Below, piece after piece: positions 1 to 64,000 of a DNA stretch of 64,000 nucleotides. Below the pieces are notes generated by a model. It was not told where the DNA came from. It saw nothing but the letters and a program-made list of their open reading frames with translations, and made no database searches. Source of the DNA: Collinsella aerofaciens (GTDB lineage: Bacteria > Actinomycetota > Coriobacteriia > Coriobacteriales > Coriobacteriaceae); NCBI RefSeq assembly GCF_963360655.1, contig NZ_OY725717.1:744001-808000 (forward strand), given 5' to 3'. Each line of letters starts with the position of its first letter. Within the stretch, counting starts at the first letter, position 1. A program made the position numbers and the translations under genes.

Positions 1-24
1 ACCGATTGCGATGGTCTTCTTCAT
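1..24 (-). CDS. lacB: Probable galactose-6-phosphate isomerase subunit LacB, N-terminal fragment
   Basis: Only the first eight codons (MKKTIAIG) lie in the window, directly downstream of lacA on the same strand. LacB is the usual partner of LacA and typically begins with a short strand of the form MKIAIG, so the fragment fits. Position is the main evidence. Another gene of the tagatose-6-phosphate pathway could also sit here. Confidence 0.45.
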
Positions 25-87
25 CAGAACGTCCTTTCGTCTGAATTCACAAGTTGAGGTAGAAGTTCGAGTTCTCGGTGGCTCTCG

Positions 88-516
88 TTAGGCCATCTTG
101 TTGAGCATGTCGACACGGATCTGGTGACGGCCGCCGGCGTACTGGGCACGCAGGAACTCACGGGCGATCTTCTTAGCGACCTCGGTGCCCACAACGCCCG
201 GGCCCATGGTGACCATGCGCGAGCCGTTGTGCTCGCGGGTCATGTAAGCGGAACGCTCGTCGGAAATGTTGGCGACGACCATGCCCTTGATCTTGACGGC
301 GGCCATATAGGAGCCGACGCCGTACTTATCGAATGCGAAGCCCTGGGAATCCTTGTGCTCCAGCAGGTCCTTGGCAACGGCGGTCGCGGAATCGACAAAG
401 TCCGCGGCAGGGGTCTCGGAATAGTCGACGACCTCGTGACCGTCGGCGATGAGCATCTCCTTGATGGACTCCTTCATCGACATACCGTCGGCATCGGAAG
501 CGATTACAACCCTCAT
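88..516 (-). CDS. lacA: Galactose-6-phosphate isomerase subunit LacA (RpiB/LacA/LacB family)
   Basis: The 142-residue protein has the length of characterised LacA proteins. Family knowledge: LacAB converts galactose-6-phosphate to tagatose-6-phosphate in the cytoplasm, the step after 6-phospho-beta-galactosidase. Visible LacA features are the N-terminal IASDADG nucleotide-type loop, the FVDSATAVAKD stretch, KIKGMVVANISDERSAYMTR, and the C-terminal GGRHQIRVDMLNKMA, which is close to the LacA terminus. It heads a minus-strand unit that continues into the probable lacB at the window edge. The upstream region carries a perfect TTTGTTC/GAACAAA inverted repeat and an ACCGTTCAC motif. It works with the lacE/lacG modules at 4-17 kb, which would supply the substrate. 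Confidence 0.9.
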   Translation of the reverse strand: MRVVIASDADGMSMKESIKEMLIADGHEVVDYSETPAADFVDSATAVAKDLLEHKDSQGFAFDKYGVGSYMAAVKIKGMVVANISDERSAYMTREHNGSRMVTMGPGVVGTEVAKKIAREFLRAQYAGGRHQIRVDMLNKMA

Positions 517-666
517 GACATCCTCCTTGAGAGATACGCAGGTGCGTAGTTTCTGTTTGGAAGTGTTGAATCGCGTTCAGGTCCGGGCATCTGAATGTGC
601 GGTTCTTCACTGTTCATGTTTATTTGAACACATTCGAACAGTAACTGCAACAACTATTTGTTTATC

Positions 667-696
667 TTTGTTCTTTTTTGAACAAATACCGTTCAC
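667..696. promoter_or_regulatory. Candidate operator in the lacA promoter region
   Basis: At 667-686 a perfect 7-bp inverted repeat, TTTGTTC and GAACAAA, is separated by six T. It is followed at 688-696 by ACCGTTCAC, a motif found in several other sugar promoters of this window. A related TTTGAACA half-site lies near 623-630. The site may bind the DeoR/LacR-type regulator encoded at 26,704-27,468, but that link is inference. No -35/-10 pair is clear. Confidence 0.4.
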
Positions 697-750
697 AGAT
701 GATTGCTGACCGTTTGGACCGGGCGCGGACGTAGCGACCATGTGTTCAAC

Positions 751-787
751 AAACAAAAGGGCGGCCGAGAACGTGTCTCGGCCGCCC
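751..787 (-). terminator. Rho-independent terminator after the 824-1837 gene
   Basis: A 12-bp perfect GC-rich stem (759-770 paired with 776-787) has a 5-nt loop. On the minus strand it is followed by TTTTGTTTG. It lies just past the stop of the membrane-protein gene transcribed leftwards. Confidence 0.8.
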
Positions 788-823
788 TTCGGCGGTATTC
801 CCCGGTATATACAGCTGTTTTAG

Positions 824-1837
824 CTACTCGGACTGCCCGCCCTTTTTGGCGTGCTTGGACGGAGCGCTCAGAAAGCGACCCGTCAAATAGTTCGCCGGGC
901 CGGAAATATCAATCCCCAGCAGGGTGTGCCCCAGCCACAAAAACGCCGCGAGCACCAGCAATGGAATCACGCACGAGGTCACGATCATCACGATGACGCC
1001 TTCGATAAGGTCGGTCACCTGCTGCACGATCTCGTCGGTCATCTGCTTGGCACCACTGGTTACCGACGTGACCAGGCTTGAGGCACCGTCGGCAAGCTGC
1101 TCAAGCACGTTCTTGGACTCTGTGGACTCGGTCTTTTTCTTGCTTGCTTTGGAGCTATCACTATTTGCCGTACCCGCAGCGTCGGCCGCCTTTTGCTCGG
1201 CCGCTTCGATGCTCACTCGATACGTTTCGTCGACCTTTTGCGACACCCATACGCTTGCAGGCACCAACGCCATGCCGATCGTGGCGACCACCAGCACGCG
1301 AGTCGCCACGCGGCGCAGGACGGCGCTCGTGCTCCAGCGCCCGTGAATGCCGAGCGACACCGCAAGGAGCACCAGCGCAAACGGGATCAGGATGCCCAGG
1401 CCAACCGACCACAAAATGGTCAGCAGGTATTTCTCGAGGTAGAGCACGGCAAGCACGATGCCCAAGTTACCCGAAAGCTGCGCGAGCTGCTCGGCAACCG
1501 GCGTTCCCGTATCGCCCGGCAGCGCAGTGATACCCGCAGATAGGGCGACGCACGAGGTCGTGAGCGCCAAAACATTGCCCTTCTTTTGATCGATGACCTC
1601 GATGGTGGAGTCCCAAGTCTTGGTATCGGCGAAATGCGGACGAGCTACAAAGCCCGACAGCAGCGCCAGTACCACGAGCGCAACGATAAAGCCAATCTGC
1701 AGCTTTTTGTTTGCGCACACGACATCGGACAGACTGGGCTGCAGCTCGGTTACCGTCGTGTGCTCGGTTATCTGGACAGGACGCCCATGAGCCATCTCGT
1801 GCGCGTCTCTTTTTTGTATTGACCCGTTATCCGGCAT
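824..1837 (-). CDS. Polytopic membrane protein of unknown function
   Basis: No family is recognised. The 337 residues show four to five hydrophobic segments: near residues 48-65, about 125-165 (two segments), about 183-200, and a long one near 280-305. A hydrophilic Ser/Lys/Ala-rich linker at about 225-245 separates the N-terminal membrane part from an amphipathic stretch that could be coiled. The C-terminus is basic. The start is set by GAGGAGGT seven bases upstream of the ATG. It is a single-gene unit with its own terminator, placed between the lacA unit and the lacF EIIA gene. A hypothetical integral membrane protein is the most that can be claimed. Confidence 0.65.
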   Translation of the reverse strand: MPDNGSIQKRDAHEMAHGRPVQITEHTTVTELQPSLSDVVCANKKLQIGFIVALVVLALLSGFVARPHFADTKTWDSTIEVIDQKKGNVLALTTSCVALSAGITALPGDTGTPVAEQLAQLSGNLGIVLAVLYLEKYLLTILWSVGLGILIPFALVLLAVSLGIHGRWSTSAVLRRVATRVLVVATIGMALVPASVWVSQKVDETYRVSIEAAEQKAADAAGTANSDSSKASKKKTESTESKNVLEQLADGASSLVTSVTSGAKQMTDEIVQQVTDLIEGVIVMIVTSCVIPLLVLAAFLWLGHTLLGIDISGPANYLTGRFLSAPSKHAKKGGQSE

Positions 1838-1925
1838 TTGGATACCTCCTCAGTCCGGGGCTTAATGCGAAAGGAAGTATACCCACCGAGCAAAAAACGA
1901 ACGGGAAGACGAACAGAGCGCACCA

Positions 1926-2022
1926 AGACTGTCCCCAATGACTATCTCCGGATGAGTTGCGGTGGAATAGGGATTGTTTTGCGCCCGTCGGCCCCTATTC
2001 AGTCCCTATTTCACCGCAACTT
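1926..2022. repeat. REP-like inverted repeat, copy 1
   Basis: Arms at 1955-1976 and 2000-2022 are near-complementary (AGTTGCGGTGGAATAGGG and its partner) and could fold into a long hairpin. The same arms recur as a perfect 23-bp inverted repeat at 50,327-50,395. A flanking GTCCCCAATGACT at about 1928-1940 is the reverse complement of the AGTCATTGGGGAC unit seen at 28,794. This looks like a dispersed intergenic palindrome family. Confidence 0.7.
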
Positions 2023-2034
2023 GGAGGAGGACAG

Positions 2035-2068
2035 AAAAAGCCCTGCCGCGGGTAGCGGCAGAGCTTTT
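2035..2068 (-). terminator. Terminator after lacF
   Basis: A CTGCCGC / GCGGCAG stem is extended by AAAAGC / GCTTTT. On the minus strand a T-run follows. It is placed about 30 bp after the EIIA stop codon. Confidence 0.7.
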
Positions 2069-2095
2069 GGAAGGGGACTTGGTTGTGAGGGCTCG

Positions 2096-2434
2096 TTAGG
2101 CGAGCTTGGCCTCGAGCTCGGCGATGCGCTTGTAGGCATCGATGGTAAAGCGGGCCTGCTTCTCCAGGATCATAGTGGTCATGAGAGTGTCCTGAGCGTG
2201 AGCCATGATGAAGGTCATCTCCATCTCGCCACCGCCGGCCTCCTGCGAAAGCAGCTTGGTCTGCGTGTCGTGGGCGCCGATAAGTGCATCGCTGGCATCC
2301 TTGTGCAGCTGTTCGGCCTTCTCAAAATCGCCCTCGCGAGCAGCATCGAGCGCTGCAAGCAGATCGGTCTGGGCGTCACCTGCGTATGCGACAATCTCGA
2401 ATCCAACCATCGAGATTTCTTCTTTGGTTGCCAT
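2096..2434 (-). CDS. lacF: PTS lactose/cellobiose-family EIIA component
   Basis: The 112-residue protein matches the all-helical EIIA(Lac) family in length and pattern. The phosphorylated histidine is His79 in MAHAQDTLM. Family knowledge: EIIA takes phosphate from HPr and passes it to the EIIB cysteine. None of the three EIICB permeases nearby has an EIIA domain, and this is the only EIIA near them, so it probably serves all three. It is transcribed alone from a promoter region (2,435-2,649) shared with the end of lacI1, with two copies of the ACCGTTCA motif (reverse strand) upstream. AAAGGAA lies just before the start. A second EIIA of the same family lies at 62,965. Confidence 0.9.
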   Translation of the reverse strand: MATKEEISMVGFEIVAYAGDAQTDLLAALDAAREGDFEKAEQLHKDASDALIGAHDTQTKLLSQEAGGGEMEMTFIMAHAQDTLMTTMILEKQARFTIDAYKRIAELEAKLA

Positions 2435-2559
2435 ATTGCGTTCCTTTCACATATGAACCAATGGAGAGCATCGCGTCCGGGCATACGCGCTGCGTTCTGT
2501 ATGACAGAAACATTAACATTCAAACAAAAAAGAACAGCGCAAAACGTGATTTCGAGCTA

Positions 2560-2625
2560 TGAACGGTCGCTTTTCGCCCGTGAACGGTTTTTAAACCAAT
2601 CTGAACAATATCGAACACAATTAGC
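2560..2625 (-). promoter_or_regulatory. Promoter/operator region of lacF
   Basis: TGAACGGT at 2560-2567 and GTGAACGGT at 2580-2588 are reverse-strand copies of the ACCGTTCAC motif present before lacA and in the lacI-lacE/lacG intergenic regions. A GAACAATATCGAACA stretch at about 2602-2616 resembles the sequence beside the other copies. No experimentally known site is recognised. Confidence 0.35.
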
Positions 2626-2649
2626 GGCAACCCAAACAGACCTGCGCCC

Positions 2650-3654
2650 CTAGCGTACATCGCGCACCGTATCGCCCTCGACGAGCACGCCCGGAAACAG
2701 CATGTGCTCCACACCGGGCGCAACGCCCTCGGCGCCGGCAATCTTGTCGACCGCCCACATGCCGACGCGCTTGTTGTCAAAGCGCACCGTGGTCAGGCGA
2801 CGGTCGGGCACGATATCGCCCAGGCTGTCATCAACACCCACCACACTCACGTCCTCGGGCACGCGCTTTCCGCGCGACTCGAGCCCGCGAATGCAGCCGT
2901 AGGCCATGGCGTCGTTGGAAGCATAAATGGCCGTACAGGTCGGATCATCCGCCAGGGCCTGACCTGCGGCATATCCGCTCTGCGCCGTCCAATCGCCACG
3001 GATAAGTCGCGGTGGCTCAATGCCATGCGCGCGCAATGTCTCGCGCCAGCCTTCCTCGCGCCGCATGCCCGAAAGCGAGCGCTCGGGACACGAGATAAAG
3101 TGCACGGTCTTGTGCCCCCGCTCCAGCAAGTACTCGACCACCTGGCGCGAGCAATCGAACTGGTCGTTATCGACCGTTGAACAGAGCGGGTGCTCCAACA
3201 TCGTAACGAGCACCGTCTGCATGCCGGGCAGCGGCTCAAAAGTGCCAAAGTCTGCCGGCATGCGATTCATGATCACAACCATACCGTCCACTGGCAGTGC
3301 GCTCATGCGCGACGATGCGCTCTCGAGGGTATACGGATGCCCGTCTACTTTAGTGAGGGTGATGGCATAGCCGTGCTTATCGGCCGCGGCGGCAAAGCCC
3401 TCCATACGGTCGAGATTGCCGGTGCCGGTAATGTTGAACATGGCGACGCCGACGGTCTTAAACTTACCGCGGCGCAGCGATCGACCGGCAAAATTGGGGC
3501 GATACCCCAGCTCGCGCATGGCGGCACGCACGCGTTCCTTGGTCTCGGGGCGCACGCTGGGCGAATCGTGCACGGTGCGCGAGACCGTCTGCTCCGAGAC
3601 GCCCGCGAGACGCGCCACATCCTTAACGGATACCGATTTTTTAACAGCGGCCAT
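2650..3654 (-). CDS. LacI-family transcriptional repressor of module 1
   Basis: The 334-residue protein has an N-terminal LacI helix-turn-helix (about 9-30, VARLAGVSEQTVSR), a hinge, and a periplasmic-binding-protein-like effector domain ending near GVLVEGDTVRDVR. The residues equivalent to LacI Tyr17-Gln18 are Glu21-Gln22. It is divergent from lacE1/lacG1. Three copies of an 18-bp near-palindrome built on AATG..AACGTT..CATT lie in the shared intergenic region, one of them 14 bp before its own start, so control of both lacE1-lacG1 and itself is likely. The inducer is unknown, probably a sugar phosphate made by LacG. Paralogues are at 7,558 and 12,569. Confidence 0.9.
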   Translation of the reverse strand: MAAVKKSVSVKDVARLAGVSEQTVSRTVHDSPSVRPETKERVRAAMRELGYRPNFAGRSLRRGKFKTVGVAMFNITGTGNLDRMEGFAAAADKHGYAITLTKVDGHPYTLESASSRMSALPVDGMVVIMNRMPADFGTFEPLPGMQTVLVTMLEHPLCSTVDNDQFDCSRQVVEYLLERGHKTVHFISCPERSLSGMRREEGWRETLRAHGIEPPRLIRGDWTAQSGYAAGQALADDPTCTAIYASNDAMAYGCIRGLESRGKRVPEDVSVVGVDDSLGDIVPDRRLTTVRFDNKRVGMWAVDKIAGAEGVAPGVEHMLFPGVLVEGDTVRDVR

Positions 3655-3667
3655 AGGTCGATCTTTC

Positions 3668-3950
3668 TATGTCAACGATGCCATTGATGGCACCTTGCGC
3701 AGTCATTTTTACCGCCTTCAAGTATATCCAACGCCTCCCCCACCATACGCTCACCACCCAAAACCTACCGTTCACCGACATTTTTGCTTCCCCAAACGGC
3801 TTTTGTCGACCAAATGTTAACGTTGCCATTGTGCAAACACAGAGCCACCGGGCGGCTCAAACGTTTACGCGTAAGGAATCGACGGTTCGCAGGCACAGGA
3901 ACCACCGGTTCGCTTCTTTTTTTGTGTCACAAAATGGCAACGTCAACATT
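3668..3950. promoter_or_regulatory. Three LacI1 operator candidates
   Basis: The 18-bp sites are at 3668-3685, 3813-3830 (AATGTTAACGTTGCCATT) and 3933-3950, the last in inverted orientation. Sites 2 and 3 differ by one base when aligned and have centres exactly 120 bp apart, which suits repression looping. The idealised palindrome is AATGGCAACGTTGCCATT. An ACCGTTCAC motif sits at 3767-3775. The 357-bp intergenic region holds nothing else recognisable. Confidence 0.65.
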
Positions 3951-4011
3951 TTGGCAACCGAAAGTCAAAAGCTACCATCGTTGCTAACCCACCGACTCTT
4001 AGGAGCATTGC

Positions 4012-5787
4012 ATGGAGCAACTCATCGCCATCATCGAAAAGGGCCAGCCCTTTTTCAACGCGATCGCCCGCAACAAGTACCTCAAGGCGATCCGCGACGG
4101 CTTTATCTCCGTCATCCCCATCATCATCTTCTCGTCCATCTTCTGCCTGGTAGCCTCGGTCCCCAACATCTGGGGTTTCTACTGGCCCGATGACATCAAC
4201 AACGCCCTGTGGAAGTGCTACAACTACTCCATGGGCATCCTGGCCATCGCCTGCGCCGCCACCACGGCCAAGCACTTCGCCGACGCTCAGAACCGCGATC
4301 TGCCCAAGAACAACCAGATCAACTTCATCTCGTGCATGTGCGCGGCCATCATCGGCTTCTTGCTCCTTTCGAGCGACACGATCGCCACGGACGCCGCCAG
4401 CGGTTTCAACACCACCTACCTTGGTTCCAAGGGCCTGCTGACCGCTTTCATCGCTGCGTTTGTGACTGGCATCATCTACAAGTTCTTCATTAAGCGCAAC
4501 ATCACCGTCAAGATGCCCGAGCAAGTTCCGCCCAACATCTCGCAGACCTTTAAGGACATCATCCCCTTCTCCGTCTGCATCACCGTCTTTTGGGTCTTTG
4601 ACATCGCCTTCCGCGCTGCTTTTGGCTTCTGCTTTGCCCAGGGCGTCATCCAGGTGTTCCAGCCCCTGTTCACCGCTGCCGACGGCTACATCGGCCTCGC
4701 TGTGATCTACGGCGCCATGAGCCTCTTCTGGTTCGTGGGCGTCCACGGCCCCTCGATCGTCGAGCCCGCCATCGCCGCCGCCCTCGTTGCCAACATGACC
4801 GACAACCTGGCTGCGTTCCAGGCTGGCCAGCACGCTTCCGCTGTCCTGACCCAGGGTGCCCAATACTTCGTCGTCTGCATGGGCGGCACCGGCGCCACGC
4901 TCGTCCTGGTCTTTATGTTCTGCTTCCTGGCCAAGTCTCAGGAGATGCGCGCCGTCGGTAAGGCTGCCATCGTCCCGGTCTGCTTTGCCGTCAACGAGCC
5001 GCTGCTGTTCGCCGCGCCCATCGTGCTCAACCCCGTCTTCTTTGTCCCGTTTGTCTTTGCCCCGATCGCCAACATCTGGATCCTCAAGATCTTTATCGAC
5101 TTCTTGGGCATGAACGGCTTTATGTACACCCTGCCCTGGACCGTCCCCGGCCCCATCGGCACCATCATGGGCCTGGGCTTCCAGCCGCTCGCCTTTGTGA
5201 TGCTCGCCCTTATCCTGGTCGTCGACTTCGTTCTGTACTACCCGTTCTTCCGTGCCTATGACGCCCAGAAGTGCGCCGAGGAGGCCGAGATCTCCCAGGA
5301 GGAGCTCGCCGCCAAGAACGCCGAGAAGGCCGCCAAGCTCAACGATGCCTTCCAGGGCAAGGCCGACGCCAAGAGCGTTGCCGCTGGCGCTGCTGCCGAG
5401 GCCGTGAAGGTCGACGCCCCCGCCGCTTCTGCAGCACCCGCTGCCGAGGCAACGACCGCCAGCGACCTCAACGGCAAGCGCGTGCTCGTGCTCTGCCAGG
5501 GTGGCGGCACCTCGGGCCTGCTCGCCAACGCGCTGGCCAAGGCCGCCAAGGAGCGCGGCATCAATCTTGAGACCGCTGCCGAGGCATACGGCAACCACGT
5601 TGACATGCTCCCCGACTTTGACCTAGTCGTCCTGGCCCCGCAGGCCGCGAGCTACCTGGCCGACCTGCAGAAGGACTGCGAGCGCGTGGGCAACAAGTGC
5701 GTCGCCTGCCGTGGCAAGCAATACATCGAGCTCTCCCAGAACGGCGATAAGTCTCTCGCCTTCGTGAGTGAACAGCTCTCTAAGTAA
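4012..5787 (+). CDS. lacE: PTS lactose-type EIICB permease (module 1)
   Basis: The 591-residue LacE-like protein has an EIIC membrane domain (about 1-430), an Ala/Glu-rich linker and a C-terminal EIIB domain. EIIC signatures are GVHGPSIV and the substrate-site AVNEPLLFAAP. The EIIB phosphocysteine is Cys495 in VLCQGGGTSG, where the paralogues have CAGAGTS. Family knowledge: it imports and 6-phosphorylates lactose or a related beta-galactoside, with phosphate from EIIA. AGGAG precedes the ATG. It is first in the operon with lacG1, separated by a GC-rich hairpin, and divergent from lacI1. Paralogues at 10,555 and 13,855 resemble each other more closely than this one, so substrate ranges may differ. 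Confidence 0.92.
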   Translation: MEQLIAIIEKGQPFFNAIARNKYLKAIRDGFISVIPIIIFSSIFCLVASVPNIWGFYWPDDINNALWKCYNYSMGILAIACAATTAKHFADAQNRDLPKNNQINFISCMCAAIIGFLLLSSDTIATDAASGFNTTYLGSKGLLTAFIAAFVTGIIYKFFIKRNITVKMPEQVPPNISQTFKDIIPFSVCITVFWVFDIAFRAAFGFCFAQGVIQVFQPLFTAADGYIGLAVIYGAMSLFWFVGVHGPSIVEPAIAAALVANMTDNLAAFQAGQHASAVLTQGAQYFVVCMGGTGATLVLVFMFCFLAKSQEMRAVGKAAIVPVCFAVNEPLLFAAPIVLNPVFFVPFVFAPIANIWILKIFIDFLGMNGFMYTLPWTVPGPIGTIMGLGFQPLAFVMLALILVVDFVLYYPFFRAYDAQKCAEEAEISQEELAAKNAEKAAKLNDAFQGKADAKSVAAGAAAEAVKVDAPAASAAPAAEATTASDLNGKRVLVLCQGGGTSGLLANALAKAAKERGINLETAAEAYGNHVDMLPDFDLVVLAPQAASYLADLQKDCERVGNKCVACRGKQYIELSQNGDKSLAFVSEQLSK

Positions 5788-5796
5788 GTAACGCTC

Positions 5797-5835
5797 AGGG
5801 CCAGCCGACCATCCAAGACCGGCTGGCCCTTCGAT
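5797..5835 (+). other. Intercistronic hairpin between lacE1 and lacG1
   Basis: An 11-bp perfect stem (5797-5807 with 5820-5830) is followed by only a short mixed T-stretch. It may be a partial terminator or an mRNA processing/stability element setting the ratio of permease to hydrolase. Comparable hairpins sit between the two genes in modules 2 and 3. Confidence 0.55.
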
Positions 5836-5853
5836 TTAGACGATTGGATCATC

Positions 5854-7293
5854 ATGTCCGTTAACCCTGCTAGCGTCACCAACCCGCCCGCGCAGTTTCC
5901 CGAGGACTTTGTCTTTGGCGGCGCCACTGCTGCCTACCAGGTAGAGGGCGAGACCCGCACTCACGGTAAGGGCAAAGTCGCCTGGGACGACTTCCTGGAG
6001 GCCCAGGGCCGCTTCTCCCCCGATCCCGCTTCGGACTTCTACAACCAGTACCCCGTCGATCTGGAGCTGTGCGAGGAGTTTGGCATCAACGGCATTCGCC
6101 TCTCCATCGCCTGGAGCCGCATCTTCCCCAACGGTACCGGCGAAATCAACCCCGAGGGCGTGCAGTTCTACCACGATCTCTTCGCCGAGTGCCATAAGCA
6201 CCACGTTGAGCCGTTCGTCACGCTGCATCACTTCGACACGCCGCTGCCCCTCTTTGAGAAGGGCGATTTCCTCAACCGCGAGACCATCGACGCCTTTGTG
6301 GACTTTGCCACCTTCTGCTTTAAGGAGTACGCCGACCAGGTGACCTACTGGTTCACCTTTAACGAGATTTGGGCCGATGCCTCCAACACCTACATCGAGG
6401 GCACCTTCCCCGGTGGCGTCAAGGCGCATCTGGCCGAGGCCTTCCAGTGCGAGCACAACATGATGCTCGCCCACGCCAAGGCAGTGCTGGCCTTCCACAA
6501 CGGCGGTTTTAAGGGCAAGATCGGCGTCATTCAGTCGTTGGAGTTTAAGTATCCGCTCAACGAGAACGACCCCGCCGATATCAAGGCCGCCAACAACGAG
6601 CACGTGCTGCAAAACCAGTTCTTGCTCGACGCCACCTTCCGCGGCGACTACGCGCCCGACACCCTCGAGTGCGCCAACCGCCTGGCCGCCGTCTCGGGTG
6701 GCACCATCCAGATCCTAGACGAGGATCTGGAAATCATGCGCGAGGCCGCGCTCTACAACGACTACCTGGGCGTTAACAACTACCAGTGCCGTTTTTTGAA
6801 GGCTTACGACGGCGAGAACGACCTGCACCACAACGGTACGGGCGAGAAGGGCACCGGCCGTTGGCGCGTCAAGGGCATTGGCGAGCATGTGAACAAGCCT
6901 GGCATCCCCACCACCGACTGGGACTGGATCATCTATCCCGAGGGCCTGTTCGATCTGCTCGTCTACATTAAGCAGCGCTACCCCAACTACAAGCAGATCT
7001 TCATCACCGAGAACGGCATGGGCTACAAGGACCCCTACAAAGACGGCTTTGTGGACGACCAGCCGCGCATCGACTACATCGAGCAGCACCTGCGCTGGTT
7101 GCTCAAGGCCATGGAGGTGGGCGTCAACGTGGGCGGCTACTTCCTGTGGAGCCTGCAGGATCAGTTCTCCTGGACCAATGGCTACAACAAGCGTTACGGC
7201 TTCTTCTACGTTGACTTTGAAACCCAGAAGCGCACGCCCAAGGCAAGCGCCTACTGGTACAAGCACGTGGCGCAGACCCGTCGTCTGGACTAG
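5854..7293 (+). CDS. lacG: 6-phospho-beta-galactosidase, GH1 (module 1)
   Basis: The 479-residue GH1 enzyme hydrolyses beta-galactoside-6-phosphates in the cytoplasm. The acid/base glutamate is Glu171 (TFNE) and the nucleophile is Glu386 (ITENG). The phosphate-site segment FSWTNGYNKRYG places Ser439, Trp440, Lys446 and Tyr448 at positions equivalent to LacG Ser428, Trp429, Lys435 and Tyr437. That Trp marks 6-phospho-beta-galactosidases rather than 6-phospho-beta-glucosidases. The N-terminus is about 10 residues longer than that of paralogue 3. The ribosome site is weak (GGATC), which fits coupling or the upstream hairpin. It is last in the lacE1 operon and ends before a strong terminator. Confidence 0.92.
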   Translation: MSVNPASVTNPPAQFPEDFVFGGATAAYQVEGETRTHGKGKVAWDDFLEAQGRFSPDPASDFYNQYPVDLELCEEFGINGIRLSIAWSRIFPNGTGEINPEGVQFYHDLFAECHKHHVEPFVTLHHFDTPLPLFEKGDFLNRETIDAFVDFATFCFKEYADQVTYWFTFNEIWADASNTYIEGTFPGGVKAHLAEAFQCEHNMMLAHAKAVLAFHNGGFKGKIGVIQSLEFKYPLNENDPADIKAANNEHVLQNQFLLDATFRGDYAPDTLECANRLAAVSGGTIQILDEDLEIMREAALYNDYLGVNNYQCRFLKAYDGENDLHHNGTGEKGTGRWRVKGIGEHVNKPGIPTTDWDWIIYPEGLFDLLVYIKQRYPNYKQIFITENGMGYKDPYKDGFVDDQPRIDYIEQHLRWLLKAMEVGVNVGGYFLWSLQDQFSWTNGYNKRYGFFYVDFETQKRTPKASAYWYKHVAQTRRLD

Positions 7294-7338
7294 TGGCTGG
7301 CGGGGTTGCCCGCTCACACAACCTGTCCCCATTTCTCA

Positions 7339-7386
7339 GCCGGGGGCGGCACGTCACACGGCGCGCCGCCCCCGGCCTTTTTTGGG
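7339..7386 (+). terminator. Terminator of the lacE1-lacG1 operon
   Basis: A 12-bp perfect stem of GCCGGGGGCGGC and its complement (7339-7350, 7365-7376) is followed by CTTTTTTT. Confidence 0.9.
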
Positions 7387-7401
7387 CGGACCGTGTCGCA
7401 C

Positions 7402-7548
7402 GTTTGTCTCGATCTGTAACATCTAGCCGAGTTTTTTGGTCCTAGCTGTTACAGATTGAGACGAACAGGATTGCTCTTTCCGAAGAATCTAAATCTGTAA
7501 CACGTAGCCCGCTTTTGACCGTCTACCTGTTACAAATCGAGACAAACG
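7402..7548. repeat. Tandem pair of CTGTAACA stem-loop repeats, locus 1
   Basis: Copy a has arms 7402-7421 and 7447-7466. Copy b has arms 7488-7502 and 7529-7548. The arms follow GTCTCGATCTGTAACA and its complement. The loop carries a conserved TAGCC(G)AG/T-rich/CTAG core. The same pair recurs at 12,411-12,556 and 17,218-17,357, each time just downstream of a lac module. Confidence 0.85.
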
Positions 7549-7557
7549 GAGTAGGAC

Positions 7558-8595
7558 CTAACCCCGCATGTCCCTAACAGTCGAGCGTTCGACCAGCGTA
7601 CTCGGCACATGAATCGCCTCGATAGACGAGCTCTCTCCAATCGCCGCCTCAAACGCAAGCTTACCGACACCGCGCAAATCAAATCGCAGCGTCGTCAGCC
7701 GATTGTGAGGAACAAGTCCCTCGAGTGCGTCGTCGATACCAACCACGCTCACGTCGTCGGGCACGGACAGGCCCGCGTTCTCGAGCGCGGCGATAACGCC
7801 CAGCGCCATCTGGTCATTTGCCGCAAGCACGGCAGTCGGCGCCTGCGACCCGCCGGCAAGCACCTCGGCCGCAATCCGCTCGCCCATGGCGTACCCACTG
7901 TCCGCACTCCAATCGCCACGCAGCATCGGAGCGGCATCGACATGAGCACGACCCAGCGTATCGCGCCAACCGGCCTCACGAAAACGCGAGGAAATCGAGT
8001 TTTCCGGACCCGCCACAAACCGCATATTCGAGTGACCATGTTCCAGCAGATAATTGGTCAACAGCTCGCACGAACCATACTGGTCGGAGTCGATCGTCGT
8101 GCAGCGCGGATGCGCATACATGGACAGGATGACCGTTCGCACTCCCGGCTGGGGAACAAACTCCTCAAAATCGGGAGCCATGCGGTTCATGTTGAGAATC
8201 ATGCCGTCGACGGGTCGCTCGACCATGCGGCGCGAGGCATCGGCAAGTGTATAGGGCTTGTCGCCGCCCATCTCGATCATAGTGACGGCAAAATCGTGCT
8301 CGCGCGCCGCTTGCATGATACCCTCGAGCGTCGCCAGGTTACCGACACGTGTGATGTTGTACATGCACAGGCCAATAGAACGATACGACCCGCCGCGCAA
8401 CGCCGCTCCAGCAAAATTGGGACGAAAGCCCAGCTCTTCCATGGCGGCCAGCACACGCTTGCGCGTCTTTTCCGTCACGTTAGGCATACCGTTGACCACG
8501 CGAGACACAGTCTGGCGGCTCACGCCAGCGAGCGCCGCAACCTCTGCCGCGCTCGCCGAATGACCATTCCTTGTTTGCTGAGCCATGCCTTCCAC
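7558..8595 (-). CDS. LacI-family transcriptional repressor of module 2
   Basis: The 345-residue LacI-type regulator has HTH AEVAALAGVSRQTVSRVV, with Arg27-Gln28 at the positions of LacI Tyr17-Gln18, and an effector-binding domain to the C-terminus. The GTG at 8595 is chosen because CAGG lies five bases upstream. The ATG at 8586 is the alternative, and a longer in-frame ATG at 8643 has no ribosome site. It is divergent from lacG2-lacE2. Three copies of an operator with an ACGTGCTCAT core lie between them, one just upstream of this gene. That core differs from the ACGTTG core of modules 1 and 3. The ligand is unknown. Confidence 0.88.
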   Translation of the reverse strand: MEGMAQQTRNGHSASAAEVAALAGVSRQTVSRVVNGMPNVTEKTRKRVLAAMEELGFRPNFAGAALRGGSYRSIGLCMYNITRVGNLATLEGIMQAAREHDFAVTMIEMGGDKPYTLADASRRMVERPVDGMILNMNRMAPDFEEFVPQPGVRTVILSMYAHPRCTTIDSDQYGSCELLTNYLLEHGHSNMRFVAGPENSISSRFREAGWRDTLGRAHVDAAPMLRGDWSADSGYAMGERIAAEVLAGGSQAPTAVLAANDQMALGVIAALENAGLSVPDDVSVVGIDDALEGLVPHNRLTTLRFDLRGVGKLAFEAAIGESSSIEAIHVPSTLVERSTVRDMRG

Positions 8596-8645
8596 GCTAA
8601 CCTGCTTCCCAACTATTCCCCGCGCCCATGGCGCATCGTACATAC

Positions 8646-8817
8646 ATTGATAACGTGCTCATGATACCCGAGCCATATACCACAACATGAAAACTTCTGT
8701 CAATCAAAACCGCTTACCGAACAAATACAACCGTTCGCGGCTGTTTGAAGTTGTTTTGTTTCTATACATCCCAGCCGGATGTTAACGTGCTCATTGTCAA
8801 ATGTTCACGTGCTCATT
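8646..8817. promoter_or_regulatory. Three LacI2 operator candidates
   Basis: The sites are 8646-8663 (ATTGATAACGTGCTCATG), 8778-8795 (GATGTTAACGTGCTCATT) and 8800-8817 (AATGTTCACGTGCTCATT). The last two are direct repeats 22 bp apart, about two helical turns, before lacG2. The first lies in the lacI2 promoter. An ACCGTTCGC variant of the shared sugar-promoter motif is at 8730-8738. Nothing else is recognised in this 341-bp intergenic stretch. Confidence 0.65.
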
Positions 8818-8936
8818 TTGGTTCTAATCATTTTAAGATAGTGTTTATCGGGCTTTTTCACCGCTGAACGCTAACCAGGGAGCCTCCTGAGCGCAAACGC
8901 ACAATATCGAACAGCGAGACGAGAGGGTGTATGCAT

Positions 8937-10379
8937 ATGTCTTTGCTAAACCGCGTACAGCAGCTGCCGAAGGGCTTTGTTTGGGGCGCCGCAACCGCCG
9001 CGTACCAAACGGAAGGTTCCACGAAGGTGGCAGGCAAGGGTAAGACCATGTGGGACGATTACCTTGTCGCCCAGGGTCGCTTTTTGCCCGACCCGGCCAG
9101 TGATTTCTACAACCGCTACGAGGAGGATATCCGCCTTTCTGCCGAGCATGGACTCAACGCCATCCGTGTGTCCATCGCCTGGACCCGCATCTTCCCCAAC
9201 GGCGACGATGCCGAGCCCCTCGCCGAGGGCGTTAAGCACTACCACGAGCTGTTCGCCTGCTGCAAAAAGTATGGCGTCGAGCCCTATGTGTCCCTGCATC
9301 ACTTTGACTCCCCCGCCGCCCTGTTCAACCAGGGCGACTGGCTCAACCGCAAGACCGTCGACGCCTATGTGCGCTATGCCGAGTTCTGCTTCCGCGAGTT
9401 CCGCGAGGTCAAGAATTGGTTCACCATCAACGAGCTCATCAGCCTCTCGCACTCCCAATACATCCAAGGCAACTTCCCGCCCAACCATCACTTTGATGTG
9501 ACGAGCGGCATCCAGAGCCAGCACAACGAGCTCGTTGCCCACGCCCGCGCCGTCAACCTGTATAAGGATCTTGACGAGACCGAGCACCTGGGCGGACGCA
9601 TTGGCATGGTCAACGTCCTGACGCCGGCATATCCTGCCACAGACTCGCCCGCCGACCAGCACGCCGCCGACCTGTACAACGCCTTCTACACCGACTTCAT
9701 CATGGACGGCGCCTTCCTGGGTCACTACTCCGCGCGCACCCTCTCACTCATCAACGAGATTCTGCGTGCCAACAACGCCACGCTTACGGTTGAGGACAGC
9801 GACATGGAGGAGCTCGCCAAGGCGGCGCCCCGCAACGATATGTTCGGCCTCAACTACTATCAGTCGGCGTTTATCGCCGCCTACGATGGCGAGTCCACCA
9901 ACAGCTTTAACGGCACCGGAGACAAGGGCACCTCGTGCTTTAAGTTTAAGGGCGTCGGGCAGCAGGTCGATATGCCGGGTATCCCCACCACCGACTGGGA
10001 TTGGCTCATCTACCCGCAAGGCCTCTACGACACGCTCAAGCACATCAGCGCCACCTATCCCAACCTCCCCGTCATCTATATCACCGAAAACGGCCTGGGC
10101 CACAAGGACCCCGAGCCCGACGCAAACGGCATCGTCGCCGATCCCGAGCGCATCGACTTTGTCGACCAGCACATGGAGAAGGTGCTCCAGGCGCGTACCG
10201 AGGGCGTCGACGTCCAGGGCTACTTTATCTGGAGCCTGCAGGACCAGTTCTCGTGGGCCAATGGCTATAACAAGCGCTACGGCCTGTTCTACATCGACTT
10301 CGACACGCAAAAACGCTACATCAAGCAGTCGGCACTCTGGTACAAGGAGCTCGCCGACACTATGGCGGACGCGCAGTAG
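8937..10379 (+). CDS. lacG: 6-phospho-beta-galactosidase, GH1 (module 2)
   Basis: The 480-residue GH1 enzyme has acid/base Glu166 (TINE, where the other two copies have TFNE), nucleophile Glu384 (ITENG) and the LacG-type phosphate-site segment FSWANGYNKRYG (Ser439, Trp440, Lys446, Tyr448). It is the most divergent of the three LacG paralogues. The ATG at 8937 is preferred over the one at 8931 because GAGGG then lies nine bases away rather than three. Gene order is reversed relative to modules 1 and 3: hydrolase first, then permease, separated by 175 bp with a hairpin. It is probably under LacI2 control through the operators at 8778-8817. Confidence 0.9.
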   Translation: MSLLNRVQQLPKGFVWGAATAAYQTEGSTKVAGKGKTMWDDYLVAQGRFLPDPASDFYNRYEEDIRLSAEHGLNAIRVSIAWTRIFPNGDDAEPLAEGVKHYHELFACCKKYGVEPYVSLHHFDSPAALFNQGDWLNRKTVDAYVRYAEFCFREFREVKNWFTINELISLSHSQYIQGNFPPNHHFDVTSGIQSQHNELVAHARAVNLYKDLDETEHLGGRIGMVNVLTPAYPATDSPADQHAADLYNAFYTDFIMDGAFLGHYSARTLSLINEILRANNATLTVEDSDMEELAKAAPRNDMFGLNYYQSAFIAAYDGESTNSFNGTGDKGTSCFKFKGVGQQVDMPGIPTTDWDWLIYPQGLYDTLKHISATYPNLPVIYITENGLGHKDPEPDANGIVADPERIDFVDQHMEKVLQARTEGVDVQGYFIWSLQDQFSWANGYNKRYGLFYIDFDTQKRYIKQSALWYKELADTMADAQ

Positions 10380-10403
10380 CGCATCGCCTCGCTTTCCCCC
10401 GAG

Positions 10404-10442
10404 GGGGAGCGGCCCCATGCGATACAAACCCAGCCGCTCCCC
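10404..10442 (+). other. Intercistronic hairpin between lacG2 and lacE2
   Basis: GGGGAGCGGC at 10404-10413 pairs with GCCGCTCCCC at 10433-10442 across a 19-nt loop. No T-run follows, so it is more likely a processing or stability element than a full terminator. Confidence 0.5.
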
Positions 10443-10554
10443 TCTCTCCCCCTGGGACCGACCCCGCCTGCACCCGGGCTTTTAGCAAGCGGGAGACCAT
10501 ATAGGTTTTCAATGTCCATGCCATTAAGATTTCATGCAAAGAGGAGCGTGAACT

Positions 10555-12315
10555 ATGGAATCGATCGTTAAGTTCTTGGAGAAAGGTCAGCCGTACTTCG
10601 ACAAGGTCTCTAAGAACATCTACCTTCAGGCCATTAAAGACGGCTTTTTGGCAGCAATGCCCATCATCCTGTCTTCTTCTGTCTTCCTGCTTATTTCGAC
10701 CCTGCCGGGCGTTGTCGCCACGGTCGGCGGCTTTACGCTGCCCGACTGGTGGAACGTCGACGTCGTGAACTTCTGCAACAAGGTTTACAACTTCACGATG
10801 GGCGTCGTGGGCATCATGGTCGCCGGCACCACCGCAAGCGCGCTGACCGGCTCCAAGAACCGCCGCATGCCTGCCGGCAAGGCCATCAACGCCACGAGCA
10901 CCATGGTCGCCGCCATGTGCGCTATGCTCATCTTGGCCGTTACCCAGACGAGTGCCAAGATCGACGGCGCCGATGTCTCGGTGTTCTTTACCGACAACAT
11001 GGGCACCAAGGGCCTGCTGAGCTCCTTTGTCGCCGCATTTGCCACGGTCAACATCTATGCCTTCTGCATTAAGCGAGACATCACCATCAAGCTGCCCAAA
11101 GAAGTCCCCGGCGCCATCGCCCAGAACTTCCGCGACATCTTCGCCTTCAGCTTCTCCATCCTGTTTGTCGCCGTCATCGACGTTATCTGCCGCACCTGCT
11201 TGGCCGTCCCGTTTGCCAACGTCATCTCCACGCTGGTGAGCCCGCTGTTCGCCGCTGCCGATTCCTACGCCGGCCTCGCCCTCATCTGGTTCATGATCCC
11301 GCTGTTCTGGTTCATGGGCATCCACGGCCCCTCGGTCGTTAAGCCTGCCCTCAACGCCGCGCTGTTTGGCAACATCACCACCAACCTCGCCACGCTGCAG
11401 GCCGGCGGTCACCCCGCCCTCGCCCTGACCGAGAACTTCGGTAACTACATCGGCGAACTCGGCGGCACCGGCGCCACGTTCATTGTCCCGATCATCTTCC
11501 TGCTCTTTATGCGCTCCAAGCAGCTCAAGGCCGTCGGCAAAGCCTCTGTCGTACCCGTGATGTTCGCCGTCAACGAGCCGCTGCTGTTCGCCGCGCCCAT
11601 CATCCTCAACCCGTACTTCCTGATCCCGTTCCTGTTTGCCCCCGTGGCCAACGTCCTCATTGGTAAGTTCTTCATCGACTTTTTGGGCATGAACGGCTTT
11701 ATCTATGCCATGCCGTGGGCACTCCCCGGACCGATCGGCACCTTCATCGACACCAACTTCCAGCCGATCTCTCTGGTCCTGGTTGTCGTCCTGCTGGTCG
11801 TTGACTTCTTGATCTACTACCCGTTCTGCAAGGCCTACGACAACGTCCTGTGCAAGCAGGAGGCCGAGACCCTGGCCGAAGAAGAGGCCGAGGAGACCAA
11901 GGCCGTCAAGACCGCTGCCGCCCCCGCCGTTGAGGCTCCTGTTGTCGAGACCGCTTCTGCCACCGAGGCCTCCGCAGCTCCGTCCGCCCTTAAGGGCAAG
12001 GATCTGAGGGTTCTGGTTCTGTGCGCTGGCGCCGGCACCTCTGCACTGCTCGCCAACGCGCTTAAGGAAGGCGCCGACGAGCTGGGCATCGACATTACCG
12101 CCAACGCCGGTGCCTACGGCAGCCACTACGCCATCATGGACCAGTACAACGTCATCGTCCTGGCTCCGCAGGTTCGCACCTATTACAACGAGATGAAGGC
12201 CGACACCGACCGCCTGGGCATCACGCTGCTGTCGCCCAAGGGCAAACAGTACATCGACCTCACTAAGGATCCCAAGGGTGCCGTCGCCTGGATCGAGGAA
12301 AACCTCAAGGCATAA
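10555..12315 (+). CDS. lacE: PTS lactose-type EIICB permease (module 2)
   Basis: The 586-residue LacE-like protein has an EIIC membrane domain to about residue 430 (GIHGPSVV; AVNEPLLFAAP), an Ala/Glu/Thr-rich linker and a C-terminal EIIB domain with phosphocysteine Cys490 in VLCAGAGTSALLANAL. It transports and phosphorylates a beta-galactoside-type sugar using phosphate relayed from EIIA, presumably lacF. GAGGAG precedes the ATG. It is second in the lacG2-lacE2 operon. The N-terminal region (VKFLEKGQPYFDKVSKNIYLQ) and EIIB domain are closer to module 3 than to module 1, which suggests a more recent duplication. Confidence 0.92.
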   Translation: MESIVKFLEKGQPYFDKVSKNIYLQAIKDGFLAAMPIILSSSVFLLISTLPGVVATVGGFTLPDWWNVDVVNFCNKVYNFTMGVVGIMVAGTTASALTGSKNRRMPAGKAINATSTMVAAMCAMLILAVTQTSAKIDGADVSVFFTDNMGTKGLLSSFVAAFATVNIYAFCIKRDITIKLPKEVPGAIAQNFRDIFAFSFSILFVAVIDVICRTCLAVPFANVISTLVSPLFAAADSYAGLALIWFMIPLFWFMGIHGPSVVKPALNAALFGNITTNLATLQAGGHPALALTENFGNYIGELGGTGATFIVPIIFLLFMRSKQLKAVGKASVVPVMFAVNEPLLFAAPIILNPYFLIPFLFAPVANVLIGKFFIDFLGMNGFIYAMPWALPGPIGTFIDTNFQPISLVLVVVLLVVDFLIYYPFCKAYDNVLCKQEAETLAEEEAEETKAVKTAAAPAVEAPVVETASATEASAAPSALKGKDLRVLVLCAGAGTSALLANALKEGADELGIDITANAGAYGSHYAIMDQYNVIVLAPQVRTYYNEMKADTDRLGITLLSPKGKQYIDLTKDPKGAVAWIEENLKA

Positions 12316-12344
12316 GACGCTGACGCCACCTGCCGCTCGCAGAC

Positions 12345-12389
12345 AAAAAATGGCCCGTGCATCGATGCGTGATGCGCGGGCCATTTTGT
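12345..12389. terminator. Terminator after lacE2
   Basis: AAAATGGCCCG (12347-12357) pairs with CGGGCCATTTT (12377-12387). T-rich sequence flanks it on both strands, so it could also terminate rightward and leftward transcripts. Confidence 0.8.
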
Positions 12390-12410
12390 TTAGACCGCAC
12401 CCGCCCTCCT

Positions 12411-12556
12411 GTTCATCTCAATCTGTAACATCTAGCCGAGTTTTTGGATCCTAGCTGTTACAGATCGAGACAAACAGAACGCCCGAGCAGAAATATCTCA
12501 ATCTGTAATATTTAGCTGAGTTTTTCGGTCCTAACTGTTACAGATTGAGACGAACG
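12411..12556. repeat. Tandem pair of CTGTAACA stem-loop repeats, locus 2
   Basis: Copy a has arms 12411-12430 and 12457-12476. Copy b has arms 12496-12510 and 12537-12556. The sequence and internal core are nearly the same as at 7402-7548. The pair lies between the lacE2 terminator and the end of lacI3. Confidence 0.85.
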
Positions 12557-12568
12557 GGCCGAAAAACC

Positions 12569-13579
12569 CTACGCCCGCAGGTCCTTTACGCTGGAACGTT
12601 CGACCAACACGCCCGAGACGAGCGTACGGCTTCTGGAGCTCGGAGCTTCTAGGCCCGCAACGACCTCGTTGAGCGCACGGACGCCCAGCTCGCGGTGGCG
12701 AAACTTCACCGACGTCAGAATCGAGTTGGGAATCGTCTTGTAAAGCTCGTCATCAAAGCCGATCACGGACACATCATCGGGCACACTCAGACCCTTGTCA
12801 CGTAGAGCCATCATCACGCCGTTTGCCATGCAGTCGTTAGCAGCGAGGACCGCCGTGCAATCGGGTTTATCGGCAAGCACAAGGCCAGCGGCATAGCCAC
12901 TATCCGCATTCCAATCGCCTTGCAGAGGCTCGGGCGGCTCAATGCCACGCGCCTCGAGCGCCGCTCGCCAGCCTTTCATTCGGCACTGGCTCGACAGCGA
13001 CTCTTTCTTACCCGAAACGAAGTACACGTTCTTGTGCCCGTGGTTCAAGAAGTACTCGCACGCCATGCGCGCGCCGCCCTCTTGATCGTCACTGACGGTG
13101 GAGCAGGTAGGATGTTCCATTGGTGTGATAATCACCGTCTTGAGGTCTTTCGGCGCCTCAAAGGTATCAAAGTCATCGACCATCTGACGCAGGTTGAAGA
13201 TCATGCCATCAACAGGCAGCTGCGACATCCTGCGCGCCGCATCGGCAAGGGTCATCTTCTCCCCAGCGCGCTTTTTGATCATCGTGAGAGCAAAGCCTCG
13301 CTCTTCGGCGGCATCGGCGATACCGTCAATCATGTCCACGGCGCCGCCCGACAAGTGAAACATCACCACGCCGATGCACCCGTAACGGCCCAACTTGAGT
13401 GAACGCGCGGCAAAGTTGGTTCGAAACCCGAGCGCCTCCATGGCCGCATGGACCTTATCGCGCGTCGACTCTCGCACGCTATCAGGCTCGTTGATCACGC
13501 GCGACACCGTCTTGAGAGAAACACCCGCGGCAACTGCCACATCGTTCATTGAGACATTTTTCTTGTCCATCGTTGCCAC
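12569..13579 (-). CDS. LacI-family transcriptional repressor of module 3
   Basis: The 336-residue LacI-type regulator has HTH NDVAVAAGVSLKTVSRVI, with Leu22-Lys23 at the specificity positions, and an effector domain ending GVLVERSSVKDLRA. The GTG at 13579 is chosen because GGAG lies five bases upstream. The ATG nine bases later would leave 14 bases. It is divergent from lacE3-lacG3. A perfect 22-bp palindrome with an ATGACAACGTTGTCAT core lies before lacE3. The C-terminus and effector-domain pattern match LacI1 and LacI2, so the three are clear paralogues. The ligand is unknown. Confidence 0.88.
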   Translation of the reverse strand: MATMDKKNVSMNDVAVAAGVSLKTVSRVINEPDSVRESTRDKVHAAMEALGFRTNFAARSLKLGRYGCIGVVMFHLSGGAVDMIDGIADAAEERGFALTMIKKRAGEKMTLADAARRMSQLPVDGMIFNLRQMVDDFDTFEAPKDLKTVIITPMEHPTCSTVSDDQEGGARMACEYFLNHGHKNVYFVSGKKESLSSQCRMKGWRAALEARGIEPPEPLQGDWNADSGYAAGLVLADKPDCTAVLAANDCMANGVMMALRDKGLSVPDDVSVIGFDDELYKTIPNSILTSVKFRHRELGVRALNEVVAGLEAPSSRSRTLVSGVLVERSSVKDLRA

Positions 13580-13709
13580 TACTTCTCCAGTCGGTTTTGC
13601 ATCGCTTGTTTTTTGTGTTCTAGCATACACTACCTGCCCAACTGACAAATCAGCCGTTTATCGGACAATATCGACCGTTCACCCGTAAATCCTTGTTGCT
13701 CTTCCAAAA

Positions 13710-13752
13710 ATGTCTTACGTTGTCATTAACGAAATGACAACGTTGTCATTTC
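13710..13752 (+). promoter_or_regulatory. LacI3 operator candidates
   Basis: Positions 13731-13752 form a perfect 22-bp palindrome centred on AACGTT (inner ATGACAACGTTGTCAT). A half-site, ACGTTGTCATT, lies at 13717-13727, 23 bp upstream of the same sequence in the palindrome. An ACCGTTCAC motif is at 13674-13682. All lie before lacE3. Confidence 0.7.
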
Positions 13753-13854
13753 GCAATGCCTTCCTTACCCAGGAAGGTTTCCGGGCAGTCCTGACCATCC
13801 ATCGACGACCAGTTCCATCCACATGCATCGCGCATCAAGCAGCAAAGGAGCTCT

Positions 13855-15633
13855 ATGGACGCCATCGTAAAGATGCTCGAAAAGCATCAACCGTTCTTTG
13901 AGAAGATCTCGAGGAACATCTACCTCCAGGCCATCAAGGACGGATTCCTTGGGTGCATGCCCATCGTCCTTACCTCTTCGATCTTTCTGCTGATCGCCAC
14001 GCTTCCCGGCGTAGTCGGCATCACGCTGCCCCAGCCGCTCATCGACTGGTGCAACAAGCTCTACAACTTCACCATGGGCGTCATGGGCATCATGGTTGCC
14101 GGCACCACCGCCAAGAACTTCACGGCATCCATGAACCGTCGCATGCCCGCCGGCAAAGTGCTCAACGACGGTTCCACCATGGTGGCCGCCCAGTGCAGCA
14201 TGCTTTTGCTCGCCGTTACGCAGTTCACCACCAAGTTCGACGGCTCCGAGCTTTCGGTCTTCGATTGCACCAGCATGGGTACGCGCGGTCTGTTCTCGGC
14301 CTATATCGCCGCGTTCATTACCGTGTGGGTTTATAAGTTCTGCGTCTCGCGCGATCTGACCATTAAGCTGCCCAAGGAGGTCCCGGGCGCCATCGCTCAG
14401 AACTTCCGCGACATCATCCCCTTTGGCGGCGCCGTCATCATCTGCGGCATCATCGATGTGGTTGTGCGCAACCTCATGGGCGTTCCGTTCTCCGAGCTGC
14501 TCATCAAGCTGCTCTCCCCGCTCTTTACCGCTGCAGAAACCTATCCTGGCCTTATCCTTATCCAGGCAGCCACCGCGTTCTTCTGGTTCATCGGCGTCCA
14601 CGGCCCCTCGATCGTCCAGCCGGGCATCGACCCCATCCGTCTTGCCAACCAGGCCGAGAACCTGCAGGTTCTGCTGGCCGGTGGCCACCCCGCCCACTCC
14701 CTCACCTTTAACATGTCGCTCGTAGGTGAGTTCGGCGGCACCGGCGCCACCTTCATCGTGCCGCTTCTGCTGATTCTCTTTATGAAGTCCAAGCAGCTCA
14801 AAGCCGTCGGTAAGGCCTCGATTGTTCCTGTTGCCTTTGCCGTCAACGAACCGCTGCTCTTTGGCGCGCCGATGATCCTTAACCCCTACATGCTCATCCC
14901 CTTTGTTGCCGCCGGCTGCGTCAACGTGAGCGTTGCCAAGTTCTTTATCGATAACGTAGGCATGAACGGCTTCTCCTTCGTGGTGCCTTGGGCCACCCCC
15001 GCCCCCATCGGCATCTTCATCACCACGAACTTCCAGCTTATCGCCCTGGTATTTGTCGCGATCATCATCTTACTGGACGCCATCATCTACCTGCCGTTCT
15101 TGAAGGCATACGATAAGCTGCTCTGCGACCAGGAGGCCGAGCGCGCCGCCGAGCTGGGTCTCGAGTCCAATGGTGCCGCTGCCATCGCCGCCGACGCCTC
15201 TGCGCCCGCTGTCGAGCAGGCCACCGCTTCCGTCGAGACGACCGCCGCTGCCGCCGAAAGCAAGCCTGTCGCCGATCAGCCCGAGCCTGCCGCCGACGCA
15301 TCCGCTAAGAAGGATGTCGACGGCCTGAAGGTCCTCGTCCTGTGCGCCGGTGCCGGCACCTCTGCCATGCTTGCCAACGCCATCAAGGAAGGTGCCGCGC
15401 AGACCGGAGAGAACATCGCTTCCTCCGCAGGCGCCTATGGTCAGCACACTGCCATCATGGATCAGTACGACGTTATCGTGCTTGCCCCGCAGGTTCGTAG
15501 CTACTACAACGACATGAAGGCCGACACCGATCGCCTGGGCATTAAGCTGCTCGCCCCGCGCGGTAAGGAATATATCGACCTTACTCGCGACCCCGCCGGC
15601 GCCATTAAGTGGCTCCGCGAGAACCTCGACTAG
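13855..15633 (+). CDS. lacE: PTS lactose-type EIICB permease (module 3)
   Basis: The 592-residue LacE-like protein has EIIC motifs GVHGPSIV and AVNEPLLFGAP, a long Ala/Glu/Val linker (about 420-485), then an EIIB domain with phosphocysteine Cys497 in VLCAGAGTSAML. Role: PTS uptake and 6-phosphorylation of a beta-galactoside, with phosphate from a separate EIIA. AAGGAG lies before the ATG. It is first in the lacE3-lacG3 operon, with a hairpin between the genes. The EIIB domain is very similar to module 2, while the membrane domain differs around the substrate loop (HPAHSLTFNMSLVGEFGG), a likely place for specificity change. Confidence 0.92.
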   Translation: MDAIVKMLEKHQPFFEKISRNIYLQAIKDGFLGCMPIVLTSSIFLLIATLPGVVGITLPQPLIDWCNKLYNFTMGVMGIMVAGTTAKNFTASMNRRMPAGKVLNDGSTMVAAQCSMLLLAVTQFTTKFDGSELSVFDCTSMGTRGLFSAYIAAFITVWVYKFCVSRDLTIKLPKEVPGAIAQNFRDIIPFGGAVIICGIIDVVVRNLMGVPFSELLIKLLSPLFTAAETYPGLILIQAATAFFWFIGVHGPSIVQPGIDPIRLANQAENLQVLLAGGHPAHSLTFNMSLVGEFGGTGATFIVPLLLILFMKSKQLKAVGKASIVPVAFAVNEPLLFGAPMILNPYMLIPFVAAGCVNVSVAKFFIDNVGMNGFSFVVPWATPAPIGIFITTNFQLIALVFVAIIILLDAIIYLPFLKAYDKLLCDQEAERAAELGLESNGAAAIAADASAPAVEQATASVETTAAAAESKPVADQPEPAADASAKKDVDGLKVLVLCAGAGTSAMLANAIKEGAAQTGENIASSAGAYGQHTAIMDQYDVIVLAPQVRSYYNDMKADTDRLGIKLLAPRGKEYIDLTRDPAGAIKWLRENLD

Positions 15634-15648
15634 TTTCCTCCCTCTGTT

Positions 15649-15675
15649 GGTGCCCGGATCCCCAGTTCGGGCACC
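15649..15675 (+). other. Intercistronic hairpin between lacE3 and lacG3
   Basis: GGTGCCCG (15649-15656) pairs with CGGGCACC (15668-15675) across an 11-nt loop. A short pyrimidine stretch follows, not a true T-run. It matches the position of the hairpin in module 1. Confidence 0.5.
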
Positions 15676-15709
15676 TCTCCCTATTCGTATCCCACAGAAA
15701 GGATGACTC

Positions 15710-17131
15710 ATGACCAACCCCATGCAGTTCCCCGACGGCTTTGTCTTTGGCGGCGCCACCGCTGCTTACCAGGTTGAGGGCGAGACCCGTACGCACGGCA
15801 AGGGCAAAGTGCCCTGGGACGATTTCCTGGCAGCCCAGGGTCGCTTCTCCCCCGATCCTGCAAGCGACTTCTACAACAAATATCCGGTCGATATCGATTT
15901 GTGCCAGCGCTTTGGCATTAACGGCATTCGCGTCTCCATCGCTTGGAGCCGCATCTTCCCCAGTGGCACCGGCGAGATTAACCCCGAGGGTGTCGCTTTC
16001 TATCACGAGCTTTTCGCCACCTGCAACAAAGCTGGCGTTATCCCCTATGTCACGCTCGATCACTTCGATACGCCCGAGGCCTTTTACCAGAACGGCGGCG
16101 AGGGTTTCCTGACGCGCGCGACGATCGACGCCTTCGTCGAGTACGCCAAGTTCTGCTTTGCCGAGTTCACCGAGGTCAAGCACTGGTTCACGTTTAACGA
16201 GATTCCCGCAACCGCCGAGGGCAGCTTTATCGTCGGCAACTGGCCGCACGGCGAGAAGTACCGCCTGGACAAGGCCTTCCAGCTCATGCACAACATGATG
16301 GTGGCCCACGCCAAGGCTGTCGTCGCCTTCCATGAGGGCGGCTTTGAGGGCGAGATCGGCATTGTCCAGAACCTGGAGCCCAAGTATCCCCTCGACCCCA
16401 ACAACGCCGCCGACTGCGAGGCAGCTCGCATGGCCGACGTCATCAACAACCGCTGGGTACTCGACGCCACCTTCCGCGGCCACTATGCAGCCGACACCAT
16501 GGAGGCTGCGACCAAGCTGGCCCATATCGCCGGCGGCGAGCTCGACGTCCGCGACGAGGACATCGCCGCGCTGACCGCCGCGCTCCCCTACAACGATTGC
16601 CTGGGCGTCAACACCTACAAGTGCCAGTTCCTGCGTGCCGCCGAGGGCGAAAACGACATCAACCACAATGGCACCGGCGACAAGGGCTCCTCGCGCTGGT
16701 TCCTCAAGGGCGTGGGCGAGTCATGCGTGCGCGAAGGCGTACCCACCACCGATTGGGACTGGATCATCTATCCCGAGGGCCTCTACGACCTGCTGCTGCG
16801 CATTAAGAACGATTACCCCAACTACAAGAAGATCTACATCACCGAGAACGGCATGGGCTATAAGGACGACTTCGAGGATGGCTTTATCGACGACGCCCCT
16901 CGCATCGACTACATGCGTCAACATCTCGCATGGATCCTCAAGGCAATCGACGGCGGCGTAAACGTCGACGGCTACTTTGTGTGGTCGCTGCAGGACCAGT
17001 TCTCCTGGACCAACGGCTATAACAAACGTTACGGCCTGTTCTACATCGACTTTGAGACCCAGAAGCGCTATCCCAAGGCGAGCGCGTACTGGTACAAGAA
17101 CGTCGCGGAGACCGGCCTGCTCATGGCCTAG
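15710..17131 (+). CDS. lacG: 6-phospho-beta-galactosidase, GH1 (module 3)
   Basis: The 473-residue enzyme has acid/base Glu164 (TFNE), nucleophile Glu379 (ITENG) and phosphate-site segment FSWTNGYNKRYG with Ser432, Trp433, Lys439 and Tyr441, the LacG pattern. The loop before the first substrate histidine reads TLDHFDTP, where the other copies have LHHFD. The conserved GH1 His is kept. AAAGGA lies before the ATG. It is second in the lacE3 operon and ends at a strong terminator. It is very close to LacG1 along most of its length, including WDWIIYPEGL, so modules 1 and 3 share a more recent hydrolase ancestor even though their permeases do not. Confidence 0.92.
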   Translation: MTNPMQFPDGFVFGGATAAYQVEGETRTHGKGKVPWDDFLAAQGRFSPDPASDFYNKYPVDIDLCQRFGINGIRVSIAWSRIFPSGTGEINPEGVAFYHELFATCNKAGVIPYVTLDHFDTPEAFYQNGGEGFLTRATIDAFVEYAKFCFAEFTEVKHWFTFNEIPATAEGSFIVGNWPHGEKYRLDKAFQLMHNMMVAHAKAVVAFHEGGFEGEIGIVQNLEPKYPLDPNNAADCEAARMADVINNRWVLDATFRGHYAADTMEAATKLAHIAGGELDVRDEDIAALTAALPYNDCLGVNTYKCQFLRAAEGENDINHNGTGDKGSSRWFLKGVGESCVREGVPTTDWDWIIYPEGLYDLLLRIKNDYPNYKKIYITENGMGYKDDFEDGFIDDAPRIDYMRQHLAWILKAIDGGVNVDGYFVWSLQDQFSWTNGYNKRYGLFYIDFETQKRYPKASAYWYKNVAETGLLMA

Positions 17132-17152
17132 TTTCCGCCGCATACCCCTGTC

Positions 17153-17197
17153 GGCCGCATGCGAATCCCTCCACGGGTTCGCATGCGGCCTTTTTGT
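17153..17197 (+). terminator. Terminator of the lacE3-lacG3 operon
   Basis: A 13-bp perfect stem (17153-17165 with 17178-17190, GGCCGCATGCGAA and complement) is followed by TTTTTGTTTT. Confidence 0.92.
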
Positions 17198-17217
17198 TTT
17201 CGCGCGGGTCGGCAGCC

Positions 17218-17357
17218 GTTTGTCTAAATCTGTAACATCAAGTCGAGTTTTTTGCCTCTACCTGTTACAAATCAAGACAAACGGGAATCACTCTGCCGAA
17301 ACGTCTCAATCTGTAACAGATATCTGCTCAAATCGAGTCTAGGTGTTACAGATTGAG
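17218..17357. repeat. Tandem pair of CTGTAACA stem-loop repeats, locus 3, truncated at the island edge
   Basis: Copy a has arms 17218-17237 and 17263-17282. Copy b has arms 17304-17318 and 17344-17357. Copy b stops at GTTACAGATTGAG and runs into TTTTTGATTTGG instead of the usual ACAAAC end. The same 13 bases reappear at 26,020-26,032 followed by the usual AC, which brackets the accessory island. Confidence 0.85.
17345..17357 (+). other. Left candidate attachment repeat of the accessory island
   Basis: GTTACAGATTGAG is shared exactly with 26,020-26,032, 8,675 bp away, in the same orientation. It is part of the stem-loop repeat family and has lost the bases that normally follow. This may be an integration scar or recombination between two repeats. 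Confidence 0.4.
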
Positions 17358-17443
17358 TTTTTGATTTGGGAGGTTGAGGATGGGGGATCGCGTGCCGAAA
17401 GCATGGTCCCCGGATAAAAAAGCTCGCCGGCCAGGCCGAAGAC

Positions 17444-17602
17444 ATGGCCCACATCAAGGCAGACCTTTGCCCCTGCTCGCCCGAGCAAAAAGTCATGCCC
17501 CTCGATGCGCTCTGCCAGTCCGGCACCGAGACCCCGCAATGGCGGTGGGATGTGCTGGTCGGAGAGGGCGACCCGCTCTACTGCAAGTCCCGAGAGATCT
17601 AA
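17444..17602 (+). CDS. Possible small protein or gene remnant
   Basis: A 52-codon frame starts at MAHIKADLCPCSPEQK, contains four cysteines, and ends SREI. The same frame is open for some codons upstream without a start codon, so it may be the 3' end of a truncated gene. No ribosome site and no family are recognised. It lies alone just inside the left island edge, before a small hairpin at about 17,632-17,655. Confidence 0.25.
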   Translation: MAHIKADLCPCSPEQKVMPLDALCQSGTETPQWRWDVLVGEGDPLYCKSREI

Positions 17603-17689
17603 GTATCCGCTGCAAGGTATAAGAACGAATTGGAGCCCTGGTACATACCGGGGCTCCTCGTGGTAGTGGCTGTCTAATGAATCTGGTGG

Positions 17690-18034
17690 CTAGGCCTCTT
17701 CGCCGCCACTGGATTCAGTTACCGTTTCCTCCTCACTATGTTGCGTCTCTCTCGTAGCCTCATCAACTTCTGTTGACGAATGTGCCTCTTCGTATACTTC
17801 GATGTTCGCCTTGAGCATGGTTGCACTCTGTTCAGCAAGAGCGATCTTCCTCTGGTGCTTGTCGTAGGCATACAGTCCGATTCCACCTGCGACTAGCGTG
17901 GCTACAGAACCGATTACTCCACCCTGGATTCTTCCAACGGAAATCCCGCCCGCTCTGATATTGCTGATCAGCGCCTGAGGCCCACCGAGCTCTTTCGCCA
18001 GATGCGACAATTGCGCATAGTCCCAAGTCGTCAT
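17690..18034 (-). CDS. Small single-span membrane protein, unknown function
   Basis: The 114-residue protein has a soluble N-terminal part (MTTWDYAQLSHLAKELGG), one hydrophobic Gly/Ala/Val-rich segment at about 45-65, a charged helix, and a very acidic Ser/Glu/Thr tail. The start at 18,034 is set by GAGGA seven bases upstream. It is divergent from the HTH regulator at 18,165 with about 130 bp between them. No family is recognised. The position in the island suggests an accessory role, perhaps paired with the regulator, but nothing in the sequence says what. Confidence 0.55.
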   Translation of the reverse strand: MTTWDYAQLSHLAKELGGPQALISNIRAGGISVGRIQGGVIGSVATLVAGGIGLYAYDKHQRKIALAEQSATMLKANIEVYEEAHSSTEVDEATRETQHSEEETVTESSGGEEA

Positions 18035-18116
18035 TGCCTTTTCCTCACTTTCTTTCACTTCAGCACCGCTTCCACTGGGGTGCTCACTTTCGACAGTGCT
18101 ATCATGCCATCGGTAA

Positions 18117-18148
18117 ATAAGACGGTATATGTCCTATAATTGTCTTAT
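18117..18148. promoter_or_regulatory. Divergent promoter with inverted repeat before the island regulator
   Basis: ATAAGAC (18117-18123) and GTCTTAT (18142-18148) form an inverted repeat with an 18-bp spacer. Inside it is a TATAAT -10 box at 18135-18140 reading towards the regulator. ATATGTCCT at 18127-18135 resembles half of the methyltransferase operator at 25,393. Autoregulation is a reasonable inference. Confidence 0.5.
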
Positions 18149-18164
18149 CTGTTGTTAATGAGGA

Positions 18165-19076
18165 ATGATTAAGACAATGTACGTCCGCAAAGATCGCCCT
18201 AAGGACATTTTTCCAAAGAGACTCAGCGGTTTGATGGAAAGCTATGAAATAGAAAAGGGGCGCAGAGGCATTAGCAATATCGGCCTTGCGCGTCTGCTCT
18301 ATCAAAAGCGTAACGGTGCCGATGATGCCTCGCTAGCCGATGACCGCTATGCAGTGGAAAGGGAGAACGGCCGCAAGGCGATTGCGAGAAAGATCAGCCG
18401 ATTTCGAAAAGGAGATCAGTTTCCTCAATGGGATGACCTCGTAGATCTGGCTGACATATTCGGAAAGCCAGTAGGTTTTCTCATCGGGGAGACCGATTGT
18501 GATACGTACGAGCTCCAAGATATTGCTGACTTCCTTGGTCTCAGCGGCGAGGCTGTTCTGTCCATCGAGCGTATGACGAGAAAAGTTAGTGCGGAGTGGC
18601 TTCCGGAACAGTCTGGCGGCAACGGCGGAGACCATGAGGAATGGGAAAAATACCTCGTGAATGATATGGTCGCGAAGGCGAATGCCGAGCCAGAAGCTTG
18701 CAGGGCAGTGCTCAATCGAATGCTGACCGCAGCAGCGTTTAAAGACCTTGTGCTCTGCCTGTCTGAGGTCGGCGATGCCCAATACAATCTGCTTATGGAA
18801 CGCATTGCAAGTGCGGAAATAGAACTGAGAGACGAAGACGTACTCAGTGACAACCACCCAGACTCCATCATGGGGCAAATGGCGGCAAAATCCCGATTCA
18901 GGGATGCTGCAACACGCCTGCAGGAAGCGGAAAATGCGGTGAGGTCCAGCAGGTATGCAGCTTATGAATGCCATGTCCGCATCGTTGATGAAATGTTCTC
19001 GGATATTACCCAGACTGACGCAAATACCGTAGCCAAAGAGCATGTCAAGCAGAGACAGTCAGGTAACCAGGCGTAG
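18165..19076 (+). CDS. Cro/CI-type HTH regulator with long helical C-terminus
   Basis: The 303-residue protein has an N-terminal region (about 17-115) that looks like an XRE HTH stretched by an insert: IGLARLLYQKR, then KAIARKISRFRKGDQFPQWDDLVDLADIFGKPVGFLIGE, the usual end of a phage/ICE-type repressor HTH. The rest is a charged helical domain of unknown fold. The first ATG has AGGA touching it, and the ATG at 18,177 is possible. It faces away from the small membrane protein, with an inverted repeat over the promoter. It probably regulates island genes. Targets are unknown. Confidence 0.65.
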   Translation: MIKTMYVRKDRPKDIFPKRLSGLMESYEIEKGRRGISNIGLARLLYQKRNGADDASLADDRYAVERENGRKAIARKISRFRKGDQFPQWDDLVDLADIFGKPVGFLIGETDCDTYELQDIADFLGLSGEAVLSIERMTRKVSAEWLPEQSGGNGGDHEEWEKYLVNDMVAKANAEPEACRAVLNRMLTAAAFKDLVLCLSEVGDAQYNLLMERIASAEIELRDEDVLSDNHPDSIMGQMAAKSRFRDAATRLQEAENAVRSSRYAAYECHVRIVDEMFSDITQTDANTVAKEHVKQRQSGNQA

Positions 19077-19420
19077 CCGTCGTATCGATACGGAAGTGGG
19101 TATAAACCGTCCTGCTGCTTGCATACGTGGTTCCGTTGCCGCCCGTCAGCTTGTAGCAGTTATAGAAGCACTGCGAGTCCGAAACCCCGCTCGAAGGCAG
19201 CGCCCAGGTGGCGTCGGCGTAGATCGTCACCAGCGACGAGCACCCCGAGAAGCAGTAGGTCAGGTCGGTGAGCGCAGACGGGTCGAAGCCTCGGAAGTCC
19301 AGCTCGGCGGGCGACGAGCGCGAAGCGAACGCGAACCGCACGACTTGACACCTGCGAGGTTGCCCAAACCGGAGACCACCTCCAGCGCCGTGCATAAGTA
19401 GAAGAGGTGGGTCAGGTTCA
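19045..19420 (-). pseudogene. BspA-like leucine-rich repeat protein remnant
   Basis: The last 80 or so residues (LDFRGFDPSALTDLTYCFSGC, then a CFYNCYKLTGGNGTTYASS block and the end PGYLTVSA) match the C-terminal repeats of BspA/DUF285-like proteins, which in gut Actinobacteria occur on surface and prophage tail-type proteins. Upstream the repeat continues in another frame (HLFYLCTALEVVSGLGNLAGV), so a single-base indel near 19,340 has broken it. It overlaps the end of the convergent regulator by 32 bp. It joins the coiled-coil remnant at 19,418. The present form is very unlikely to be functional. Confidence 0.6.
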
Positions 19421-19711
19421 TGGTTGCGAACGTCGCCATGTCTGCCGCGAAGGCGATGCGCTCATCGGCCGCCTGGCCTTCACCTGCTGGATTTCGTCGC
19501 GCAGGGCGTCCGCCACCTCGGCGCTCTTGGCAGCCTCGGCCACTTGCCCCTCAAGCTCCTTGATGCGAGCCTCCTGCTTGGCGAGAAGCGCCTGGTAGCC
19601 CCTCTCCGAGTCCACTGCCTGCGGCTCTTCCGCCTGCGCGACCCCTTCTTGGCCGCCCGCCTGCGCTGCGACCTCTTCCTCGTCGTCGATGCTATGGTCG
19701 TCTCCGTCCAT
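19418..19711 (-). pseudogene. Phage scaffold-like coiled-coil protein remnant
   Basis: The start MDGDDHSIDDEEEVAAQ has AGGCAGG just upstream. It runs through an acidic Gln/Glu region into a coiled coil (LLAKQEARIKELEGQVAEAA, then ALRDEIQQVKA), the layout of phage capsid-scaffold proteins. After VKA the frame breaks. Restoring one base gives QAADERIAFA, the usual continuation, which then runs straight into the BspA-type repeat. The pair looks like two phage genes fused by deletion and then frameshifted. Confidence 0.5.
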
Positions 19712-19910
19712 GTCGGCCTGCCTTTCGATTGACATAGGCCAGCACAAACGAACCGTCCCTTAACCATGCAAATAGGCTAAAGGTCGGTCACAAAGTGAGG
19801 TCATCCAGTCCGTTCGGCAGTTTGTGACCATTAGCAAGAATTAGAGGCAACGCAACGAGCGAACGCTCGATAATGGTCTAGAATATTGGACTTGACATTT
19901 GGGAGGCAAG

Positions 19911-20108
19911 ATGGAGACTGTGAACCTTATCCTTGGAATTATCGCGTCTATCGCATCCATCGCCGCCGCCGTCATCTCGCTCCAAAACAAGCAAGAGATC
20001 AAGTCAATCAAAAAGAGTCTAAGCGACAACTCGCAGACCGCTACAGGTAAAGTTGCCACAAACGTCGTAGGCAGCAACAACTCGGCGAACATCCATGCTT
20101 CGCGATAA
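19911..20108 (+). CDS. ABC-3C system: small membrane protein / N-terminal part of split effector
   Basis: The 65-residue protein has GGGAGG four bases before the ATG. Residues about 5-27 are one hydrophobic helix (LILGIIASIASIAAAVISL), followed by a charged helix and then TGKVATNVVGSNNSANIH. That last motif is repeated as GKVATNITGDSNS in the next reading frame, which starts at 20,095 inside this gene, overlaps it by 14 bp and lies in the +1 frame. It is therefore either a translationally coupled membrane partner, or the N-terminal half of one TM-repeat-CTD effector split by a frameshift. Membrane segments are known as effector parts in ABC-3C systems. Confidence 0.6.
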   Translation: METVNLILGIIASIASIAAAVISLQNKQEIKSIKKSLSDNSQTATGKVATNVVGSNNSANIHASR

Positions 20109-20700
20109 GCCAACGCAGACAAGCCAGAGCGCAATTGGAAAGGTCGCCACGAACATAACCGGCGACTCCAATAGCTATGACTCACATGACATAAACATCT
20201 ACCAGCCCGTCTCGTCTGGCCCGCACCGGCCGCTTACAAAGACGCTCATGTATAAACTCCTGCAAATCATGATTTCGTCGACTGAGCCAACGGGCGAAGA
20301 TTTCCCCCTTACGCCTCCGCCTCCTATAGAGAAGAAGCTGATTTACAACCACGCACCGCGTTACCTAAACATCATCAACGAGTATTCTGAGAACTACGCT
20401 CGTCTCGACAGCGTGATCAAGGAATTCCCCGACAGCGAAGCCATCATCCAAAGGCTGAACAAGATGTTTGTCAATGTGGCAGACGTTCGCGATGACGGCA
20501 AGCTGTGCGTAGGAAACGGCGATGCACAGCTCAAGCTCATCGAGAACGAGATCTATAACATGATTGTGAATGACGCAAGCTTTCAGGCTGACGAGGTCCC
20601 CGAAGAAATCATCAACCAGTTCTGCGTTGCGTTGATTGCCGTTGCCGTGGCAAAATGCAGAGTCCTTCTGAGGCCAGGTGATGACGATGCTGCTGCTTGA
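20095..20700 (+). CDS. ABC-3C system effector-side protein with C-terminal ABC-3C domain
   Basis: The 201-residue protein begins with a low-complexity repeat (SQSAIGKVATNITGDSNS, ending INIYQPV) and then carries a helical domain from about 85 to the end: KKLIYNHAPRYLNIINEY, IQRLNKMFVNVADV, and the terminal CVALIAVAVAKCRVLLRP. This resembles the C-terminal domains that link effectors to the ABC-3C complex, which typically begin KI.YN and end with a helix carrying CKIL.P. No ribosome site precedes the ATG, in keeping with coupling to, or a frameshift from, the preceding frame. It is followed by the middle component and the ABC ATPase with overlapping ends. Confidence 0.6.
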   Translation: MLRDKPTQTSQSAIGKVATNITGDSNSYDSHDINIYQPVSSGPHRPLTKTLMYKLLQIMISSTEPTGEDFPLTPPPPIEKKLIYNHAPRYLNIINEYSENYARLDSVIKEFPDSEAIIQRLNKMFVNVADVRDDGKLCVGNGDAQLKLIENEIYNMIVNDASFQADEVPEEIINQFCVALIAVAVAKCRVLLRPGDDDAAA

Positions 20701-20932
20701 TCGCAATAATGAGCCGACGAGCACGGTCTATTACATCGCTGCCGCCTTGGATGGCTACATCGACCAGAACCCAGGCTTGGACGCCGGTCAACTCTATGAG
20801 GTAACGGCGAACACTCTGGTCAAGAAAGAAGTGAGCTACGACTTCTTTGTCATGGCTTTGGACTTTCTCTTCCTCCTCGGACGCGTGTCAATAGACGAGA
20901 AGGGAGGGCTACATGTTCATCAAGTCGCTTAG
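20687..20932 (+). CDS. ABC-3C system middle component (MC6-like)
   Basis: The 81-residue protein has a pattern like the small ABC-3C middle components: an N-terminal MLLLDRNN, a long helix, and the closing SYDFFVMALDFLFLLGRVSIDEKGG, matching the usual (S)Y..F..ALD.LFLLG.I....G. The ATG at 20,687 is chosen because AGGTG is six bases upstream and family members tend to start MLLP. ATG 20,681 and GTG 20,678 are alternatives. It overlaps the effector gene by 14 bp and the ATPase gene by 20 bp, which points to tight co-translation of a complex. Confidence 0.65.
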   Translation: MLLLDRNNEPTSTVYYIAAALDGYIDQNPGLDAGQLYEVTANTLVKKEVSYDFFVMALDFLFLLGRVSIDEKGGLHVHQVA

Positions 20933-22637
20933 AATTCGCAAGACAACAACTGACGAAATAGTTCGCGAGGTCTTATTCCACAAGGGTGCCAACCTCATCG
21001 TCGATACCGAGGACTCCGAATCGCACAATCGCGTTGGAAAAACAACCTTCCTCAAGCTCATTGATATCGCAATGGGCGCCAAGGACAGGAAGCTCATTTA
21101 CACAGACGCCGACACGGGCACGGTGACCGAGGAGCTACGCGATTTCATCGTCACAAACAAGATCGCCGTCGACATGACACTGACATCGGATTTTCCCGAT
21201 GGCGATGACGTGATTCTCACAATCGACCTCTTCCCGAATGGAAGGTACTACATAGACGGCGAAAAGATGGGGCAGAAAGCTTACCAGCAACGACTCAATG
21301 TCTTGCTTTTCGGGAACGAAGCGAATGTGCCCACGTTTCGCCAATTGATCAATTCATTTGTCCGCGTGTCCGTAGGCGGGGATGATAATTCCTTCCTCAA
21401 AACCGTTCCCAGCGGCAGCACATCCATCTACCGGAGTGTCTACAACGCTCTGTTCGGCATCTCAGATCCGGCGCTCGACAAAAAGCGTGACGACCTCAAC
21501 AAGGACTTGAACAAGACGCGTGAGTCCATCAAACGCTATAAGAAAGTCCAGAACGTCGATACGGTCAGCGAGCAGCAGCAGATACTTGCAGGGCTCGAAG
21601 CCGAGCATGAAGAAGTCCAGTGCAAGCTCAACAGCATCATCGACGCCGATGTCTACAGGGCCAACCGCGATGAAATCGCGGCTACACGCACCCGATACGC
21701 ATCTCTGACACTGCAACTCTCAGACATAGACTACAGGCTGCAACGAAATGAAGAGGCCCTGCAGACTGCTATGCAAGAGCGCGGTAGACAAGCCGACGTT
21801 AATTTGAGCAGACGGTTTTTCGAGGAAGTCTGTTCGATGATCCCGATGGTGAATGCAACTTTCGAAGAGATGGTCGCATTCAACAACCAGCTCTGCGACA
21901 ACAAGATTGCCTATTTCGCGAGTGTGGCAGAAAAACTGAAGGCCGAGCGTGCATCTGTGCAACGTGAAATCAGCCAACTGTCATCGCAGAACAGCCAATT
22001 CATGTCATTGGTGGAGCAAGACCTCATCGATGAGTACGAGTCGCTTCAGGCACGCCTAGTTGAGCTTTCGAGCAGTATCGGCAAATGCCGAGAAGTAATA
22101 GATACGCTCAACAGCTTTGAGGTAGAACAGACCAGCATTGAGGGAAAAATCGCATCGCTTGGCTCGTCTGATGATGGCGACGAGCCGCAATCCAACGATT
22201 TTGCTGCAATGATGCTTGCGTTTAACGCATTCTTCACTCCGCTTGCCAGGGAGTTCAACAACGAATCGCCGCTGCTCGTTTACTATGAAGAGTCGAACAA
22301 GTTCCCCGTTGCAATACGTGATACCGCTGGCTCCAGCACGGGCACACGCAAGTCACTCATCGCCGCATTTGATTTAGCGTATCAGCAGTTTGCAGAATCA
22401 AAGGGCATCAAGACTCCGCGCTTCATAGTGCATGACGTCCTTGAAAACATCGAGGGTAAGGTGTTGCGTGACATAATCGCACGCGCCAGCACAATCAACT
22501 GCCAGTACATAGTCGCAGTCCTTAAGGAGAAGCTCGATTCGTCGCTGATACCAGCCGAGGAGCAGGGTAAACTGCAAATCCTGCAGCTTTCGATTGACGA
22601 TATGCTTTTCACGCGTGGCAAAGGTGTTGCGTCGTAG
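20913..22637 (+). CDS. ABC-3C system ATPase with DUF2326-type C-terminal half
   Basis: The 574-residue SMC/RecN-like ABC ATPase has a Walker A at 39-45 (NRVGKTT), then a long coiled-coil middle (about 190-420), and the ABC C-half with SSTGTRKSLIAAFDLAYQQ (signature region) and RFIVHDVLENIEG (Walker B). The C-half matches the DUF2326 proteins that pair with middle components and effectors in ABC-3C systems (classified by Krishnan, Burroughs, Iyer and Aravind, 2020). GGAGG precedes the ATG. Inferred role: ATP-dependent sensing of foreign nucleic acid or replication complexes that releases the membrane/effector component. It ends 17 bp before the convergent stop of the 101-residue gene. Confidence 0.8.
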   Translation: MFIKSLRIRKTTTDEIVREVLFHKGANLIVDTEDSESHNRVGKTTFLKLIDIAMGAKDRKLIYTDADTGTVTEELRDFIVTNKIAVDMTLTSDFPDGDDVILTIDLFPNGRYYIDGEKMGQKAYQQRLNVLLFGNEANVPTFRQLINSFVRVSVGGDDNSFLKTVPSGSTSIYRSVYNALFGISDPALDKKRDDLNKDLNKTRESIKRYKKVQNVDTVSEQQQILAGLEAEHEEVQCKLNSIIDADVYRANRDEIAATRTRYASLTLQLSDIDYRLQRNEEALQTAMQERGRQADVNLSRRFFEEVCSMIPMVNATFEEMVAFNNQLCDNKIAYFASVAEKLKAERASVQREISQLSSQNSQFMSLVEQDLIDEYESLQARLVELSSSIGKCREVIDTLNSFEVEQTSIEGKIASLGSSDDGDEPQSNDFAAMMLAFNAFFTPLAREFNNESPLLVYYEESNKFPVAIRDTAGSSTGTRKSLIAAFDLAYQQFAESKGIKTPRFIVHDVLENIEGKVLRDIIARASTINCQYIVAVLKEKLDSSLIPAEEQGKLQILQLSIDDMLFTRGKGVAS

Positions 22638-22654
22638 GAGTGACCTGTACTCTC

Positions 22655-22960
22655 CTACTCCCGTATCCCCACCGAGAACTCCCCGCCGAAGTTGTTCACC
22701 TCGAACCGCTCGTCAGCCACAAGTCCCTCCTTGCTCACACGGCACGCGAACGGAAACAACTCGGCCACGTCCTGCAGTTCCAGGAACGTCCGGTAACTCG
22801 ACCGGTTTACCAGCATGTCGGCAAAGACCAAAAATCGCGTAAGCTCGTCATTCAGTTCGATGGGCTCTGCAATCACGTAGTGCCCCCGCCTCACGCGCCG
22901 GACAACGCCGAACTGATTGAGCGATGCCACAATCTTTTCGGAGCCCTTCAGGATGGTCAT
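22655..22960 (-). CDS. Hypothetical protein downstream of the restriction endonuclease
   Basis: The 101-residue protein has no recognised family. It has an N-terminal possible winged-helix-like pattern (SEKIVASLNQFGVVRRVRRGHYVIAEP) and mixed alpha/beta content. Thirteen coding-like codons upstream (RDNKSVEAARKR just before the ATG) are open back to a stop but hold no start codon and no clear ribosome site, so translation may be coupled to the upstream restriction gene, or the gene may be 5'-truncated. It is third in the methyltransferase-endonuclease order, on the same strand, 38 bp after the endonuclease stop. A role with the restriction system is suggested by position only. Confidence 0.5.
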   Translation of the reverse strand: MTILKGSEKIVASLNQFGVVRRVRRGHYVIAEPIELNDELTRFLVFADMLVNRSSYRTFLELQDVAELFPFACRVSKEGLVADERFEVNNFGGEFSVGIRE

Positions 22961-22998
22961 GCGCTTGCGCGCCGCCTCAACGCTCTTATTGTCCCGGC

Positions 22999-24216
22999 CT
23001 AGTCAAGTACCCGTTGCCTCTCCTCGACCATCTCGCAGAAGCCTCCCACATCCATGAGCCATTCTTGCTGTGAAGGCGTGTAGGTGGGGAAAAGCTGGGA
23101 GGGGATGACGAGCTGGAGCTTGCTGTCACGCATGGCGTTCGTGTAGTCCACGCTCACGGCGGGCTCCAGCGTGATAAGGTGCTTACGCTCGATGCGGTTC
23201 GCCTCCTCGAGCACCTGCCTCCAGCGCTCCTTGATGGTCGTCTTCGCACCGAGCATCGTAAGGCTCGAGGAGGGGAACCCCTCATCCCGGTAGCACTCGA
23301 TTGACGGAAAAATGAAGTCCGGCTTCGACTTTCCCTCGGTGTAGGGCTGTGCGGAGTATCGGATTCCCCTACCCTTGAACAGGAACTCAAGCTGGTGCTC
23401 GAACGCTGTGCCCGCGCGGGACTTCCTGCGCTGGAAGGTCGACATGGTGGTCTTCAGAATGCCGTCGACGTCGAGCTGGCCGTTCAAATAGGGCGCAAGG
23501 TCTCTCTCAAGCAGATGGCGCTCAAACACCTTGAACAGCAATTCCTCGCGCTCGTAGCACGCGAGCAGGCTTCGATCGGGGTCATCCGCCCAGTCGAGAC
23601 CTTCAAGGGTTGAGATGGAGTACTCCGTAAAGTCGATGCCCTTCGGAAACGTATGTCCAAACCTCTTGACCATATCGTCCAAGTAGATATCCGCGCTCAA
23701 GGGAGCGCGCGTCTCGATACCAATCATGCCGAGGATGCGCGAGGCCACCGCACCGATACGGTTGCGCTCGCCCTTTGATACGGCATAGCCCGAGCGGTCG
23801 GGCTCCTCGAAGCCGAACAGCCACCTCAGCTGCGACTCGATGGTCGAGCCTTTTTTAGCGAAGATGATGAGCAGCCCGAGGTCATCGGAGTTGGCGACCA
23901 CCATGAGGTCGCCAGCGGATGCCTGCCTGATGGCGGGGTTGTCCTTGTAGTAGAGACGGTACTCGGTTCTCGTGGGATGTTTGCGGCGCGCATCGTACCA
24001 AGTCACGGTCCCGTCGCACATCTCCGGCTCCGCCTCGTCGCACATGTAGGCGAACGTGGTGCGGATGTCGCGGATGTCGTCGTCACCGAACAGCGACCTC
24101 AGCGGCAGCGTGCCGTTGAACTCGTGCTGATTACTCCTACCTGCGTCGATATCGACGTCCGCGAGGGTCTTCGAGACCGCGCCGTCGAAGTAGCTGCTAA
24201 GCGCCCCGTAATCCAT
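22999..24216 (-). CDS. Type II restriction endonuclease, EcoRII family
   Basis: The 405-residue protein is the same size as EcoRII (about 404). The N-terminal half resembles the effector-binding domain. The C-terminal catalytic domain has the EcoRII pattern: RAGTAFEHQLEFLFKGRGI, then KPDFIFPSIECYRDEGFPSS, then LTMLGAKTTIKERWRQVLEEA, which carries the catalytic Lys/Lys/Arg/Glu set, and KHLITLEP. It should cleave at a CCWGG- or CCNGG-type site. The exact sequence cannot be read from the protein. It overlaps the end of the methyltransferase gene by 20 bp, so methylase is made first from the shared transcript. Confidence 0.85.
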   Translation of the reverse strand: MDYGALSSYFDGAVSKTLADVDIDAGRSNQHEFNGTLPLRSLFGDDDIRDIRTTFAYMCDEAEPEMCDGTVTWYDARRKHPTRTEYRLYYKDNPAIRQASAGDLMVVANSDDLGLLIIFAKKGSTIESQLRWLFGFEEPDRSGYAVSKGERNRIGAVASRILGMIGIETRAPLSADIYLDDMVKRFGHTFPKGIDFTEYSISTLEGLDWADDPDRSLLACYEREELLFKVFERHLLERDLAPYLNGQLDVDGILKTTMSTFQRRKSRAGTAFEHQLEFLFKGRGIRYSAQPYTEGKSKPDFIFPSIECYRDEGFPSSSLTMLGAKTTIKERWRQVLEEANRIERKHLITLEPAVSVDYTNAMRDSKLQLVIPSQLFPTYTPSQQEWLMDVGGFCEMVEERQRVLD

Positions 24217-25369
24217 CCTGACACGCTCCCATCATGAGCTTGGCCACCGACCGTATTACAGGGACCGTCACCGAATTGCCGAACTGGCGGTAGGCCTGTG
24301 TGTCGGAGACCGGGATTATGAACCGGTCGGGAAATCCCTGCAAGCGCGCGCACTCTCTAGGGGTCAGCTTACGGGGGTTCTCGCCCTCGCCGCGCGAGAC
24401 CAAGATCTCACTACCGTCCTTATGATAGCGTGCGGAGAGCGTCCTCGTGGTGTCCGATGGAGTGATAAGACCGTAGCCGAACCCGTTGCCGGCGGCCTCG
24501 TGCTTGGCCTTGTATGCTTTCAAATATGACCACAGCTTGTCGGAGAGCACGTACCTCGCGTCCGCATCCTCCTCCAGAATCTCCGCGGCTTTCTGACCAC
24601 TGTTCGGGCAGTCGAGGTCGTCCCAAGAGAACTCCACATCGTCGCGAAAGCCAACAATGTAGATGCGCTCGCGGTGCTGGCATGTCCAACCCTTGGAGTC
24701 CAGAACCTTGTAGTGAACGTGGTAACCGAGCTCGTCCTGGAGGACCTGCATGATGACGTCGAACGTTCTGCCCCTGTCGTGACTGATCAGATTCTTCACG
24801 TTCTCGAGCAGGAACGCCTTCGGGCGCTTCTCGTTCAGGATGCGTGCAACCTCGAAGAAGAGCGTGCCCTGCGTCTTGTCTTCGAAGCCCGTAGCGCGAC
24901 CAAGGGAGCGCTTCTTGGACACACCCGCAAGCGAGAACGGCTGGCATGGAAAGCCAGCGAGCAGCACGTCGAAGTCGGGGATGTCTGAAGCGGCGACCTC
25001 ACGGATGTCCCCCGCCGGGGTTTCGCCGTAGTTCATGCGGTAGGTCTTCTGCGCAAACTTATCCCACTCGCAGGAGAAGACGCACCTGCCGCCCAGCTCC
25101 TGGAACGGCATGCGGATCCCGCCGATGCCCGCGAACAGGTCGATGAAGGTGAAGGCAGGCTTCCCCTCCCCTGCGGGTGCAAAGGGGGCGCGATGGCCGA
25201 GGGTGGAGATGTACTTCGACTCGGCTGCGGTGGGCCTTGTTTCGCCTGCCTCCCAGCGGCGCACCGTTCGCTCGCCGTTGGGGCCCATGCCTAGGGCAGC
25301 GGCGAATTCCTTCTGAGTCAAGCCGAGCTCCTGTCTCTTGGCCTTTACCTCATCTGCTGATAATTGCAT
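24197..25369 (-). CDS. DNA (cytosine-5) methyltransferase, Dcm/M.EcoRII/SsoII type with HTH
   Basis: The 390-residue protein has an N-terminal HTH (about 8-45, LGLTQKEFAAALGMGPNGERTVRRW) followed by a full C5-methyltransferase domain: motif I FIDLFAGIGGIR, motif IV GFPCQPFS with the catalytic Cys, motif VI ENVKN, motif VIII QHRERIYIVG and motif X RQFGNSV. The segments SLAGVSKKRSLGRATGFE and KTQGTLFFEVARI are those of Dcm/M.EcoRII. It protects the partner EcoRII-type site. The start at 25,369 has GAAGGTG just upstream. A 15-bp AGGACA-N3-TGTCCT palindrome lies 24 bp before the start, the type of site that SsoII-like methyltransferases bind to repress their own genes. Confidence 0.92.
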   Translation of the reverse strand: MQLSADEVKAKRQELGLTQKEFAAALGMGPNGERTVRRWEAGETRPTAAESKYISTLGHRAPFAPAGEGKPAFTFIDLFAGIGGIRMPFQELGGRCVFSCEWDKFAQKTYRMNYGETPAGDIREVAASDIPDFDVLLAGFPCQPFSLAGVSKKRSLGRATGFEDKTQGTLFFEVARILNEKRPKAFLLENVKNLISHDRGRTFDVIMQVLQDELGYHVHYKVLDSKGWTCQHRERIYIVGFRDDVEFSWDDLDCPNSGQKAAEILEEDADARYVLSDKLWSYLKAYKAKHEAAGNGFGYGLITPSDTTRTLSARYHKDGSEILVSRGEGENPRKLTPRECARLQGFPDRFIIPVSDTQAYRQFGNSVTVPVIRSVAKLMMGACQDGLRGA

Positions 25370-25392
25370 GACGCACCTTCTGGATAGATAAC

Positions 25393-25407
25393 AGGACAAT
25401 ATGTCCT
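25393..25407 (-). promoter_or_regulatory. SsoII-like autoregulatory operator
   Basis: AGGACAATATGTCCT has 6-bp arms around a 3-bp centre. The family site for SsoII-type methyltransferases is AGGACAAATTGTCCT, recalled from the literature. It is ideally placed to block transcription of the methyltransferase-endonuclease genes. The rest of the 25,370-25,746 stretch shows no gene or other feature that I can support. Confidence 0.7.
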
Positions 25408-25746
25408 CATTTTGCCACAGGGATGAAGAGATAAACTCGTCAGAATAGCAACCTTGCCCCAAACCATGGGTTTCTCACGTCTCCCACATCCGACAATCCA
25501 TGTACCACTCAAACCGCGAAGACCCATCTAACCACCGCTGCGTTCTATACGATAGTCGTTCGCCAGGACATTTTTCTGCCGCCGCAGTCATTAGTCCAAG
25601 TGAAAAGCGGCAAGCCGAGAACCTCACGCCTCTCCATCATCAATCATTCCATTTCACAAATGACGCAGCGGCGCAATTAGCAACGCGGAGCATGGAACCA
25701 TGCTATACCCGTCCAAACGATATTGTCCGCGCCCAACAGCTATCAA

Positions 25747-25986
25747 TCAATTTACCTTGGCCTGCTGGCGCAGAGAGTGCAGCCAAGCCTCATGATCATC
25801 GTAACAATAAAGAACATGGGATCGCGAGGATTTGCCGAGGCGAATGTACTCCGGCCCCTTACTAGGACAGCGCCAATTTGCAAGGGTCTTCGCGCTTACG
25901 CCAATCAACTTTGCTGCCTCTTCACTCGAAAACGCAAGCGGGCGTACGGATTCAACAGCGCATGTCACGCCGTTTGCTCCACCCAT
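25747..25986 (-). CDS. Excisionase-like HTH (HTH_17/MerR-type) small DNA-binding protein
   Basis: The 79-residue protein has the core LAFSSEEAAKLIGVSAKTLA, then NWRCPSKGPEYIRLG and an aromatic-rich DDHEAWLHSL end, the pattern of the HTH_17 family used by excisionases and small plasmid or phage regulators. GAGGG lies five bases before the ATG at 25,986. It sits 34 bp from the right 13-bp direct repeat of the island, the usual place for an excisionase. No integrase is present in the island, so if it is an Xis it must work with a recombinase in trans, or it is a relic. Confidence 0.65.
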   Translation of the reverse strand: MGGANGVTCAVESVRPLAFSSEEAAKLIGVSAKTLANWRCPSKGPEYIRLGKSSRSHVLYCYDDHEAWLHSLRQQAKVN

Positions 25987-26019
25987 AAAGACCCTCAGAC
26001 TCTCCGATCACACCCACCC

Positions 26020-26036
26020 GTTACAGATTGAGACAA
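26020..26036 (+). repeat. Right copy of the island-flanking repeat (half of a CTGTAACA stem-loop)
   Basis: GTTACAGATTGAG at 26020-26032 is identical to 17345-17357 and continues with ACAA as full stem-loop repeats do. The left arm of the stem-loop is missing here, replaced by island sequence. It lies between the excisionase-like gene and the toxin-antitoxin promoter. Confidence 0.5.
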
Positions 26037-26100
26037 TTTGACGGTACCGAATTCTTGTCAAGGCGTGGTACAATTGTGTCCCAACGCAAAGGAGGTACCT

Positions 26101-26367
26101 ATGCCCACCTGTGTGCCCGTCCGAGACATGAAGGACACCGCTGCATTTACCGCGCTTGTTGAGTCCGAGCGCGACGTCACCGTAACTAAGAACGGCTATG
26201 AGGCCATGCACTGCATCAGCAGCGACCAGTATCGTCTCATGCAAGACGAAATCGCCAAAGCCAAGCTGCTGTCTCGTATGATGTTGGCAGAAGACGAGAT
26301 ATCGCAAGGCGACTACAGCGACTACGACTCCTTCGCGACCGCGATACGAGACAAATATGGCCTATAA
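26101..26367 (+). CDS. Type II antitoxin, Phd/YefM family
   Basis: The 88-residue protein starts MPTCVPVRDMKDTAAFTALV, the usual Phd/YefM DNA-binding end, followed by a V.VTKNGYEAMHCISSDQYRLM strand-helix block and an acidic, probably toxin-binding C-terminus. AAGGAGG precedes the ATG by six bases. It overlaps the toxin gene by 11 bp. The antitoxin neutralises the toxin and normally represses the shared promoter. Confidence 0.88.
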   Translation: MPTCVPVRDMKDTAAFTALVESERDVTVTKNGYEAMHCISSDQYRLMQDEIAKAKLLSRMMLAEDEISQGDYSDYDSFATAIRDKYGL

Positions 26368-26662
26368 CGTCGTAATACTCGAAAGCGCACAATATGAATA
26401 CGAGGCTATTGTCAGATACCTTGCTCAAATCCTTATGAACCCACGTGCAGCAGGCAATTTTGTTGCTGAGTTTGAATATCAGCTTGATCTGCTTCGCGAG
26501 CAGCCGCTCCTACGGCCCCTCTCCCACATACGAGAGCTGGCGGCACGCAATTATCGATCGTTTACCGTCAACAAATACGTGTGTCTTTACAAGTTTGAGC
26601 GCGATACGATCTATATCGCCCATGTCTTTCATCAGTCACAGGACTACGGCCGCCTGGTCTAG
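26357..26662 (+). CDS. Type II toxin, RelE/ParE superfamily
   Basis: The 101-residue protein has the RelE/ParE fold pattern: VVILESAQYEYEAIVRYLAQ (helical hairpin), then RELAARNYRSFTVNKYVCLYKFERDTIYIAHVFHQSQDY, with the conserved central Arg, Tyr and terminal His-Gln region of the family. It is translated from a start inside the antitoxin gene. RelE-type members cut mRNA on the ribosome and ParE-type members poison gyrase. Which applies here cannot be decided by eye. Confidence 0.88.
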   Translation: MAYNVVILESAQYEYEAIVRYLAQILMNPRAAGNFVAEFEYQLDLLREQPLLRPLSHIRELAARNYRSFTVNKYVCLYKFERDTIYIAHVFHQSQDYGRLV

Positions 26663-26703
26663 CCCACAAACTGAATACTTGGTCCGATCTCCCGCAGCGA
26701 TAG

Positions 26704-27468
26704 CTAGCAAATGATCTGCGTGTGCTCCTCGATGGCGGCGCGGTCCTCGGCGGCGATACTCGGCTCGCACACCACGGCGTCCAAACTGTCCAGGCGGCAG
26801 AAGGTGTAGAAGTCGCGCTTGCCGATCTTACTGGAGTCGGCGATCAGATAGCGCGAGTCGGCCTTGCTAAAGGCGAGCTGCTGGATACGACCCTCATCCA
26901 TATTAGACGTAGACACGTCGCCATCCAGAATGCCGTTGGCGCCGATAAACGCCGCGTCGATACCCAGCGCACGCAGGGTATCCTCGGCCGTTGGTCCCAC
27001 AAAAGCGGCGGTACGGCGACGGTACATGCCGCCCACTAGGCACAGGTCGCAGTCCTCGCGCGCCTCGAGCAGGTTAAACACCGAAAGCGAATTGGTCACG
27101 ATGCGCAGACGAAATGCCGGCAGCATCGAGGCCATCTGCTCAACCGTGGTGCCCGTACCCAAAAAGATGGTCGAGCCCTCCTCGATGAGCTCCACGGCGC
27201 GGCGCGCGATCTGCAACTTTTCCTCGGCATGCTTGGTGCGCTTTTCGCTGTGCGAATACTCATGGCGCAACATAGCATGTGGACGGCCCTGCGCACTGCG
27301 GGCTCCACCGTGCACGCGCTCGATCTCGCCCAGGCTCGCAAGCTCCTCGAGATCGCGGCGGATCGTCATATCCGAGACACCCAGTGCATCCGAAATCTCC
27401 TTGACCGAGACCGTGCCCTGCTCCTCGAGCAGCTGACGAACCCTATCCTGTCGCTCTGCCTTAATCAC
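26704..27468 (-). CDS. DeoR/GlpR-family repressor (possible LacR)
   Basis: The 254-residue protein has an N-terminal DeoR HTH (RQDRVRQLLEEQGTVSVKEI, then GVSDMTIRRDLEEL) and the sugar-phosphate-sensing domain (GSTIFLGTGTT; the Cys/Gly-rich VGGMYRRRTAAFVG; IADSSKIGKRDF). Size and family match LacR, the lactose-PTS repressor that responds to tagatose-6-phosphate. The start is GTG, with GAGGA six bases upstream. It is divergent from galM, with AACAGTAACGAACAAATTG in front of it, related to the GAACAAA half-site before lacA. Control of the tagatose-6-phosphate genes is plausible but not shown. Confidence 0.85.
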   Translation of the reverse strand: MIKAERQDRVRQLLEEQGTVSVKEISDALGVSDMTIRRDLEELASLGEIERVHGGARSAQGRPHAMLRHEYSHSEKRTKHAEEKLQIARRAVELIEEGSTIFLGTGTTVEQMASMLPAFRLRIVTNSLSVFNLLEAREDCDLCLVGGMYRRRTAAFVGPTAEDTLRALGIDAAFIGANGILDGDVSTSNMDEGRIQQLAFSKADSRYLIADSSKIGKRDFYTFCRLDSLDAVVCEPSIAAEDRAAIEEHTQIIC

Positions 27469-27673
27469 GATGAATCCTCGCCGTTCTATGCGTGCATATC
27501 ATTCAAACAGTAACGAACAAATTGTATCAGACCCGTGCGTGTCAAAAATGAACGCCCGTACAGCTCAATCATCACTTTTTTGAGAAAAATACCCCCTGCT
27601 TTAGTGGGGTGTAGTGATAATCTCGCCTGTTCGCGCTACAGTTTGTCGGAAATACCTCGATGTTAGGAACCAA

Positions 27674-28726
27674 ATGATCACTTCCGAGCTTTTCGGCACC
27701 GCGCCGTGCGGTACCCCCGTTCATCGTTACACCCTCAACGGGCCCGAGATCTGCGTTCGCATTATGGACTTTGGCGCCACCGTGCTGGGCATCGACGTGC
27801 CCGACATCCCCGGCAACGTGCGCGATGTGGTGCTGGGCTTCGATAAGCTCGAGGATTACTTTGACAACCCCGCCTGCTTTGGCGCGACCATCGGCCCCGT
27901 GGCCAACCGCACTGCGGGCGCCACGATCACCATCGCCGGCACGGACTGGCATATGCCGGCCAACGAGGGCGTCAACAACCTGCACAGCGACCTTGAGCAC
28001 GGCCTGCACAAGCGCGTGTGGGACGTTGAGCTCGACGAGGTCCACAATGCCGTGCGCATGACCACCTCGCTTGAGGACGGTGAGCTGGGTCTTCCCGGCA
28101 ACCGCACCTTTACGGCCGTGTTTACCGTGACGCGCACCGGCTGCTTCCGTATCGAATACGGCTGCGAGAGCGACCGCGCCACCTACGTGGCCATGACCAA
28201 CCACACGTACTTTAACCTTGCCGGCCATAACGCCGGAATGGACTGTGAGCACTTCTTTGTTGCTAACGCTGCCCACTACCTGCCCATCAACGAGCAGAAC
28301 ATCCCCACCGGCGAGATTGCTCCGGTCGAGGGCACGCCATTTGACTTCCGTGAGCTGCGCCCCGTCGCGCCTGGCATGGAGGCCGACGATCCGCAGATTA
28401 AGCAGGCACGCGGCTACGACCACTGCCTGTGCATCGATGACTATCAATACGGTCGCAACCTGCGCCGCGCCCTGCATGTCGAGGAGATGTGGACCGGCCG
28501 CGAGCTGGACTACTACACCACCGCCCCGGGCGTGCAGCTCTACACTGGCAATTGGCTGGGCGACGAGCACGCCAAGGACGATGCCAACTATAGCTGGGGC
28601 GCCGGCTTTGCCCTCGAGGCAGAGATGTACCCCGACACGCCTCACCAGCCGCTGTTCCCGCAGGGCATTGTGGGCCCGGGTCACCCCTACAGCAATGTGA
28701 TCGAATACCACTTTATGAGGCACTAA
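27674..28726 (+). CDS. galM: Aldose 1-epimerase (galactose mutarotase)
   Basis: The 350-residue protein interconverts alpha- and beta-anomers of galactose or glucose. Visible GalM features are FGATVLGIDVPD at the N-terminus, GPVANR, the catalytic His177 in TNHTYFNLAG, the substrate-binding YDH, and the catalytic base Glu315 in FALEAEMYPD. AGGA lies before the ATG at 27,674. It is a single-gene unit divergent from the DeoR regulator and ending at a good terminator. It fits the galactoside theme of the region, feeding free galactose or glucose from beta-linked sugars. Confidence 0.92.
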   Translation: MITSELFGTAPCGTPVHRYTLNGPEICVRIMDFGATVLGIDVPDIPGNVRDVVLGFDKLEDYFDNPACFGATIGPVANRTAGATITIAGTDWHMPANEGVNNLHSDLEHGLHKRVWDVELDEVHNAVRMTTSLEDGELGLPGNRTFTAVFTVTRTGCFRIEYGCESDRATYVAMTNHTYFNLAGHNAGMDCEHFFVANAAHYLPINEQNIPTGEIAPVEGTPFDFRELRPVAPGMEADDPQIKQARGYDHCLCIDDYQYGRNLRRALHVEEMWTGRELDYYTTAPGVQLYTGNWLGDEHAKDDANYSWGAGFALEAEMYPDTPHQPLFPQGIVGPGHPYSNVIEYHFMRH

Positions 28727-28753
28727 GCCCATAACGCAACATATCGCACAGCA

Positions 28754-28788
28754 GCGCCCGCCGGCACCTCCGCCGACGGGCGCTTTTC
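28754..28788 (+). terminator. Terminator of galM
   Basis: GCGCCCG (28754-28760) pairs with CGGGCGC (28777-28783) with extra pairing inside. TTTT follows. Confidence 0.8.
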
Positions 28789-28793
28789 TATCT

Positions 28794-28841
28794 AGTCATT
28801 GGGGACGTTCTTAAACGACTAGTCGTTGAGGACACTCTTTG
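28794..28841. repeat. AGTCATTGGGGAC repeat, two direct units
   Basis: AGTCATTGGGGACGTTCTTAA (28794-28814) is followed by the diverged AGTCGTTGAGGACACTCTTTG (28821-28841), 27 bp apart. The GGGACGTTC core also occurs in the palindrome at 51,468 and the first 13 bases near 1,928. This is a dispersed REP-like family. Confidence 0.55.
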
Positions 28842-28920
28842 CCGAATGTGGCCACCGCATCATCGATGATGCCGTGTCCTCGCGCGCAATGGTGGCGTCC
28901 GTCCCGCTTCGACCGTCGCG

Positions 28921-30186
28921 TTACGGCGCGAGAACATCCAGCGGAACAACTTGGACGCCACGCTCGGTAACATAGGCTTGCGAACCAAACCCGATGATCA
29001 CGACTTTAGAAACCGGCGGGTTGTTTCCGGCGGCAACCATGCGCTTCTCGACAGCAACAAGGCTGTCAGACGCCTCTTCGATTTGAGCAGAGCTGAGTTT
29101 AACTTCGACCGGAATCCACGTTCCGCCGGGAGCCGCAATGACCGCATCGACTTCTAGATCGCGAGAATCATGATAGTGATAAAGGCCCATTCCGTTTGCT
29201 CGCGCGTAAACCCACAAATCATGAAGCACCAGCGATTCAAAAAGCAGTCCAAGCGTCTTGAAATCTAGCAGTAGTGTCTCCGGGGTCGCCCCGAGTGCGG
29301 CGGCCGCCAGCGACGGGTCGGCGAGGTGATGCTTCTTTGAGTCTCTTAAATGCACCGGAGATCTCATTGCAGGGTTCCACGCGGGAATATCGCGTACGAA
29401 ACTAACCCGAGCAAGAAGAGATATATATGATGCCGCCGTCTGTCTCGATACTTCTCCACCAAGATCAGCTACGAGTGTCTTGAGTGTCGCCAAAGTGGAT
29501 TCATTACGCGCAAGCGATTCGATGACAGCTTTGACCTTTTCAGGGTCGCGGCGAGAGCCGTCGACACGGGACAAATCTTCTTCGGCGACTATGCCGATAT
29601 AGCGTTTTGCCATCGCGGACGCAGCCCGCGTATCGCGTCCAGCCGCTGCAGGCCATCCGCCACGAACAACGCACTCGGCAATCGAGGCAGAGTCCAACGA
29701 CCCGAAGGCGCCACTGAACTTTTCGCCAGAAATAATGCCCGACAGCTGAACTGCACCACTAGATTTCCCAAGTTCGAAAAGCGTCATGGTATCCATGCGC
29801 AGTTTGGCGAATCTTCCAGCGCCACTGTGCATCGGACGTTCGTCGTCTCGCGGTGTTGCCGATCCCGTAAATATGAACTGACCAGGCTCACCGCCGCGGT
29901 TGTCGCACTCAAACCGTGCCGCGTCCCAAAGTTTCGGAACCTCCTGCCACTCGTCAATCAGCCGCGGCACCTCGCCGGAAACGGCAAGAGCCGGATCCGT
30001 CTCGGCGCGTAAGCGATTCTCGAAGTTGCGGGACGGGTCCATGAGAAGGAGCCTGGACGCCGCACGGGTCTCGGCCGTGGTCGTCTTTCCACACCATTTC
30101 GGTCCCTCGATGAGAACGGCACCGAATATGCCCAGAAGCTGGTCGAGCTCATTTTCGACAATTCTGGTGTAGTACTTTTTTGGCAT
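28921..30186 (-). CDS. AAA ATPase with DUF4143 domain
   Basis: The 421-residue protein is of the AAA_14 + DUF4143 architecture: P-loop GPKWCGKTT (about 33-41), Walker B-like PRLIDEWQEVP, sensor TGSATP, then a C-terminal DUF4143 domain with a PD-(D/E)xK-like end (HYHDSRDLEVDAVIA, then WIPVEVKLSS). Family members are common accessory genes of unknown role, some suspected in conflict systems. The ATG at 30,186 (family-like MPKKYYTRIVEN) is chosen. The ATG at 30,198 is possible. Four TTAAC repeats spaced exactly 23 bp lie just upstream. It is monocistronic, with no related neighbours. Confidence 0.85.
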   Translation of the reverse strand: MPKKYYTRIVENELDQLLGIFGAVLIEGPKWCGKTTTAETRAASRLLLMDPSRNFENRLRAETDPALAVSGEVPRLIDEWQEVPKLWDAARFECDNRGGEPGQFIFTGSATPRDDERPMHSGAGRFAKLRMDTMTLFELGKSSGAVQLSGIISGEKFSGAFGSLDSASIAECVVRGGWPAAAGRDTRAASAMAKRYIGIVAEEDLSRVDGSRRDPEKVKAVIESLARNESTLATLKTLVADLGGEVSRQTAASYISLLARVSFVRDIPAWNPAMRSPVHLRDSKKHHLADPSLAAAALGATPETLLLDFKTLGLLFESLVLHDLWVYARANGMGLYHYHDSRDLEVDAVIAAPGGTWIPVEVKLSSAQIEEASDSLVAVEKRMVAAGNNPPVSKVVIIGFGSQAYVTERGVQVVPLDVLAP

Positions 30187-30211
30187 ATTTATCACCATTG
30201 CTACCAGCGCG

Positions 30212-30290
30212 TTTAACCAAATTTACAGTTTCCATTTAACCAAATTTCAGTTCTCTGATTAACCATATTTACGCAATTCAATTAACGAAC
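30212..30290. repeat. 23-bp iterated repeat upstream of the DUF4143 ATPase
   Basis: TTAAC occurs at 30213, 30236, 30259 and 30282, exactly 23 bp apart. The first two units share TTTAACCAAATTT and the third has TTAACCATATTT. They are AT-rich in a GC-rich genome and end about 15 bp before the upstream start codon. They look like an operator array or iteron-like binding sites. Confidence 0.65.
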
Positions 30291-30431
30291 CAGATTTAGA
30301 AGCCATTTTTGCGAACGGTTTAAGCTGTGGTGCAGTCATTGACGTTCTAAAAGACATGTCGAAAGGGACACTCTTTTCATAGCTCCGACACATGCGCCAA
30401 CATGCCTGAAATCGGCGCGCTACAGATTGCG

Positions 30432-30566
30432 CCCATCTACTACTTTTACTCCCGCACCCCTGACCATACGCCCCTATTTTCAAAAATCGCACGTTCGCTA
30501 CCTGCGGTTTTAATAGTGAGATTTTCATCGTTGTTCGAGGTAAGCGACCAAAAGTAGTAGATGGCC
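30432..30566. repeat. Inverted repeat with CATCTACTACTTTT arms
   Basis: CCCATCTACTACTTTT (30432-30447) and its complement AAAAGTAGTAGATGG (from 30,550) are about 100 bp apart. The sequence between them contains no gene. Probably a dispersed palindromic element, of unknown function. The remainder of 30,291-30,641 shows nothing else supportable. Confidence 0.5.
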
Positions 30567-30641
30567 CCAATTCCTGGCCGAGGGCATCTCGCCGCTCCTC
30601 CACGGGAAAATACAATCCGTTTTTCCTCCGCCCCCAGGGGA

Positions 30642-31124
30642 TCACGTGAGCAGGTTCTCGATGGGATCGGGGTCGGAGCCGGGGAGATAACGGATTTCTA
30701 GCTCTATGCCGAGCTCTTGCAGCTCTTTGAAGGCGGCGACATCTGCGTCGTCTACGGCGACTGCGGGCGTTACGGGGTGCTTGCCCTCCCCTGTCCGCAT
30801 GTGACCTATGCTGATCTTGGTAATGGGCACACTGCCCTTAACCAACGCGAGTGCATCGGCGGGTGAGGCCACCATAATCAGGATCCATTGGCGCGGCGTT
30901 GCAGTATGTATGACGTCAATCGTCCTTTGGACTGAGAAGAACCGTGTCCACACGCCCTCGGGCGCCGCGACCCTCATGGGTGCCCACTTGCGCGAATCTG
31001 CCGCGATCTCATCGTTGACGATTAAAACAAGGTTGGAACCCACGGCTTCGTTCCACAGCTCAACGTCTTGCCCGTAAATGAAACGGTCATCGATACGCGT
31101 GAGAAGGATCTTGGGTTGAGCCAT
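30642..31124 (-). CDS. Mannose-family PTS EIIB-like protein lacking the phospho-histidine
   Basis: The 160-residue protein aligns by eye with EIIB of the mannose/fructose/sorbose PTS family: KILLTRIDDRFIYGQD at the start, LVLIVNDEIAAD, MRVAAPEGV, ISIGHMRTGEGKHPVTPAVAVDD and a closing ELGIELEIRYLPG. The family motif is DDRLIHGQV with His phosphorylated. Here it is DDRFIYGQD, so Tyr17 replaces the His. It is an orphan with no EIIC/EIID/EIIA of its family nearby. It probably cannot relay phosphate and may be a regulator or a decaying paralogue. The start at 31,124 is preferred on family length. The ribosome site is weak. Confidence 0.75.
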   Translation of the reverse strand: MAQPKILLTRIDDRFIYGQDVELWNEAVGSNLVLIVNDEIAADSRKWAPMRVAAPEGVWTRFFSVQRTIDVIHTATPRQWILIMVASPADALALVKGSVPITKISIGHMRTGEGKHPVTPAVAVDDADVAAFKELQELGIELEIRYLPGSDPDPIENLLT

Positions 31125-31213
31125 GGCTGCCCCATTCTGTTTGAGACCCATACGAGCGGGACATCACGTCTCCAATATTAGTGCATTTAAAGTGAGAAAA
31201 GCCGTCAGAACCC

Positions 31214-31242
31214 TTGCACGGATGTGCGATGTCCCGTATCAT
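31214..31242 (+). promoter_or_regulatory. Promoter of tRNA-Thr
   Basis: TTGCAC (31214-31219) and TATCAT (31237-31242) are 17 bp apart, about 40 bp before the mature tRNA. A good sigma-70-type match. Confidence 0.6.
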
Positions 31243-31281
31243 AGACAGCCGTTGACGCCTCAGTTGCGTCACCACATGGCC

Positions 31282-31357
31282 GCCAGCGTAGCTCAGTTGG
31301 TAGAGCACCGCTCTCGTAAAGCGGGGGTCACCGGTTCGAGCCCGGTCGCTGGCTCCA
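31282..31357 (+). tRNA. tRNA-Thr (anticodon CGT)
   Basis: A 76-nt cloverleaf: acceptor stem GCCAGCG/CGCTGGC, D-arm with AGCTCAGTTGGTAGAGC, anticodon stem CCGCT/AGCGG with loop CTCGTAA (anticodon CGT, reads ACG), T-arm CCGGTTCGAGCCCGG, discriminator T and encoded CCA. A terminator follows directly. Confidence 0.97.
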
Positions 31358-31369
31358 TTGCACAAGATA

Positions 31370-31391
31370 GCCGCCTTCAGGCGGCTTTTTT
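31370..31391 (+). terminator. Terminator of tRNA-Thr
   Basis: A GCCGCC-TTCA-GGCGGC stem with TTCA tetraloop is followed by six T. Confidence 0.9.
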
Positions 31392-31454
31392 GTTGCCGAT
31401 TTGGAGTGCGAATGCGCCAACCCAAGTAAAACGCCGCCGGTAACTCCCCTACTC

Positions 31455-31506
31455 AACAAAAAGCCCCGCCAGCCGCAATCCCCTAAGGAACCGCGATCAG
31501 CGGGGC
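31455..31506 (-). terminator. Terminator of the nagA-YhcH operon
   Basis: GCCCCGC (31463-31469) pairs with GCGGGGC (31500-31506). Reading left, a TTTTTGTTG run follows. It lies about 60 bp past the YhcH-family stop. Confidence 0.65.
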
Positions 31507-31566
31507 CTAAGCGCGCTCCTCCAAAGGATAACGCTCGCAACACGAACAGCTCAGCCGAGCAGCGTG

Positions 31567-32040
31567 CTACTCCTCCCAGTAAGCATCTGCAAGCAGCTTA
31601 AAGCAGATCTTCTTGACCGGCTGCGCGCCATCGCCCGGGAACTCGAGCGTGGGCATGTGAGGCTCGCCGGCAACGAACAGCGCGAACTTGTCGTCGGCAA
31701 GATCGCCGGCGATCGAGGCGTCTGAATCGACCAGGTCGTAGTCGTCCTTCTCGTCAAACTCCTGGACCAGCGTCAGGCTGCCCGTGGCGACCTTAAAGGC
31801 CTCGCGACCCTCGACGTCGATCTGCAGGTCGTGATAGCGCTGATGCGTCTCATAGTGGGCCTCGGCCTCCGGACGCGTCGTGGGGGCCATGACGTTCGCA
31901 AAGACCTTGTCGCCCAGAATCGGATGGCTGCCGACCTCGAGCTGCGCCGGGTCGTTCTCCTCGAGCCAGTCGATCAGCACGTCGAGGCCCTTGAGCATTC
32001 CGCGGTACTCCTCGATATCGCCCAATGCACCGTAAATCAT
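31567..32040 (-). CDS. YhcH/YjgK/YiaL (DUF386) family protein
   Basis: The 157-residue cupin-like protein has the family landmarks: MIYGALGDIEEY at the start, NVMAPTTRPEAEAHYETHQRYHDLQ with the metal-site His/Glu cluster, and the late FALFVAGEPHMPTL and VKKICFKL. Members such as TabA and NanQ act in sialic-acid or amino-sugar anomer handling. It is 32 bp after nagA and probably co-transcribed, which supports an amino-sugar role here. The substrate is not known. Confidence 0.88.
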   Translation of the reverse strand: MIYGALGDIEEYRGMLKGLDVLIDWLEENDPAQLEVGSHPILGDKVFANVMAPTTRPEAEAHYETHQRYHDLQIDVEGREAFKVATGSLTLVQEFDEKDDYDLVDSDASIAGDLADDKFALFVAGEPHMPTLEFPGDGAQPVKKICFKLLADAYWEE

Positions 32041-32072
32041 CTAAATCCCCTCTCGGATCGCTTCTTTGGCGG

Positions 32073-33242
32073 CTACTCGGCAAACGCGTTACCGACGCTG
32101 TTGCCACCCACATACGTCTCGACCAGGGTAAGGTCGGGATTGAACACGACAAAGTCGGCATCGCGGCCGGGCATAATGCTGCCACATTTATCCTCGACGT
32201 GAGCAGAACGCGCGGGCACCTCGGTCGCCATGCGAATTGCGATATCAGCGCTCGCAAGACCCCAGTCGACGATGTTCTTGACGCCCTGTGCGAGCGTGAG
32301 CACCGAGCCGGCGATAGCAGAGCCATCGGCGAGCCAGCAAAGGTTGTCCTTCATAATGACGTCCATGCCGCCGCTGGTGTACTTGCCCTCGGGCATGCCG
32401 CCGCAACCCAGACAGTCGGTGATCAGCACCGTGTGCTGCCAGCCCTTGGCCTGCAGCAGTGCCTTGATAGCAGCAGGGTTCACGTGCTTACCGTCGCAAA
32501 TGATCTCGGCATAGGTGTTGGGCGTGGTCATAGCAGCCCCGACAACACCGGGCTCACGGTGATGGAGGCCACGCTGGCCGTTATAGGTATGCGTAAAGCA
32601 GCTGGCGCCAGCATTGATGGCGGCGGCGCACTCATCATAGGTGGCATCGGAGTGGCCAATACAGGTCACGACGCCCTTTGCGCTCAGAGCCGCGGCGTAG
32701 GCGGCGGCGCCGTCACGCTCGGCCGCCATAGCGCTCTTGACGATACGACCACCAGCGGCCTCCTGCCACTCGTCAAAAACTTCCTCGGACGGGTCGATCA
32801 GATAAGCGGGGTTCTGGGCACCCACGTGCTTCATGGTAAAGAACGGACCCTCCAGGTAGATGCCCTGAATACGAGCACCGCAGAACTCGGGTCCACGCTC
32901 TTCGTCCGCCTGTGCAATGGCAGCGCAGGCGTCCTTGATCTGCTCCACGCCGTCGGTAAAGGTCGTAGGCAGCCAGCTGGTGGTACCACGACGTGCGAGC
33001 TCGGTCGAACTGATGTTGATACCCTCGGCATCGTTATCGGTCGTGGCATGGTTATAGAAGCCATGAATGTGGGTGTCCACCATGCCCGGCGCAATCCATG
33101 TACCCGAATAATCTTTGATCTCGCAAGCGGGCTCATCGGCCTGCCAAGCGCCAAAGACGCCATCTTCGACCATGAGGTAGCCGCCCAGCTGCGGCCCCGC
33201 CGGCAAAAAGAACTTGTCGGCCTTGATAGCATACGTGCTCAT
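32073..33242 (-). CDS. nagA: N-acetylglucosamine-6-phosphate deacetylase
   Basis: The 389-residue amidohydrolase removes acetate from GlcNAc-6-phosphate in the cytoplasm. Visible motifs are GMVDTHIHG (metal ligands), YLEGPFF (metal Glu), CIGHSDATYDE, FTHTYNG, ICDGKHV and the catalytic Asp in VLITDCLGCGG, where TDA is more usual. GGGAG lies before the ATG. It is followed by the YhcH-family gene and preceded by the GntR regulator on the same strand, 143 bp away. It takes GlcNAc-6-phosphate from NagE (34,350). No nagB is in the window. Confidence 0.93.
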   Translation of the reverse strand: MSTYAIKADKFFLPAGPQLGGYLMVEDGVFGAWQADEPACEIKDYSGTWIAPGMVDTHIHGFYNHATTDNDAEGINISSTELARRGTTSWLPTTFTDGVEQIKDACAAIAQADEERGPEFCGARIQGIYLEGPFFTMKHVGAQNPAYLIDPSEEVFDEWQEAAGGRIVKSAMAAERDGAAAYAAALSAKGVVTCIGHSDATYDECAAAINAGASCFTHTYNGQRGLHHREPGVVGAAMTTPNTYAEIICDGKHVNPAAIKALLQAKGWQHTVLITDCLGCGGMPEGKYTSGGMDVIMKDNLCWLADGSAIAGSVLTLAQGVKNIVDWGLASADIAIRMATEVPARSAHVEDKCGSIMPGRDADFVVFNPDLTLVETYVGGNSVGNAFAE

Positions 33243-33385
33243 CTATGCTCCCGTACCCGCAGTGCGTTTTAGGGCGGATCAAAAACCACTGCATTGTTAA
33301 TTCGAGCGATTGTTCGTTGCCTTCTACCGCTTGGCACATTTTGCACCCGCCGCAAAACACGCCAAGCCGTTTATACCCAATAACT

Positions 33386-34117
33386 CTAGACTGCGCGGTT
33401 GTGGTAGACCTTGTACTTAAACTGGTCGGCACGCGCAACCGAACGCGTATACTCGATAACCTCGTTGTTCATGTCATATGTGGTACGAATCAAATCCAGC
33501 ACCGGTGCGCCTTCGGTAATCTCGAGCAAACGTGCGTCGGAATGGCGGGCAATACTCGCGTAGAATTCTTCCTCTGCCACGCGAACTTTCTCGTGAAAGT
33601 CCTGCTCGATCATGTCGTACAGCGATTTGTTCTCGATCATGGGACGCTTAAGCGCAAAGAACTTGCGACTTGGCAGATATGTACACTCAATCATCAGCGG
33701 CACACCATCGGCTATACGCAGGCGCTTGATCTTGTACAGACGCTCGCCCAGGCGCGCGTTCATCTCTACGGCAATATTCTTGTCAGCCTCGACCTCGGTA
33801 AACTCAAGAATCGTCGTCTTGGGCACACGGCCGATCGCCTTCATCTGCTCGGTAAAGCTATAGGTTTGCGTAAGGTTTGCCGTTTGCAGAGAGCGGTCGC
33901 ACACCATGGTTCCTCGGCCGCGCTGACGAACCACCAGGCCCAGGCGCTCAAGCTCCTGCAGGGCAAGGCGAACCGTCGTACGCGAGAGCCCGTAGCGTTC
34001 CGACAGGTCACGCTCGGACGGCAAATAGTCGCCGGGCCGAAGTTCGTGATCGATTTTATCGGTCAACAGATCGACGAGTTGATCGTACAGAGGTTGTTTG
34101 CGCACTCCCATTGCCAT
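33386..34117 (-). CDS. GntR/HutC-family regulator, NagR-like
   Basis: The 243-residue protein has an N-terminal winged helix (PLYDQLVDLLTDKI, then LPSERDLSERYGLSRTTVRLALQEL) followed by a UTRA effector domain (RLRIADGVPLMIECTYLP; LDLIRTTYDMNNEVIEYTRSV). HutC-type members beside nagA sense GlcN-6-P or GlcNAc-6-P. The ATG at 34,117 is chosen, with CAGG seven bases before. A TGGTTGTAACCA site at 34,149 suggests autoregulation, and matching sites lie upstream of nagE at 36,151. Confidence 0.88.
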   Translation of the reverse strand: MAMGVRKQPLYDQLVDLLTDKIDHELRPGDYLPSERDLSERYGLSRTTVRLALQELERLGLVVRQRGRGTMVCDRSLQTANLTQTYSFTEQMKAIGRVPKTTILEFTEVEADKNIAVEMNARLGERLYKIKRLRIADGVPLMIECTYLPSRKFFALKRPMIENKSLYDMIEQDFHEKVRVAEEEFYASIARHSDARLLEITEGAPVLDLIRTTYDMNNEVIEYTRSVARADQFKYKVYHNRAV

Positions 34118-34148
34118 AATGATACCTGCCGGATAAATGACTCGAAAT

Positions 34149-34160
34149 TGGTTGTAACCA
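34149..34160. promoter_or_regulatory. NagR-type operator at the GntR gene
   Basis: TGGTTGTAACCA is a TGGT-N4-ACCA site 32 bp before the GntR start codon. A second TTGGTATTAC-like half-site lies on the reverse strand near 34,248. Confidence 0.55.
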
Positions 34161-34289
34161 GACACCACGTACTATAGCAGTTTTATTGGAATAACAGCAG
34201 GTCAACCAGCATATTTCAATATTGTTTGCCGGTTGATAGCCTGCGCACTGTAATACCAATTACAACGCTACATCAAGTATCGAGGTAGC

Positions 34290-34326
34290 AAAAAGGGCCG
34301 CCCCCGCGGAGCGGGACGACCCTTTG
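34290..34326 (-). terminator. Terminator of nagE
   Basis: An imperfect GC-rich stem between about 34,295 and 34,325 (GGGCCGCCCCCGC with GCGGGACGACCC) is followed on the minus strand by TTTTTGCTACC. Confidence 0.6.
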
Positions 34327-34349
34327 CAAGACAGATACGTCTTTAAGGC

Positions 34350-35840
34350 TTAGAGCAGCTTCTTGAGCTCCTCGGCAACAGCCTGGACCTGCGTGCCGAT
34401 GATGACCTGGGTAGCACCCTTGTCCATCTTCATGACACCCAGAGCGCCAGCCTTCTTGCAGGCAGCCTCGTCGACCAGAGCGGAATCGCCAAGCTCGAAG
34501 CGAAGGCGAGTAGCGCAGCAGTCAACGGTCTTGACGTTCTCCTTGCCACCGACGGCAGCAAGAACAGCGGCGGCCAGAGCGGCGAACTTGTCGTCGCCAG
34601 CAGCGGCGGAAGCGGAGGTCTCCTCGACATCCTCATCCTCGCGACCAGGGGTCATGAGGTTGAACTTGGTGATGGCGAAGCGGAACACGAGGTAGAAGAC
34701 CACGAAGGCAGCGATGCCCAGCGGGATGATCATCCAGGTGTTGGCGGCAGCCGGGAGGCTAGAGGAGAACAGGAGGTCGGTAGCACCAGCGGAGAAGCAG
34801 AAGCCAGCACGGAAACCAACATAGTAGGTAACGATGGTGAAGATGCCGTACAGGACAGCGTACACGACGTAGAGCGGGAAGCACAGGAACATGAAGCCGA
34901 ACTCGAAGGGCTCGGTGACGCCGCAGACGAAGGCGCAGATGGCAGCGGAGACAACCAGGCCGATAGCAGCCTTCTTGTTCTTAGCGGTCTGAACCATAGC
35001 CAGGGCAGCGCCCGGGATACCGAACATCATGCAGGGGAAGAAGCCGGACATGTACATACCGAGGCTCCACTTGACGTCAGCAGAGGTCTCGCCAGCCCAG
35101 AAGTGGGTCAGGTCGCCCAGGCCGATGGTGTCAAACCAGAACACGTTGTTGAGTGCGTGGTGCAGACCGGTCGGGATGAGCAGGCGGTTGAGGAAGGCGT
35201 AGATGCCAGCGCCGATACCATCCATGGCGGCGATACCCTCACCAAGAGCAACAAGAGCACCGAAGATGAGCGGCCAAGCAAAGAGCAGGACGACGGAGAC
35301 GACGATGCAGATGACGGCGGTCATGATGGCGACGCAACGCTTGCCGGAGAAGAAGGCCAGCCAGTCGGGAAGACGAGTGTCCTTGAACTTGTTGTAGCAA
35401 GTGCCACCGATGACGGCGGACAGGATGCCGATGAAGGAGTTACCAGCGATCTTGGAGAACGCGATGCCCTCGGTCGTGGCAAGCCAAGCGGTCTGAGCAT
35501 CGGCGTCCATACCACGAATGGTGCCAACAACAGCGGGGTTCAGGAGCTGCTGGATCATCAGGAAGGCGACGAGGCCAGCGAGGCCAGCGGTGCCATCGTG
35601 ATCGTCGGCAAGGCCGACAGCGGCGCCGACTGCGAACAGCCAGGCCATGTTATCGATAAGAGCGCCGCCTGCCTTGATGAGCAGGAAACCGGCGGTATAG
35701 GCAAAACCGGTAGTGTCACCGGCAGCACCCATGACTGCGGGAGCGAGCAGGTAGCCCACGCCCATAAGAATACCTGCGACGGGAAGCGCCGCGACGGGAA
35801 GCATCAGCGCTTTGCCGAGCTTCTGGAGGTACTTCATCAT
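34350..35840 (-). CDS. nagE: PTS N-acetylglucosamine-type EIICB permease
   Basis: The 496-residue EIICB belongs to the glucose/GlcNAc family. The membrane domain carries GLHHALNNVFWF and the substrate motif GVTEPFEFGFMF. The C-terminal EIIB domain has the phosphocysteine Cys442 in DCCATRLR. No EIIA domain is present. GlcNAc specificity is inferred from the link to nagA/NagR by shared operators. GGAGGAG lies seven bases before the first of two ATGs, which fixes the start at 35,840. The 35,841-36,290 region before it holds the operators and AT-rich sequence but no gene. Confidence 0.88.
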   Translation of the reverse strand: MMKYLQKLGKALMLPVAALPVAGILMGVGYLLAPAVMGAAGDTTGFAYTAGFLLIKAGGALIDNMAWLFAVGAAVGLADDHDGTAGLAGLVAFLMIQQLLNPAVVGTIRGMDADAQTAWLATTEGIAFSKIAGNSFIGILSAVIGGTCYNKFKDTRLPDWLAFFSGKRCVAIMTAVICIVVSVVLLFAWPLIFGALVALGEGIAAMDGIGAGIYAFLNRLLIPTGLHHALNNVFWFDTIGLGDLTHFWAGETSADVKWSLGMYMSGFFPCMMFGIPGAALAMVQTAKNKKAAIGLVVSAAICAFVCGVTEPFEFGFMFLCFPLYVVYAVLYGIFTIVTYYVGFRAGFCFSAGATDLLFSSSLPAAANTWMIIPLGIAAFVVFYLVFRFAITKFNLMTPGREDEDVEETSASAAAGDDKFAALAAAVLAAVGGKENVKTVDCCATRLRFELGDSALVDEAACKKAGALGVMKMDKGATQVIIGTQVQAVAEELKKLL

Positions 35841-36150
35841 ATGGTATCTCCTCCAACCTTTCTTTCGTTGTTCACCAACGAGTTCCATGTCCGCGCCTTG
35901 TGCATACCGGCTTCTCCGCTTGCCGGCATTGATGCGCAAACTTAGACAACCCAGTCCCTATTTGGGGTTGCTGGTATGTACGGTAGCACACACTCAATTC
36001 AAACGTCCACCACATTTCGTTCAAATTACTATATCGTTGCCAAACGGTTATTTTTGGCCCGTAAACGGTAATTTACGCAGGTAGATGTGCTGCGTTTCTT
36101 TCATTACCAAACTAATTCTTAGCAATTTCCATTCGATTTCATCTCAAAAG

Positions 36151-36195
36151 TGGTTACTACCAGATGAACAGTGGTACCACATTGTTACTACCAGT
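36151..36195 (-). promoter_or_regulatory. NagR-type operators upstream of nagE
   Basis: TGGTTACTACCA (36151-36162), the palindrome GTGGTACCAC (36171-36180) and a second GTTACTACCAG (36184-36194) lie within 45 bp. Two GTTACTACCAG copies are 31 bp apart. They match the TGGT-N4-ACCA pattern beside the GntR gene. Confidence 0.6.
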
Positions 36196-36293
36196 TTGGC
36201 CGAAATCGTTTTCACTTTACATGAATAAAGTCTCCAAGAATTTGTATATAACCTCTCCCCTACCATCCTCTTCCCCGCCCTTCCCTACAACGC

Positions 36294-36332
36294 AAAAAGC
36301 CCCCTAGAACGATGTCCGTTCTAGTGGGCTTC
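36294..36332 (-). terminator. Terminator after the SurA-like protein gene
   Basis: GCCC-CTAGAAC (36299-36310) pairs with GTTCTAG-GGGC (36318-36329), with a TTTTTGCG tail on the minus strand. Confidence 0.8.
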
Positions 36333-36373
36333 ATCAGATATTTCGGCTTCGTACTCGAAGGCTCAGGCGTTCT

Positions 36374-37459
36374 TTACGCAAACAGGCCGTAGATGCTGAT
36401 GTTGGCCTTGGCGTAGAGGCCGTTGGCGTACTCGGTCCACTTGGAGCTGGCGCTCGAAGCCTGCGAAGAGTACTGCTGGTAGGCGGTGTAATAGGCGGTC
36501 ATAGCCTGCTTATAGGTAGCGCTATCGGCCGTAAAGGCATCGTCAGCGAAGGCCTTGGCGTAGGTGCTATCGGCGTCCTTCCAGGTGCCCTTTTCGCTAT
36601 CCCACTCGTCGCCGGCAAGTTTGATGATGTAGTCGGCGTAGTCCTTGCTCGCGGTCTCCTCGTTGCCGTCAGCAGGCTCGGTCGGGGCGGTCGGCATGCT
36701 TGCGGAGCTATCGCCCACCTTCTTCTTGTAGAGCTTCTGCAGCGTCGCGGACTGACGGACGATCTGCTTAGCCTGATCCTTGGACACACCATACTGCGTG
36801 GCCATGGTCTTGTAGTCGGAGGTGCCGATGGAATCCTCGGCGTACTTCTTCATTTCCTTAGAAGAGACGGTGATGCCCTCGTCCTCGGCAGCGTCCAGCA
36901 GGATCTTGTTGCGCACGTAGGACAGGATGACGTCGGCAGAGGGAGCGGTGTAGTTGCCATCGCTATCCTTGACGGTGTCGAGGCTGTACTGGCTCTCAAT
37001 GGCCTCGCGCGCGGTGATGTCGCTCTTCTTGCCGTTGTAGCTGTAGCTTGCCACGGTCGAATCGAGCTGGTCCTCGGTGAGGGTCGCCGAGCCGACACCC
37101 TTGCCGCCAAAACCACTGTTGCCGATAAAGAAGCCGACCACAGCAGCGATCACGACTGCAACCACGAAGGCGGCAATCATCGTCTTCTTGTGCCTGGATG
37201 CATGGTCGTCTTCGTCGGAGTCATCGTCCTCGTCCTGTTCCTCGGGCATGAGGTTCTCGTCGGCGGCGTCCGCGGCGATCTTTGCCTCCAGGCGAGCGTC
37301 CTCCTCCTCGGCCGTCGTACCGGCAGCAATGTGCTCGGCAGACGTACCGGCGACCAGATCGATCTTCTCCTCCTCATCACCGTCGGGGCCTTCGCCGCGC
37401 TCGATGATCTGGATGCCGTCGATCTCGTCCTTCTCGTCCTTCTTTTGAATCAGACCCAT
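36374..37459 (-). CDS. Membrane-anchored SurA/peptidyl-prolyl isomerase-like protein
   Basis: The 361-residue protein has a long acidic cytoplasmic N-terminus (about 1-90), one transmembrane helix (about 93-113, IAAFVVAVVIAAVVGFFIG) and an extracytoplasmic helical domain. That domain contains the SurA-N-like sequence VILSYVRNKILLDAAEDEGITVS, the part of secretion chaperones and parvulins that holds substrate. No parvulin catalytic domain is seen, and the length leaves little room for one. AAGGAGT lies before the ATG. It is a single gene with a terminator. Role in export folding is inferred. Confidence 0.6.
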   Translation of the reverse strand: MGLIQKKDEKDEIDGIQIIERGEGPDGDEEEKIDLVAGTSAEHIAAGTTAEEEDARLEAKIAADAADENLMPEEQDEDDDSDEDDHASRHKKTMIAAFVVAVVIAAVVGFFIGNSGFGGKGVGSATLTEDQLDSTVASYSYNGKKSDITAREAIESQYSLDTVKDSDGNYTAPSADVILSYVRNKILLDAAEDEGITVSSKEMKKYAEDSIGTSDYKTMATQYGVSKDQAKQIVRQSATLQKLYKKKVGDSSASMPTAPTEPADGNEETASKDYADYIIKLAGDEWDSEKGTWKDADSTYAKAFADDAFTADSATYKQAMTAYYTAYQQYSSQASSASSKWTEYANGLYAKANISIYGLFA

Positions 37460-37585
37460 ATCAGTTACTCCTTGTTAGGAAACATAGTCCGCAATAGAAT
37501 ACGCCCGACAGAGCGCCGGGCGTATTGATTCTCAGGTTATACGCAAACACTTAAGTACTATTTAGGCGTTTGCAGTCTGCATGCC

Positions 37586-38671
37586 TTAGGCCAGGTGCGC
37601 GATAACGGCATCGGCAAAGGCCTGCGTACCCACAGCGCCCTCAACGGAGCCGGTCTGGGCACGACGCACGTCACCGGTAACCTGCTCGCCCTCGTCGAGC
37701 GTGGCAGACACGGCGGCGCGAATGCGATTGGCAGCGTCGTTCTCGCCCAGGTGATCGAGCATCATCGCAGCAGAGAGGATCTCGGCCGTGGGGTTGGCGA
37801 TATCCTGGCCCGCGATATCGGGCGCGGATCCGTGCGTTGCCTCAAAGATTGCGCAGTCGGCACCGATGTTGGAGCCAGGGGCCATACCCAGACCACCCAC
37901 TAGGCCGGCGCACAGGTCGCTCACGATGTCGCCGTACAGGTTGGGCAGCACCAGGACATCGAAGTCGTTGGGGTTCTGGACCAGACCCATGCAGGTGGCG
38001 TCGACGATCTTGTCGTTGAACTCGATATCGGGATAGTTGGCGGCCACCTCGCGCGCCACGCGCAGGAACAGGCCGTCGGTCGCCTTCATGATGTTGGCCT
38101 TATGCACGGCCGTCACCTTTTTGCGGCCGCAGCGGCGGGCATACTCAAAGGCATACTCCACAATGCGGCGGCTCTTGGCGATGGAGATCGGCTTAATTGA
38201 AATGGCGGAATCTGCGGCGAAGGTCTTCTGACCCGAGCGCTCGACAAGCTGCGAGAGCTCCTCAACCTCGGCAGCGCCCTCGTCGAACTCGATGCCGGCG
38301 TAGAGGTCCTCGGTGTTCTCGCGCACGATGACCAGGTCGACGTCGCGGAAGCGCGAGCCGTCGCCCGGCTGCGACAGGCAGGGGCGCACGCAGGCATACA
38401 GGTCAAAGTGTTTGCGCAGGGCCACGTTGACGCTGCGGAAACCCGTGCCGACCGGCGTGGTGATGGGGCCCTTGATGGCAACCTTGGTCTCGGCGACCGC
38501 ATCGAGCACGTGTTGGGGCAGTGGCGTGCCAAACTCGTCCATGACGCCGGCACCGGCCTCCTGGACATTCCAATTGATCTGGACACCGGTGGCCTCGACC
38601 ACGCGGCGCATGGCCTGCGTAATCTCGGGACCGATACCGTCACCGGGAATCAGGACTACATCGTGCGCCAT
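37586..38671 (-). CDS. icd: Isocitrate dehydrogenase, NAD-type
   Basis: The 361-residue member of the isocitrate/isopropylmalate dehydrogenase family starts [14 protein letters not shown]. Isocitrate specificity is shown by [19 protein letters not shown] (the Ser-x-Asn of ICDHs) and [13 protein letters not shown]. The metal site is [15 protein letters not shown]. In [15 protein letters not shown] the Asp-Ile pair replaces the Lys-Tyr of NADP enzymes, so NAD use is expected. It is last in a four-gene minus-strand operon, six bases after the HEAT-like gene. It would supply 2-oxoglutarate in a partial TCA branch. Confidence 0.88.
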
Positions 38672-38677
38672 AATCTG

Positions 38678-39376
38678 TTACTCCTCGTTTTCGGCGTCGT
38701 CAGATTTTTTAACGCTAGCACGCTTCTTCTTTTTGGAGAGATCCAGGCCAAAACGTTTAACAAGCATTTCGCAAATCTCGCTCGAACGGGCCTTGAGATA
38801 GCTACCCTTGCCGTTCTCGGCGTCGAATTTAAGGCGCAGCGCGAGCTTCTCGGCGACCTCGGCGTCGATCTCGCCCTGGCCAAACTCGTACAGGCAACCG
38901 AGCATATCGCGATACTCGAGGTCGCCGTGGTAGCACTGGATGGCCTCGTCCAGGATGGGCCAAGCCTCGCGCGAACGCTCGACACTCGTGGCGCCCCACA
39001 CGCACAGCAGGCGGAAGGCGGCATAGCGCAGCGTGGAGGAAATCTCGTCGAACAGTGCGGTCTCGGCACCCTCAAAGGCATCGCCCAGCTGCTCGGGGCA
39101 GGTGGTGGCGAGCGCCGTCAGGGCATCGAGGGCCTCCCAGCGGGTCTGAGCCTCGGGGCGGTCGAGCGCCTCGATCAGCGCGGGCACGCAGGGCACGACG
39201 CGCTGCGGATCGCGCTCGGCAAGCAGGTGCAGCACGCGGGCGGCAAACTGGCGGATACGGCGCGTGGGGCAGCCGAGCTCCTTGACCAGGCGGTCGACGG
39301 CGTTCTCGTTTTCCTCTGCCAGCTGAAGCTGTGCCAGCTCCTCGTCGGTGAGCTGTTCGTCTTTGTTTTCTGCCAT
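38678..39376 (-). CDS. HEAT-repeat-like protein, unknown function
   Basis: The 232-residue, all-helical protein has at least two to three HEAT-like units in 20-130 (RIRQFAARVLHLLAERDP; WEALDALTALATTCPE; STLRYAAFRLLCVWG). A Lys-rich tail (LSKKKKRASVKK) and acidic end follow. HEAT repeats are protein-protein scaffolds. No partner is evident. It lies between the small membrane protein and icd in a tight operon (15 and 6 bp gaps). Conservation of the operon elsewhere would be the best clue. Confidence 0.65.
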   Translation of the reverse strand: MAENKDEQLTDEELAQLQLAEENENAVDRLVKELGCPTRRIRQFAARVLHLLAERDPQRVVPCVPALIEALDRPEAQTRWEALDALTALATTCPEQLGDAFEGAETALFDEISSTLRYAAFRLLCVWGATSVERSREAWPILDEAIQCYHGDLEYRDMLGCLYEFGQGEIDAEVAEKLALRLKFDAENGKGSYLKARSSEICEMLVKRFGLDLSKKKKRASVKKSDDAENEE

Positions 39377-39391
39377 AGTTACCTCTTCTTA

Positions 39392-39820
39392 CTATTTCTT
39401 AGCGTGCTTGCCAGCACCCTTGCTGTCATCGGTGACCGAGATGAGCTGTCGGTCGGCCGCGCCATTGCGACGCGCACGGCGGCGTTCCTCGGCATCGCCC
39501 GCGTCGGCGGCGGCGCGGTGTGCCTTGTTGACGTTAAAGACCTCGTCATGCTTGCGCCACGGGCCAACGGACTCGCCAAAGCTCATCTTAAGACCGGCGA
39601 TAAAGCCGCCGAGCCAGCCGATCGGCGCAAACTGCACCAGCGGGAACAGCGAGAACACCCAGGTCAGCAGGACGACTGCCGCCGCTCCTGCAAAGTTGGC
39701 GATCCAGTAGTCGCGCTTGGTGATGACGCGCTTTTCGCACGCCCACTGGCCGCACAAAAAGCCAATGTAGATCGCAAAGAGAAAGAGCACCAGCGCAAGC
39801 ACCACGAACGTCCAGCTCAT
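39392..39820 (-). CDS. Small two-helix membrane protein
   Basis: The 142-residue protein has transmembrane segments at about 3-22 (WTFVVLALVLFLFAIYIGFL) and 42-65, a possible third hydrophobic part around 66-80, then a basic Arg/Ala-rich cytoplasmic tail ending KGAGKHAKK. GAGGAG lies before the ATG at 39,820. It starts five bases after the oxidoreductase stop. No family is recognised. Confidence 0.65.
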   Translation of the reverse strand: MSWTFVVLALVLFLFAIYIGFLCGQWACEKRVITKRDYWIANFAGAAAVVLLTWVFSLFPLVQFAPIGWLGGFIAGLKMSFGESVGPWRKHDEVFNVNKAHRAAADAGDAEERRRARRNGAADRQLISVTDDSKGAGKHAKK

Positions 39821-39825
39821 GGTCG

Positions 39826-40905
39826 CTACTCCTCGTGATGGTGGCCGCAGCAGCACTCGTGGCCGTCGTCATGGCCGTGGCCGCCGCAGCACTCGTGGTC
39901 CTCGCCATGGTGGTGGCCGCAACCGCACTCGTGGTCGTCGCCGTGCTCGCCGCAACCGCAGCCGTCCTCGTGGGCACCATGCTCCTCGGGACGATACTGC
40001 GACCAGTCCAGACCGGCGGCGATGGCGTCGGCCTCCTCCTTGTAGAGTACCGTGATGGCCTGGGTGCCCAGCTTGGCGCCACCGATGGCGTCGAGCATAT
40101 CGTAGAGCGTAAAGGCCACGTCGGCACCGGGCAGCGCGAGCTCGCGATCGTCGGCGTAAGCGAGCGCCAGGCGCAGGTCCTTAATGAAGTGCTCGACCAT
40201 AAAACCGGGCTTGTAGTCGCCGTCGAGCGCCTTGGGAGCCAGGCTCTCCATGGCGCCGGACTTGCCGGTACCGCCCAGGATCATCTGGCGGGTCTTCTCC
40301 AGGTCAAGACCGCTCAGCTCGGCAAATGCCATGGCGTCTGCCATGCCGACCATGCAGGCGCCCAGCGACACCTGGTTGGCGAGTTTGGCAGCCTGGCCCT
40401 TGCCGGCGCCATCGAAGCAGCAGATGTTGGCCGCAAAGGTGGCAAGGATGTCGCGGACCGGCGCGATGTCGTTCTCGGTAGCACCCACGATAGCCGTGAG
40501 CGAACCGGCGATAGCGCCCGACTCGCCGCCGGTGACGGGGCAGTCAAACGCCATGCGGCCAGAAACCTGGGCGGCCTCGGCAATGTCACGGGCGAGCTCG
40601 GGCGAGCTCGTGGTGAGGTCGATCAAGACCGCGCCGGGCTTAGTGCACGCGAGCAGGCCGTCGCCCGCCAGGTAGAGCTCCTCGACCTCGGAGGGATAGC
40701 CCACCATGGTAAAGACGACGTCGGCGTTCGCCACGGCGTCGGCCGGCGTATCGGCCCAGGCGGCGCCGTGCTCGATAAGCGCGGCGGCCTTGGACTTGGT
40801 GCGGTTGTTGACCGTGACGGGGTAGCCGGCGTCCAGGATGTGGCCGGCGATGGGGGCACCCATGATTCCGGTGCCGATGAATGCGACGGAGAGCTTGTTT
40901 GCCAT
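39826..40905 (-). CDS. 3-hydroxyisobutyrate dehydrogenase-family oxidoreductase with His/Cys-rich tail
   Basis: The 359-residue protein has residues 1-300 forming a standard beta-hydroxyacid dehydrogenase: Rossmann GTGIMGAPIAGHI, the substrate-binding DCPVTGGESGA, and the catalytic Lys in GKGQAAKLANQ, then the all-helical domain. The substrate may be 3-hydroxyisobutyrate, tartronate semialdehyde or similar. After about 308 comes a 51-residue tail with 14 His and 9 Cys (repeats such as DDHECGCGHHH), which resembles the metal-binding tail of SlyD. Such a tail is unusual in this family. It is first gene of the operon ending in icd. Confidence 0.85.
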   Translation of the reverse strand: MANKLSVAFIGTGIMGAPIAGHILDAGYPVTVNNRTKSKAAALIEHGAAWADTPADAVANADVVFTMVGYPSEVEELYLAGDGLLACTKPGAVLIDLTTSSPELARDIAEAAQVSGRMAFDCPVTGGESGAIAGSLTAIVGATENDIAPVRDILATFAANICCFDGAGKGQAAKLANQVSLGACMVGMADAMAFAELSGLDLEKTRQMILGGTGKSGAMESLAPKALDGDYKPGFMVEHFIKDLRLALAYADDRELALPGADVAFTLYDMLDAIGGAKLGTQAITVLYKEEADAIAAGLDWSQYRPEEHGAHEDGCGCGEHGDDHECGCGHHHGEDHECCGGHGHDDGHECCCGHHHEE

Positions 40906-41004
40906 GAAACCTTTCCTTTTGGGTTGGGTGTTGTTACCAGGTTAAAATACTCGGTGCCAGCGTTTCGGCCGTGACTTGAGAGCACTTGCAGCCGCAGCGC
41001 CTAC

Positions 41005-41958
41005 CTACTCGCCGCGCACGCGACGCGCGATGCGGTCGGAAAGCGAGGCTTTCTCGGCGCGATTCTTACCCCAAAACGCGCAGGCCACCATGCCGGGGCC
41101 CACGTGCGAGCCGATGGTGGGACCCACGGAGCTGCGAATGATCGTGACGTCGGCGCAACCCTCCTCCTTGCGGATGGCGGCCTCGAGCCAGTCGCCGTCC
41201 TTCTCGGCATCGGCCGTCATGATGGCGATGGGCATGGTGCGGTCGGGCACGTAGTTCTCGCGGAACGACTTGAGGATGGACTTGAGCGCCTTCTTGCGGC
41301 CGCGGTTGACGCCGATCAGCGACAGCGAGCCGGCAAGGTCGTAGGAGAGCTCGGGCTTGACATCGAGCTTTGCCGTGAGCTGTGCCGCCGCGGGCGGAAT
41401 GCGGCCACCGGCAGCCAGTGCGTCGAAGCTCTCGAGCGTAAAGTAACCGTGGACGTAGGTCTTTGCCTCGTTTGCCCAATCGACCAGCTGCTTGGCGGTC
41501 AGTCCCGCCGAGCGCTGGCGCACGGCCTCGAGCGCCAAGAGCGCACCGGTCGCGCAGGGCAGAGCGTTGTCGACCACGTAGAGCTCAAAGTTGGGATACT
41601 CGGCGCGCACGGCGTCCGCCGCCTGGCACGCGGAGTTGTAGCTCGACGACAGCGCCGAGGTAAAGCACAGGTAGACCGTTGGTGTGCCCTCTTTGGCGCA
41701 CTCGGTAAAGAACTCGATATAGCGACCGAGCGACACGGCGGAGGTAGACACGCGAGCGCCGGCGCGCATGCGGTCGTAGAACTCCTTAGGGCTCATGCTC
41801 GACCAGATATCGTCCGTGCGCTCCTCGCCATCGATAATGAAGGGGAAACCCAAGATATCGACATCGAGGTTCGCGGCGACCTCGGGGCTAAAGTCGCAGC
41901 AGGTATCGACGACGATGCGGCAGCGGTCAGAATGGCCGGTAGATGCAGCCTTGTCCAT
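41005..41958 (-). CDS. DegV family fatty-acid-binding protein
   Basis: The 317-residue protein has the DegV pattern: CRIVVDTCCDFSPE at the N-terminus, RVSTSAVSLGRYIEFF, YLCFTSALSSSYNSA, and the end IRSSVGPTIGSHVGPGMVACAF. Known members bind fatty acids, some acting as FakB in fatty-acid phosphorylation with FakA. AAGGAG lies eight bases before the ATG at 41,958. It stands alone between the oxidoreductase operon and hpf. Confidence 0.9.
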   Translation of the reverse strand: MDKAASTGHSDRCRIVVDTCCDFSPEVAANLDVDILGFPFIIDGEERTDDIWSSMSPKEFYDRMRAGARVSTSAVSLGRYIEFFTECAKEGTPTVYLCFTSALSSSYNSACQAADAVRAEYPNFELYVVDNALPCATGALLALEAVRQRSAGLTAKQLVDWANEAKTYVHGYFTLESFDALAAGGRIPPAAAQLTAKLDVKPELSYDLAGSLSLIGVNRGRKKALKSILKSFRENYVPDRTMPIAIMTADAEKDGDWLEAAIRKEEGCADVTIIRSSVGPTIGSHVGPGMVACAFWGKNRAEKASLSDRIARRVRGE

Positions 41959-41976
41959 CAAAGCGACTCCTTACGT

Positions 41977-42009
41977 AAAAAAGGCGGCCATCCGCATGGG
42001 ATGGCCGCC
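41977..42009 (-). terminator. Terminator of hpf
   Basis: GGCGGCCATCC (41983-41993) pairs with GGATGGCCGCC (41999-42009), an 11-bp stem, with TTTTTTACG on the minus strand. Confidence 0.9.
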
Positions 42010-42038
42010 GGCCGTTAACTCATGCAAGTTAACGTATT

Positions 42039-42623
42039 TTACTCGTCAAGCGTTTCGATACGGGGCTTGATGATGCCATATCCACCATTCTTACGGTGAT
42101 ACACCACATTGATGAGGCCAGTCGTCGCGTTCTCGAACACGTAGAAGTCGTGGCCGAGCAGATCGGTCTGCACCAGCGCCTGCTCCTCAGTCATCGGGGT
42201 GACATCGATGACCTTCTCGCGGACGAGCAGGTCGTCCTCCTCCTCGGGCAGCAGCAGGTCGGCCAGATCCTCGACGCGCTCGACCGGTGCGACATCCGCC
42301 GCGCTGGCACCGCCCTGGCGGTTGTCCACGACCTTGGTCTTGAACTTGCGCAGCTGGCGGGTGACCTTATCGGCGGAGAGGTCGATGGCGGCGTACATAT
42401 CTGCACCGTGCTCGGCAACGCGAATCACCGAACCGCGGGCACGAACCGTAACCTCGACGATCGCCGGGTTGGGGTTCGAGGGGTTCTTCTCATAGCGAAG
42501 TACAACGTCGGCCGTCATGGGCTCGATATCGAAAACCTTGAGCGCCTCGCCGATCTTCTCATCCACATGCGCACGCAGAGCATCGGTTACCGTCGTCTTG
42601 CGTCCAGAAACCTTGATATCCAT
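42039..42623 (-). CDS. hpf: Ribosome hibernation promoting factor, long form
   Basis: The 194-residue protein has an N-terminal ribosome-binding S30AE domain (MDIKVSGRKTTVTDALRAHV to about 105) and, after a linker, the C-terminal dimerisation domain (VIDVTPMTEEQALVQ, then LLGHDFYVFENATTGLINVVY). The long form drives 100S ribosome dimer formation in stationary phase. GGAG lies seven bases before the ATG at 42,623. It is monocistronic. Confidence 0.92.
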   Translation of the reverse strand: MDIKVSGRKTTVTDALRAHVDEKIGEALKVFDIEPMTADVVLRYEKNPSNPNPAIVEVTVRARGSVIRVAEHGADMYAAIDLSADKVTRQLRKFKTKVVDNRQGGASAADVAPVERVEDLADLLLPEEEDDLLVREKVIDVTPMTEEQALVQTDLLGHDFYVFENATTGLINVVYHRKNGGYGIIKPRIETLDE

Positions 42624-42840
42624 ACGTGGCTCCAATCTGCCTCGGGGACTTACTGTACTGGCTATGTACCCATTGCCGTGCATTTAATCACGCGGATTCC
42701 CAAAGACCCGAATAACGATTGCTTGATACCGCATACCGAAGTCTCGCACTTTTCTGTGGCAAAGTGCGCTATGAGAGAGCAACGGCGACTTTGGTTTGGT
42801 ACTTAAAAAATGTCTTTGACCTGCTGGTTTTACGGAAACG

Positions 42841-42876
42841 AAAAAGCCGGGCTCTCCTGTTGGGAAAGCCCGGCAG
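42841..42876 (-). terminator. Terminator of the solute-binding lipoprotein gene
   Basis: GCCGGGCT (42846-42853) pairs with AGCCCGGC (42867-42874), with TTTTTCG after it on the minus strand. Confidence 0.85.
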
Positions 42877-42940
42877 TGCGTGTTGAAACCGTGAAGAGGT
42901 GTCCTTTCCAACGTATAGGAGACAACACCCCTAGCAATAA

Positions 42941-43951
42941 CTAGCTATTGAGTTTGTTAATGTCGTCGTCGGTGATGGTGGCTTCCTGGCTGGACGATTT
43001 GTCCTCGGAGTTTGCACCCTCGCTGCTCGAATCGGAGGATGCGGACTCGCTGGATCCGGTGTCGGTCGACTGCACGTCGGCGCCCGAGACCGTCTTGGTG
43101 GTGAGGTCATAGGGCATCGTACCGTACCAGACGGAGTGGACCGCCTCGAGCGTGCCATCGACCGTGATACCGTCGAGGGCATCGCTCACGGCACGGCATA
43201 GCTCATCGTTGGCCGCGAGGCCCGCGACGCCGAGCGTCGAGGGTGTCTCGAGCGCGCCGACGTAAGAGATCTGGCTCATCAGGCGCGCAAGGTAGCCGCC
43301 GGCCGTGGAATCGCAAATCACGTAGTCGATCTCGCCGGACTCGAGCGCCTCAAAGCACTCGTTGATGTTGGAGAAGGTCTTTTGGTTGGCCGTGATGCTC
43401 TGCTTGGCGAGCGCTTCCTGCGAGGCCGAAGAGGTCTGAACGCCCAGGGTAGCGGCGTTAAGCGTTTCGGTGGAAACGCTCAGCGACTCGCCGTCGCTCG
43501 TCTTTCCGAACACTGCCGCAGCGTCGTACAGGCAAGTACCAAGCGTGCTGATGTCACCATCCGTGGAATTGATGTCGCCAATGAAGATGTCGGCCTTTTT
43601 GTCACCAAGCGCGGAATCGGCAGAAGACGCATCGACGAAGGCAACCTTAAGGCCCATGCGGCTTGCAAGGGCGCGGGCAGCGTCGACCGCGTAGCCCGTG
43701 AGGTTGCCATCGGCGCCCTGCATGGCCTGTGGGGCATCGGAGGTATCGAGGGCAACCGTCAGGGTGCCGGGAGTGACCAGGGCATCATCCGACACCGTCG
43801 GCGTGACGGTCTCGCGCTCGATCTGGTCAATCGTGGGTGTCGTGAACGTGGATAGGGGATTGAACGCGCATCCGCTCAAGCCCAATACGGCAATGACCGC
43901 CGCGGTCCCAGCACCTAACCGAGCCGCGTGCATCAAGCTGCCCCTCACCAT
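42941..43951 (-). CDS. Solute-binding lipoprotein (family 3, amino-acid type)
   Basis: The 336-residue protein has a signal peptide with lipobox LSGC (lipidated Cys28), then a family-3 periplasmic-binding domain: GTLTVALDTSDAPQA, GNLTGYAVDAARALASRMG, ADIFIGDI and INECFEALESGEIDYVICDSTAG. The last 45 residues are Ser/Asp/Glu-rich and disordered. Family-3 proteins deliver polar amino acids to an ABC importer, but no permease or ATPase genes are near, so a sensor or orphan role is possible. The start at 43,951 has AGGG eight bases before. The frame stays open much further upstream without a signal sequence, which I judge non-coding. Confidence 0.8.
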   Translation of the reverse strand: MVRGSLMHAARLGAGTAAVIAVLGLSGCAFNPLSTFTTPTIDQIERETVTPTVSDDALVTPGTLTVALDTSDAPQAMQGADGNLTGYAVDAARALASRMGLKVAFVDASSADSALGDKKADIFIGDINSTDGDISTLGTCLYDAAAVFGKTSDGESLSVSTETLNAATLGVQTSSASQEALAKQSITANQKTFSNINECFEALESGEIDYVICDSTAGGYLARLMSQISYVGALETPSTLGVAGLAANDELCRAVSDALDGITVDGTLEAVHSVWYGTMPYDLTTKTVSGADVQSTDTGSSESASSDSSSEGANSEDKSSSQEATITDDDINKLNS

Positions 43952-44384
43952 GTCCACTACCCTGCCTTCTGTGTCGTATACAATCCGTGCGTTGCGCGGA
44001 ATAACGGGTTGTTCCCACCAGCTGACCTGGTATTTGACCCCACACTTGCGCACCGGGGTGTTTGCTCGGGAGGCCGTAACCACCTTCACGACTGGCCCGC
44101 TCGCCCGCGAGGCGGTATTGCCCCAAAGAAAGTAGAACGGACGGTGCGGCTTACATCTAGGACGCGCCATGATCGCGCCGCGCGCACGCGGTCGCTTACG
44201 TGGATCCCTTTGACCGCGTCTGTCTTGGACTAGGATGGACATTTTGTCCGTCCGCAACCACAGCCTGGCAGGAACGTAGCGCATTATAGCTAAGTTCAAG
44301 CTAAAGTTTAAGGTTAGGGGCGTCATTCGCACCGTGAGCACAGATTTTGCAGGTCGGAGCGGACTATTCGTGCCCCCATGAAGC

Positions 44385-44431
44385 CCGGAGCTCCCCTACG
44401 GGGAGCTCCGGGGCACCCGTCTCAGGGTGCC
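44385..44431. other. Two adjacent GC-rich hairpins
   Basis: CCGGAGCTCCC/GGGAGCTCCGG (44385-44395, 44401-44411) is followed immediately by GGCACCC/GGGTGCC (44412-44418, 44425-44431). They lie in the 732-bp gap between the lipoprotein gene and the 44,684 gene, next to the inverted-repeat element. They may be a structured untranslated or non-coding RNA, or part of the repeat. Confidence 0.4.
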
Positions 44432-44433
44432 GT

Positions 44434-44647
44434 GGCCAAAAAATAGCAAATATGAGTACTGTTACCAATTTAGTAGCAGCGTTTTTCCGCCCCACGAGCC
44501 CTTTTTGAGTTCCGTACAGCCCGCTTGGCGCCAAGATATTCCACATTCGTTTATTATCTCTTCACTGAATCCAGATTTTCGGCTCAGGTTTCTCTGTTTT
44601 TCCTGTCACTAATCTAGTAACAGTACTCATATTTGCCGTTTTTTGCA
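44434..44647. mobile_element. MITE-like element with 45-bp terminal inverted repeats
   Basis: The left arm 44434-44479 and right arm 44603-44647 are near-perfect complements around GCAAATATGAGTACTGTTAC. The 123-bp middle has no ORF and is AT-rich. The size and arms fit a non-autonomous element. No target duplication is obvious. Confidence 0.6.
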
Positions 44648-44683
44648 CAGAGCATATAACAAACCCCCTATAAAGCCATAGTT

Positions 44684-45793
44684 TTACGCCGGCTTGAGCC
44701 CAAAGCACGCTCGGAGCGTATTCAGCAGAGCATCTTGCCTCTTTCGACGAGCCTCTACACGATTCTGATATCGCTTACCCATGCGTTGGTAAATGCGCCA
44801 TGCGAGCGCTTCCATCGCTTCCATGTCGCAGAGCATTTCGTTGTTGACCGTCGCGACCTCGATTCCCATAGTAATCAAGCCCGTGTTGCGTTTTTCATCA
44901 TGAATACGTCCCCTCCGGGAGGAATGGCCCAGCTCACCGTTGTATTCCAGGTCAAACCGGGCTGCTTCCTGATACGCATCGCAAACTGCATGTGGCATCC
45001 CCGAGATTGCCTGCGCGCGGTCATCGAACTCGATCTTGTAGTCGGTCTTAAAGGGACCGCAGGCAAATCCGCCATAGGAAAACGGAAGCGAAAACAGAGC
45101 GAGCATGATGCACTCCATGGGTGAGCGCAGGTTTTCCGACAGATAGGGACACAGGCGCAGCAGCTGTTTGGCCACATTCCCTTTGCATGCCACAAGGTAA
45201 TCTGTCAGGCGATCGGGCGTCAGCACCGGCTCGACTTCAAAGTAGCCCACGTCTGCCGGTTGATCCTTGTCCTTTGCAAGTCTATTCGCAACAGGCGAGG
45301 TGTAGGGAGGCAGATACTTCCCGCGATCGCTTAGTGAAATCTTGGAACACAGTTCCTGGGCCAGGGCAAACGCCTGGATACAGCCGACCTCGCGGGCGAC
45401 GGCAACACAAAGGGCCTCGGGAGATAGGCTGTACACCCCCGGTTCCACCTCTAGAATCGAGCCGACAGGCAACCCGGAACACACGGACCAGCCCACGTCA
45501 GGCATGCGGCGGCGCTGCGCCGCAGATCCCACCAGCAAGCACAGATCTTCTTGCACCTCGCCGCTTTTGGCTCCAATTCGCACCAGGTCGGGAAGATAGA
45601 TATCCTCGGTCGAAGGCGATGACGTACACAGCACGCGGCGCTCTTCATCGGGATTGAGGTCCTTCCAGCCGATGTAGCCCATCTGCCGGCGCTCGGCTCG
45701 AATCATGCGCAACGCCGAGGCGCCCGTCAGGATCACGGAAGCCGCTAGCTGCTCTTTTGTCGGTTTGTTGCACTGCCTGATTGTTACCGCCAC
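44684..45793 (-). CDS. Coriobacterial protein with DUF559/Vsr-like nuclease-fold C-terminus
   Basis: The 369-residue protein has a poorly conserved N-terminal half. The C-terminal half carries LRSPMECIMLALFSLP, GGFACGPFKTDYKIEFD and RFDLEYNGELGHSSRRGRIHDEKRNTGLITMGIEVATV, a PD-(D/E)xK-like layout (Asp-Leu-Glu-Tyr, then His and a basic helix) seen in DUF559-type proteins. A nuclease function is inference. The start is GTG at 45,793, with GGGGTG six bases upstream overlapping the comF stop. It is therefore coupled to comF. Its function is not known. Confidence 0.55.
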   Translation of the reverse strand: MAVTIRQCNKPTKEQLAASVILTGASALRMIRAERRQMGYIGWKDLNPDEERRVLCTSSPSTEDIYLPDLVRIGAKSGEVQEDLCLLVGSAAQRRRMPDVGWSVCSGLPVGSILEVEPGVYSLSPEALCVAVAREVGCIQAFALAQELCSKISLSDRGKYLPPYTSPVANRLAKDKDQPADVGYFEVEPVLTPDRLTDYLVACKGNVAKQLLRLCPYLSENLRSPMECIMLALFSLPFSYGGFACGPFKTDYKIEFDDRAQAISGMPHAVCDAYQEAARFDLEYNGELGHSSRRGRIHDEKRNTGLITMGIEVATVNNEMLCDMEAMEALAWRIYQRMGKRYQNRVEARRKRQDALLNTLRACFGLKPA

Positions 45794-45804
45794 ATGAATC
45801 ACCC

Positions 45805-46611
45805 CTACCAAACGCGTGCGATAGCGAGGCCATCAACGGCCGCGGCACCGGCGCGCTTGAGTTCCGCCGAAGCCGCCGCCATCGTCGCACCCGTGGTGAT
45901 AACGTCGTCGATAAGCAGCAGGCGGCGGCCCCGCACGTCCTCAACGGTCTCGTACATGCCTCGGGCGCGTTCACGGCGTTCTTCACGACTGAGTTCACGC
46001 TGGTCGCCATGGCCGTACTTAACGAGGGCGTCGAGCAGCGGAACACCAGACAGCTCGCAAAATGGGCGCGCGATGGCTTCCATATGATCGAAACCGCGTC
46101 GCCGAAACGCCGCCGCCGTCGCGGGCACAAACACCACGGCATCGGCGCCGGACAACACACCGCCGTAGCGTTCGGGTGCCGCGACCTGGGCATGTAAGGC
46201 GGTGTCGTATAGCAGCTCTGCCAGATACGGCTCCAGACGTCGCTCGCCCGCGTCTTTGTACGCTTTAATGATCCGCGGCAGCGGATGCGTGTAAACGGCA
46301 CATGCCAGGCACCGGTCGAGCGCTTCGGCCATCGCCGAAGACGTACCCTCAACCGAGCACTCGGTGCACAGCAAGTCTCCAAACGGGGCACCACATCGAG
46401 TACAGCTATGCCGTGGGTCGATGAGCGCAAGCGCCGCCAAGCAGTCTTGGCAAATAAGCGCGCCGGAGCGCTCGCAGCCGGCGCATCGCGTGGGCGACAA
46501 CGCCTCAAGCGCCTCGTGCGCCGCCCGCTCGGCAAACGGTAGCAATTCATCCGCAAACGGTAGGATGTCGGCACCTTGCAGGCATCCCAACACATTCAAA
46601 TGTCTCTTCAC
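45805..46611 (-). CDS. comF: ComF family phosphoribosyltransferase-like protein
   Basis: The 268-residue protein has an N-terminal zinc-ribbon region (RCAGCERSGALICQDCL; CTRCGAPFGDLLCTEC) and a C-terminal PRTase domain with the PRPP-binding motif LLLIDDVITTGAT. ComF acts in DNA uptake during natural transformation, probably with the helicase ComFA, which is not nearby. It is downstream of ricT on the same strand, about 100 bp away across a possible hairpin (46,617-46,648). Confidence 0.9.
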   Translation of the reverse strand: MKRHLNVLGCLQGADILPFADELLPFAERAAHEALEALSPTRCAGCERSGALICQDCLAALALIDPRHSCTRCGAPFGDLLCTECSVEGTSSAMAEALDRCLACAVYTHPLPRIIKAYKDAGERRLEPYLAELLYDTALHAQVAAPERYGGVLSGADAVVFVPATAAAFRRRGFDHMEAIARPFCELSGVPLLDALVKYGHGDQRELSREERRERARGMYETVEDVRGRRLLLIDDVITTGATMAAASAELKRAGAAAVDGLAIARVW

Positions 46612-46616
46612 GACAC

Positions 46617-46648
46617 AACCCTCCCTACGTTCGGTCGCAGGGAGGGTT
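46617..46648 (-). terminator. Possible terminator between ricT and comF
   Basis: A 10-bp perfect stem AACCCTCCCT/AGGGAGGGTT (46617-46626, 46639-46648). The minus-strand tail TGTGTCGTG is poor in T, so it may only attenuate. Confidence 0.4.
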
Positions 46649-46713
46649 GTTGATTCAGCGCTATGGTACCCCGACGCGTTTGGGGCCAGGCGGGTTAAAT
46701 CCGTTTGCGGGCG

Positions 46714-48414
46714 CTATTCGCCGGTGGGCGGTTGCGGTGCGGACGAGTTTTGGGTCGAGCCCTCGCCACCATCTTGACGCGGCTTGCGGGAACGACGACG
46801 GCGACGGCGCTTCTGGCCCTGGTCGGCCGAACCCTCGCCACCACGATCTTCGCGCGACTCGCGTTCGTCGCGAGCAGCGCCGCGCGCGGCCTTGGCGGCC
46901 GCCCCTCCGCCATCTCCGGGGCGACGGCGCGTGACCTTGACCTCGCCATCCGAGACCTGATCGGCCACGGAGGGCACCGAGGGCTTTTGCTGCGTGCCCG
47001 AGGAATGGCGACGACGCGGACGCGGGGCGCGCTCGTCATCGTTGCGCTGCTTGCCACCCTTGTCGGCAGGCGTATCGGAACCCGAACCACCCTTGGGGGC
47101 GGCACCGGCTTCGCGAGCGGCTGCGGCGCGGAAGGCGTCCTCGCGCTCCTCGCTCGACAAATGGCGGCGGCGACGGCGCGTGGGATTCATGCCACCGCCG
47201 CGGTTTTGCTGCTGAGGCTGCTGGGCCTCGCGCTCGCGGGAGGAATTCTTGCCTGCGGGAGCAGCCTCGCCGGTATCGCCCGAACCCGAGCGCTTGCGGC
47301 GGCGACGTCCACCGGCAGCCTCCTCGGCCTCGGGTGCCTCGGCCTTGCCGCGACCCTTACCGCGGCCGCGACCCTCGCCCTGGCTCTGACCGGTACGGGT
47401 ATCGGCGTCCGCATCGCGACGGCGGCGCTTGGGCATCGACGTGCCCGCCAGACGGTCGGCGCTCGACAGGCCATCGCCCACGTCGACGCCGTTCTCGCGG
47501 TCGAGCTCCATAAGCGCCAGGCGCATCTCGGGCGACTCGATACGCTCGAGCACATCGCGCGTCACGCAGTCGGGGCGGCAGTTGCAGCCCTGCTCGGCGG
47601 CCTTCTTTTTGCAGCCCTCAGAGCAGGTCATGTCGGCCAGGTTAACCTTAAAGACCTTGCCGTTCTCCAAGCGCAGCACCAGCTGCTCACGCGGCGTGTC
47701 ATATTCCTGGATACGTGCCTTGCCCAGCGGCGTATCGATGAGCGTCTTCTTTTTGGGCGCGCGGCTCTTAAAGTCCTTGTACGCCTCGAACTCATAGCGC
47801 AGACAGCACATCAGGCGGCCGCACACGCCGCTGATCTTGGACGAGTTGAGTGGCAGATCCTGTTCTTTTGCCATACGAATCGAGACAGGCTCAAACTGTC
47901 CACCAAAGCGCGTGCAGCAGAGCTCCTGACCGCATTGGGCATAGCCGCCCACCAGGCGGGTCTCGTCGCGCACGCCGATCTGACGCATGTCGACGCGAAT
48001 ATGCAGCGTCGAGGACAGGTCCTTGACAAGTTGACGAAAATCGACGCGCTCCTCGGCCGCAAAGTAGAACACGGCCTTCTCGCCACCAAACAGGTACTCG
48101 ACGCCGACCGGCTTCATCTCGAGGTCGAGCTCCTTGACCAGGCGGCGGAAGTCGACCATGGCCTCGTCACCCTGGATAGCCAGGTCATCGGCAAGCTGCA
48201 GGTCGATGTCGCTCGCTACGCGCAACACGGGCTTGAGCGGCTGACCGATTTCGTCGAGCGGCACCTCGAAGGGATCGGCTGTAACCAGGCCGATCTCGGT
48301 TCCGCGCTCGGTGGAGCAAATAGCGTAATCTGCCTCGAGGATATCCAGATCCTGTGGGTCGAACCACAGGTCGCGCGAGGCGTAGGTAAACTTAACGGGT
48401 ACGACTAACGGCAT
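46714..48414 (-). CDS. ricT: PSP1-domain protein, RicT/YaaT family, with long basic disordered tail
   Basis: The 566-residue protein has residues 1-290 of the RicT core: the PSP1 domain, the conserved GGYAQCGQELCCTRF and SGVCGRLMCCLRYE cysteine motifs, and a further Cys cluster (CSEGCKKKAAEQGCNCRPDC). In Bacillus, RicT is part of the RNase Y-specificity (Y) complex that carries Fe-S clusters. The last 250 residues are Arg/Lys/Gly/Glu-rich and disordered, likely RNA-binding, and far longer than the usual family tail. It overlaps holB by 10 bp in the classical tmk-holB-ricT order. Confidence 0.88.
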   Translation of the reverse strand: MPLVVPVKFTYASRDLWFDPQDLDILEADYAICSTERGTEIGLVTADPFEVPLDEIGQPLKPVLRVASDIDLQLADDLAIQGDEAMVDFRRLVKELDLEMKPVGVEYLFGGEKAVFYFAAEERVDFRQLVKDLSSTLHIRVDMRQIGVRDETRLVGGYAQCGQELCCTRFGGQFEPVSIRMAKEQDLPLNSSKISGVCGRLMCCLRYEFEAYKDFKSRAPKKKTLIDTPLGKARIQEYDTPREQLVLRLENGKVFKVNLADMTCSEGCKKKAAEQGCNCRPDCVTRDVLERIESPEMRLALMELDRENGVDVGDGLSSADRLAGTSMPKRRRRDADADTRTGQSQGEGRGRGKGRGKAEAPEAEEAAGGRRRRKRSGSGDTGEAAPAGKNSSREREAQQPQQQNRGGGMNPTRRRRRHLSSEEREDAFRAAAAREAGAAPKGGSGSDTPADKGGKQRNDDERAPRPRRRHSSGTQQKPSVPSVADQVSDGEVKVTRRRPGDGGGAAAKAARGAARDERESREDRGGEGSADQGQKRRRRRRSRKPRQDGGEGSTQNSSAPQPPTGE

Positions 48415-49532
48415 TTCAGTGCCTTCCTGATATCGAACAGCATGACCTCGATGGCCAGCTGGGGAGTAACGTTTCTGGCGATGTTGCGCTCGGCGGTGAC
48501 AATTGCCTCGAGCGCCTGGGTGGCACCCGCAACATTCGTCGCCGCGGCAAGCCGCCCGATCGTGTCGCGCACGTCCTCGTTCACAACGTCTGTCGCCTCA
48601 TCCTGAAGCGTCAGCAGCACGTCGCGCATGAGCGTCCGCGCGCTCGCCAGCGCTTCCATGATACCCGAACGCTCGCGCGCGTTGAGTTCGCGCTTGTTGC
48701 GGTCCTCAAGCTGCTTCAATGCTCCACGCGACAGGTAGTCGGCATTTTGCTCGAGCACCTTTTCCTGCGTGGACTTGACCTCGGCGAGCGGCGCCTTGAC
48801 GGCGACAATGAGCGACTTGGCGCGACTGAGCACATCGGCCTCGTCGGCGGCAATGAGCGAGTCGATGGCACGGACCATCTGGCGACGGGCGTCCTGGCGC
48901 TCGGCGCTCTTGAGGAACTCGATACCACGCGTGGGGCTTCCCGCCACAGCGACGGCCATACGGCAGCGCGCGGGATCCTGGCCGGTGGCGCGGCTCACGG
49001 CCTGCGCGGCCACAGTGGGCGACACCAGCCGAAACGGTACGCACTGGCAGCGGCTCACGATGGTGGGCAGCACCACGTCGGCCGAGGTGCCCAACAGGAT
49101 GAACATGACACCCTCGGGCGGTTCCTCGAGCGTTTTGAGCAGCGCGTTGGCGGTGTTGGCGCGCAGCTGCTCGGCACGGTCGATGATGTAGACCTTTGCC
49201 TTGGCGCGGATGGGCGCCAAGGGCACGTCGTCGAGCAGCTCGCGGGTCTGCGCGATGAGGTAGCCCGTAGCACTTTCGGGGGTGTAATAGTGCACGTCGG
49301 GGTGCGTATGGCGCGCGACGCGCACGCAGCTGCCACACGAACCACAGCCGTCCTGCTCGCACAGGAATGCCTGGGCAAGCGCCCATGCGGCGTCGAGCTT
49401 ACCGGCGCCGGGCGCGCCCAAGAACAGGTAGGCGTGCGATGCGCGGCCGCTTGCGATGGCGTTGGTCAAAAAGTCGCGCACGCGCTGTTGGGTGTCGAGC
49501 TTGGCCAGCAGGCTTGTCTGCGCGGGGGCCAT
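48405..49532 (-). CDS. holB: DNA polymerase III subunit delta-prime
   Basis: The 375-residue clamp-loader subunit has a P-loop region FLGAPGAGKLDAAWALAQA, a zinc module CEQDGCGSCGSCVRVARHTHPDV, and IIDRAEQLRANTANALLKTLEEPP with SRCQ, as in delta-prime/DnaX proteins. It loads the sliding clamp with DnaX and delta. The start at 49,532 is one base from the tmk stop (TAACATG). Confidence 0.93.
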   Translation of the reverse strand: MAPAQTSLLAKLDTQQRVRDFLTNAIASGRASHAYLFLGAPGAGKLDAAWALAQAFLCEQDGCGSCGSCVRVARHTHPDVHYYTPESATGYLIAQTRELLDDVPLAPIRAKAKVYIIDRAEQLRANTANALLKTLEEPPEGVMFILLGTSADVVLPTIVSRCQCVPFRLVSPTVAAQAVSRATGQDPARCRMAVAVAGSPTRGIEFLKSAERQDARRQMVRAIDSLIAADEADVLSRAKSLIVAVKAPLAEVKSTQEKVLEQNADYLSRGALKQLEDRNKRELNARERSGIMEALASARTLMRDVLLTLQDEATDVVNEDVRDTIGRLAAATNVAGATQALEAIVTAERNIARNVTPQLAIEVMLFDIRKALKCR

Positions 49533-49533
49533 G

Positions 49534-50217
49534 TTACTCAGCCTCCTGGGCAAGCGCGGCGGCGACGGCATCTTGGGGAATGTCGAGACCGTACGCGCGA
49601 ACCAGCTCGACCGTCTGCGCGAAGACGTCTGCAATCGACGCGGTGGCGTCGATGAGCTTTACGCGGTCTGGCTCCTCGGCAGCAATGGCACAAAATCCCT
49701 GGTAGACACGCTCCTGGAAGGCCATGCCCTTTGCCTCCATGCGATCGGCCGCACCACGGGCGGCCATGCGCAGCGCCGCCTGCTCGGGCGTGATGTGATA
49801 GACGAGCGTGAGCGCCGGATGCGTACAGGCGACAGCCAGGTTGTTGGCATCGCGCACCATCTGACGGTCAAGGCCATCGGCAAACGCCTGATAGCAGGTC
49901 GTGGAATCGTAGAAACGGTCGCACAGGACCACCTTGCCGGCAGCGAGGGCGGGCGCGATGACCTCGTGCACCAGCTGGGCACGCGCGGCCTCGTAGAGCA
50001 GTAGCTCGCAGGTGTCGCCCATCGCCGTATTGGCGGGGTCGAGCAGCAGAGCGCGGATCTTTTCGCCGATGGCGGTGCCGCCCGGCTCGCGCAGGCTCAC
50101 AACCTGGTAGCCAGCGAGCTCGAGAGCACGGGCAAGCAGGCGCGCCTGCGTGGACTTGCCGGCGCCGTCGACGCCCTCGAGCGTGATAAAGCTATGTTGA
50201 GCGGGCTCAAAAGCCAT
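49534..50217 (-). CDS. tmk: Thymidylate kinase
   Basis: The 227-residue dTMP kinase has P-loop LEGVDGAGKSTQARLLA, then REPGGTAIGEKIR, the DR-box LCDRFYDSTTCYQAFADG and a LID region Arg-rich loop (RMAARGAADRMEAKG). It makes dTDP. It is first gene of tmk-holB-ricT. Confidence 0.95.
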   Translation of the reverse strand: MAFEPAQHSFITLEGVDGAGKSTQARLLARALELAGYQVVSLREPGGTAIGEKIRALLLDPANTAMGDTCELLLYEAARAQLVHEVIAPALAAGKVVLCDRFYDSTTCYQAFADGLDRQMVRDANNLAVACTHPALTLVYHITPEQAALRMAARGAADRMEAKGMAFQERVYQGFCAIAAEEPDRVKLIDATASIADVFAQTVELVRAYGLDIPQDAVAAALAQEAE

Positions 50218-50326
50218 GGGCGCAGCCCCTTCCTACAAGGCGCGTAAATGCAGATATATCAACCAAGCCATGATACCCCAGTGCTCGGCGCGTCCCAAAT
50301 CCAACCTAGCCATCGAGGCATCCCCG

Positions 50327-50395
50327 AAGTTGCGGTGAAATAGGGACTGATTGAAGCTCTGAGACCGCCAAACAGTCCCTATTTCACCGCAACTT
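50327..50395. repeat. REP-like inverted repeat, copy 2 (perfect 23-bp arms)
   Basis: The arms 50327-50349 and 50373-50395 are exact reverse complements around a 23-nt loop. They are the same as the copy at 1955-2022 apart from a few changes. It sits between the divergent tmk and zinc-ribbon genes. Confidence 0.8.
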
Positions 50396-50463
50396 ATGAT
50401 GGGGAATTTTGGACGCTGGGTATAATCGTCGTATTGCATTGAAATGTGGCGAAAGGAGTGGCA

Positions 50464-51447
50464 ATGTCTCGGTATTGCGCCTCGTGCGGCAAGCTTCTTG
50501 CAGATAATGCCAAGTTCTGCACCTCGTGCGGTGCACCCGTTGAGCAAACAACCGCGAGCGATAGCCAGCCCGCTTTTGAGCAGACCGGTTCCCTCGATAC
50601 GCCGCAAGCCAAGGCGGACGACCCCCTCGCCTATCGCCCCGACCTCGCCGCAGGCCCCGCGGCCGTCGAGACCACGCAGCGCATACCCGTCGCGAGCGGC
50701 TCGCCCCAACAGCAGCCGGCTCCCGCATACGCGCCCGCTTCGCCACAGACCCCCGCTCCCAAAAAGAGCGGCACCGGGCCGCTTATCGCCGTTATCGTTG
50801 TGCTGGTGGCGATCATCATCGCCCTGGTCGTTTTCTTTGTGATCAAGCCTTTCGACAACGCCGCCACGCAGACGACTGCCGAGGTAGCTAAGCTGCACCA
50901 TGACGTCGACGACGATGACCTAAAGCCTCTCGGCGATCCCAACAGCCTGTACGACGATGATGACGATGACGACGAGGATGGCGGCGAAGCAACGCTCTCC
51001 GAGCAGAATCTCTACCGCCGACTGAGCGAATACTACGACTTGCTCGAAGACCTCGACAACTACGTCCGTGGCTGCGCGCAGAACTTCAACGGCAGCTATC
51101 TGGAAGAAGATCGCACCACCCGTCAAAATCTCGCCGACGTCGCCGAGCGCACAGAGGACACCATCGAGCAGTATTACAACATCGTCGAGGACCTGGACGT
51201 CCCGACGAGCTCTAAGAACTACAGTTCCTGGAAAGACATCGTTGCCCTGTATGACGACCTGGATCACCGCATTGACGCAATCTGTGATGCCTGGGAGATC
51301 AGCCTGAAATACACCAAGCCTGCGGATCACAAGAATGAGATCGTGGCGCCGCTGTCGCGCGACAACGTGGCGGGCACCAATGACAATAAGTACCGCCTAG
51401 ACTTTGAGGAGCGCTACCCCGGCGCCAAACCCGTCGAAGTGAACTAG
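50464..51447 (+). CDS. Zinc-ribbon, single-span membrane protein
   Basis: The 327-residue protein has an N-terminal zinc ribbon (CASCGKLLADNAKFCTSCG, residues about 5-23), a Pro/Gln/Ala-rich linker, a transmembrane helix near 105-127 (LIAVIVVLVAIIIALVVFFV), an Asp-rich stretch (DDDDDDDEDGG), and a helical extracytoplasmic domain of unknown fold. AAAGGAG lies before the ATG at 50,464. Zinc-ribbon plus TM proteins of this kind are common and uncharacterised in Gram-positives. It is divergent from tmk. Confidence 0.75.
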   Translation: MSRYCASCGKLLADNAKFCTSCGAPVEQTTASDSQPAFEQTGSLDTPQAKADDPLAYRPDLAAGPAAVETTQRIPVASGSPQQQPAPAYAPASPQTPAPKKSGTGPLIAVIVVLVAIIIALVVFFVIKPFDNAATQTTAEVAKLHHDVDDDDLKPLGDPNSLYDDDDDDDEDGGEATLSEQNLYRRLSEYYDLLEDLDNYVRGCAQNFNGSYLEEDRTTRQNLADVAERTEDTIEQYYNIVEDLDVPTSSKNYSSWKDIVALYDDLDHRIDAICDAWEISLKYTKPADHKNEIVAPLSRDNVAGTNDNKYRLDFEERYPGAKPVEVN

Positions 51448-51467
51448 CGCTTTGTCGTTCCCGAGCC

Positions 51468-51521
51468 GGCAGTTAGGGACGTTCCTAAACTGCCGGCAGA
51501 AAAGGAACGTCCCTAACTGCC
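51468..51521. repeat. GGGACGTTC palindromic repeat
   Basis: GGCAGTTAGGGACGTTCCT (51468-51486) and its exact complement (51503-51521) surround 16 nt that contain a second smaller palindrome (CTGCCGGCAG). It shares GGGACGTTC with 28,794. Confidence 0.7.
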
Positions 51522-51525
51522 AGAT

Positions 51526-51567
51526 AAAAAAACGAGCGAGGATTTTGAGGTCCTCGCTCGTTTTTGT
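51526..51567. terminator. Bidirectional terminator
   Basis: ACGAGCGAGGA (51532-51542) pairs with TCCTCGCTCGT, with A-run before and T-run after. It serves the zinc-ribbon gene and topA, which end towards each other. Confidence 0.9.
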
Positions 51568-51592
51568 TTTAGGTGATGTCTCGACCGTGCGG

Positions 51593-54184
51593 TTACTTGT
51601 CGGCAGCGGTCTTTTTGGTAGTCGACTTCTTGGCCGTCGTCTTTTTGGCGGTCGTCTTCTTGGCAGCAGTCTTCTTTGCCGCCGTCGTCTTCTTAGCCGT
51701 GCTCGCCTTAGTCGTGGTCTTGCGGCCGCGGGCGGGCTTCTTCTCCTTGGTCGGGCAGTCCATGTTCACGCAGATGCGCCACGGACCGCGCGCCGTGTTG
51801 ACCACCACGATGGGGGCGCCGCACTCGGGGCAGGTCTCACCCGTCGCCTCGAGCTTACCGCGCGCCGGTAGAGGATAGCTCACGCCGCAATCGTCATAGT
51901 TGGTGCAGCGGATAAAACGCTTGCCGCTCTTCTCGCTCTTGTGCGCGATCAGGTCGCCATGGCGTCCGGCCTCGGCACACACCTTGCACTCGCCCACCTT
52001 AAGGTCGGGCTCGTAGTTGGTGGGGCATGTGGGGTTCACGCAAATCTCGAAGGCCTTCTGGCGGAACGGCTGACACTTAATGCGCGGCGCACCGCACTCG
52101 GGACACACGGCGGCCTCGCCCTCGAGCGGGCTCACCTTGACGCCGCTCGGCACCGGATAGGTCACGTCGCAGTCGGGCCAGCCCATGCAGCCAATGAAGC
52201 TGCCACGGGTCTTGGCGCTCGTCTTCATAACCAGGTCCTTGCCGCACTTGGGGCAGGCGCCCACGCGCGCATCGGCCGTGACGGCGTCGCTGATGGCGTC
52301 GCCCAGCTCCTGCGTATGCTTGAGCAGCTCGTCGAGCACGCCAGCCAGCAGCGCGCGCGAGTGCGTCACGACATGCTCTTCGGTATCCTCGCCGCGCTCC
52401 ACACGGGTCATGTCGCCATCGAGCTCGCTGGTCATATCAGGGCTCGTGATGCGCGGGGCAAACTGCGTCAGTGCGTCGATGATGGCGATGCCCAGCTGGC
52501 TCGGCTCCACGGGATCGTTTTTGAGATAGCGCACGGCGTACAGGCGCTCGATGATGCTCGCGCGCGTGGACTTGGTGCCCAGGCCGCGCTTTTCCATCTC
52601 CTGCACGAGCTTGCCCTGGCTGTAGCGCGCGGGCGGCTCGGTCTGCTTGGCCTCGAGCTTAATGTCGAACACGTCGACCGTATCGCCCTGCTCCAGCGGC
52701 GGCATCTGCTCGTCGCGCTTGAGTCCGTACGGGTACGCCTCGCGGAAACCCGGGGTCACGAGCACATCGCCCGAAGCCACGAACGGCTCACCGTTCACGT
52801 CGAGCTCGAGCTTAGTGTTTTCGATGGTCGCGGGACCCATAAGCGTCGCTAGGAAGCGGCGGGCGATGAGGTCGTAGAGCTTGCGCTGGCCGCCGTCGAG
52901 CGTGGACGGATCGCCCTCGCCCGTGGGATAGATAGGCGGGTGGTCGGTGGTCTCGACCTTGCCGCGCGTGGGCTTCATGGGGCCGGCGAGGACCTTTTTG
53001 CACACGGGCGCCAGCGCCGGGTTGATCTTTGCAAGGTCACTCACCACAGCGCCCAGATCAAGCGTCGCGGGGTATACGGTATTGTCGACACGCGGGTAGC
53101 TGATGAGGCCCGCCATGTAGAGGGACTCGGCGATGCGCATGGTACGCGCAGGCGAGATACCCTCGGCTGCGGCGGCAGCCTGCAGCGAGGTGGTCGCAAA
53201 CGGCGTGGGCGGCTGCTGCTTGCGCGAGCGCTTGGTCACCGCGGCGACGGTTGCCGTCTTGGCACCGTCAACGTGACCGTACGCCGTCTCAGCAGCATCC
53301 TTGTCGGTAAAGCGCGCCGTCTTGTGCGCGATCTTAAAGCGATCGTCCTCGGCAGCGCCTTGCGCGGCGCCCATGCCGCGAATCTGCCAATAGTCCTCGG
53401 GCACAAACGCCATGCGCTCGCGCTCGCGCTCGACCACCAGGGCAAGCGTCGGCGTCTGCACGCGGCCGGCGGAACGCACGTTGCCAAAGCCGCCAAACTT
53501 GGCGAGCGTCAGGTAGCGCGTGAGCACCGCACCCCAAATGAGGTCGATGTGCTGACGGCTCTCGCCGGCGTCGGCCAGGTTCTGGTCGAGCGAGACAAGG
53601 TTATCGAAGGCCTGCGTGATCTCGGCCTTGGTAAACGAAGAATACTGGGCGCGGGCGACCGGCAAGTCGGGCGCCACCTCGCGCACCTTGCTGAGGGCGT
53701 CCGAACCGATCAGCTCGCCCTCGCGATCGAAGTCCGTGGCAATGATGACGCTGTCGGACTTTTTGGCGAGGTTCTTAAGCGAGCGAATGAGCTCTTTCTC
53801 AGCCGGCAACTTAATGACGGGCGCCCAGGTGAGGTAAGGCAGACTCTCGAGCTTCCAGCCCTTAATGGAGATGCCATCGGCAAGGAACGGCTTACGCTTG
53901 GTGTCGTAAGGCGGACGCGCCAGGCCATCGGGCATGTCGGCCGGCAGTATCTCGCCGTCCTCGGTGACCGAATACCAGCCCAGCTTTTTATCGAACAGCA
54001 CGCTGTCGCAAAAATCAGGCGCAAGGATGTGACCGGCAAGGCCGATCGTCACGCACTCCTCGCCCTTCCACTCAAAGCGGTAGATGGCGGTGTTGTACAC
54101 CTTGTCCTTTTTGGGCTTACCCGTGGACAGACGCTCGGCGATCTGACGCGCGGCGTCGTTTTTCTCGGCGATGATGAGCTTCAA
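51593..54184 (-). CDS. topA: Type IA DNA topoisomerase, archaeal-like, with lysine-rich tail
   Basis: The 863-residue protein has a Toprim domain starting MKLIIAEKNDAARQIAERL (Glu7) and ATDFDREGE (151-157), and the active-site Tyr363 in AGLISYPRVDNTVY. The start and general layout resemble archaeal topoisomerase I/III more than E. coli TopA. Four zinc-finger modules follow from about 655 (CPKCG...C..WPDC; CPECG; CKVC...CTNYDDC; CPECG...C). The last 50 residues are KKTTA/AAKK repeats like histone H1-type tails. It relaxes negative supercoils. It is monocistronic, with its terminator shared with the opposite gene. Confidence 0.92.
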   Translation of the reverse strand: MKLIIAEKNDAARQIAERLSTGKPKKDKVYNTAIYRFEWKGEECVTIGLAGHILAPDFCDSVLFDKKLGWYSVTEDGEILPADMPDGLARPPYDTKRKPFLADGISIKGWKLESLPYLTWAPVIKLPAEKELIRSLKNLAKKSDSVIIATDFDREGELIGSDALSKVREVAPDLPVARAQYSSFTKAEITQAFDNLVSLDQNLADAGESRQHIDLIWGAVLTRYLTLAKFGGFGNVRSAGRVQTPTLALVVERERERMAFVPEDYWQIRGMGAAQGAAEDDRFKIAHKTARFTDKDAAETAYGHVDGAKTATVAAVTKRSRKQQPPTPFATTSLQAAAAAEGISPARTMRIAESLYMAGLISYPRVDNTVYPATLDLGAVVSDLAKINPALAPVCKKVLAGPMKPTRGKVETTDHPPIYPTGEGDPSTLDGGQRKLYDLIARRFLATLMGPATIENTKLELDVNGEPFVASGDVLVTPGFREAYPYGLKRDEQMPPLEQGDTVDVFDIKLEAKQTEPPARYSQGKLVQEMEKRGLGTKSTRASIIERLYAVRYLKNDPVEPSQLGIAIIDALTQFAPRITSPDMTSELDGDMTRVERGEDTEEHVVTHSRALLAGVLDELLKHTQELGDAISDAVTADARVGACPKCGKDLVMKTSAKTRGSFIGCMGWPDCDVTYPVPSGVKVSPLEGEAAVCPECGAPRIKCQPFRQKAFEICVNPTCPTNYEPDLKVGECKVCAEAGRHGDLIAHKSEKSGKRFIRCTNYDDCGVSYPLPARGKLEATGETCPECGAPIVVVNTARGPWRICVNMDCPTKEKKPARGRKTTTKASTAKKTTAAKKTAAKKTTAKKTTAKKSTTKKTAADK

Positions 54185-54238
54185 AAGAGGCTCCTATCTC
54201 GTATCTCTGCGGCTACGCCCGCCCGTATGGCGGCCGAC

Positions 54239-54922
54239 TTACGCCCTTGCTTGCTCAATCTGCCCGATGAGCCAATCGCACCAGGCATCCATGCCCTCGC
54301 CCTTGCGCGCGCTCACGGCAAACCGCGGCGCCTGCGGATTGAGGTCATCGAGTGTCTTAGTATACCTATCCATGTCAAAATCGAAAGCCGGAGCCACGTC
54401 GACCTTGTTGAGCAGCTGCGCGCCGGCGTGTTGGAAGATGCCCGGGTACTTGATGGGCTTGTCGTCGCCCTCGGGCACCGAGAGAATCATGATGGACAGG
54501 TTCTCGCCCAGGTCAAAGTCGACCGGGCAGACCAGGTTGCCCACATTTTCGATAAAGATGACGTCGATGTTTTCCAGACCCACAGCCTGGTCGAACGCGT
54601 CGACGGCCTCCATGATCATGTTGCCCTCGAGGTGGCACAGGCCCCCCGTGTTGATCTGGATGGCAGGCATGCCGGCTTCCTTCATGGTGATGGCGTCGAC
54701 GTCCGAGGCGATGTCGCCCTCGATGACGGCGCAGCGCAGGCCCGCCTTGTCACGCAGGCGCTCGTTGGTGCCCAGGATCGTGGTGGTCTTGCCCGAGCCA
54801 GGGCTCGACAGCACATTGATCACATAGGTGTTTGTCTCTTTAAATCGCTGTCGCAGCTGATCTGCCAGGCGCTCGTTGCGCGACAGAATCGGCGACGCGA
54901 TATCAATCGTTTTCTCAGCCAT
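54239..54922 (-). CDS. hypB: Hydrogenase/urease nickel incorporation GTPase HypB
   Basis: The 227-residue GTPase inserts nickel with HypA. Visible: P-loop VINVLSSPGSGKTTTI, INTGGLCHLEGNMI with the metal-site Cys-His, FIENVGNLVCPVDFDLGE, and NKVDVAPAF. No N-terminal His-rich region. The ATG at 54,922 has AAGGAG eight bases before, and GTG 54,931 is the alternative. It lies 55 bp downstream of hypA. No hydrogenase genes are in the window. Confidence 0.93.
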   Translation of the reverse strand: MAEKTIDIASPILSRNERLADQLRQRFKETNTYVINVLSSPGSGKTTTILGTNERLRDKAGLRCAVIEGDIASDVDAITMKEAGMPAIQINTGGLCHLEGNMIMEAVDAFDQAVGLENIDVIFIENVGNLVCPVDFDLGENLSIMILSVPEGDDKPIKYPGIFQHAGAQLLNKVDVAPAFDFDMDRYTKTLDDLNPQAPRFAVSARKGEGMDAWCDWLIGQIEQARA

Positions 54923-54977
54923 ACTCGGCACTCCTTACTTTGGCCCCTTTATACCCCATCACCAGATGGCTAGCGGG

Positions 54978-55334
54978 CTAATCGTCGGGGGTTTCGATTT
55001 CGATACTTGCGATGTCGAGCTCGCGGCCGTGCAGCAGACGCACGTTGGCGCCGCCACATTGGGGACAGCGGCAATGGAAGCGATCGTGCTCAAAGACCTC
55101 CCCGCAGTCCAGACACTCGCTTTGTGGATGGACTTCCTCCACGGCAAGCTCGCAGCCTCGCGTGAGCGGGTCCTCATCGCGAAATGTCTCCCACGCAAAG
55201 TCGAGCGCCTCGCGCACAACTTCGGTCATATCCCCGATACGCAGCGTTACCAAAACGGCGCGCGAGGCCCCCGCCCCACGCGCCGCGCGAATCACTGTAT
55301 CGAGTATGCCGTTGACAATGCCAACCTCGTGCAT
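54978..55334 (-). CDS. hypA: Hydrogenase nickel incorporation protein HypA
   Basis: The 118-residue protein starts MHEVGIVNGILD, with the Ni-binding His2, and has the zinc site CLDCGEVF...CRCPQCGG (two CxxC). It hands nickel to the hydrogenase large subunit with HypB. It follows tatC by six bases. Confidence 0.93.
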   Translation of the reverse strand: MHEVGIVNGILDTVIRAARGAGASRAVLVTLRIGDMTEVVREALDFAWETFRDEDPLTRGCELAVEEVHPQSECLDCGEVFEHDRFHCRCPQCGGANVRLLHGRELDIASIEIETPDD

Positions 55335-55340
55335 ACCGAT

Positions 55341-56132
55341 TTACTCCTCGTCGTCCTCATCGTCCGAGAACAGGTCCAGACGGCTCACAAACAAGCCCTC
55401 CTTGCCCTCGCGTGCGGTAATGACCACGCGGGCAATGGCGAGCGAAATCTCGTAGAGCGAGAGCAGGGCACCATACATGAGGCCCAGCGTAACGGGCGAG
55501 CCGTCGGGCGTAATCACAGCCGAGCCCACAAGCAGGCCCACGTACACGTAGCGCCAGGCGCCGCGGAAGGCCGCGTAGGACACGATGTGGAAGACGGACA
55601 GGTAGAAGATGATGAGCGGCAGCTCAAACGCCACGCCAAAGCCGATCATAAAGAGCAGCTCCATGTTGACGTAGTTCTCCAGGTCGGGCAGCGCCGTGGC
55701 GACGGCCGAGGTCTCGCCGATAAGCCACTCAAAGCCCGCCGGGATGATGATGAAATAGCAGAAGATGGCGCCCAGGAAGAACAGCACCGTCGAGGCGAGC
55801 ACCGTGGGCACGACCCATTTGCGCTCGTTGGGACGCAGTGCCGGCAGGAAAAATGCCAGAATCTGCCAGATGATCATGGGCGTGCACATGACCACGGCCA
55901 TCTTGATGGCCAGCGAGAAGCGCAGGCCAAAGCCGCCGAGCGTGGTGGTGATGTAGAACTTACCGTCCGGCACAAAGGAGCGGATGGGGTCTTCCAGGAT
56001 GTCGAGCACCACGGGCGTGGCGAAATACAGCACGATGGCGGCGGCAAACACCGACACGACCACGATGGTCAGGCGGCGACGGAGCTCGCCCAGGTGATCG
56101 AAGAGCGGCATGCGCGCAGGTCCGATAGGCAT
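55341..56132 (-). CDS. tatC: Sec-independent protein translocase TatC
   Basis: The 263-residue polytopic protein has the TatC start MPLFDHLGELRRRLTIVV, six hydrophobic segments, and a central GFGVAFELPLIIFYLS, the classical conserved Phe-Glu. It is the receptor for twin-arginine substrates. Its ATG overlaps the stop of the tatA-type gene (TAATG). A following hypAB link fits a role in hydrogenase export. Confidence 0.94.
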   Translation of the reverse strand: MPIGPARMPLFDHLGELRRRLTIVVVSVFAAAIVLYFATPVVLDILEDPIRSFVPDGKFYITTTLGGFGLRFSLAIKMAVVMCTPMIIWQILAFFLPALRPNERKWVVPTVLASTVLFFLGAIFCYFIIIPAGFEWLIGETSAVATALPDLENYVNMELLFMIGFGVAFELPLIIFYLSVFHIVSYAAFRGAWRYVYVGLLVGSAVITPDGSPVTLGLMYGALLSLYEISLAIARVVITAREGKEGLFVSRLDLFSDDEDDEE

Positions 56133-56725
56133 TACTCATCGCCTCCCTTCGGGGCATCGGCGGTGGCAGCCTCGGCAACGGCCTCGTCCTCGGCCTCGAG
56201 CTCGCGAGCGAGCTGGTCGACGACGGCCTTGCGCTTGCGGGGACGACGGGCGTAGAGGTCAGCCGTCGTGGGCTCTGCCGGCTCGGGCTCCGGCTCTGCA
56301 GCAGGCTCGGGCTCGACGACAAGCTCGGCGGCAGCGGCAGACTCGGCACCCTCGGCCTCGGACTCCTCAGCAGCACCCTCGCCCTCGGCGGCAGCCTCAC
56401 TCGCGGCCTTCTCGGCAGCAAGACGGGCGCGACGCTCGGCAAAGGTCTCCTTCTTTGCGGGCGCAGCCGTCTCAACGGCATCCTCGTCTGCATCGGAATC
56501 GTCATCGACGGCAGCCTTCTTGGGCTTGACCGGGGCCGACGCGGCCTCGCTCACCGGATCGATTATCTCGGACTGAACAACGGCCGTCATCTTTTCCTGC
56601 GTCTCGCGGAACTGACGGATGGCACGGCCGATCGTGCGGCCCATCTGTGGGAGCTTATCCGGGCCAAACAGCAAAAAGCCGAAGACCACGATGATCGCGA
56701 GCTCACCCTCTCCAATACCAAACAC
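56132..56725 (-). CDS. tatA: Sec-independent protein translocase TatA/TatB family
   Basis: The 197-residue protein starts VFGIGEGELAIIVVFGFLLFGPDKLPQMGRTIG, with the Tat hinge FGPDKLP, then an amphipathic helix and a long Ala/Glu/Pro-rich tail (EPEPAAEPEPEPAEP). GTG 56,725 is chosen as start (GGAGG five bases before), which gives the usual MFGIG-type end. It may be TatA or TatB. The length suits TatB. Confidence 0.9.
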   Translation of the reverse strand: MFGIGEGELAIIVVFGFLLFGPDKLPQMGRTIGRAIRQFRETQEKMTAVVQSEIIDPVSEAASAPVKPKKAAVDDDSDADEDAVETAAPAKKETFAERRARLAAEKAASEAAAEGEGAAEESEAEGAESAAAAELVVEPEPAAEPEPEPAEPTTADLYARRPRKRKAVVDQLARELEAEDEAVAEAATADAPKGGDE

Positions 56726-56878
56726 ACATACCTCCAAGGCTCGATGTGAGTCGAGCCCGCACCGCGCCATTCGGCCGGAACTCGTCTATTCATTCGGTCA
56801 AGTATAGCGCCCGGACGCCAAAACGTCCGAGCGCATCACAAACATATGCCAAACGGCACGCTCTTTTGAGGGCAAAGG

Positions 56879-57193
56879 TTATGCAGCGGTAATCGAAATC
56901 TCCTGGTCGACACCCAACAGCTGAACCACGCGCATCACCGGGGGCTGCACATTGGTGCAGCTAAAGCGCTTGTCGTGGTCGGCCGCGTGGTGCGCGGCGC
57001 CCACGAGCACACCAATGCCCGTCGAATCGATGTAGCTCACCTGGGCAAAATCGAGCTCAACGGCCTCAGTGGGCTGCTCGAGCGCCAGGTCGATGGCATT
57101 GCGCAGGCTATCGGCGTTAGAGATATCGATCTCGCCGGTCACCTTAATGGTGTAGAGCTCTGGCGTGGGGTTGGTGGAAATACCCAAATCCAT
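56879..57193 (-). CDS. STAS-domain anti-sigma factor antagonist
   Basis: The 104-residue SpoIIAA/RsbV-like protein has YTIKVTGEIDISNADSLRNAI and the phospho-site SYIDSTGIGVLVGA (Ser in DSTG). Such proteins bind an anti-sigma kinase to free a sigma factor. No kinase or sigma gene is adjacent. AAAGGAGC lies before the ATG. Confidence 0.88.
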   Translation of the reverse strand: MDLGISTNPTPELYTIKVTGEIDISNADSLRNAIDLALEQPTEAVELDFAQVSYIDSTGIGVLVGAAHHAADHDKRFSCTNVQPPVMRVVQLLGVDQEISITAA

Positions 57194-57244
57194 GTATACG
57201 CTCCTTTACGTATCGAAAGTGCGGATAGTACGGGAAGCCGCGCG

Positions 57245-58549
57245 TTAGGCGCGCTCGGCACGCGCAAGCTCGGCAGCGACGAGCTTGACGGCCAGCACCA
57301 GCACATCGAGCGCAGCCTCTAGGTCCTCGACCGTGGGATAGCTCGGCGCGATGCGGATGTTGGTGTCGCGCGGATCCTTGCCATAGGGCCAGGTGGCACC
57401 GGCCGGCGTGAGCTTAACGCCCAGGTCGGCGCAAAGCGCAGCAACCTTCCGGGCCGAGCCCTCGGGACCATCGAAGCTTACAAAGTAGCCGCCGCGGGGA
57501 TGCGTCCAGGTGGCGCAACCCGTATCGCCCAGGCCCTCGGTGAGCTTGCGCTCAACGGCCTCAAAGCGCGGGCGCAAAAACTCGGCATGCTTTTTCATGT
57601 GTTCCTTGACCGCCTCGATGGTGGGAAGGAAGCGCACGTGGCGCAGTTGGTTGAGCTTATCAGCACTGATGAGGCCGGCCTTCAGGCGCTTGGAGAACTC
57701 CGCGATAACCGCGGGGCTCGCACCGATAAAGCCGATACCGGCGCCCGGGAAGGTGATCTTGGACGTCGAGGCAAAGGCCACCACGCGGTCCTCGGTGCCC
57801 GCCGCGCGGGCAAGATCGAAGATGTTGGCGAGCTCGTCGGTCTCGTCGTACAGGTCGTGCACGCAGTAGGCGTTATCCCAGAAGATGCGGAAATCGGGCG
57901 CGGCCGTGGGCATCTCGACCAGGCGGCGCACAGTGTCCTCGCTAAAGGTGATGCCCGTGGGGTTGGAATACTTGGGCACGCACCAGATACCCTTGATGGA
58001 ATCGTCGGCGGCAACCAGGCGCTCGATCTCGTCCATGTCGGGGCCGTTGTCGGTCATCGCGACGGGGACGTTCTCGATACCCAGGTCGGCGGTGATGCCA
58101 AAGTGGCGGTCGTAGCCGGGAACAGGGCACAGGAACTTGACCTTCTTGCCGTCATGCGCGGCCTCGTAAGCCTCCCAAGGCTCGCTGCCGCACGAGCCGC
58201 AGCGCCAGAACATACCGGCGATATCGTGCTCAATCAGCAGGCTCGATGAACCCAGCACGAGCGTCTGCTCGGCGGGGCAGCCCAAGAACCCCCCTGCCAG
58301 CTTGCGTGCCGAGGGAATGCCCTCAAAGCAGCCGTAGTTGGAACAATCGACGTTGCCGTCGTGCAGATCGGCATCGGCATTGAGGATATCGAGCATGGGT
58401 CGAGAGATGTCCACCTGGGAGGGCGACGGCTTGCCGCGGGCCATATCGAGCGCCAGGCCCTTGGCCTTGACCTCGGCGACCTCGGCTTTGAGCACCTCGA
58501 TGGCGGCATCGAGTTCGGTGGTTTCCATCTTCTGGTAGATCGTCTGCAT
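57245..58549 (-). CDS. PLP-dependent aminotransferase, Asp aminotransferase/MocR-like type
   Basis: The 434-residue fold-type I aminotransferase has an internal-aldimine Lys in ASTSKITFPGAGI, the PLP Asn/Asp/Tyr positions in PKYSNPTGITF and FWDNAYCVHDLY, and a C-terminal RIAPSYP Arg. The start (MQTIYQKMETTELDAAI) and NYGCFEGIPSARKLAGGFLG resemble the group annotated as aspartate aminotransferases in Actinobacteria. Amino donor unknown. AAAGGT lies before the ATG. Monocistronic. Confidence 0.88.
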   Translation of the reverse strand: MQTIYQKMETTELDAAIEVLKAEVAEVKAKGLALDMARGKPSPSQVDISRPMLDILNADADLHDGNVDCSNYGCFEGIPSARKLAGGFLGCPAEQTLVLGSSSLLIEHDIAGMFWRCGSCGSEPWEAYEAAHDGKKVKFLCPVPGYDRHFGITADLGIENVPVAMTDNGPDMDEIERLVAADDSIKGIWCVPKYSNPTGITFSEDTVRRLVEMPTAAPDFRIFWDNAYCVHDLYDETDELANIFDLARAAGTEDRVVAFASTSKITFPGAGIGFIGASPAVIAEFSKRLKAGLISADKLNQLRHVRFLPTIEAVKEHMKKHAEFLRPRFEAVERKLTEGLGDTGCATWTHPRGGYFVSFDGPEGSARKVAALCADLGVKLTPAGATWPYGKDPRDTNIRIAPSYPTVEDLEAALDVLVLAVKLVAAELARAERA

Positions 58550-58698
58550 GGGTGCGACCTTTCGCGAAGCGGTACGTTGCAGTTCGTCTAAGTATAGACC
58601 GCCACCGCCGCAAGGGTATGAAGCCGTGATAGATTAAGTCCATCGCAATAAATTACGAAACGCCGCGCATGCCGGCGTGGGGCGCCCAAGGAGGCACT

Positions 58699-58953
58699 AT
58701 GGAGTATGGATCGTTCCAGGCCGAGGAATTCGGCGACCTGCAGCGCCTGGTCGACGGACTGTTTTACGACCGCCACGCCATCGACCGCCTGGATCTGATC
58801 GTACAGGCCGAGATCTTGGACCTGGCGCCCGACCTCATGGAAATCGTCAACCTTTTGCCGCCCGGCTACTACGACCGCCAATCGCTTTGCGACCAGCTCA
58901 ACTCCGCCTTGGCCGCCCACGGCTGGGGCGCCGTCTACGGAACGGTGGAATAG
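58699..58953 (+). CDS. Small conserved-looking hypothetical protein
   Basis: The 84-residue, acidic helical protein (MEYGSFQAEEFGDLQRLVDG; LDLAPDLMEIVNLLPPGYYD; ending WGAVYGTVE) has AAGGAGG four bases before the ATG and ends before a strong terminator, so it is probably real. No family is recognised. It is the only plus-strand gene in this part. Confidence 0.65.
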   Translation: MEYGSFQAEEFGDLQRLVDGLFYDRHAIDRLDLIVQAEILDLAPDLMEIVNLLPPGYYDRQSLCDQLNSALAAHGWGAVYGTVE

Positions 58954-58988
58954 CCCTAGTCATTGGGGCCCGTGGCCAAATAAATGAA

Positions 58989-59026
58989 ACGCCGTTTGTG
59001 ACAGTGCTCACAAACGGCGTTTTTTG
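58989..59026 (+). terminator. Terminator of the 58,699 gene
   Basis: ACGCCGTTTGTGA (58989-59001) pairs with TCACAAACGGCGT (59008-59020), a 13-bp perfect stem with six T after it. Confidence 0.93.
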
Positions 59027-59071
59027 CATACGAGGGTATCCGGGGCATGTCCGGCCCCGTTTTTTTCGCTT

Positions 59072-60430
59072 TTACTCGCCCTTGGGCGCGGGGTGCTTGC
59101 AGACCACGCTCATGTAGATCATGCCGAGCACGGCAGCGGTGACCGAACCGGCAAGGATGGCGGCCTTGGCAGCCAGAACCTCAAACTGGGCCGTCGGGAA
59201 GGCAAGGCCGCTGATGAGAATCGACATGGTAAAGCCGATACCGCCCAGAATGCCCACACCGGCAATCATGTGCCAGTTGACGTTGTGCGGCAGCTCGCAG
59301 GCCTTGAGCTTGACCAAGGCGAACGTCATGCCAAAGATACCGATCGGCTTGCCCAGCAGCATGCCAAAGTACACGCCGAGCGTCACCGGGTCGGTGAGCA
59401 GCGTGCTCATGTCCACGCCCACCAGGCGAACCTGTGCGTTGACGAACGCAAAGATCGGCAGAATCACAAAGTTGACCGGCGTGGAGATCAGGCGCTCCAT
59501 GCGGATGAGCGGCGGGGTCACGCGGTGCATGACGCGCTCGACCTTGGTGGTCGAGACGGTAAAGTCATGCTGGCCCAGGATGTGTGCCTCGTCGTCGTAG
59601 CGGTCATCGAGCAGCGGCAGGCACTCGCCCAACCAATCGGTGAGGCTATCGAGCTTAACGCCGCACTTGGCCGGGATGGTAAAGGCCAAGATGACGCCAG
59701 CAAGTGTGGCATGTACGCCGCTCTTGAACATGCAGAACCACAACAGCAGACCCAGTACCGAATACGGGGCAAGGCGGTAATGCTGCGTCTTGTTGAGCCA
59801 CACGAGCGCGCAGGTCACGAGCGCGGCGGCACCCAGCCAAAACGGATTGGGGCTCTGACCGTAGAAGATGGCGATGGCGGCGATGGAGATGAGGTCGTCG
59901 GCGATGGCGAGCGTCGAGAAGAACACGCGCACGCCGTTGGGCACGCGGTTGCCCAAAAGCGACAGCACGCCCAGTGCAAAGGCAATATCGGTTGCCATGG
60001 GGATGGCCCAGCCGTTGTGGGCGCCGGCATGGTTAAAGATCAGGTAGATGCAAGCGGGAACGACGACGCCGCCCACGGCCGCCAGCATGGGAAGCATGGC
60101 CTGACGCGGATTCTTGAGCTCGCCAACTGTCATCTCGTACTTAAGCTCAATGCCCACTAGCAAAAAGAAAATCGCCATGAGGAAGTCGTTGACGAAAAGT
60201 TCAACGGTGAGACCGGCCGTAAGGTTGCCCAGACCCACATACAGCGGGGTCTCCAAAAAGTGATGGATGGCCTCGTAGGCATCGGTGTTGGCGCAGATAA
60301 CGGCGGCGATAGCGGCGAAGACCATGACGGCGGCGGAAATAGTGCCGTTCTCGGCAATGCGCTCCCAAATGTCGTGACGCTCAAAGCGTTTGCGCTCACG
60401 AACGTTAAACAGCTGCTCGGGTGCTGCCAT
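59072..60430 (-). CDS. nhaA: Na+/H+ antiporter NhaA
   Basis: The 452-residue, 12-helix antiporter has the N-terminal amphipathic part, then MTVGELKNPRQAMLPMLAAVGGVVVPA, the WAIPMATDIAFALGVL with the ion-binding Asp pair reading on into FFSTLAIADDLISIAAIAIFY, and the C-terminal GGIGFTMSILISGLAF. It swaps Na+ for H+ and supports pH homeostasis. AAAGGAG precedes the ATG. It has about 60 residues more than E. coli NhaA, in line with the Gram-positive subset. Confidence 0.94.
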   Translation of the reverse strand: MAAPEQLFNVRERKRFERHDIWERIAENGTISAAVMVFAAIAAVICANTDAYEAIHHFLETPLYVGLGNLTAGLTVELFVNDFLMAIFFLLVGIELKYEMTVGELKNPRQAMLPMLAAVGGVVVPACIYLIFNHAGAHNGWAIPMATDIAFALGVLSLLGNRVPNGVRVFFSTLAIADDLISIAAIAIFYGQSPNPFWLGAAALVTCALVWLNKTQHYRLAPYSVLGLLLWFCMFKSGVHATLAGVILAFTIPAKCGVKLDSLTDWLGECLPLLDDRYDDEAHILGQHDFTVSTTKVERVMHRVTPPLIRMERLISTPVNFVILPIFAFVNAQVRLVGVDMSTLLTDPVTLGVYFGMLLGKPIGIFGMTFALVKLKACELPHNVNWHMIAGVGILGGIGFTMSILISGLAFPTAQFEVLAAKAAILAGSVTAAVLGMIYMSVVCKHPAPKGE

Positions 60431-60638
60431 GGGCGGCTCCTTTCACGGGAAGGCTCCCGTCTTAAAAAAGCACGGCCCGCCCAAGTGGCGGCGCCGCGCT
60501 CCAACGTATTACGCTTGCATCTAGCCTACCCTGCACGACAAGCGCACAAGCACGGCCGAAAAGCGGAACCACAGGTTGAACATTATTTGCTCAACGGCGC
60601 GGGCACGCCTGTCCAAGAGACGACGCGGCGCCGCGCAC

Positions 60639-60678
60639 AAAAAACGACCGGAGCGCGGGGCGTCCGCGATCCGGTCGT
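60639..60678 (-). terminator. Terminator of ppaC
   Basis: ACGACCGGA (60644-60652) pairs with TCCGGTCGT (60670-60678), with TTTTTTGTGC on the minus strand. Confidence 0.88.
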
Positions 60679-60698
60679 CGGTGTTAGGTCAAAAGAAC

Positions 60699-61622
60699 CT
60701 AGCAGGCGGCCATGATGGGGGCAGCGACCTGCTTCTTACGGGAGAGGACGCCCGGCATCCAGACGCCGTCATGCTCGTCGGCAATGCCCAGGCCCTTCTG
60801 AGCGGCCTCGGTCTCGCCCTCGAGCAGGACCTGCGAGCCCTCCTCCATGATGTCGGTGATGCACAGGACAATGCCGTCAGCGCCCTTCTCGGCAGCGTAG
60901 GCGCGCATGGCCTCGCGAATCTCGTCGATCATGCCGAGTGCGCGGGTCTTGTCGACAGTCTCGTACTGGCCGATGAGCAGCTTCTTGCCGGCGGGCTCGA
61001 ACATCTTGATGTCGTTGCCGACCATCTCGGCAGCGGTAAAGGAGCCGGACGGACGGGTGAGGAAGACCTCCATGCCAAACTTGACCGGGTCGACGCCCAC
61101 CTGCTCGCCGAGCTTGGCGGCGACGGCGCGGTCGACATCGGTGGTGGTGGGGCTCTTGAGCATAAGCGTGTCGGTCATCATGGCCGAGAGCAGCAGCTTG
61201 GCCTGGACGTCGGAAAGCTCAACGCCGAGCACGCCGGCGAGCTTGGTGACGATGGTGCAGCTGGAACCCCAGGGCAGGCAGATGTAGTGCAGCGGGCCGG
61301 CGGTCTCGAAGTCGCCGATGCGGTGATGATCGACAACGCCAAAGACCGTGGCGTCCTTAAGGCCGGCGACGGACTGGGCAGACTCGTTGTGGTCGGTGAG
61401 GACGACGAGCTGACCGGCCTCGACGGACTCGATCACGCGGGGCTCGGCGATGCCGGCGTCGGCGAGCAGCTTGGCGGACTCTGCCGGAAGCTGACCCAGG
61501 GCGCAGGCCTCGTAGGTGTTGCCGGCATACTCAACCTGGTTGAGCAGCTGGGACAGGACGACGGCGCTCATGATGGCGTCGTTATCGGGGTTCTGGTGAC
61601 CAAAGACAAGAACGTTTGCCAT
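60699..61622 (-). CDS. ppaC: Manganese-dependent inorganic pyrophosphatase (family II)
   Basis: The 307-residue DHH-family enzyme has VFGHQNPDNDAI, LTDHNE, VVDHHRIGDF (the DHH motif), SSCTIVTK, and the C-terminal DHHA2 SRKKQVAAP. It cleaves PPi to phosphate. GGAGG precedes the ATG. Monocistronic. Confidence 0.95.
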   Translation of the reverse strand: MANVLVFGHQNPDNDAIMSAVVLSQLLNQVEYAGNTYEACALGQLPAESAKLLADAGIAEPRVIESVEAGQLVVLTDHNESAQSVAGLKDATVFGVVDHHRIGDFETAGPLHYICLPWGSSCTIVTKLAGVLGVELSDVQAKLLLSAMMTDTLMLKSPTTTDVDRAVAAKLGEQVGVDPVKFGMEVFLTRPSGSFTAAEMVGNDIKMFEPAGKKLLIGQYETVDKTRALGMIDEIREAMRAYAAEKGADGIVLCITDIMEEGSQVLLEGETEAAQKGLGIADEHDGVWMPGVLSRKKQVAAPIMAAC

Positions 61623-61769
61623 GGATATCCTCCACTTGATATGTGTACTTGGACGTAGCTATGGTAGCACGCTGGCGCCGAACCTTATGAGACGCAAGGG
61701 CCGCGGCGCAATTTGGGGCGAGCCTGGGGGCGAAGTCTGCCCCCTTGTACCACCGCCCTCCTGCACCGA

Positions 61770-62723
61770 CTATTTACCGGCGGCGCGCAGGGCTACGTAG
61801 GCGGCACCGATGATGCCGGCGTCGTTTCCGAGCGAAGCGACCTTAATGGGCGTCTCGCGCGAGGCAGAGAGCGCGTACTGCTTAAAGTGCTCGCGAACCT
61901 TGTCGAGATAAACATCGGCCGAAGCGGACGCGCCGCCACCGATCAGGAACATCTCGGGGTCGACCACGTTGGCGATAAGCGCCAGGGCGCGGCCAAGGTA
62001 GTCGGCCATGGTGTCGGCTGCGGCCAGCGCGAGCTTGTCGCCCTCGCGGCAGGCCTGGAACACGTCCTTGGAATCGGAGGGGCCGGTGAGCTCAATGGGC
62101 TCGACGCCCGCCTTCTTGCACTCGGCAAGGTAGTTGCTCACCACGCCGGTGGCGCTGGAATACTGCTCCAGATGGCCATGGCCGCCACAGCCGCAGGTGC
62201 GCTCCTCGGCCGGGTTCAGGCACATGTGGCCAATCTCGCCGCCGGCGCCCACAACGCCCGATACCACGTCGCCGTTAACGATAACGCCGCCGCCCACGCC
62301 GGTACCGATGGTGACCATCACCACGTTCTGCACGCCCTTGGCAGAACCGAGCCAGGCCTCGCCCATGGCAGCGGCGTTGGCATCGTTCTCATACTTAACG
62401 ACCGCATCGGGGCAGTGCTTCTGAATGGCGACCCTCAGCTCGGGCAGGTTAATGGCAATGTTGGCCTTGACCTTGGCATCGCCCGACGCCGGGATGGGAC
62501 ACGGAACGGCCAGGCCAATGCCCGCCACAAAGGCACGCGGAATCTGTGCCTTGGCGACCACCTGGTCGATAGCCTCGGTCACCGCGGCAAAGCCCGCGGC
62601 GTCAACGATAGGAGGCGTGGGCACGCTGGCCTTGGCAAGCAGGTTGCCGTCCTCGTCGAACAGGCCCTCCTTAACCGAAGTGCCGCCGACGTCGATGCCG
62701 ATGTAGTACTGCTTAGGTTCCAT
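61770..62723 (-). CDS. glcK: ROK-family glucokinase
   Basis: The 317-residue protein has an N-terminal ATP loop GIDVGGTSVKEGLFD, substrate loop YENDANAAAMGEA, GTGVGGGVIVNG, GEIGHMCL and the ROK zinc motif CGCGGHGHLEQYSS. It phosphorylates glucose released inside the cell, for example from disaccharide-phosphates after LacG. AAAGGTGG precedes the ATG at 62,723. Confidence 0.9.
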   Translation of the reverse strand: MEPKQYYIGIDVGGTSVKEGLFDEDGNLLAKASVPTPPIVDAAGFAAVTEAIDQVVAKAQIPRAFVAGIGLAVPCPIPASGDAKVKANIAINLPELRVAIQKHCPDAVVKYENDANAAAMGEAWLGSAKGVQNVVMVTIGTGVGGGVIVNGDVVSGVVGAGGEIGHMCLNPAEERTCGCGGHGHLEQYSSATGVVSNYLAECKKAGVEPIELTGPSDSKDVFQACREGDKLALAAADTMADYLGRALALIANVVDPEMFLIGGGASASADVYLDKVREHFKQYALSASRETPIKVASLGNDAGIIGAAYVALRAAGK

Positions 62724-62872
62724 GGGAGCCCACCTTTCTCGTTTAAACATTGCCTGTATGGTACCGCTCTCAAGGCAAAAACCTACCAAAAAGGGACAGG
62801 TTTGTTTTGGCAGGTTTTATCTGGGGTAACGCAATTGGCTGCCCAACAGGCCGCGCAAGACCATCCCCAAAA

Positions 62873-62906
62873 ATAAAGGCGCCGGGAGGCGGAGGCTCCC
62901 GGCGCC
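62873..62906 (-). terminator. Terminator of the right-edge PTS operon
   Basis: GGCGCCGGGAG (62878-62888) pairs with CTCCCGGCGCC (62896-62906), with TTTATTTTTGG after it on the minus strand. Confidence 0.88.
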
Positions 62907-62964
62907 CGTCAAAGGGACTATGTTGTCTGTTGGACCGCACGGTCCGTCGCGGCGATAACGCCGA

Positions 62965-63297
62965 CTAGGCCTGAAGTGCCTGCAGCTGCTTGTGAACCTC
63001 GATGAGCTCCGTCGCCATGACGCGCATGGTCTCGGTGCCGGCCATCTGGTCCTCGGCATGCAGCAAAATCAACGGGGCCTCGCCGTTACGTTCGCCGTTG
63101 GCCTCCTTCTTCAGAAGCCCCATGTGAACATCGTGGCCACCGTTATAGGCCTCGTCGCCCTGCTTGATAAGCTCCTCGGCGGCGTCAAAATCGCCCTCCT
63201 TGGCCTTTTGCACGGCATTGATGTACATGCTCTTGGCGGTACCGACGTAGCTGATGATCTCAAAGCAGGTCATCTGCAGTTCGTTCATATCCTCCAT
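62965..63297 (-). CDS. PTS lactose/cellobiose-family EIIA
   Basis: The 110-residue EIIA has phospho-His80 in LLHAEDQM, flanked by EAYNGGHDVHMGLLKKEA. It differs clearly from lacF at 2,096. The ATG at 63,297 has AGGTG six bases before. GTG 63,306 and ATG 63,288 are alternatives. It is the last gene of the EIIC-EIIB-EIIA operon. Confidence 0.9.
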   Translation of the reverse strand: MEDMNELQMTCFEIISYVGTAKSMYINAVQKAKEGDFDAAEELIKQGDEAYNGGHDVHMGLLKKEANGERNGEAPLILLHAEDQMAGTETMRVMATELIEVHKQLQALQA

Positions 63298-63306
63298 GCG
63301 GAGCAC

Positions 63307-63609
63307 CTAGCCCATCACGCTGACGCAGTGGTCGATGATGCCGGCAGCGTTCATGCGGCCGTAGTCGACCATGTTGATGACCTCGACCGGAAAACGACCG
63401 GCGGCCTCCTTCTCAAAATCGCCCTTGGTGTAGCCGATCTGCGGACCAAGCAGCAACATGTCGCACTCGTCCAGGTGATCGTGGGCCTCGTTCATGGGAC
63501 GAGCCTCGACCTCAATATCCAGACCACGGTTTGCAACCTCGGCCTGCATCTTCTGGACCAGCAGGCTCGTGGACATGCCGGCATTGCAGCAGAGCATGAT
63601 CTTCTTCAT
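63307..63609 (-). CDS. PTS lactose/cellobiose-family EIIB
   Basis: The 100-residue EIIB has phosphocysteine Cys8 in LCCNAGMSTSLLV, the P-loop-like pattern of ChbB/CelA, and the later LLLGPQIGYTKGDFE. It passes phosphate from EIIA to the sugar bound by EIIC. It stops nine bases before the EIIA start. Confidence 0.93.
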   Translation of the reverse strand: MKKIMLCCNAGMSTSLLVQKMQAEVANRGLDIEVEARPMNEAHDHLDECDMLLLGPQIGYTKGDFEKEAAGRFPVEVINMVDYGRMNAAGIIDHCVSVMG

Positions 63610-63770
63610 GGTTTCCTCCTTATAACTGCGCGGCGCGCAGACGACAACTGGTTGTATTCCTTGCGGCTATTGTGCCCGCTCCCCTGTATCTTTACGCAAG
63701 GGAGAGAGCCGCGGGCACCGGCACCGCGTACCGGCGCCCGCAAAGGTGAAAGGGACGAACGTTAGGCGTT

Positions 63771-64000
63771 CTACTCGGCGAGAGCCTCCTGCTTGGCGAT
63801 TGCCTTCTCGGAAATCTTCATAAAGGGCAGGTAGACGGCCATGCCAATGACAATCTCGAGAGCCTGCCACACGCCGGCGCGCCAGTCAAAGCCCGTAGCG
63901 AGCAGGGCATTGATGACGGGAGGCATGGTCCAGGGCACCTGGGCGATGCAGGGGCTGATGATGCCTGCGCAGGTAAGGCCATAGGTGATGCCGATGAACA
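63771..64000 (-). CDS. PTS lactose/cellobiose-family EIIC, C-terminal part
   Basis: The last 76 residues are in the window: YGLTCAGIISPCIAQVPWTMPPVINALLATGFDWR, then a membrane helix, ending EKAIAKQEALAE. The PWT.PPVINALLATG stretch is the typical C-terminus of EIIC(Cel/Lac). Unlike the lacE proteins it has no fused EIIB. EIIB follows as a separate gene 161 bp on. Confidence 0.9.
   Translation of the reverse strand, partial: FIGITYGLTCAGIISPCIAQVPWTMPPVINALLATGFDWRAGVWQALEIVIGMAVYLPFMKISEKAIAKQEALAE

What the first reader, a model, noticed from the sequence alone, without database searches (positions are those of the whole stretch)
19911..22637. Compact ABC-3C conflict system with its effector split over two overlapping frames
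Seen: a small TM protein (19,911), a C-terminal-domain protein (20,095), an 81-aa middle component (20,687) and a DUF2326-type ABC ATPase (20,913), all overlapping. The TM gene ends with a GKVATNVVG..N motif and the next frame begins with the same motif (GKVATNITG..N), in the +1 frame with a 14-bp overlap and no ribosome site. Known: ABC-3C systems join an ATPase, a middle component and an effector with a C-terminal domain. Inference: the ancestor was one TM-repeat-repeat-CTD effector, now produced by +1 frameshifting at CGA-TAA-G, by coupled reinitiation, or broken by mutation. A two-polypeptide or frameshift-tuned membrane effector would be a new layout for this class.
Basis: partly seen in the sequence, partly recalled or inferred. 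Interest (0 to 1): 0.85.

Follow-up and report, generated by a model that had tools for sequence, protein, structure and literature searches.

The report
Two-part membrane effector in ABC-3C system
A probable bacterial defence operon in a gut Collinsella carries its membrane-acting part as a separate small gene, and that protein and the docking protein share a sequence tag that differs between lineages but stays matched within each one, which suggests the two proteins find each other through the tag, possibly as a tiny amyloid switch.

Summary
The four overlapping genes are real (19,911-22,637, Collinsella aerofaciens). The ATPase is DUF2326 and the middle component is MC6, both above Pfam cut-offs. 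The C-terminal-domain (CTD) protein scores below the CTD10 cut-off, but its predicted fold resembles the C-terminal part of chain B in the B. subtilis YydD-YydB model (Z 11.7, next 4.7). So this is an ABC-3C (Lamassu-superfamily) system.

The split effector is neither a sequencing error nor a fresh mutation. Several assemblies are identical there. Two distant loci, a C. massiliensis prophage (CTD 42% identical) and a Lacticaseibacillus paracasei plasmid (30%), have the same two genes, 11-14 bp overlap and frame. No conserved slippery site exists.

Each locus's own pair scores 60-77, against 19-56 across loci and at most 41 in 11,134 unrelated pairs. The match is at residue level, not DNA level.

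Best reading: two separately translated proteins that pair through the motif, as bacterial amyloid signalling (BASS) pairs do, but with an ABC ATPase in place of an NLR. Pairing is well supported; amyloid formation and phage defence are inferred. Only three lineages are known.

The parts
19911..20108 (+). TM effector protein, 65 aa: one predicted membrane helix (about residues 6-24), a charged stretch, then a C-terminal motif
   Evidence: ORF; peak hydropathy 2.57 over 19 residues, 2.57-2.58 in all three homologues; phrog_29486 E 8.8e-10 and phrog_13404 'holin' E 1.1e-4; homologues L009:3814-4008 and L005:2818-2997
20022..20096 (+). matched motif, TM copy (residues 38-62, core GKVATNVVGSNN at 20,046-20,081)
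   Evidence: aligns to the CTD copy with score 69, 0 of 20,000 shuffles
20095..20108 (+). 14-bp overlap of the TM end and the CTD start, +1 frame; ATG 13 nt before the last base of the TM stop
   Evidence: sequence; 11 bp in L009 and 14 bp in L005, same frame
20095..20700 (+). CTD protein, 201 aa: N-terminal motif on a low-confidence arm, then a helical docking domain (residues about 45-195)
   Evidence: ORF; CTD10 14.9 bits, below cut-off 28.1; phrog_33256 E 9.5e-32; AlphaFold2 model pLDDT 65.8, match to 9a6c_B Z 11.7
20113..20187 (+). matched motif, CTD copy (residues 7-31, core GKVATNITGDSN at 20,137-20,172)
   Evidence: predicted unstructured (pLDDT under 50 over residues 1-43)
20687..20932 (+). 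middle component MC6, 81 aa
   Evidence: PF20293 78.6 bits, cut-off 27.2
20913..22637 (+). DUF2326 ABC-type ATPase with coiled coil, LmuB-like, 574 aa
   Evidence: PF10088 52.7 bits, cut-off 28.7; PADLOC PDC-M68B 94 bits and LmuB 49 bits; invariant VGKTTF in three homologues

Best explanation
This is a four-gene ABC-3C system carried by mobile elements. The DUF2326 ATPase with MC6 is the sensor, probably of foreign or aberrant DNA. The CTD protein docks on the ATPase/MC6 complex and works as an adaptor. The membrane effector is a separate 59-65 aa single-helix protein made from the upstream gene; the CTD is then started at an overlapping ATG by translational coupling. The two proteins pair through a matched ~22-residue motif, C-terminal on the membrane protein and N-terminal on the adaptor. 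On activation the clustered adaptor motifs would template the membrane-protein motifs into an ordered, probably cross-beta (amyloid-type) assembly, bring the helices together and disrupt the membrane, stopping the infected cell. Shown here: the gene content, the conserved split, the within-locus matching and residue-level selection. Inferred: direct binding, amyloid nature, membrane damage and phage defence. My estimates: ABC-3C identity 0.95; two separate products by design 0.87; motif-mediated pairing 0.7; amyloid-type assembly 0.45.
For: MC6 and DUF2326 above cut-offs. CTD model matches 9a6c_B, the B. subtilis YydD-YydB model, residues 324-477, Z 11.7 over 144 residues, next best 4.7. Same TM+CTD+MC6+ATPase order in the C. 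massiliensis prophage (L004/L009) and the L. paracasei plasmid (L005) with CTD identity 42% and 30%, overlap 11 and 14 bp. In L005 a GGAGG lies 10 nt before the CTD ATG. Within-locus motif scores 69, 60, 77 against cross-locus 19-56; 0 of 20,000 shuffles each; best of 11,134 unrelated pairs 41, fitted p below 3e-7 per locus. Synonymous change in the matched segments far exceeds non-synonymous (pS 0.74, pN 0.33, Fisher 2e-6), with no DNA repeat. BASS motifs are ~25 aa, C-terminal on a membrane protein and N-terminal on the receptor, in adjacent or overlapping genes (PMC7889193, PMC12261475). The Q-x-x-G core of two of the three loci (IQVVGTGN, LQQVGGKN) resembles the validated PUASM pattern FxGxGxQxxGxGxF (PMC9815663).
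Against: Only three independent lineages, so the 3x3 pairing test alone has few degrees of freedom (best possible permutation p 1/6). The two Gln/Asn-Gly types are close between L009 and L005 (cross scores 50-56). The Collinsella aerofaciens version has Asn in place of Gln. No amyloid prediction or assay was run, and no Pfam amyloid motif family matched. The CTD sequence does not reach the CTD10 cut-off. Some matching could reflect shared ancestry of two motif copies plus similar constraint. No defence activity has been shown.
Confidence: 0.6

Rival explanations
1. Programmed +1 frameshifting makes one fused TM-motif-motif-CTD effector, alone or beside the separate products.
For: The CTD frame is +1 to the TM frame in all three loci and is open 8, 2 and 16 codons upstream of its ATG, so a +1 slip could join them in each.
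Against: No conserved or known slippery heptamer (CGA-TAA-G, AAG-TAA-T, AGA-TGA-A; none lets the P-site tRNA re-pair well). The room for slipping in L009 is only about 5 codons. An in-frame ATG is kept in the overlap in all three, with GGAGG before it in L005 and AGGTG in L009. RNA folding around the junction is unremarkable (z -0.3 to -2.0).
Confidence: 0.08
2. Two proteins meet through the matched motif, but by an ordinary fold (strand pairing, a short beta-solenoid or a heteromeric coil) and not by a templated amyloid.
For: Same matching data. The motif is short and rich in Gly and Asn, typical of turns and solenoids as well as amyloid signalling motifs.
Against: Position, length, gene layout and Q/N-x-x-G core fit amyloid signalling motifs best. 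AlphaFold2 gives the CTD copy no structure, as expected for a motif that folds on assembly, though also for a poorly aligned tail.
Confidence: 0.25
3. The two motifs are relics of a tandem repeat in one ancestral effector that was split by mutation; the system is decaying and the TM piece is not used.
For: The two copies are clearly related within each locus. A decayed relative lacking both effector genes and with a broken ATPase exists in G044.
Against: The split predates the divergence of the three loci, and both genes stay open with silent changes dominating. No unsplit relative was found in 1,789 genomes searched (98 of them by the single protein, most by alignment A1), IMG/VR, phages or plasmids.
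Confidence: 0.05
4. The TM gene is a phage holin-like gene or an unrelated small gene next to the system by chance.
For: Weak match to phrog_13404 'holin' (E 1.1e-4); two of the loci are next to phage genes.
Against: It sits first in the operon, overlapping the CTD, in a prophage, a prophage remnant and a plasmid, and shares the motif with the CTD in each.
Confidence: 0.02

Closest known systems
ABC-3C / Lamassu superfamily (LmuA-LmuC-LmuB; DdmABC)
   Same: Rad50/SMC-like ATPase (DUF2326), small middle component, CTD protein encoded upstream (PMC10586767).
   Different: The usual effector is one polypeptide, an N-terminal enzymatic domain fused to the CTD, as in the other intact MC6 loci of this class whose upstream gene I read (L011, L015, L016, L018, L020-L023). 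Here the effector is a separate one-helix membrane protein and the CTD carries only a motif.
B. subtilis yydB-yydC-yydD (YydD-YydB, PDB-IHM 9a6c)
   Same: MC6 rings in B. subtilis among the control genomes; CTD model superposes on 9a6c chain B residues 324-477, Z 11.7.
   Different: Chain B is a 481-residue single polypeptide (taken to be YydB from its length); no split and no motif pair was examined there.
BASS bacterial amyloid signalling pairs (Bell domain + NLR)
   Same: Matched short motif, C-terminal on a small membrane protein and N-terminal on the partner, adjacent or overlapping genes, many divergent motif types (PMC7889193, PMC8086366).
   Different: No NLR: the partner is an ABC-3C CTD. 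The TM protein is a single helix, not a ~100-residue Bell domain. Amyloid formation not tested.
PUASM and RHIM/PP amyloid signalling motifs
   Same: Short Gly/Asn-rich motif with a Gln followed by Gly; PUASM has Q-x-x-G-x-G (PMC9815663).
   Different: RHIM core is Q-x-G (from general knowledge), one residue shorter; no Pfam match to any such family.

Membership tests
ABC-3C / Lamassu superfamily | Rad50/SMC-like ABC ATPase of the DUF2326/LmuB type | tested here: met
   PF10088 52.7 bits over cut-off 28.7; LmuB and PDC-M68B in PADLOC
ABC-3C / Lamassu superfamily | Middle component of an MC family between effector and ATPase | tested here: met
   PF20293 MC6 78.6 bits
ABC-3C / Lamassu superfamily | C-terminal docking domain of a named CTD family | tested here: inconclusive
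   CTD10 only 14.9 bits, cut-off 28.1; fold match to the C-terminal part of 9a6c chain B, Z 11.7, from a moderate-confidence model
ABC-3C / Lamassu superfamily | Effector domain fused to the CTD in one polypeptide | tested here: not met
   TM and CTD are separate overlapping ORFs in all three lineages
ABC-3C / Lamassu superfamily | Anti-phage or anti-plasmid activity | not testable with these tools
   needs an assay; context is a defence neighbourhood with a type II restriction-modification pair
BASS amyloid signalling pairs | Matching ~20-40 aa motifs, C-terminal on effector and N-terminal on partner, in adjacent or overlapping genes | tested here: met
   layout
BASS amyloid signalling pairs | Receptor partner is an NLR (NB-ARC or NACHT) | tested here: not met
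   partner is a 182-201 aa CTD protein with no NLR domain
BASS amyloid signalling pairs | Match to BASS1-10 profiles | not testable with these tools
   those profiles were not on hand; Pfam gave nothing for the motifs
BASS amyloid signalling pairs | Motif forms self-templating amyloid | not testable with these tools
   needs peptide fibre, SDD-AGE or prion assays
RHIM | Core tetrad [I/V]-Q-[I/V/L]-G | tested here: not met
   cores are IQVVG, IQILG, LQQVG, VQQVG, TNVVG, TNITG: one residue more between Q/N and G; no Pfam hit
Programmed +1 frameshift genes | Conserved slippery site at the stop of the upstream frame | tested here: not met
   CGA-TAA-G, AAG-TAA-T, AGA-TGA-A in three loci

The most novel reading that the evidence does not exclude
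Amyloid-type signalling without an NLR: an SMC/Rad50-like DNA-sensing ATPase complex activates a separately encoded membrane-disrupting protein by templating a matched amyloid motif from its docking adaptor, with lineage-specific motif pairs that keep systems insulated from one another.
Probability: 0.4. Interest if true: 0.85.

Novelty: new variant of a known kind. Interest (0 to 1): 0.68.

Why it matters
The 2021 review of amyloid signalling asks whether bacterial signalling amyloids exist in pathways that do not depend on NLRs (PMC7889193). This locus is a concrete candidate: four small genes, three natural versions with different motif pairs, and an obvious cognate-versus-non-cognate swap test. 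It also offers a simple answer to how ABC-3C/Lamassu complexes could fire irreversibly and cooperatively through a detachable effector. Even if the motif is not amyloid, a matched tag that lets the membrane effector be a separate gene is a layout the MC6 systems read here do not otherwise show.

Tried and rejected
Sequencing error or fresh frameshift: rejected, identical junction in the other assemblies checked (L001-L003, L006-L008, L051; some are the same genome in two collections) and the same layout in two distant loci. Frameshift signal: no conserved slippery site, unremarkable RNA folding. DNA-level duplication: no repeat at 14 bp or more. More homologues: genome contigs, viral contigs (five scans in all), plasmids, phages and class-, order-, family-, genus- and phylum-level genome searches gave only the same three lineages; weaker hits L032-L049 and L052-L054 were inspected in part and those read were unrelated. 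Bacillota genomes could not be reached except through the plasmid. ATPase structure: pLDDT 52, only the coiled coil confident, so no fold search was made. Solved-structure sequence searches with the ATPase, MC6 and L009 TM gave nothing useful. Foldseek alone gave no significant match for the CTD; only the realignment singled out 9a6c_B. No paper linking Lamassu or ABC ATPases to amyloid motifs turned up in the library, which lacks most subscription journals, including the original ABC-3C classification.

Full report
What is there. The window is from Collinsella aerofaciens: near-identical contigs carry that name, and the window is G000:C6:744001-808000. Between 19,911 and 22,637 four genes overlap head to tail on the + strand: a 65-aa membrane protein (TM), a 201-aa C-terminal-domain protein (CTD), an 81-aa middle component and a 574-aa ATPase. 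The operon is about 51% G+C in a ~60% region, which fits recent acquisition.

Identity. The middle component is Pfam MC6 (78.6 bits, cut-off 27.2) and the ATPase is DUF2326 (52.7 bits, cut-off 28.7); PADLOC finds LmuB-like matches for the ATPase. The CTD protein has only a sub-threshold CTD10 match (14.9 bits). Its AlphaFold2 model (two-sequence alignment, mean pLDDT 65.8, ordered from about residue 44) aligns with chain B of 9a6c, the B. subtilis YydD-YydB crosslinking model, at Z 11.7 over 144 residues, chain residues 324-477, far above the next row at 4.7. Foldseek itself gave no significant match, and a Z of this size can be a common arrangement in helical proteins, so I take the fold as good support, not proof. 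Chain B is taken to be YydB from its length (481). Together these make it an ABC-3C system, which the literature places in the Lamassu superfamily (PMC10586767).

The split is old. The CTD was found in three lineages only. (i) C. aerofaciens and its close relatives, identical over 19,911-20,130 in the other copies checked, so no sequencing error. (ii) A C. massiliensis prophage contig (L004/L009, CTD 42% identical). (iii) A 7.9-kb Lacticaseibacillus paracasei plasmid (NZ_CP081854, CTD 30%), where the two genes were annotated independently as hypothetical proteins. In all three a TM gene of 59-65 codons overlaps the CTD start by 11-14 bp in the same +1 frame. The CTD frame is open only 8, 2 and 16 codons upstream of the ATG, and the bases at the TM stop share no slippery sequence. 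The ATG in the overlap is conserved, with GGAGG ten bases upstream in the plasmid version and AGGTG in the prophage version. Coupled re-initiation is therefore the simple reading, and frameshifting is unlikely.

The matched motif. In each locus the best local alignment between the two proteins joins the C-terminus of TM to the N-terminus of CTD: SDNSQTATGKVATNVVGSNNSANIH with TQTSQSAIGKVATNITGDSNSYDSH; NKMNATGNENIQVVGTGNQVN with NRQIARGNDNIQILGDNNLVN; SNNKLISKGNNNLQQVGGKNSNG with SNNKLSAKGDSNVQQVGTTNING. Scores are 69, 60 and 77, against 19-56 for pairs taken from different loci; no shuffle of 20,000 reached them. Among 11,134 tail/head pairs from unrelated ORFs the best score was 41. In every locus the own partner is the best partner, in both directions. 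At DNA level the copies share no repeat, and synonymous change (0.74 per site) far exceeds non-synonymous change (0.33; Fisher 2e-6), so the resemblance is held by selection on the residues. The statistics show relatedness and constraint firmly; co-evolution within loci rests on three loci and needs more.

How it probably works. TM has one strongly hydrophobic helix followed by lysines, so its motif should lie in the cytoplasm (positive-inside rule, general knowledge). The CTD docks on MC6/ATPase as in other ABC-3C systems. The motif pair would recruit TM to the activated complex. A layout of a short matched motif, C-terminal on a membrane protein and N-terminal on the receptor-side protein, in overlapping genes, with motif types that differ between lineages, is what defines the bacterial amyloid signalling pairs (PMC7889193, PMC8086366, PMC12261475). 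The Q-x-x-G-x-G core resembles PUASM, whose amyloid behaviour was shown experimentally (PMC9815663). It is not a RHIM (core one residue longer) and the partner is not an NLR, so this is not a BASS member; it may work like one. Amyloid formation, membrane damage and phage defence are inferences.

Against known kinds. In the other intact MC6 loci of the class whose upstream gene I read, the effector is fused to the CTD in one ORF (SMEK-like, nuclease-like and others by eye, not profiled). A decayed copy without effector genes and with a frameshifted ATPase lies in G044. I found no report of an ABC-3C system with a split, motif-paired membrane effector, within a library that lacks most subscription journals.

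Context. Directly upstream on the - strand, 19,421-19,747, is a truncated phage gene (phrog_31118) whose full copy lies in the same divergent position beside the C. massiliensis operon, next to a major head gene. The operon thus looks like prophage cargo, here in a prophage remnant, with a restriction-modification pair downstream.

Verdict. Observation confirmed. The frameshift/broken-gene reading is not supported; the two-polypeptide reading is. New variant of a known kind, with a testable and potentially important mechanism.

Noticed in passing
window 19421-19747 (-), and L009:3076-3657 (-): Truncated phage gene (phrog_31118, probable head scaffold) divergent to the operon; the full-length copy holds the same position in the C. 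massiliensis prophage, so this may be a conserved cargo site of a Collinsella phage family.
   Followed up: partly
window 22655-25462 (-): Type II restriction-modification pair (EcoRII-C nuclease, C5 cytosine methylase with N-terminal helix-turn-helix) plus a 101-aa protein with a weak BrxA-like match (PADLOC E 5e-9) right after the operon.
   Followed up: no
L056 (G044:C1:383000-388000): Decayed relative: MC6 intact, ATPase in two frames, no TM or CTD gene upstream.
   Followed up: partly
window 19048-19395 (-): C-terminal fragment of a phage-associated protein family (phrog_29123), apparently joined to the scaffold remnant by a deletion.
   Followed up: no
window 18165-19073 (+): 303-aa protein with no Pfam or NCBIfam family above cut-off, weak similarity to phage transcriptional regulators (phrog_8, E 0.005).
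   Followed up: no
window 19911-20108 (+), phrog_13404: The TM protein weakly resembles the C-terminal half of a family labelled holin (E 1.1e-4), which may mean that some annotated holins are effectors of this kind.
   Followed up: no
L051 (G796) and L007: Operon start identical at DNA level in a MAG placed in another family of the order (70% complete) and in an uncultured Coriobacteriaceae MAG: recent transfer or binning contamination.
   Followed up: no
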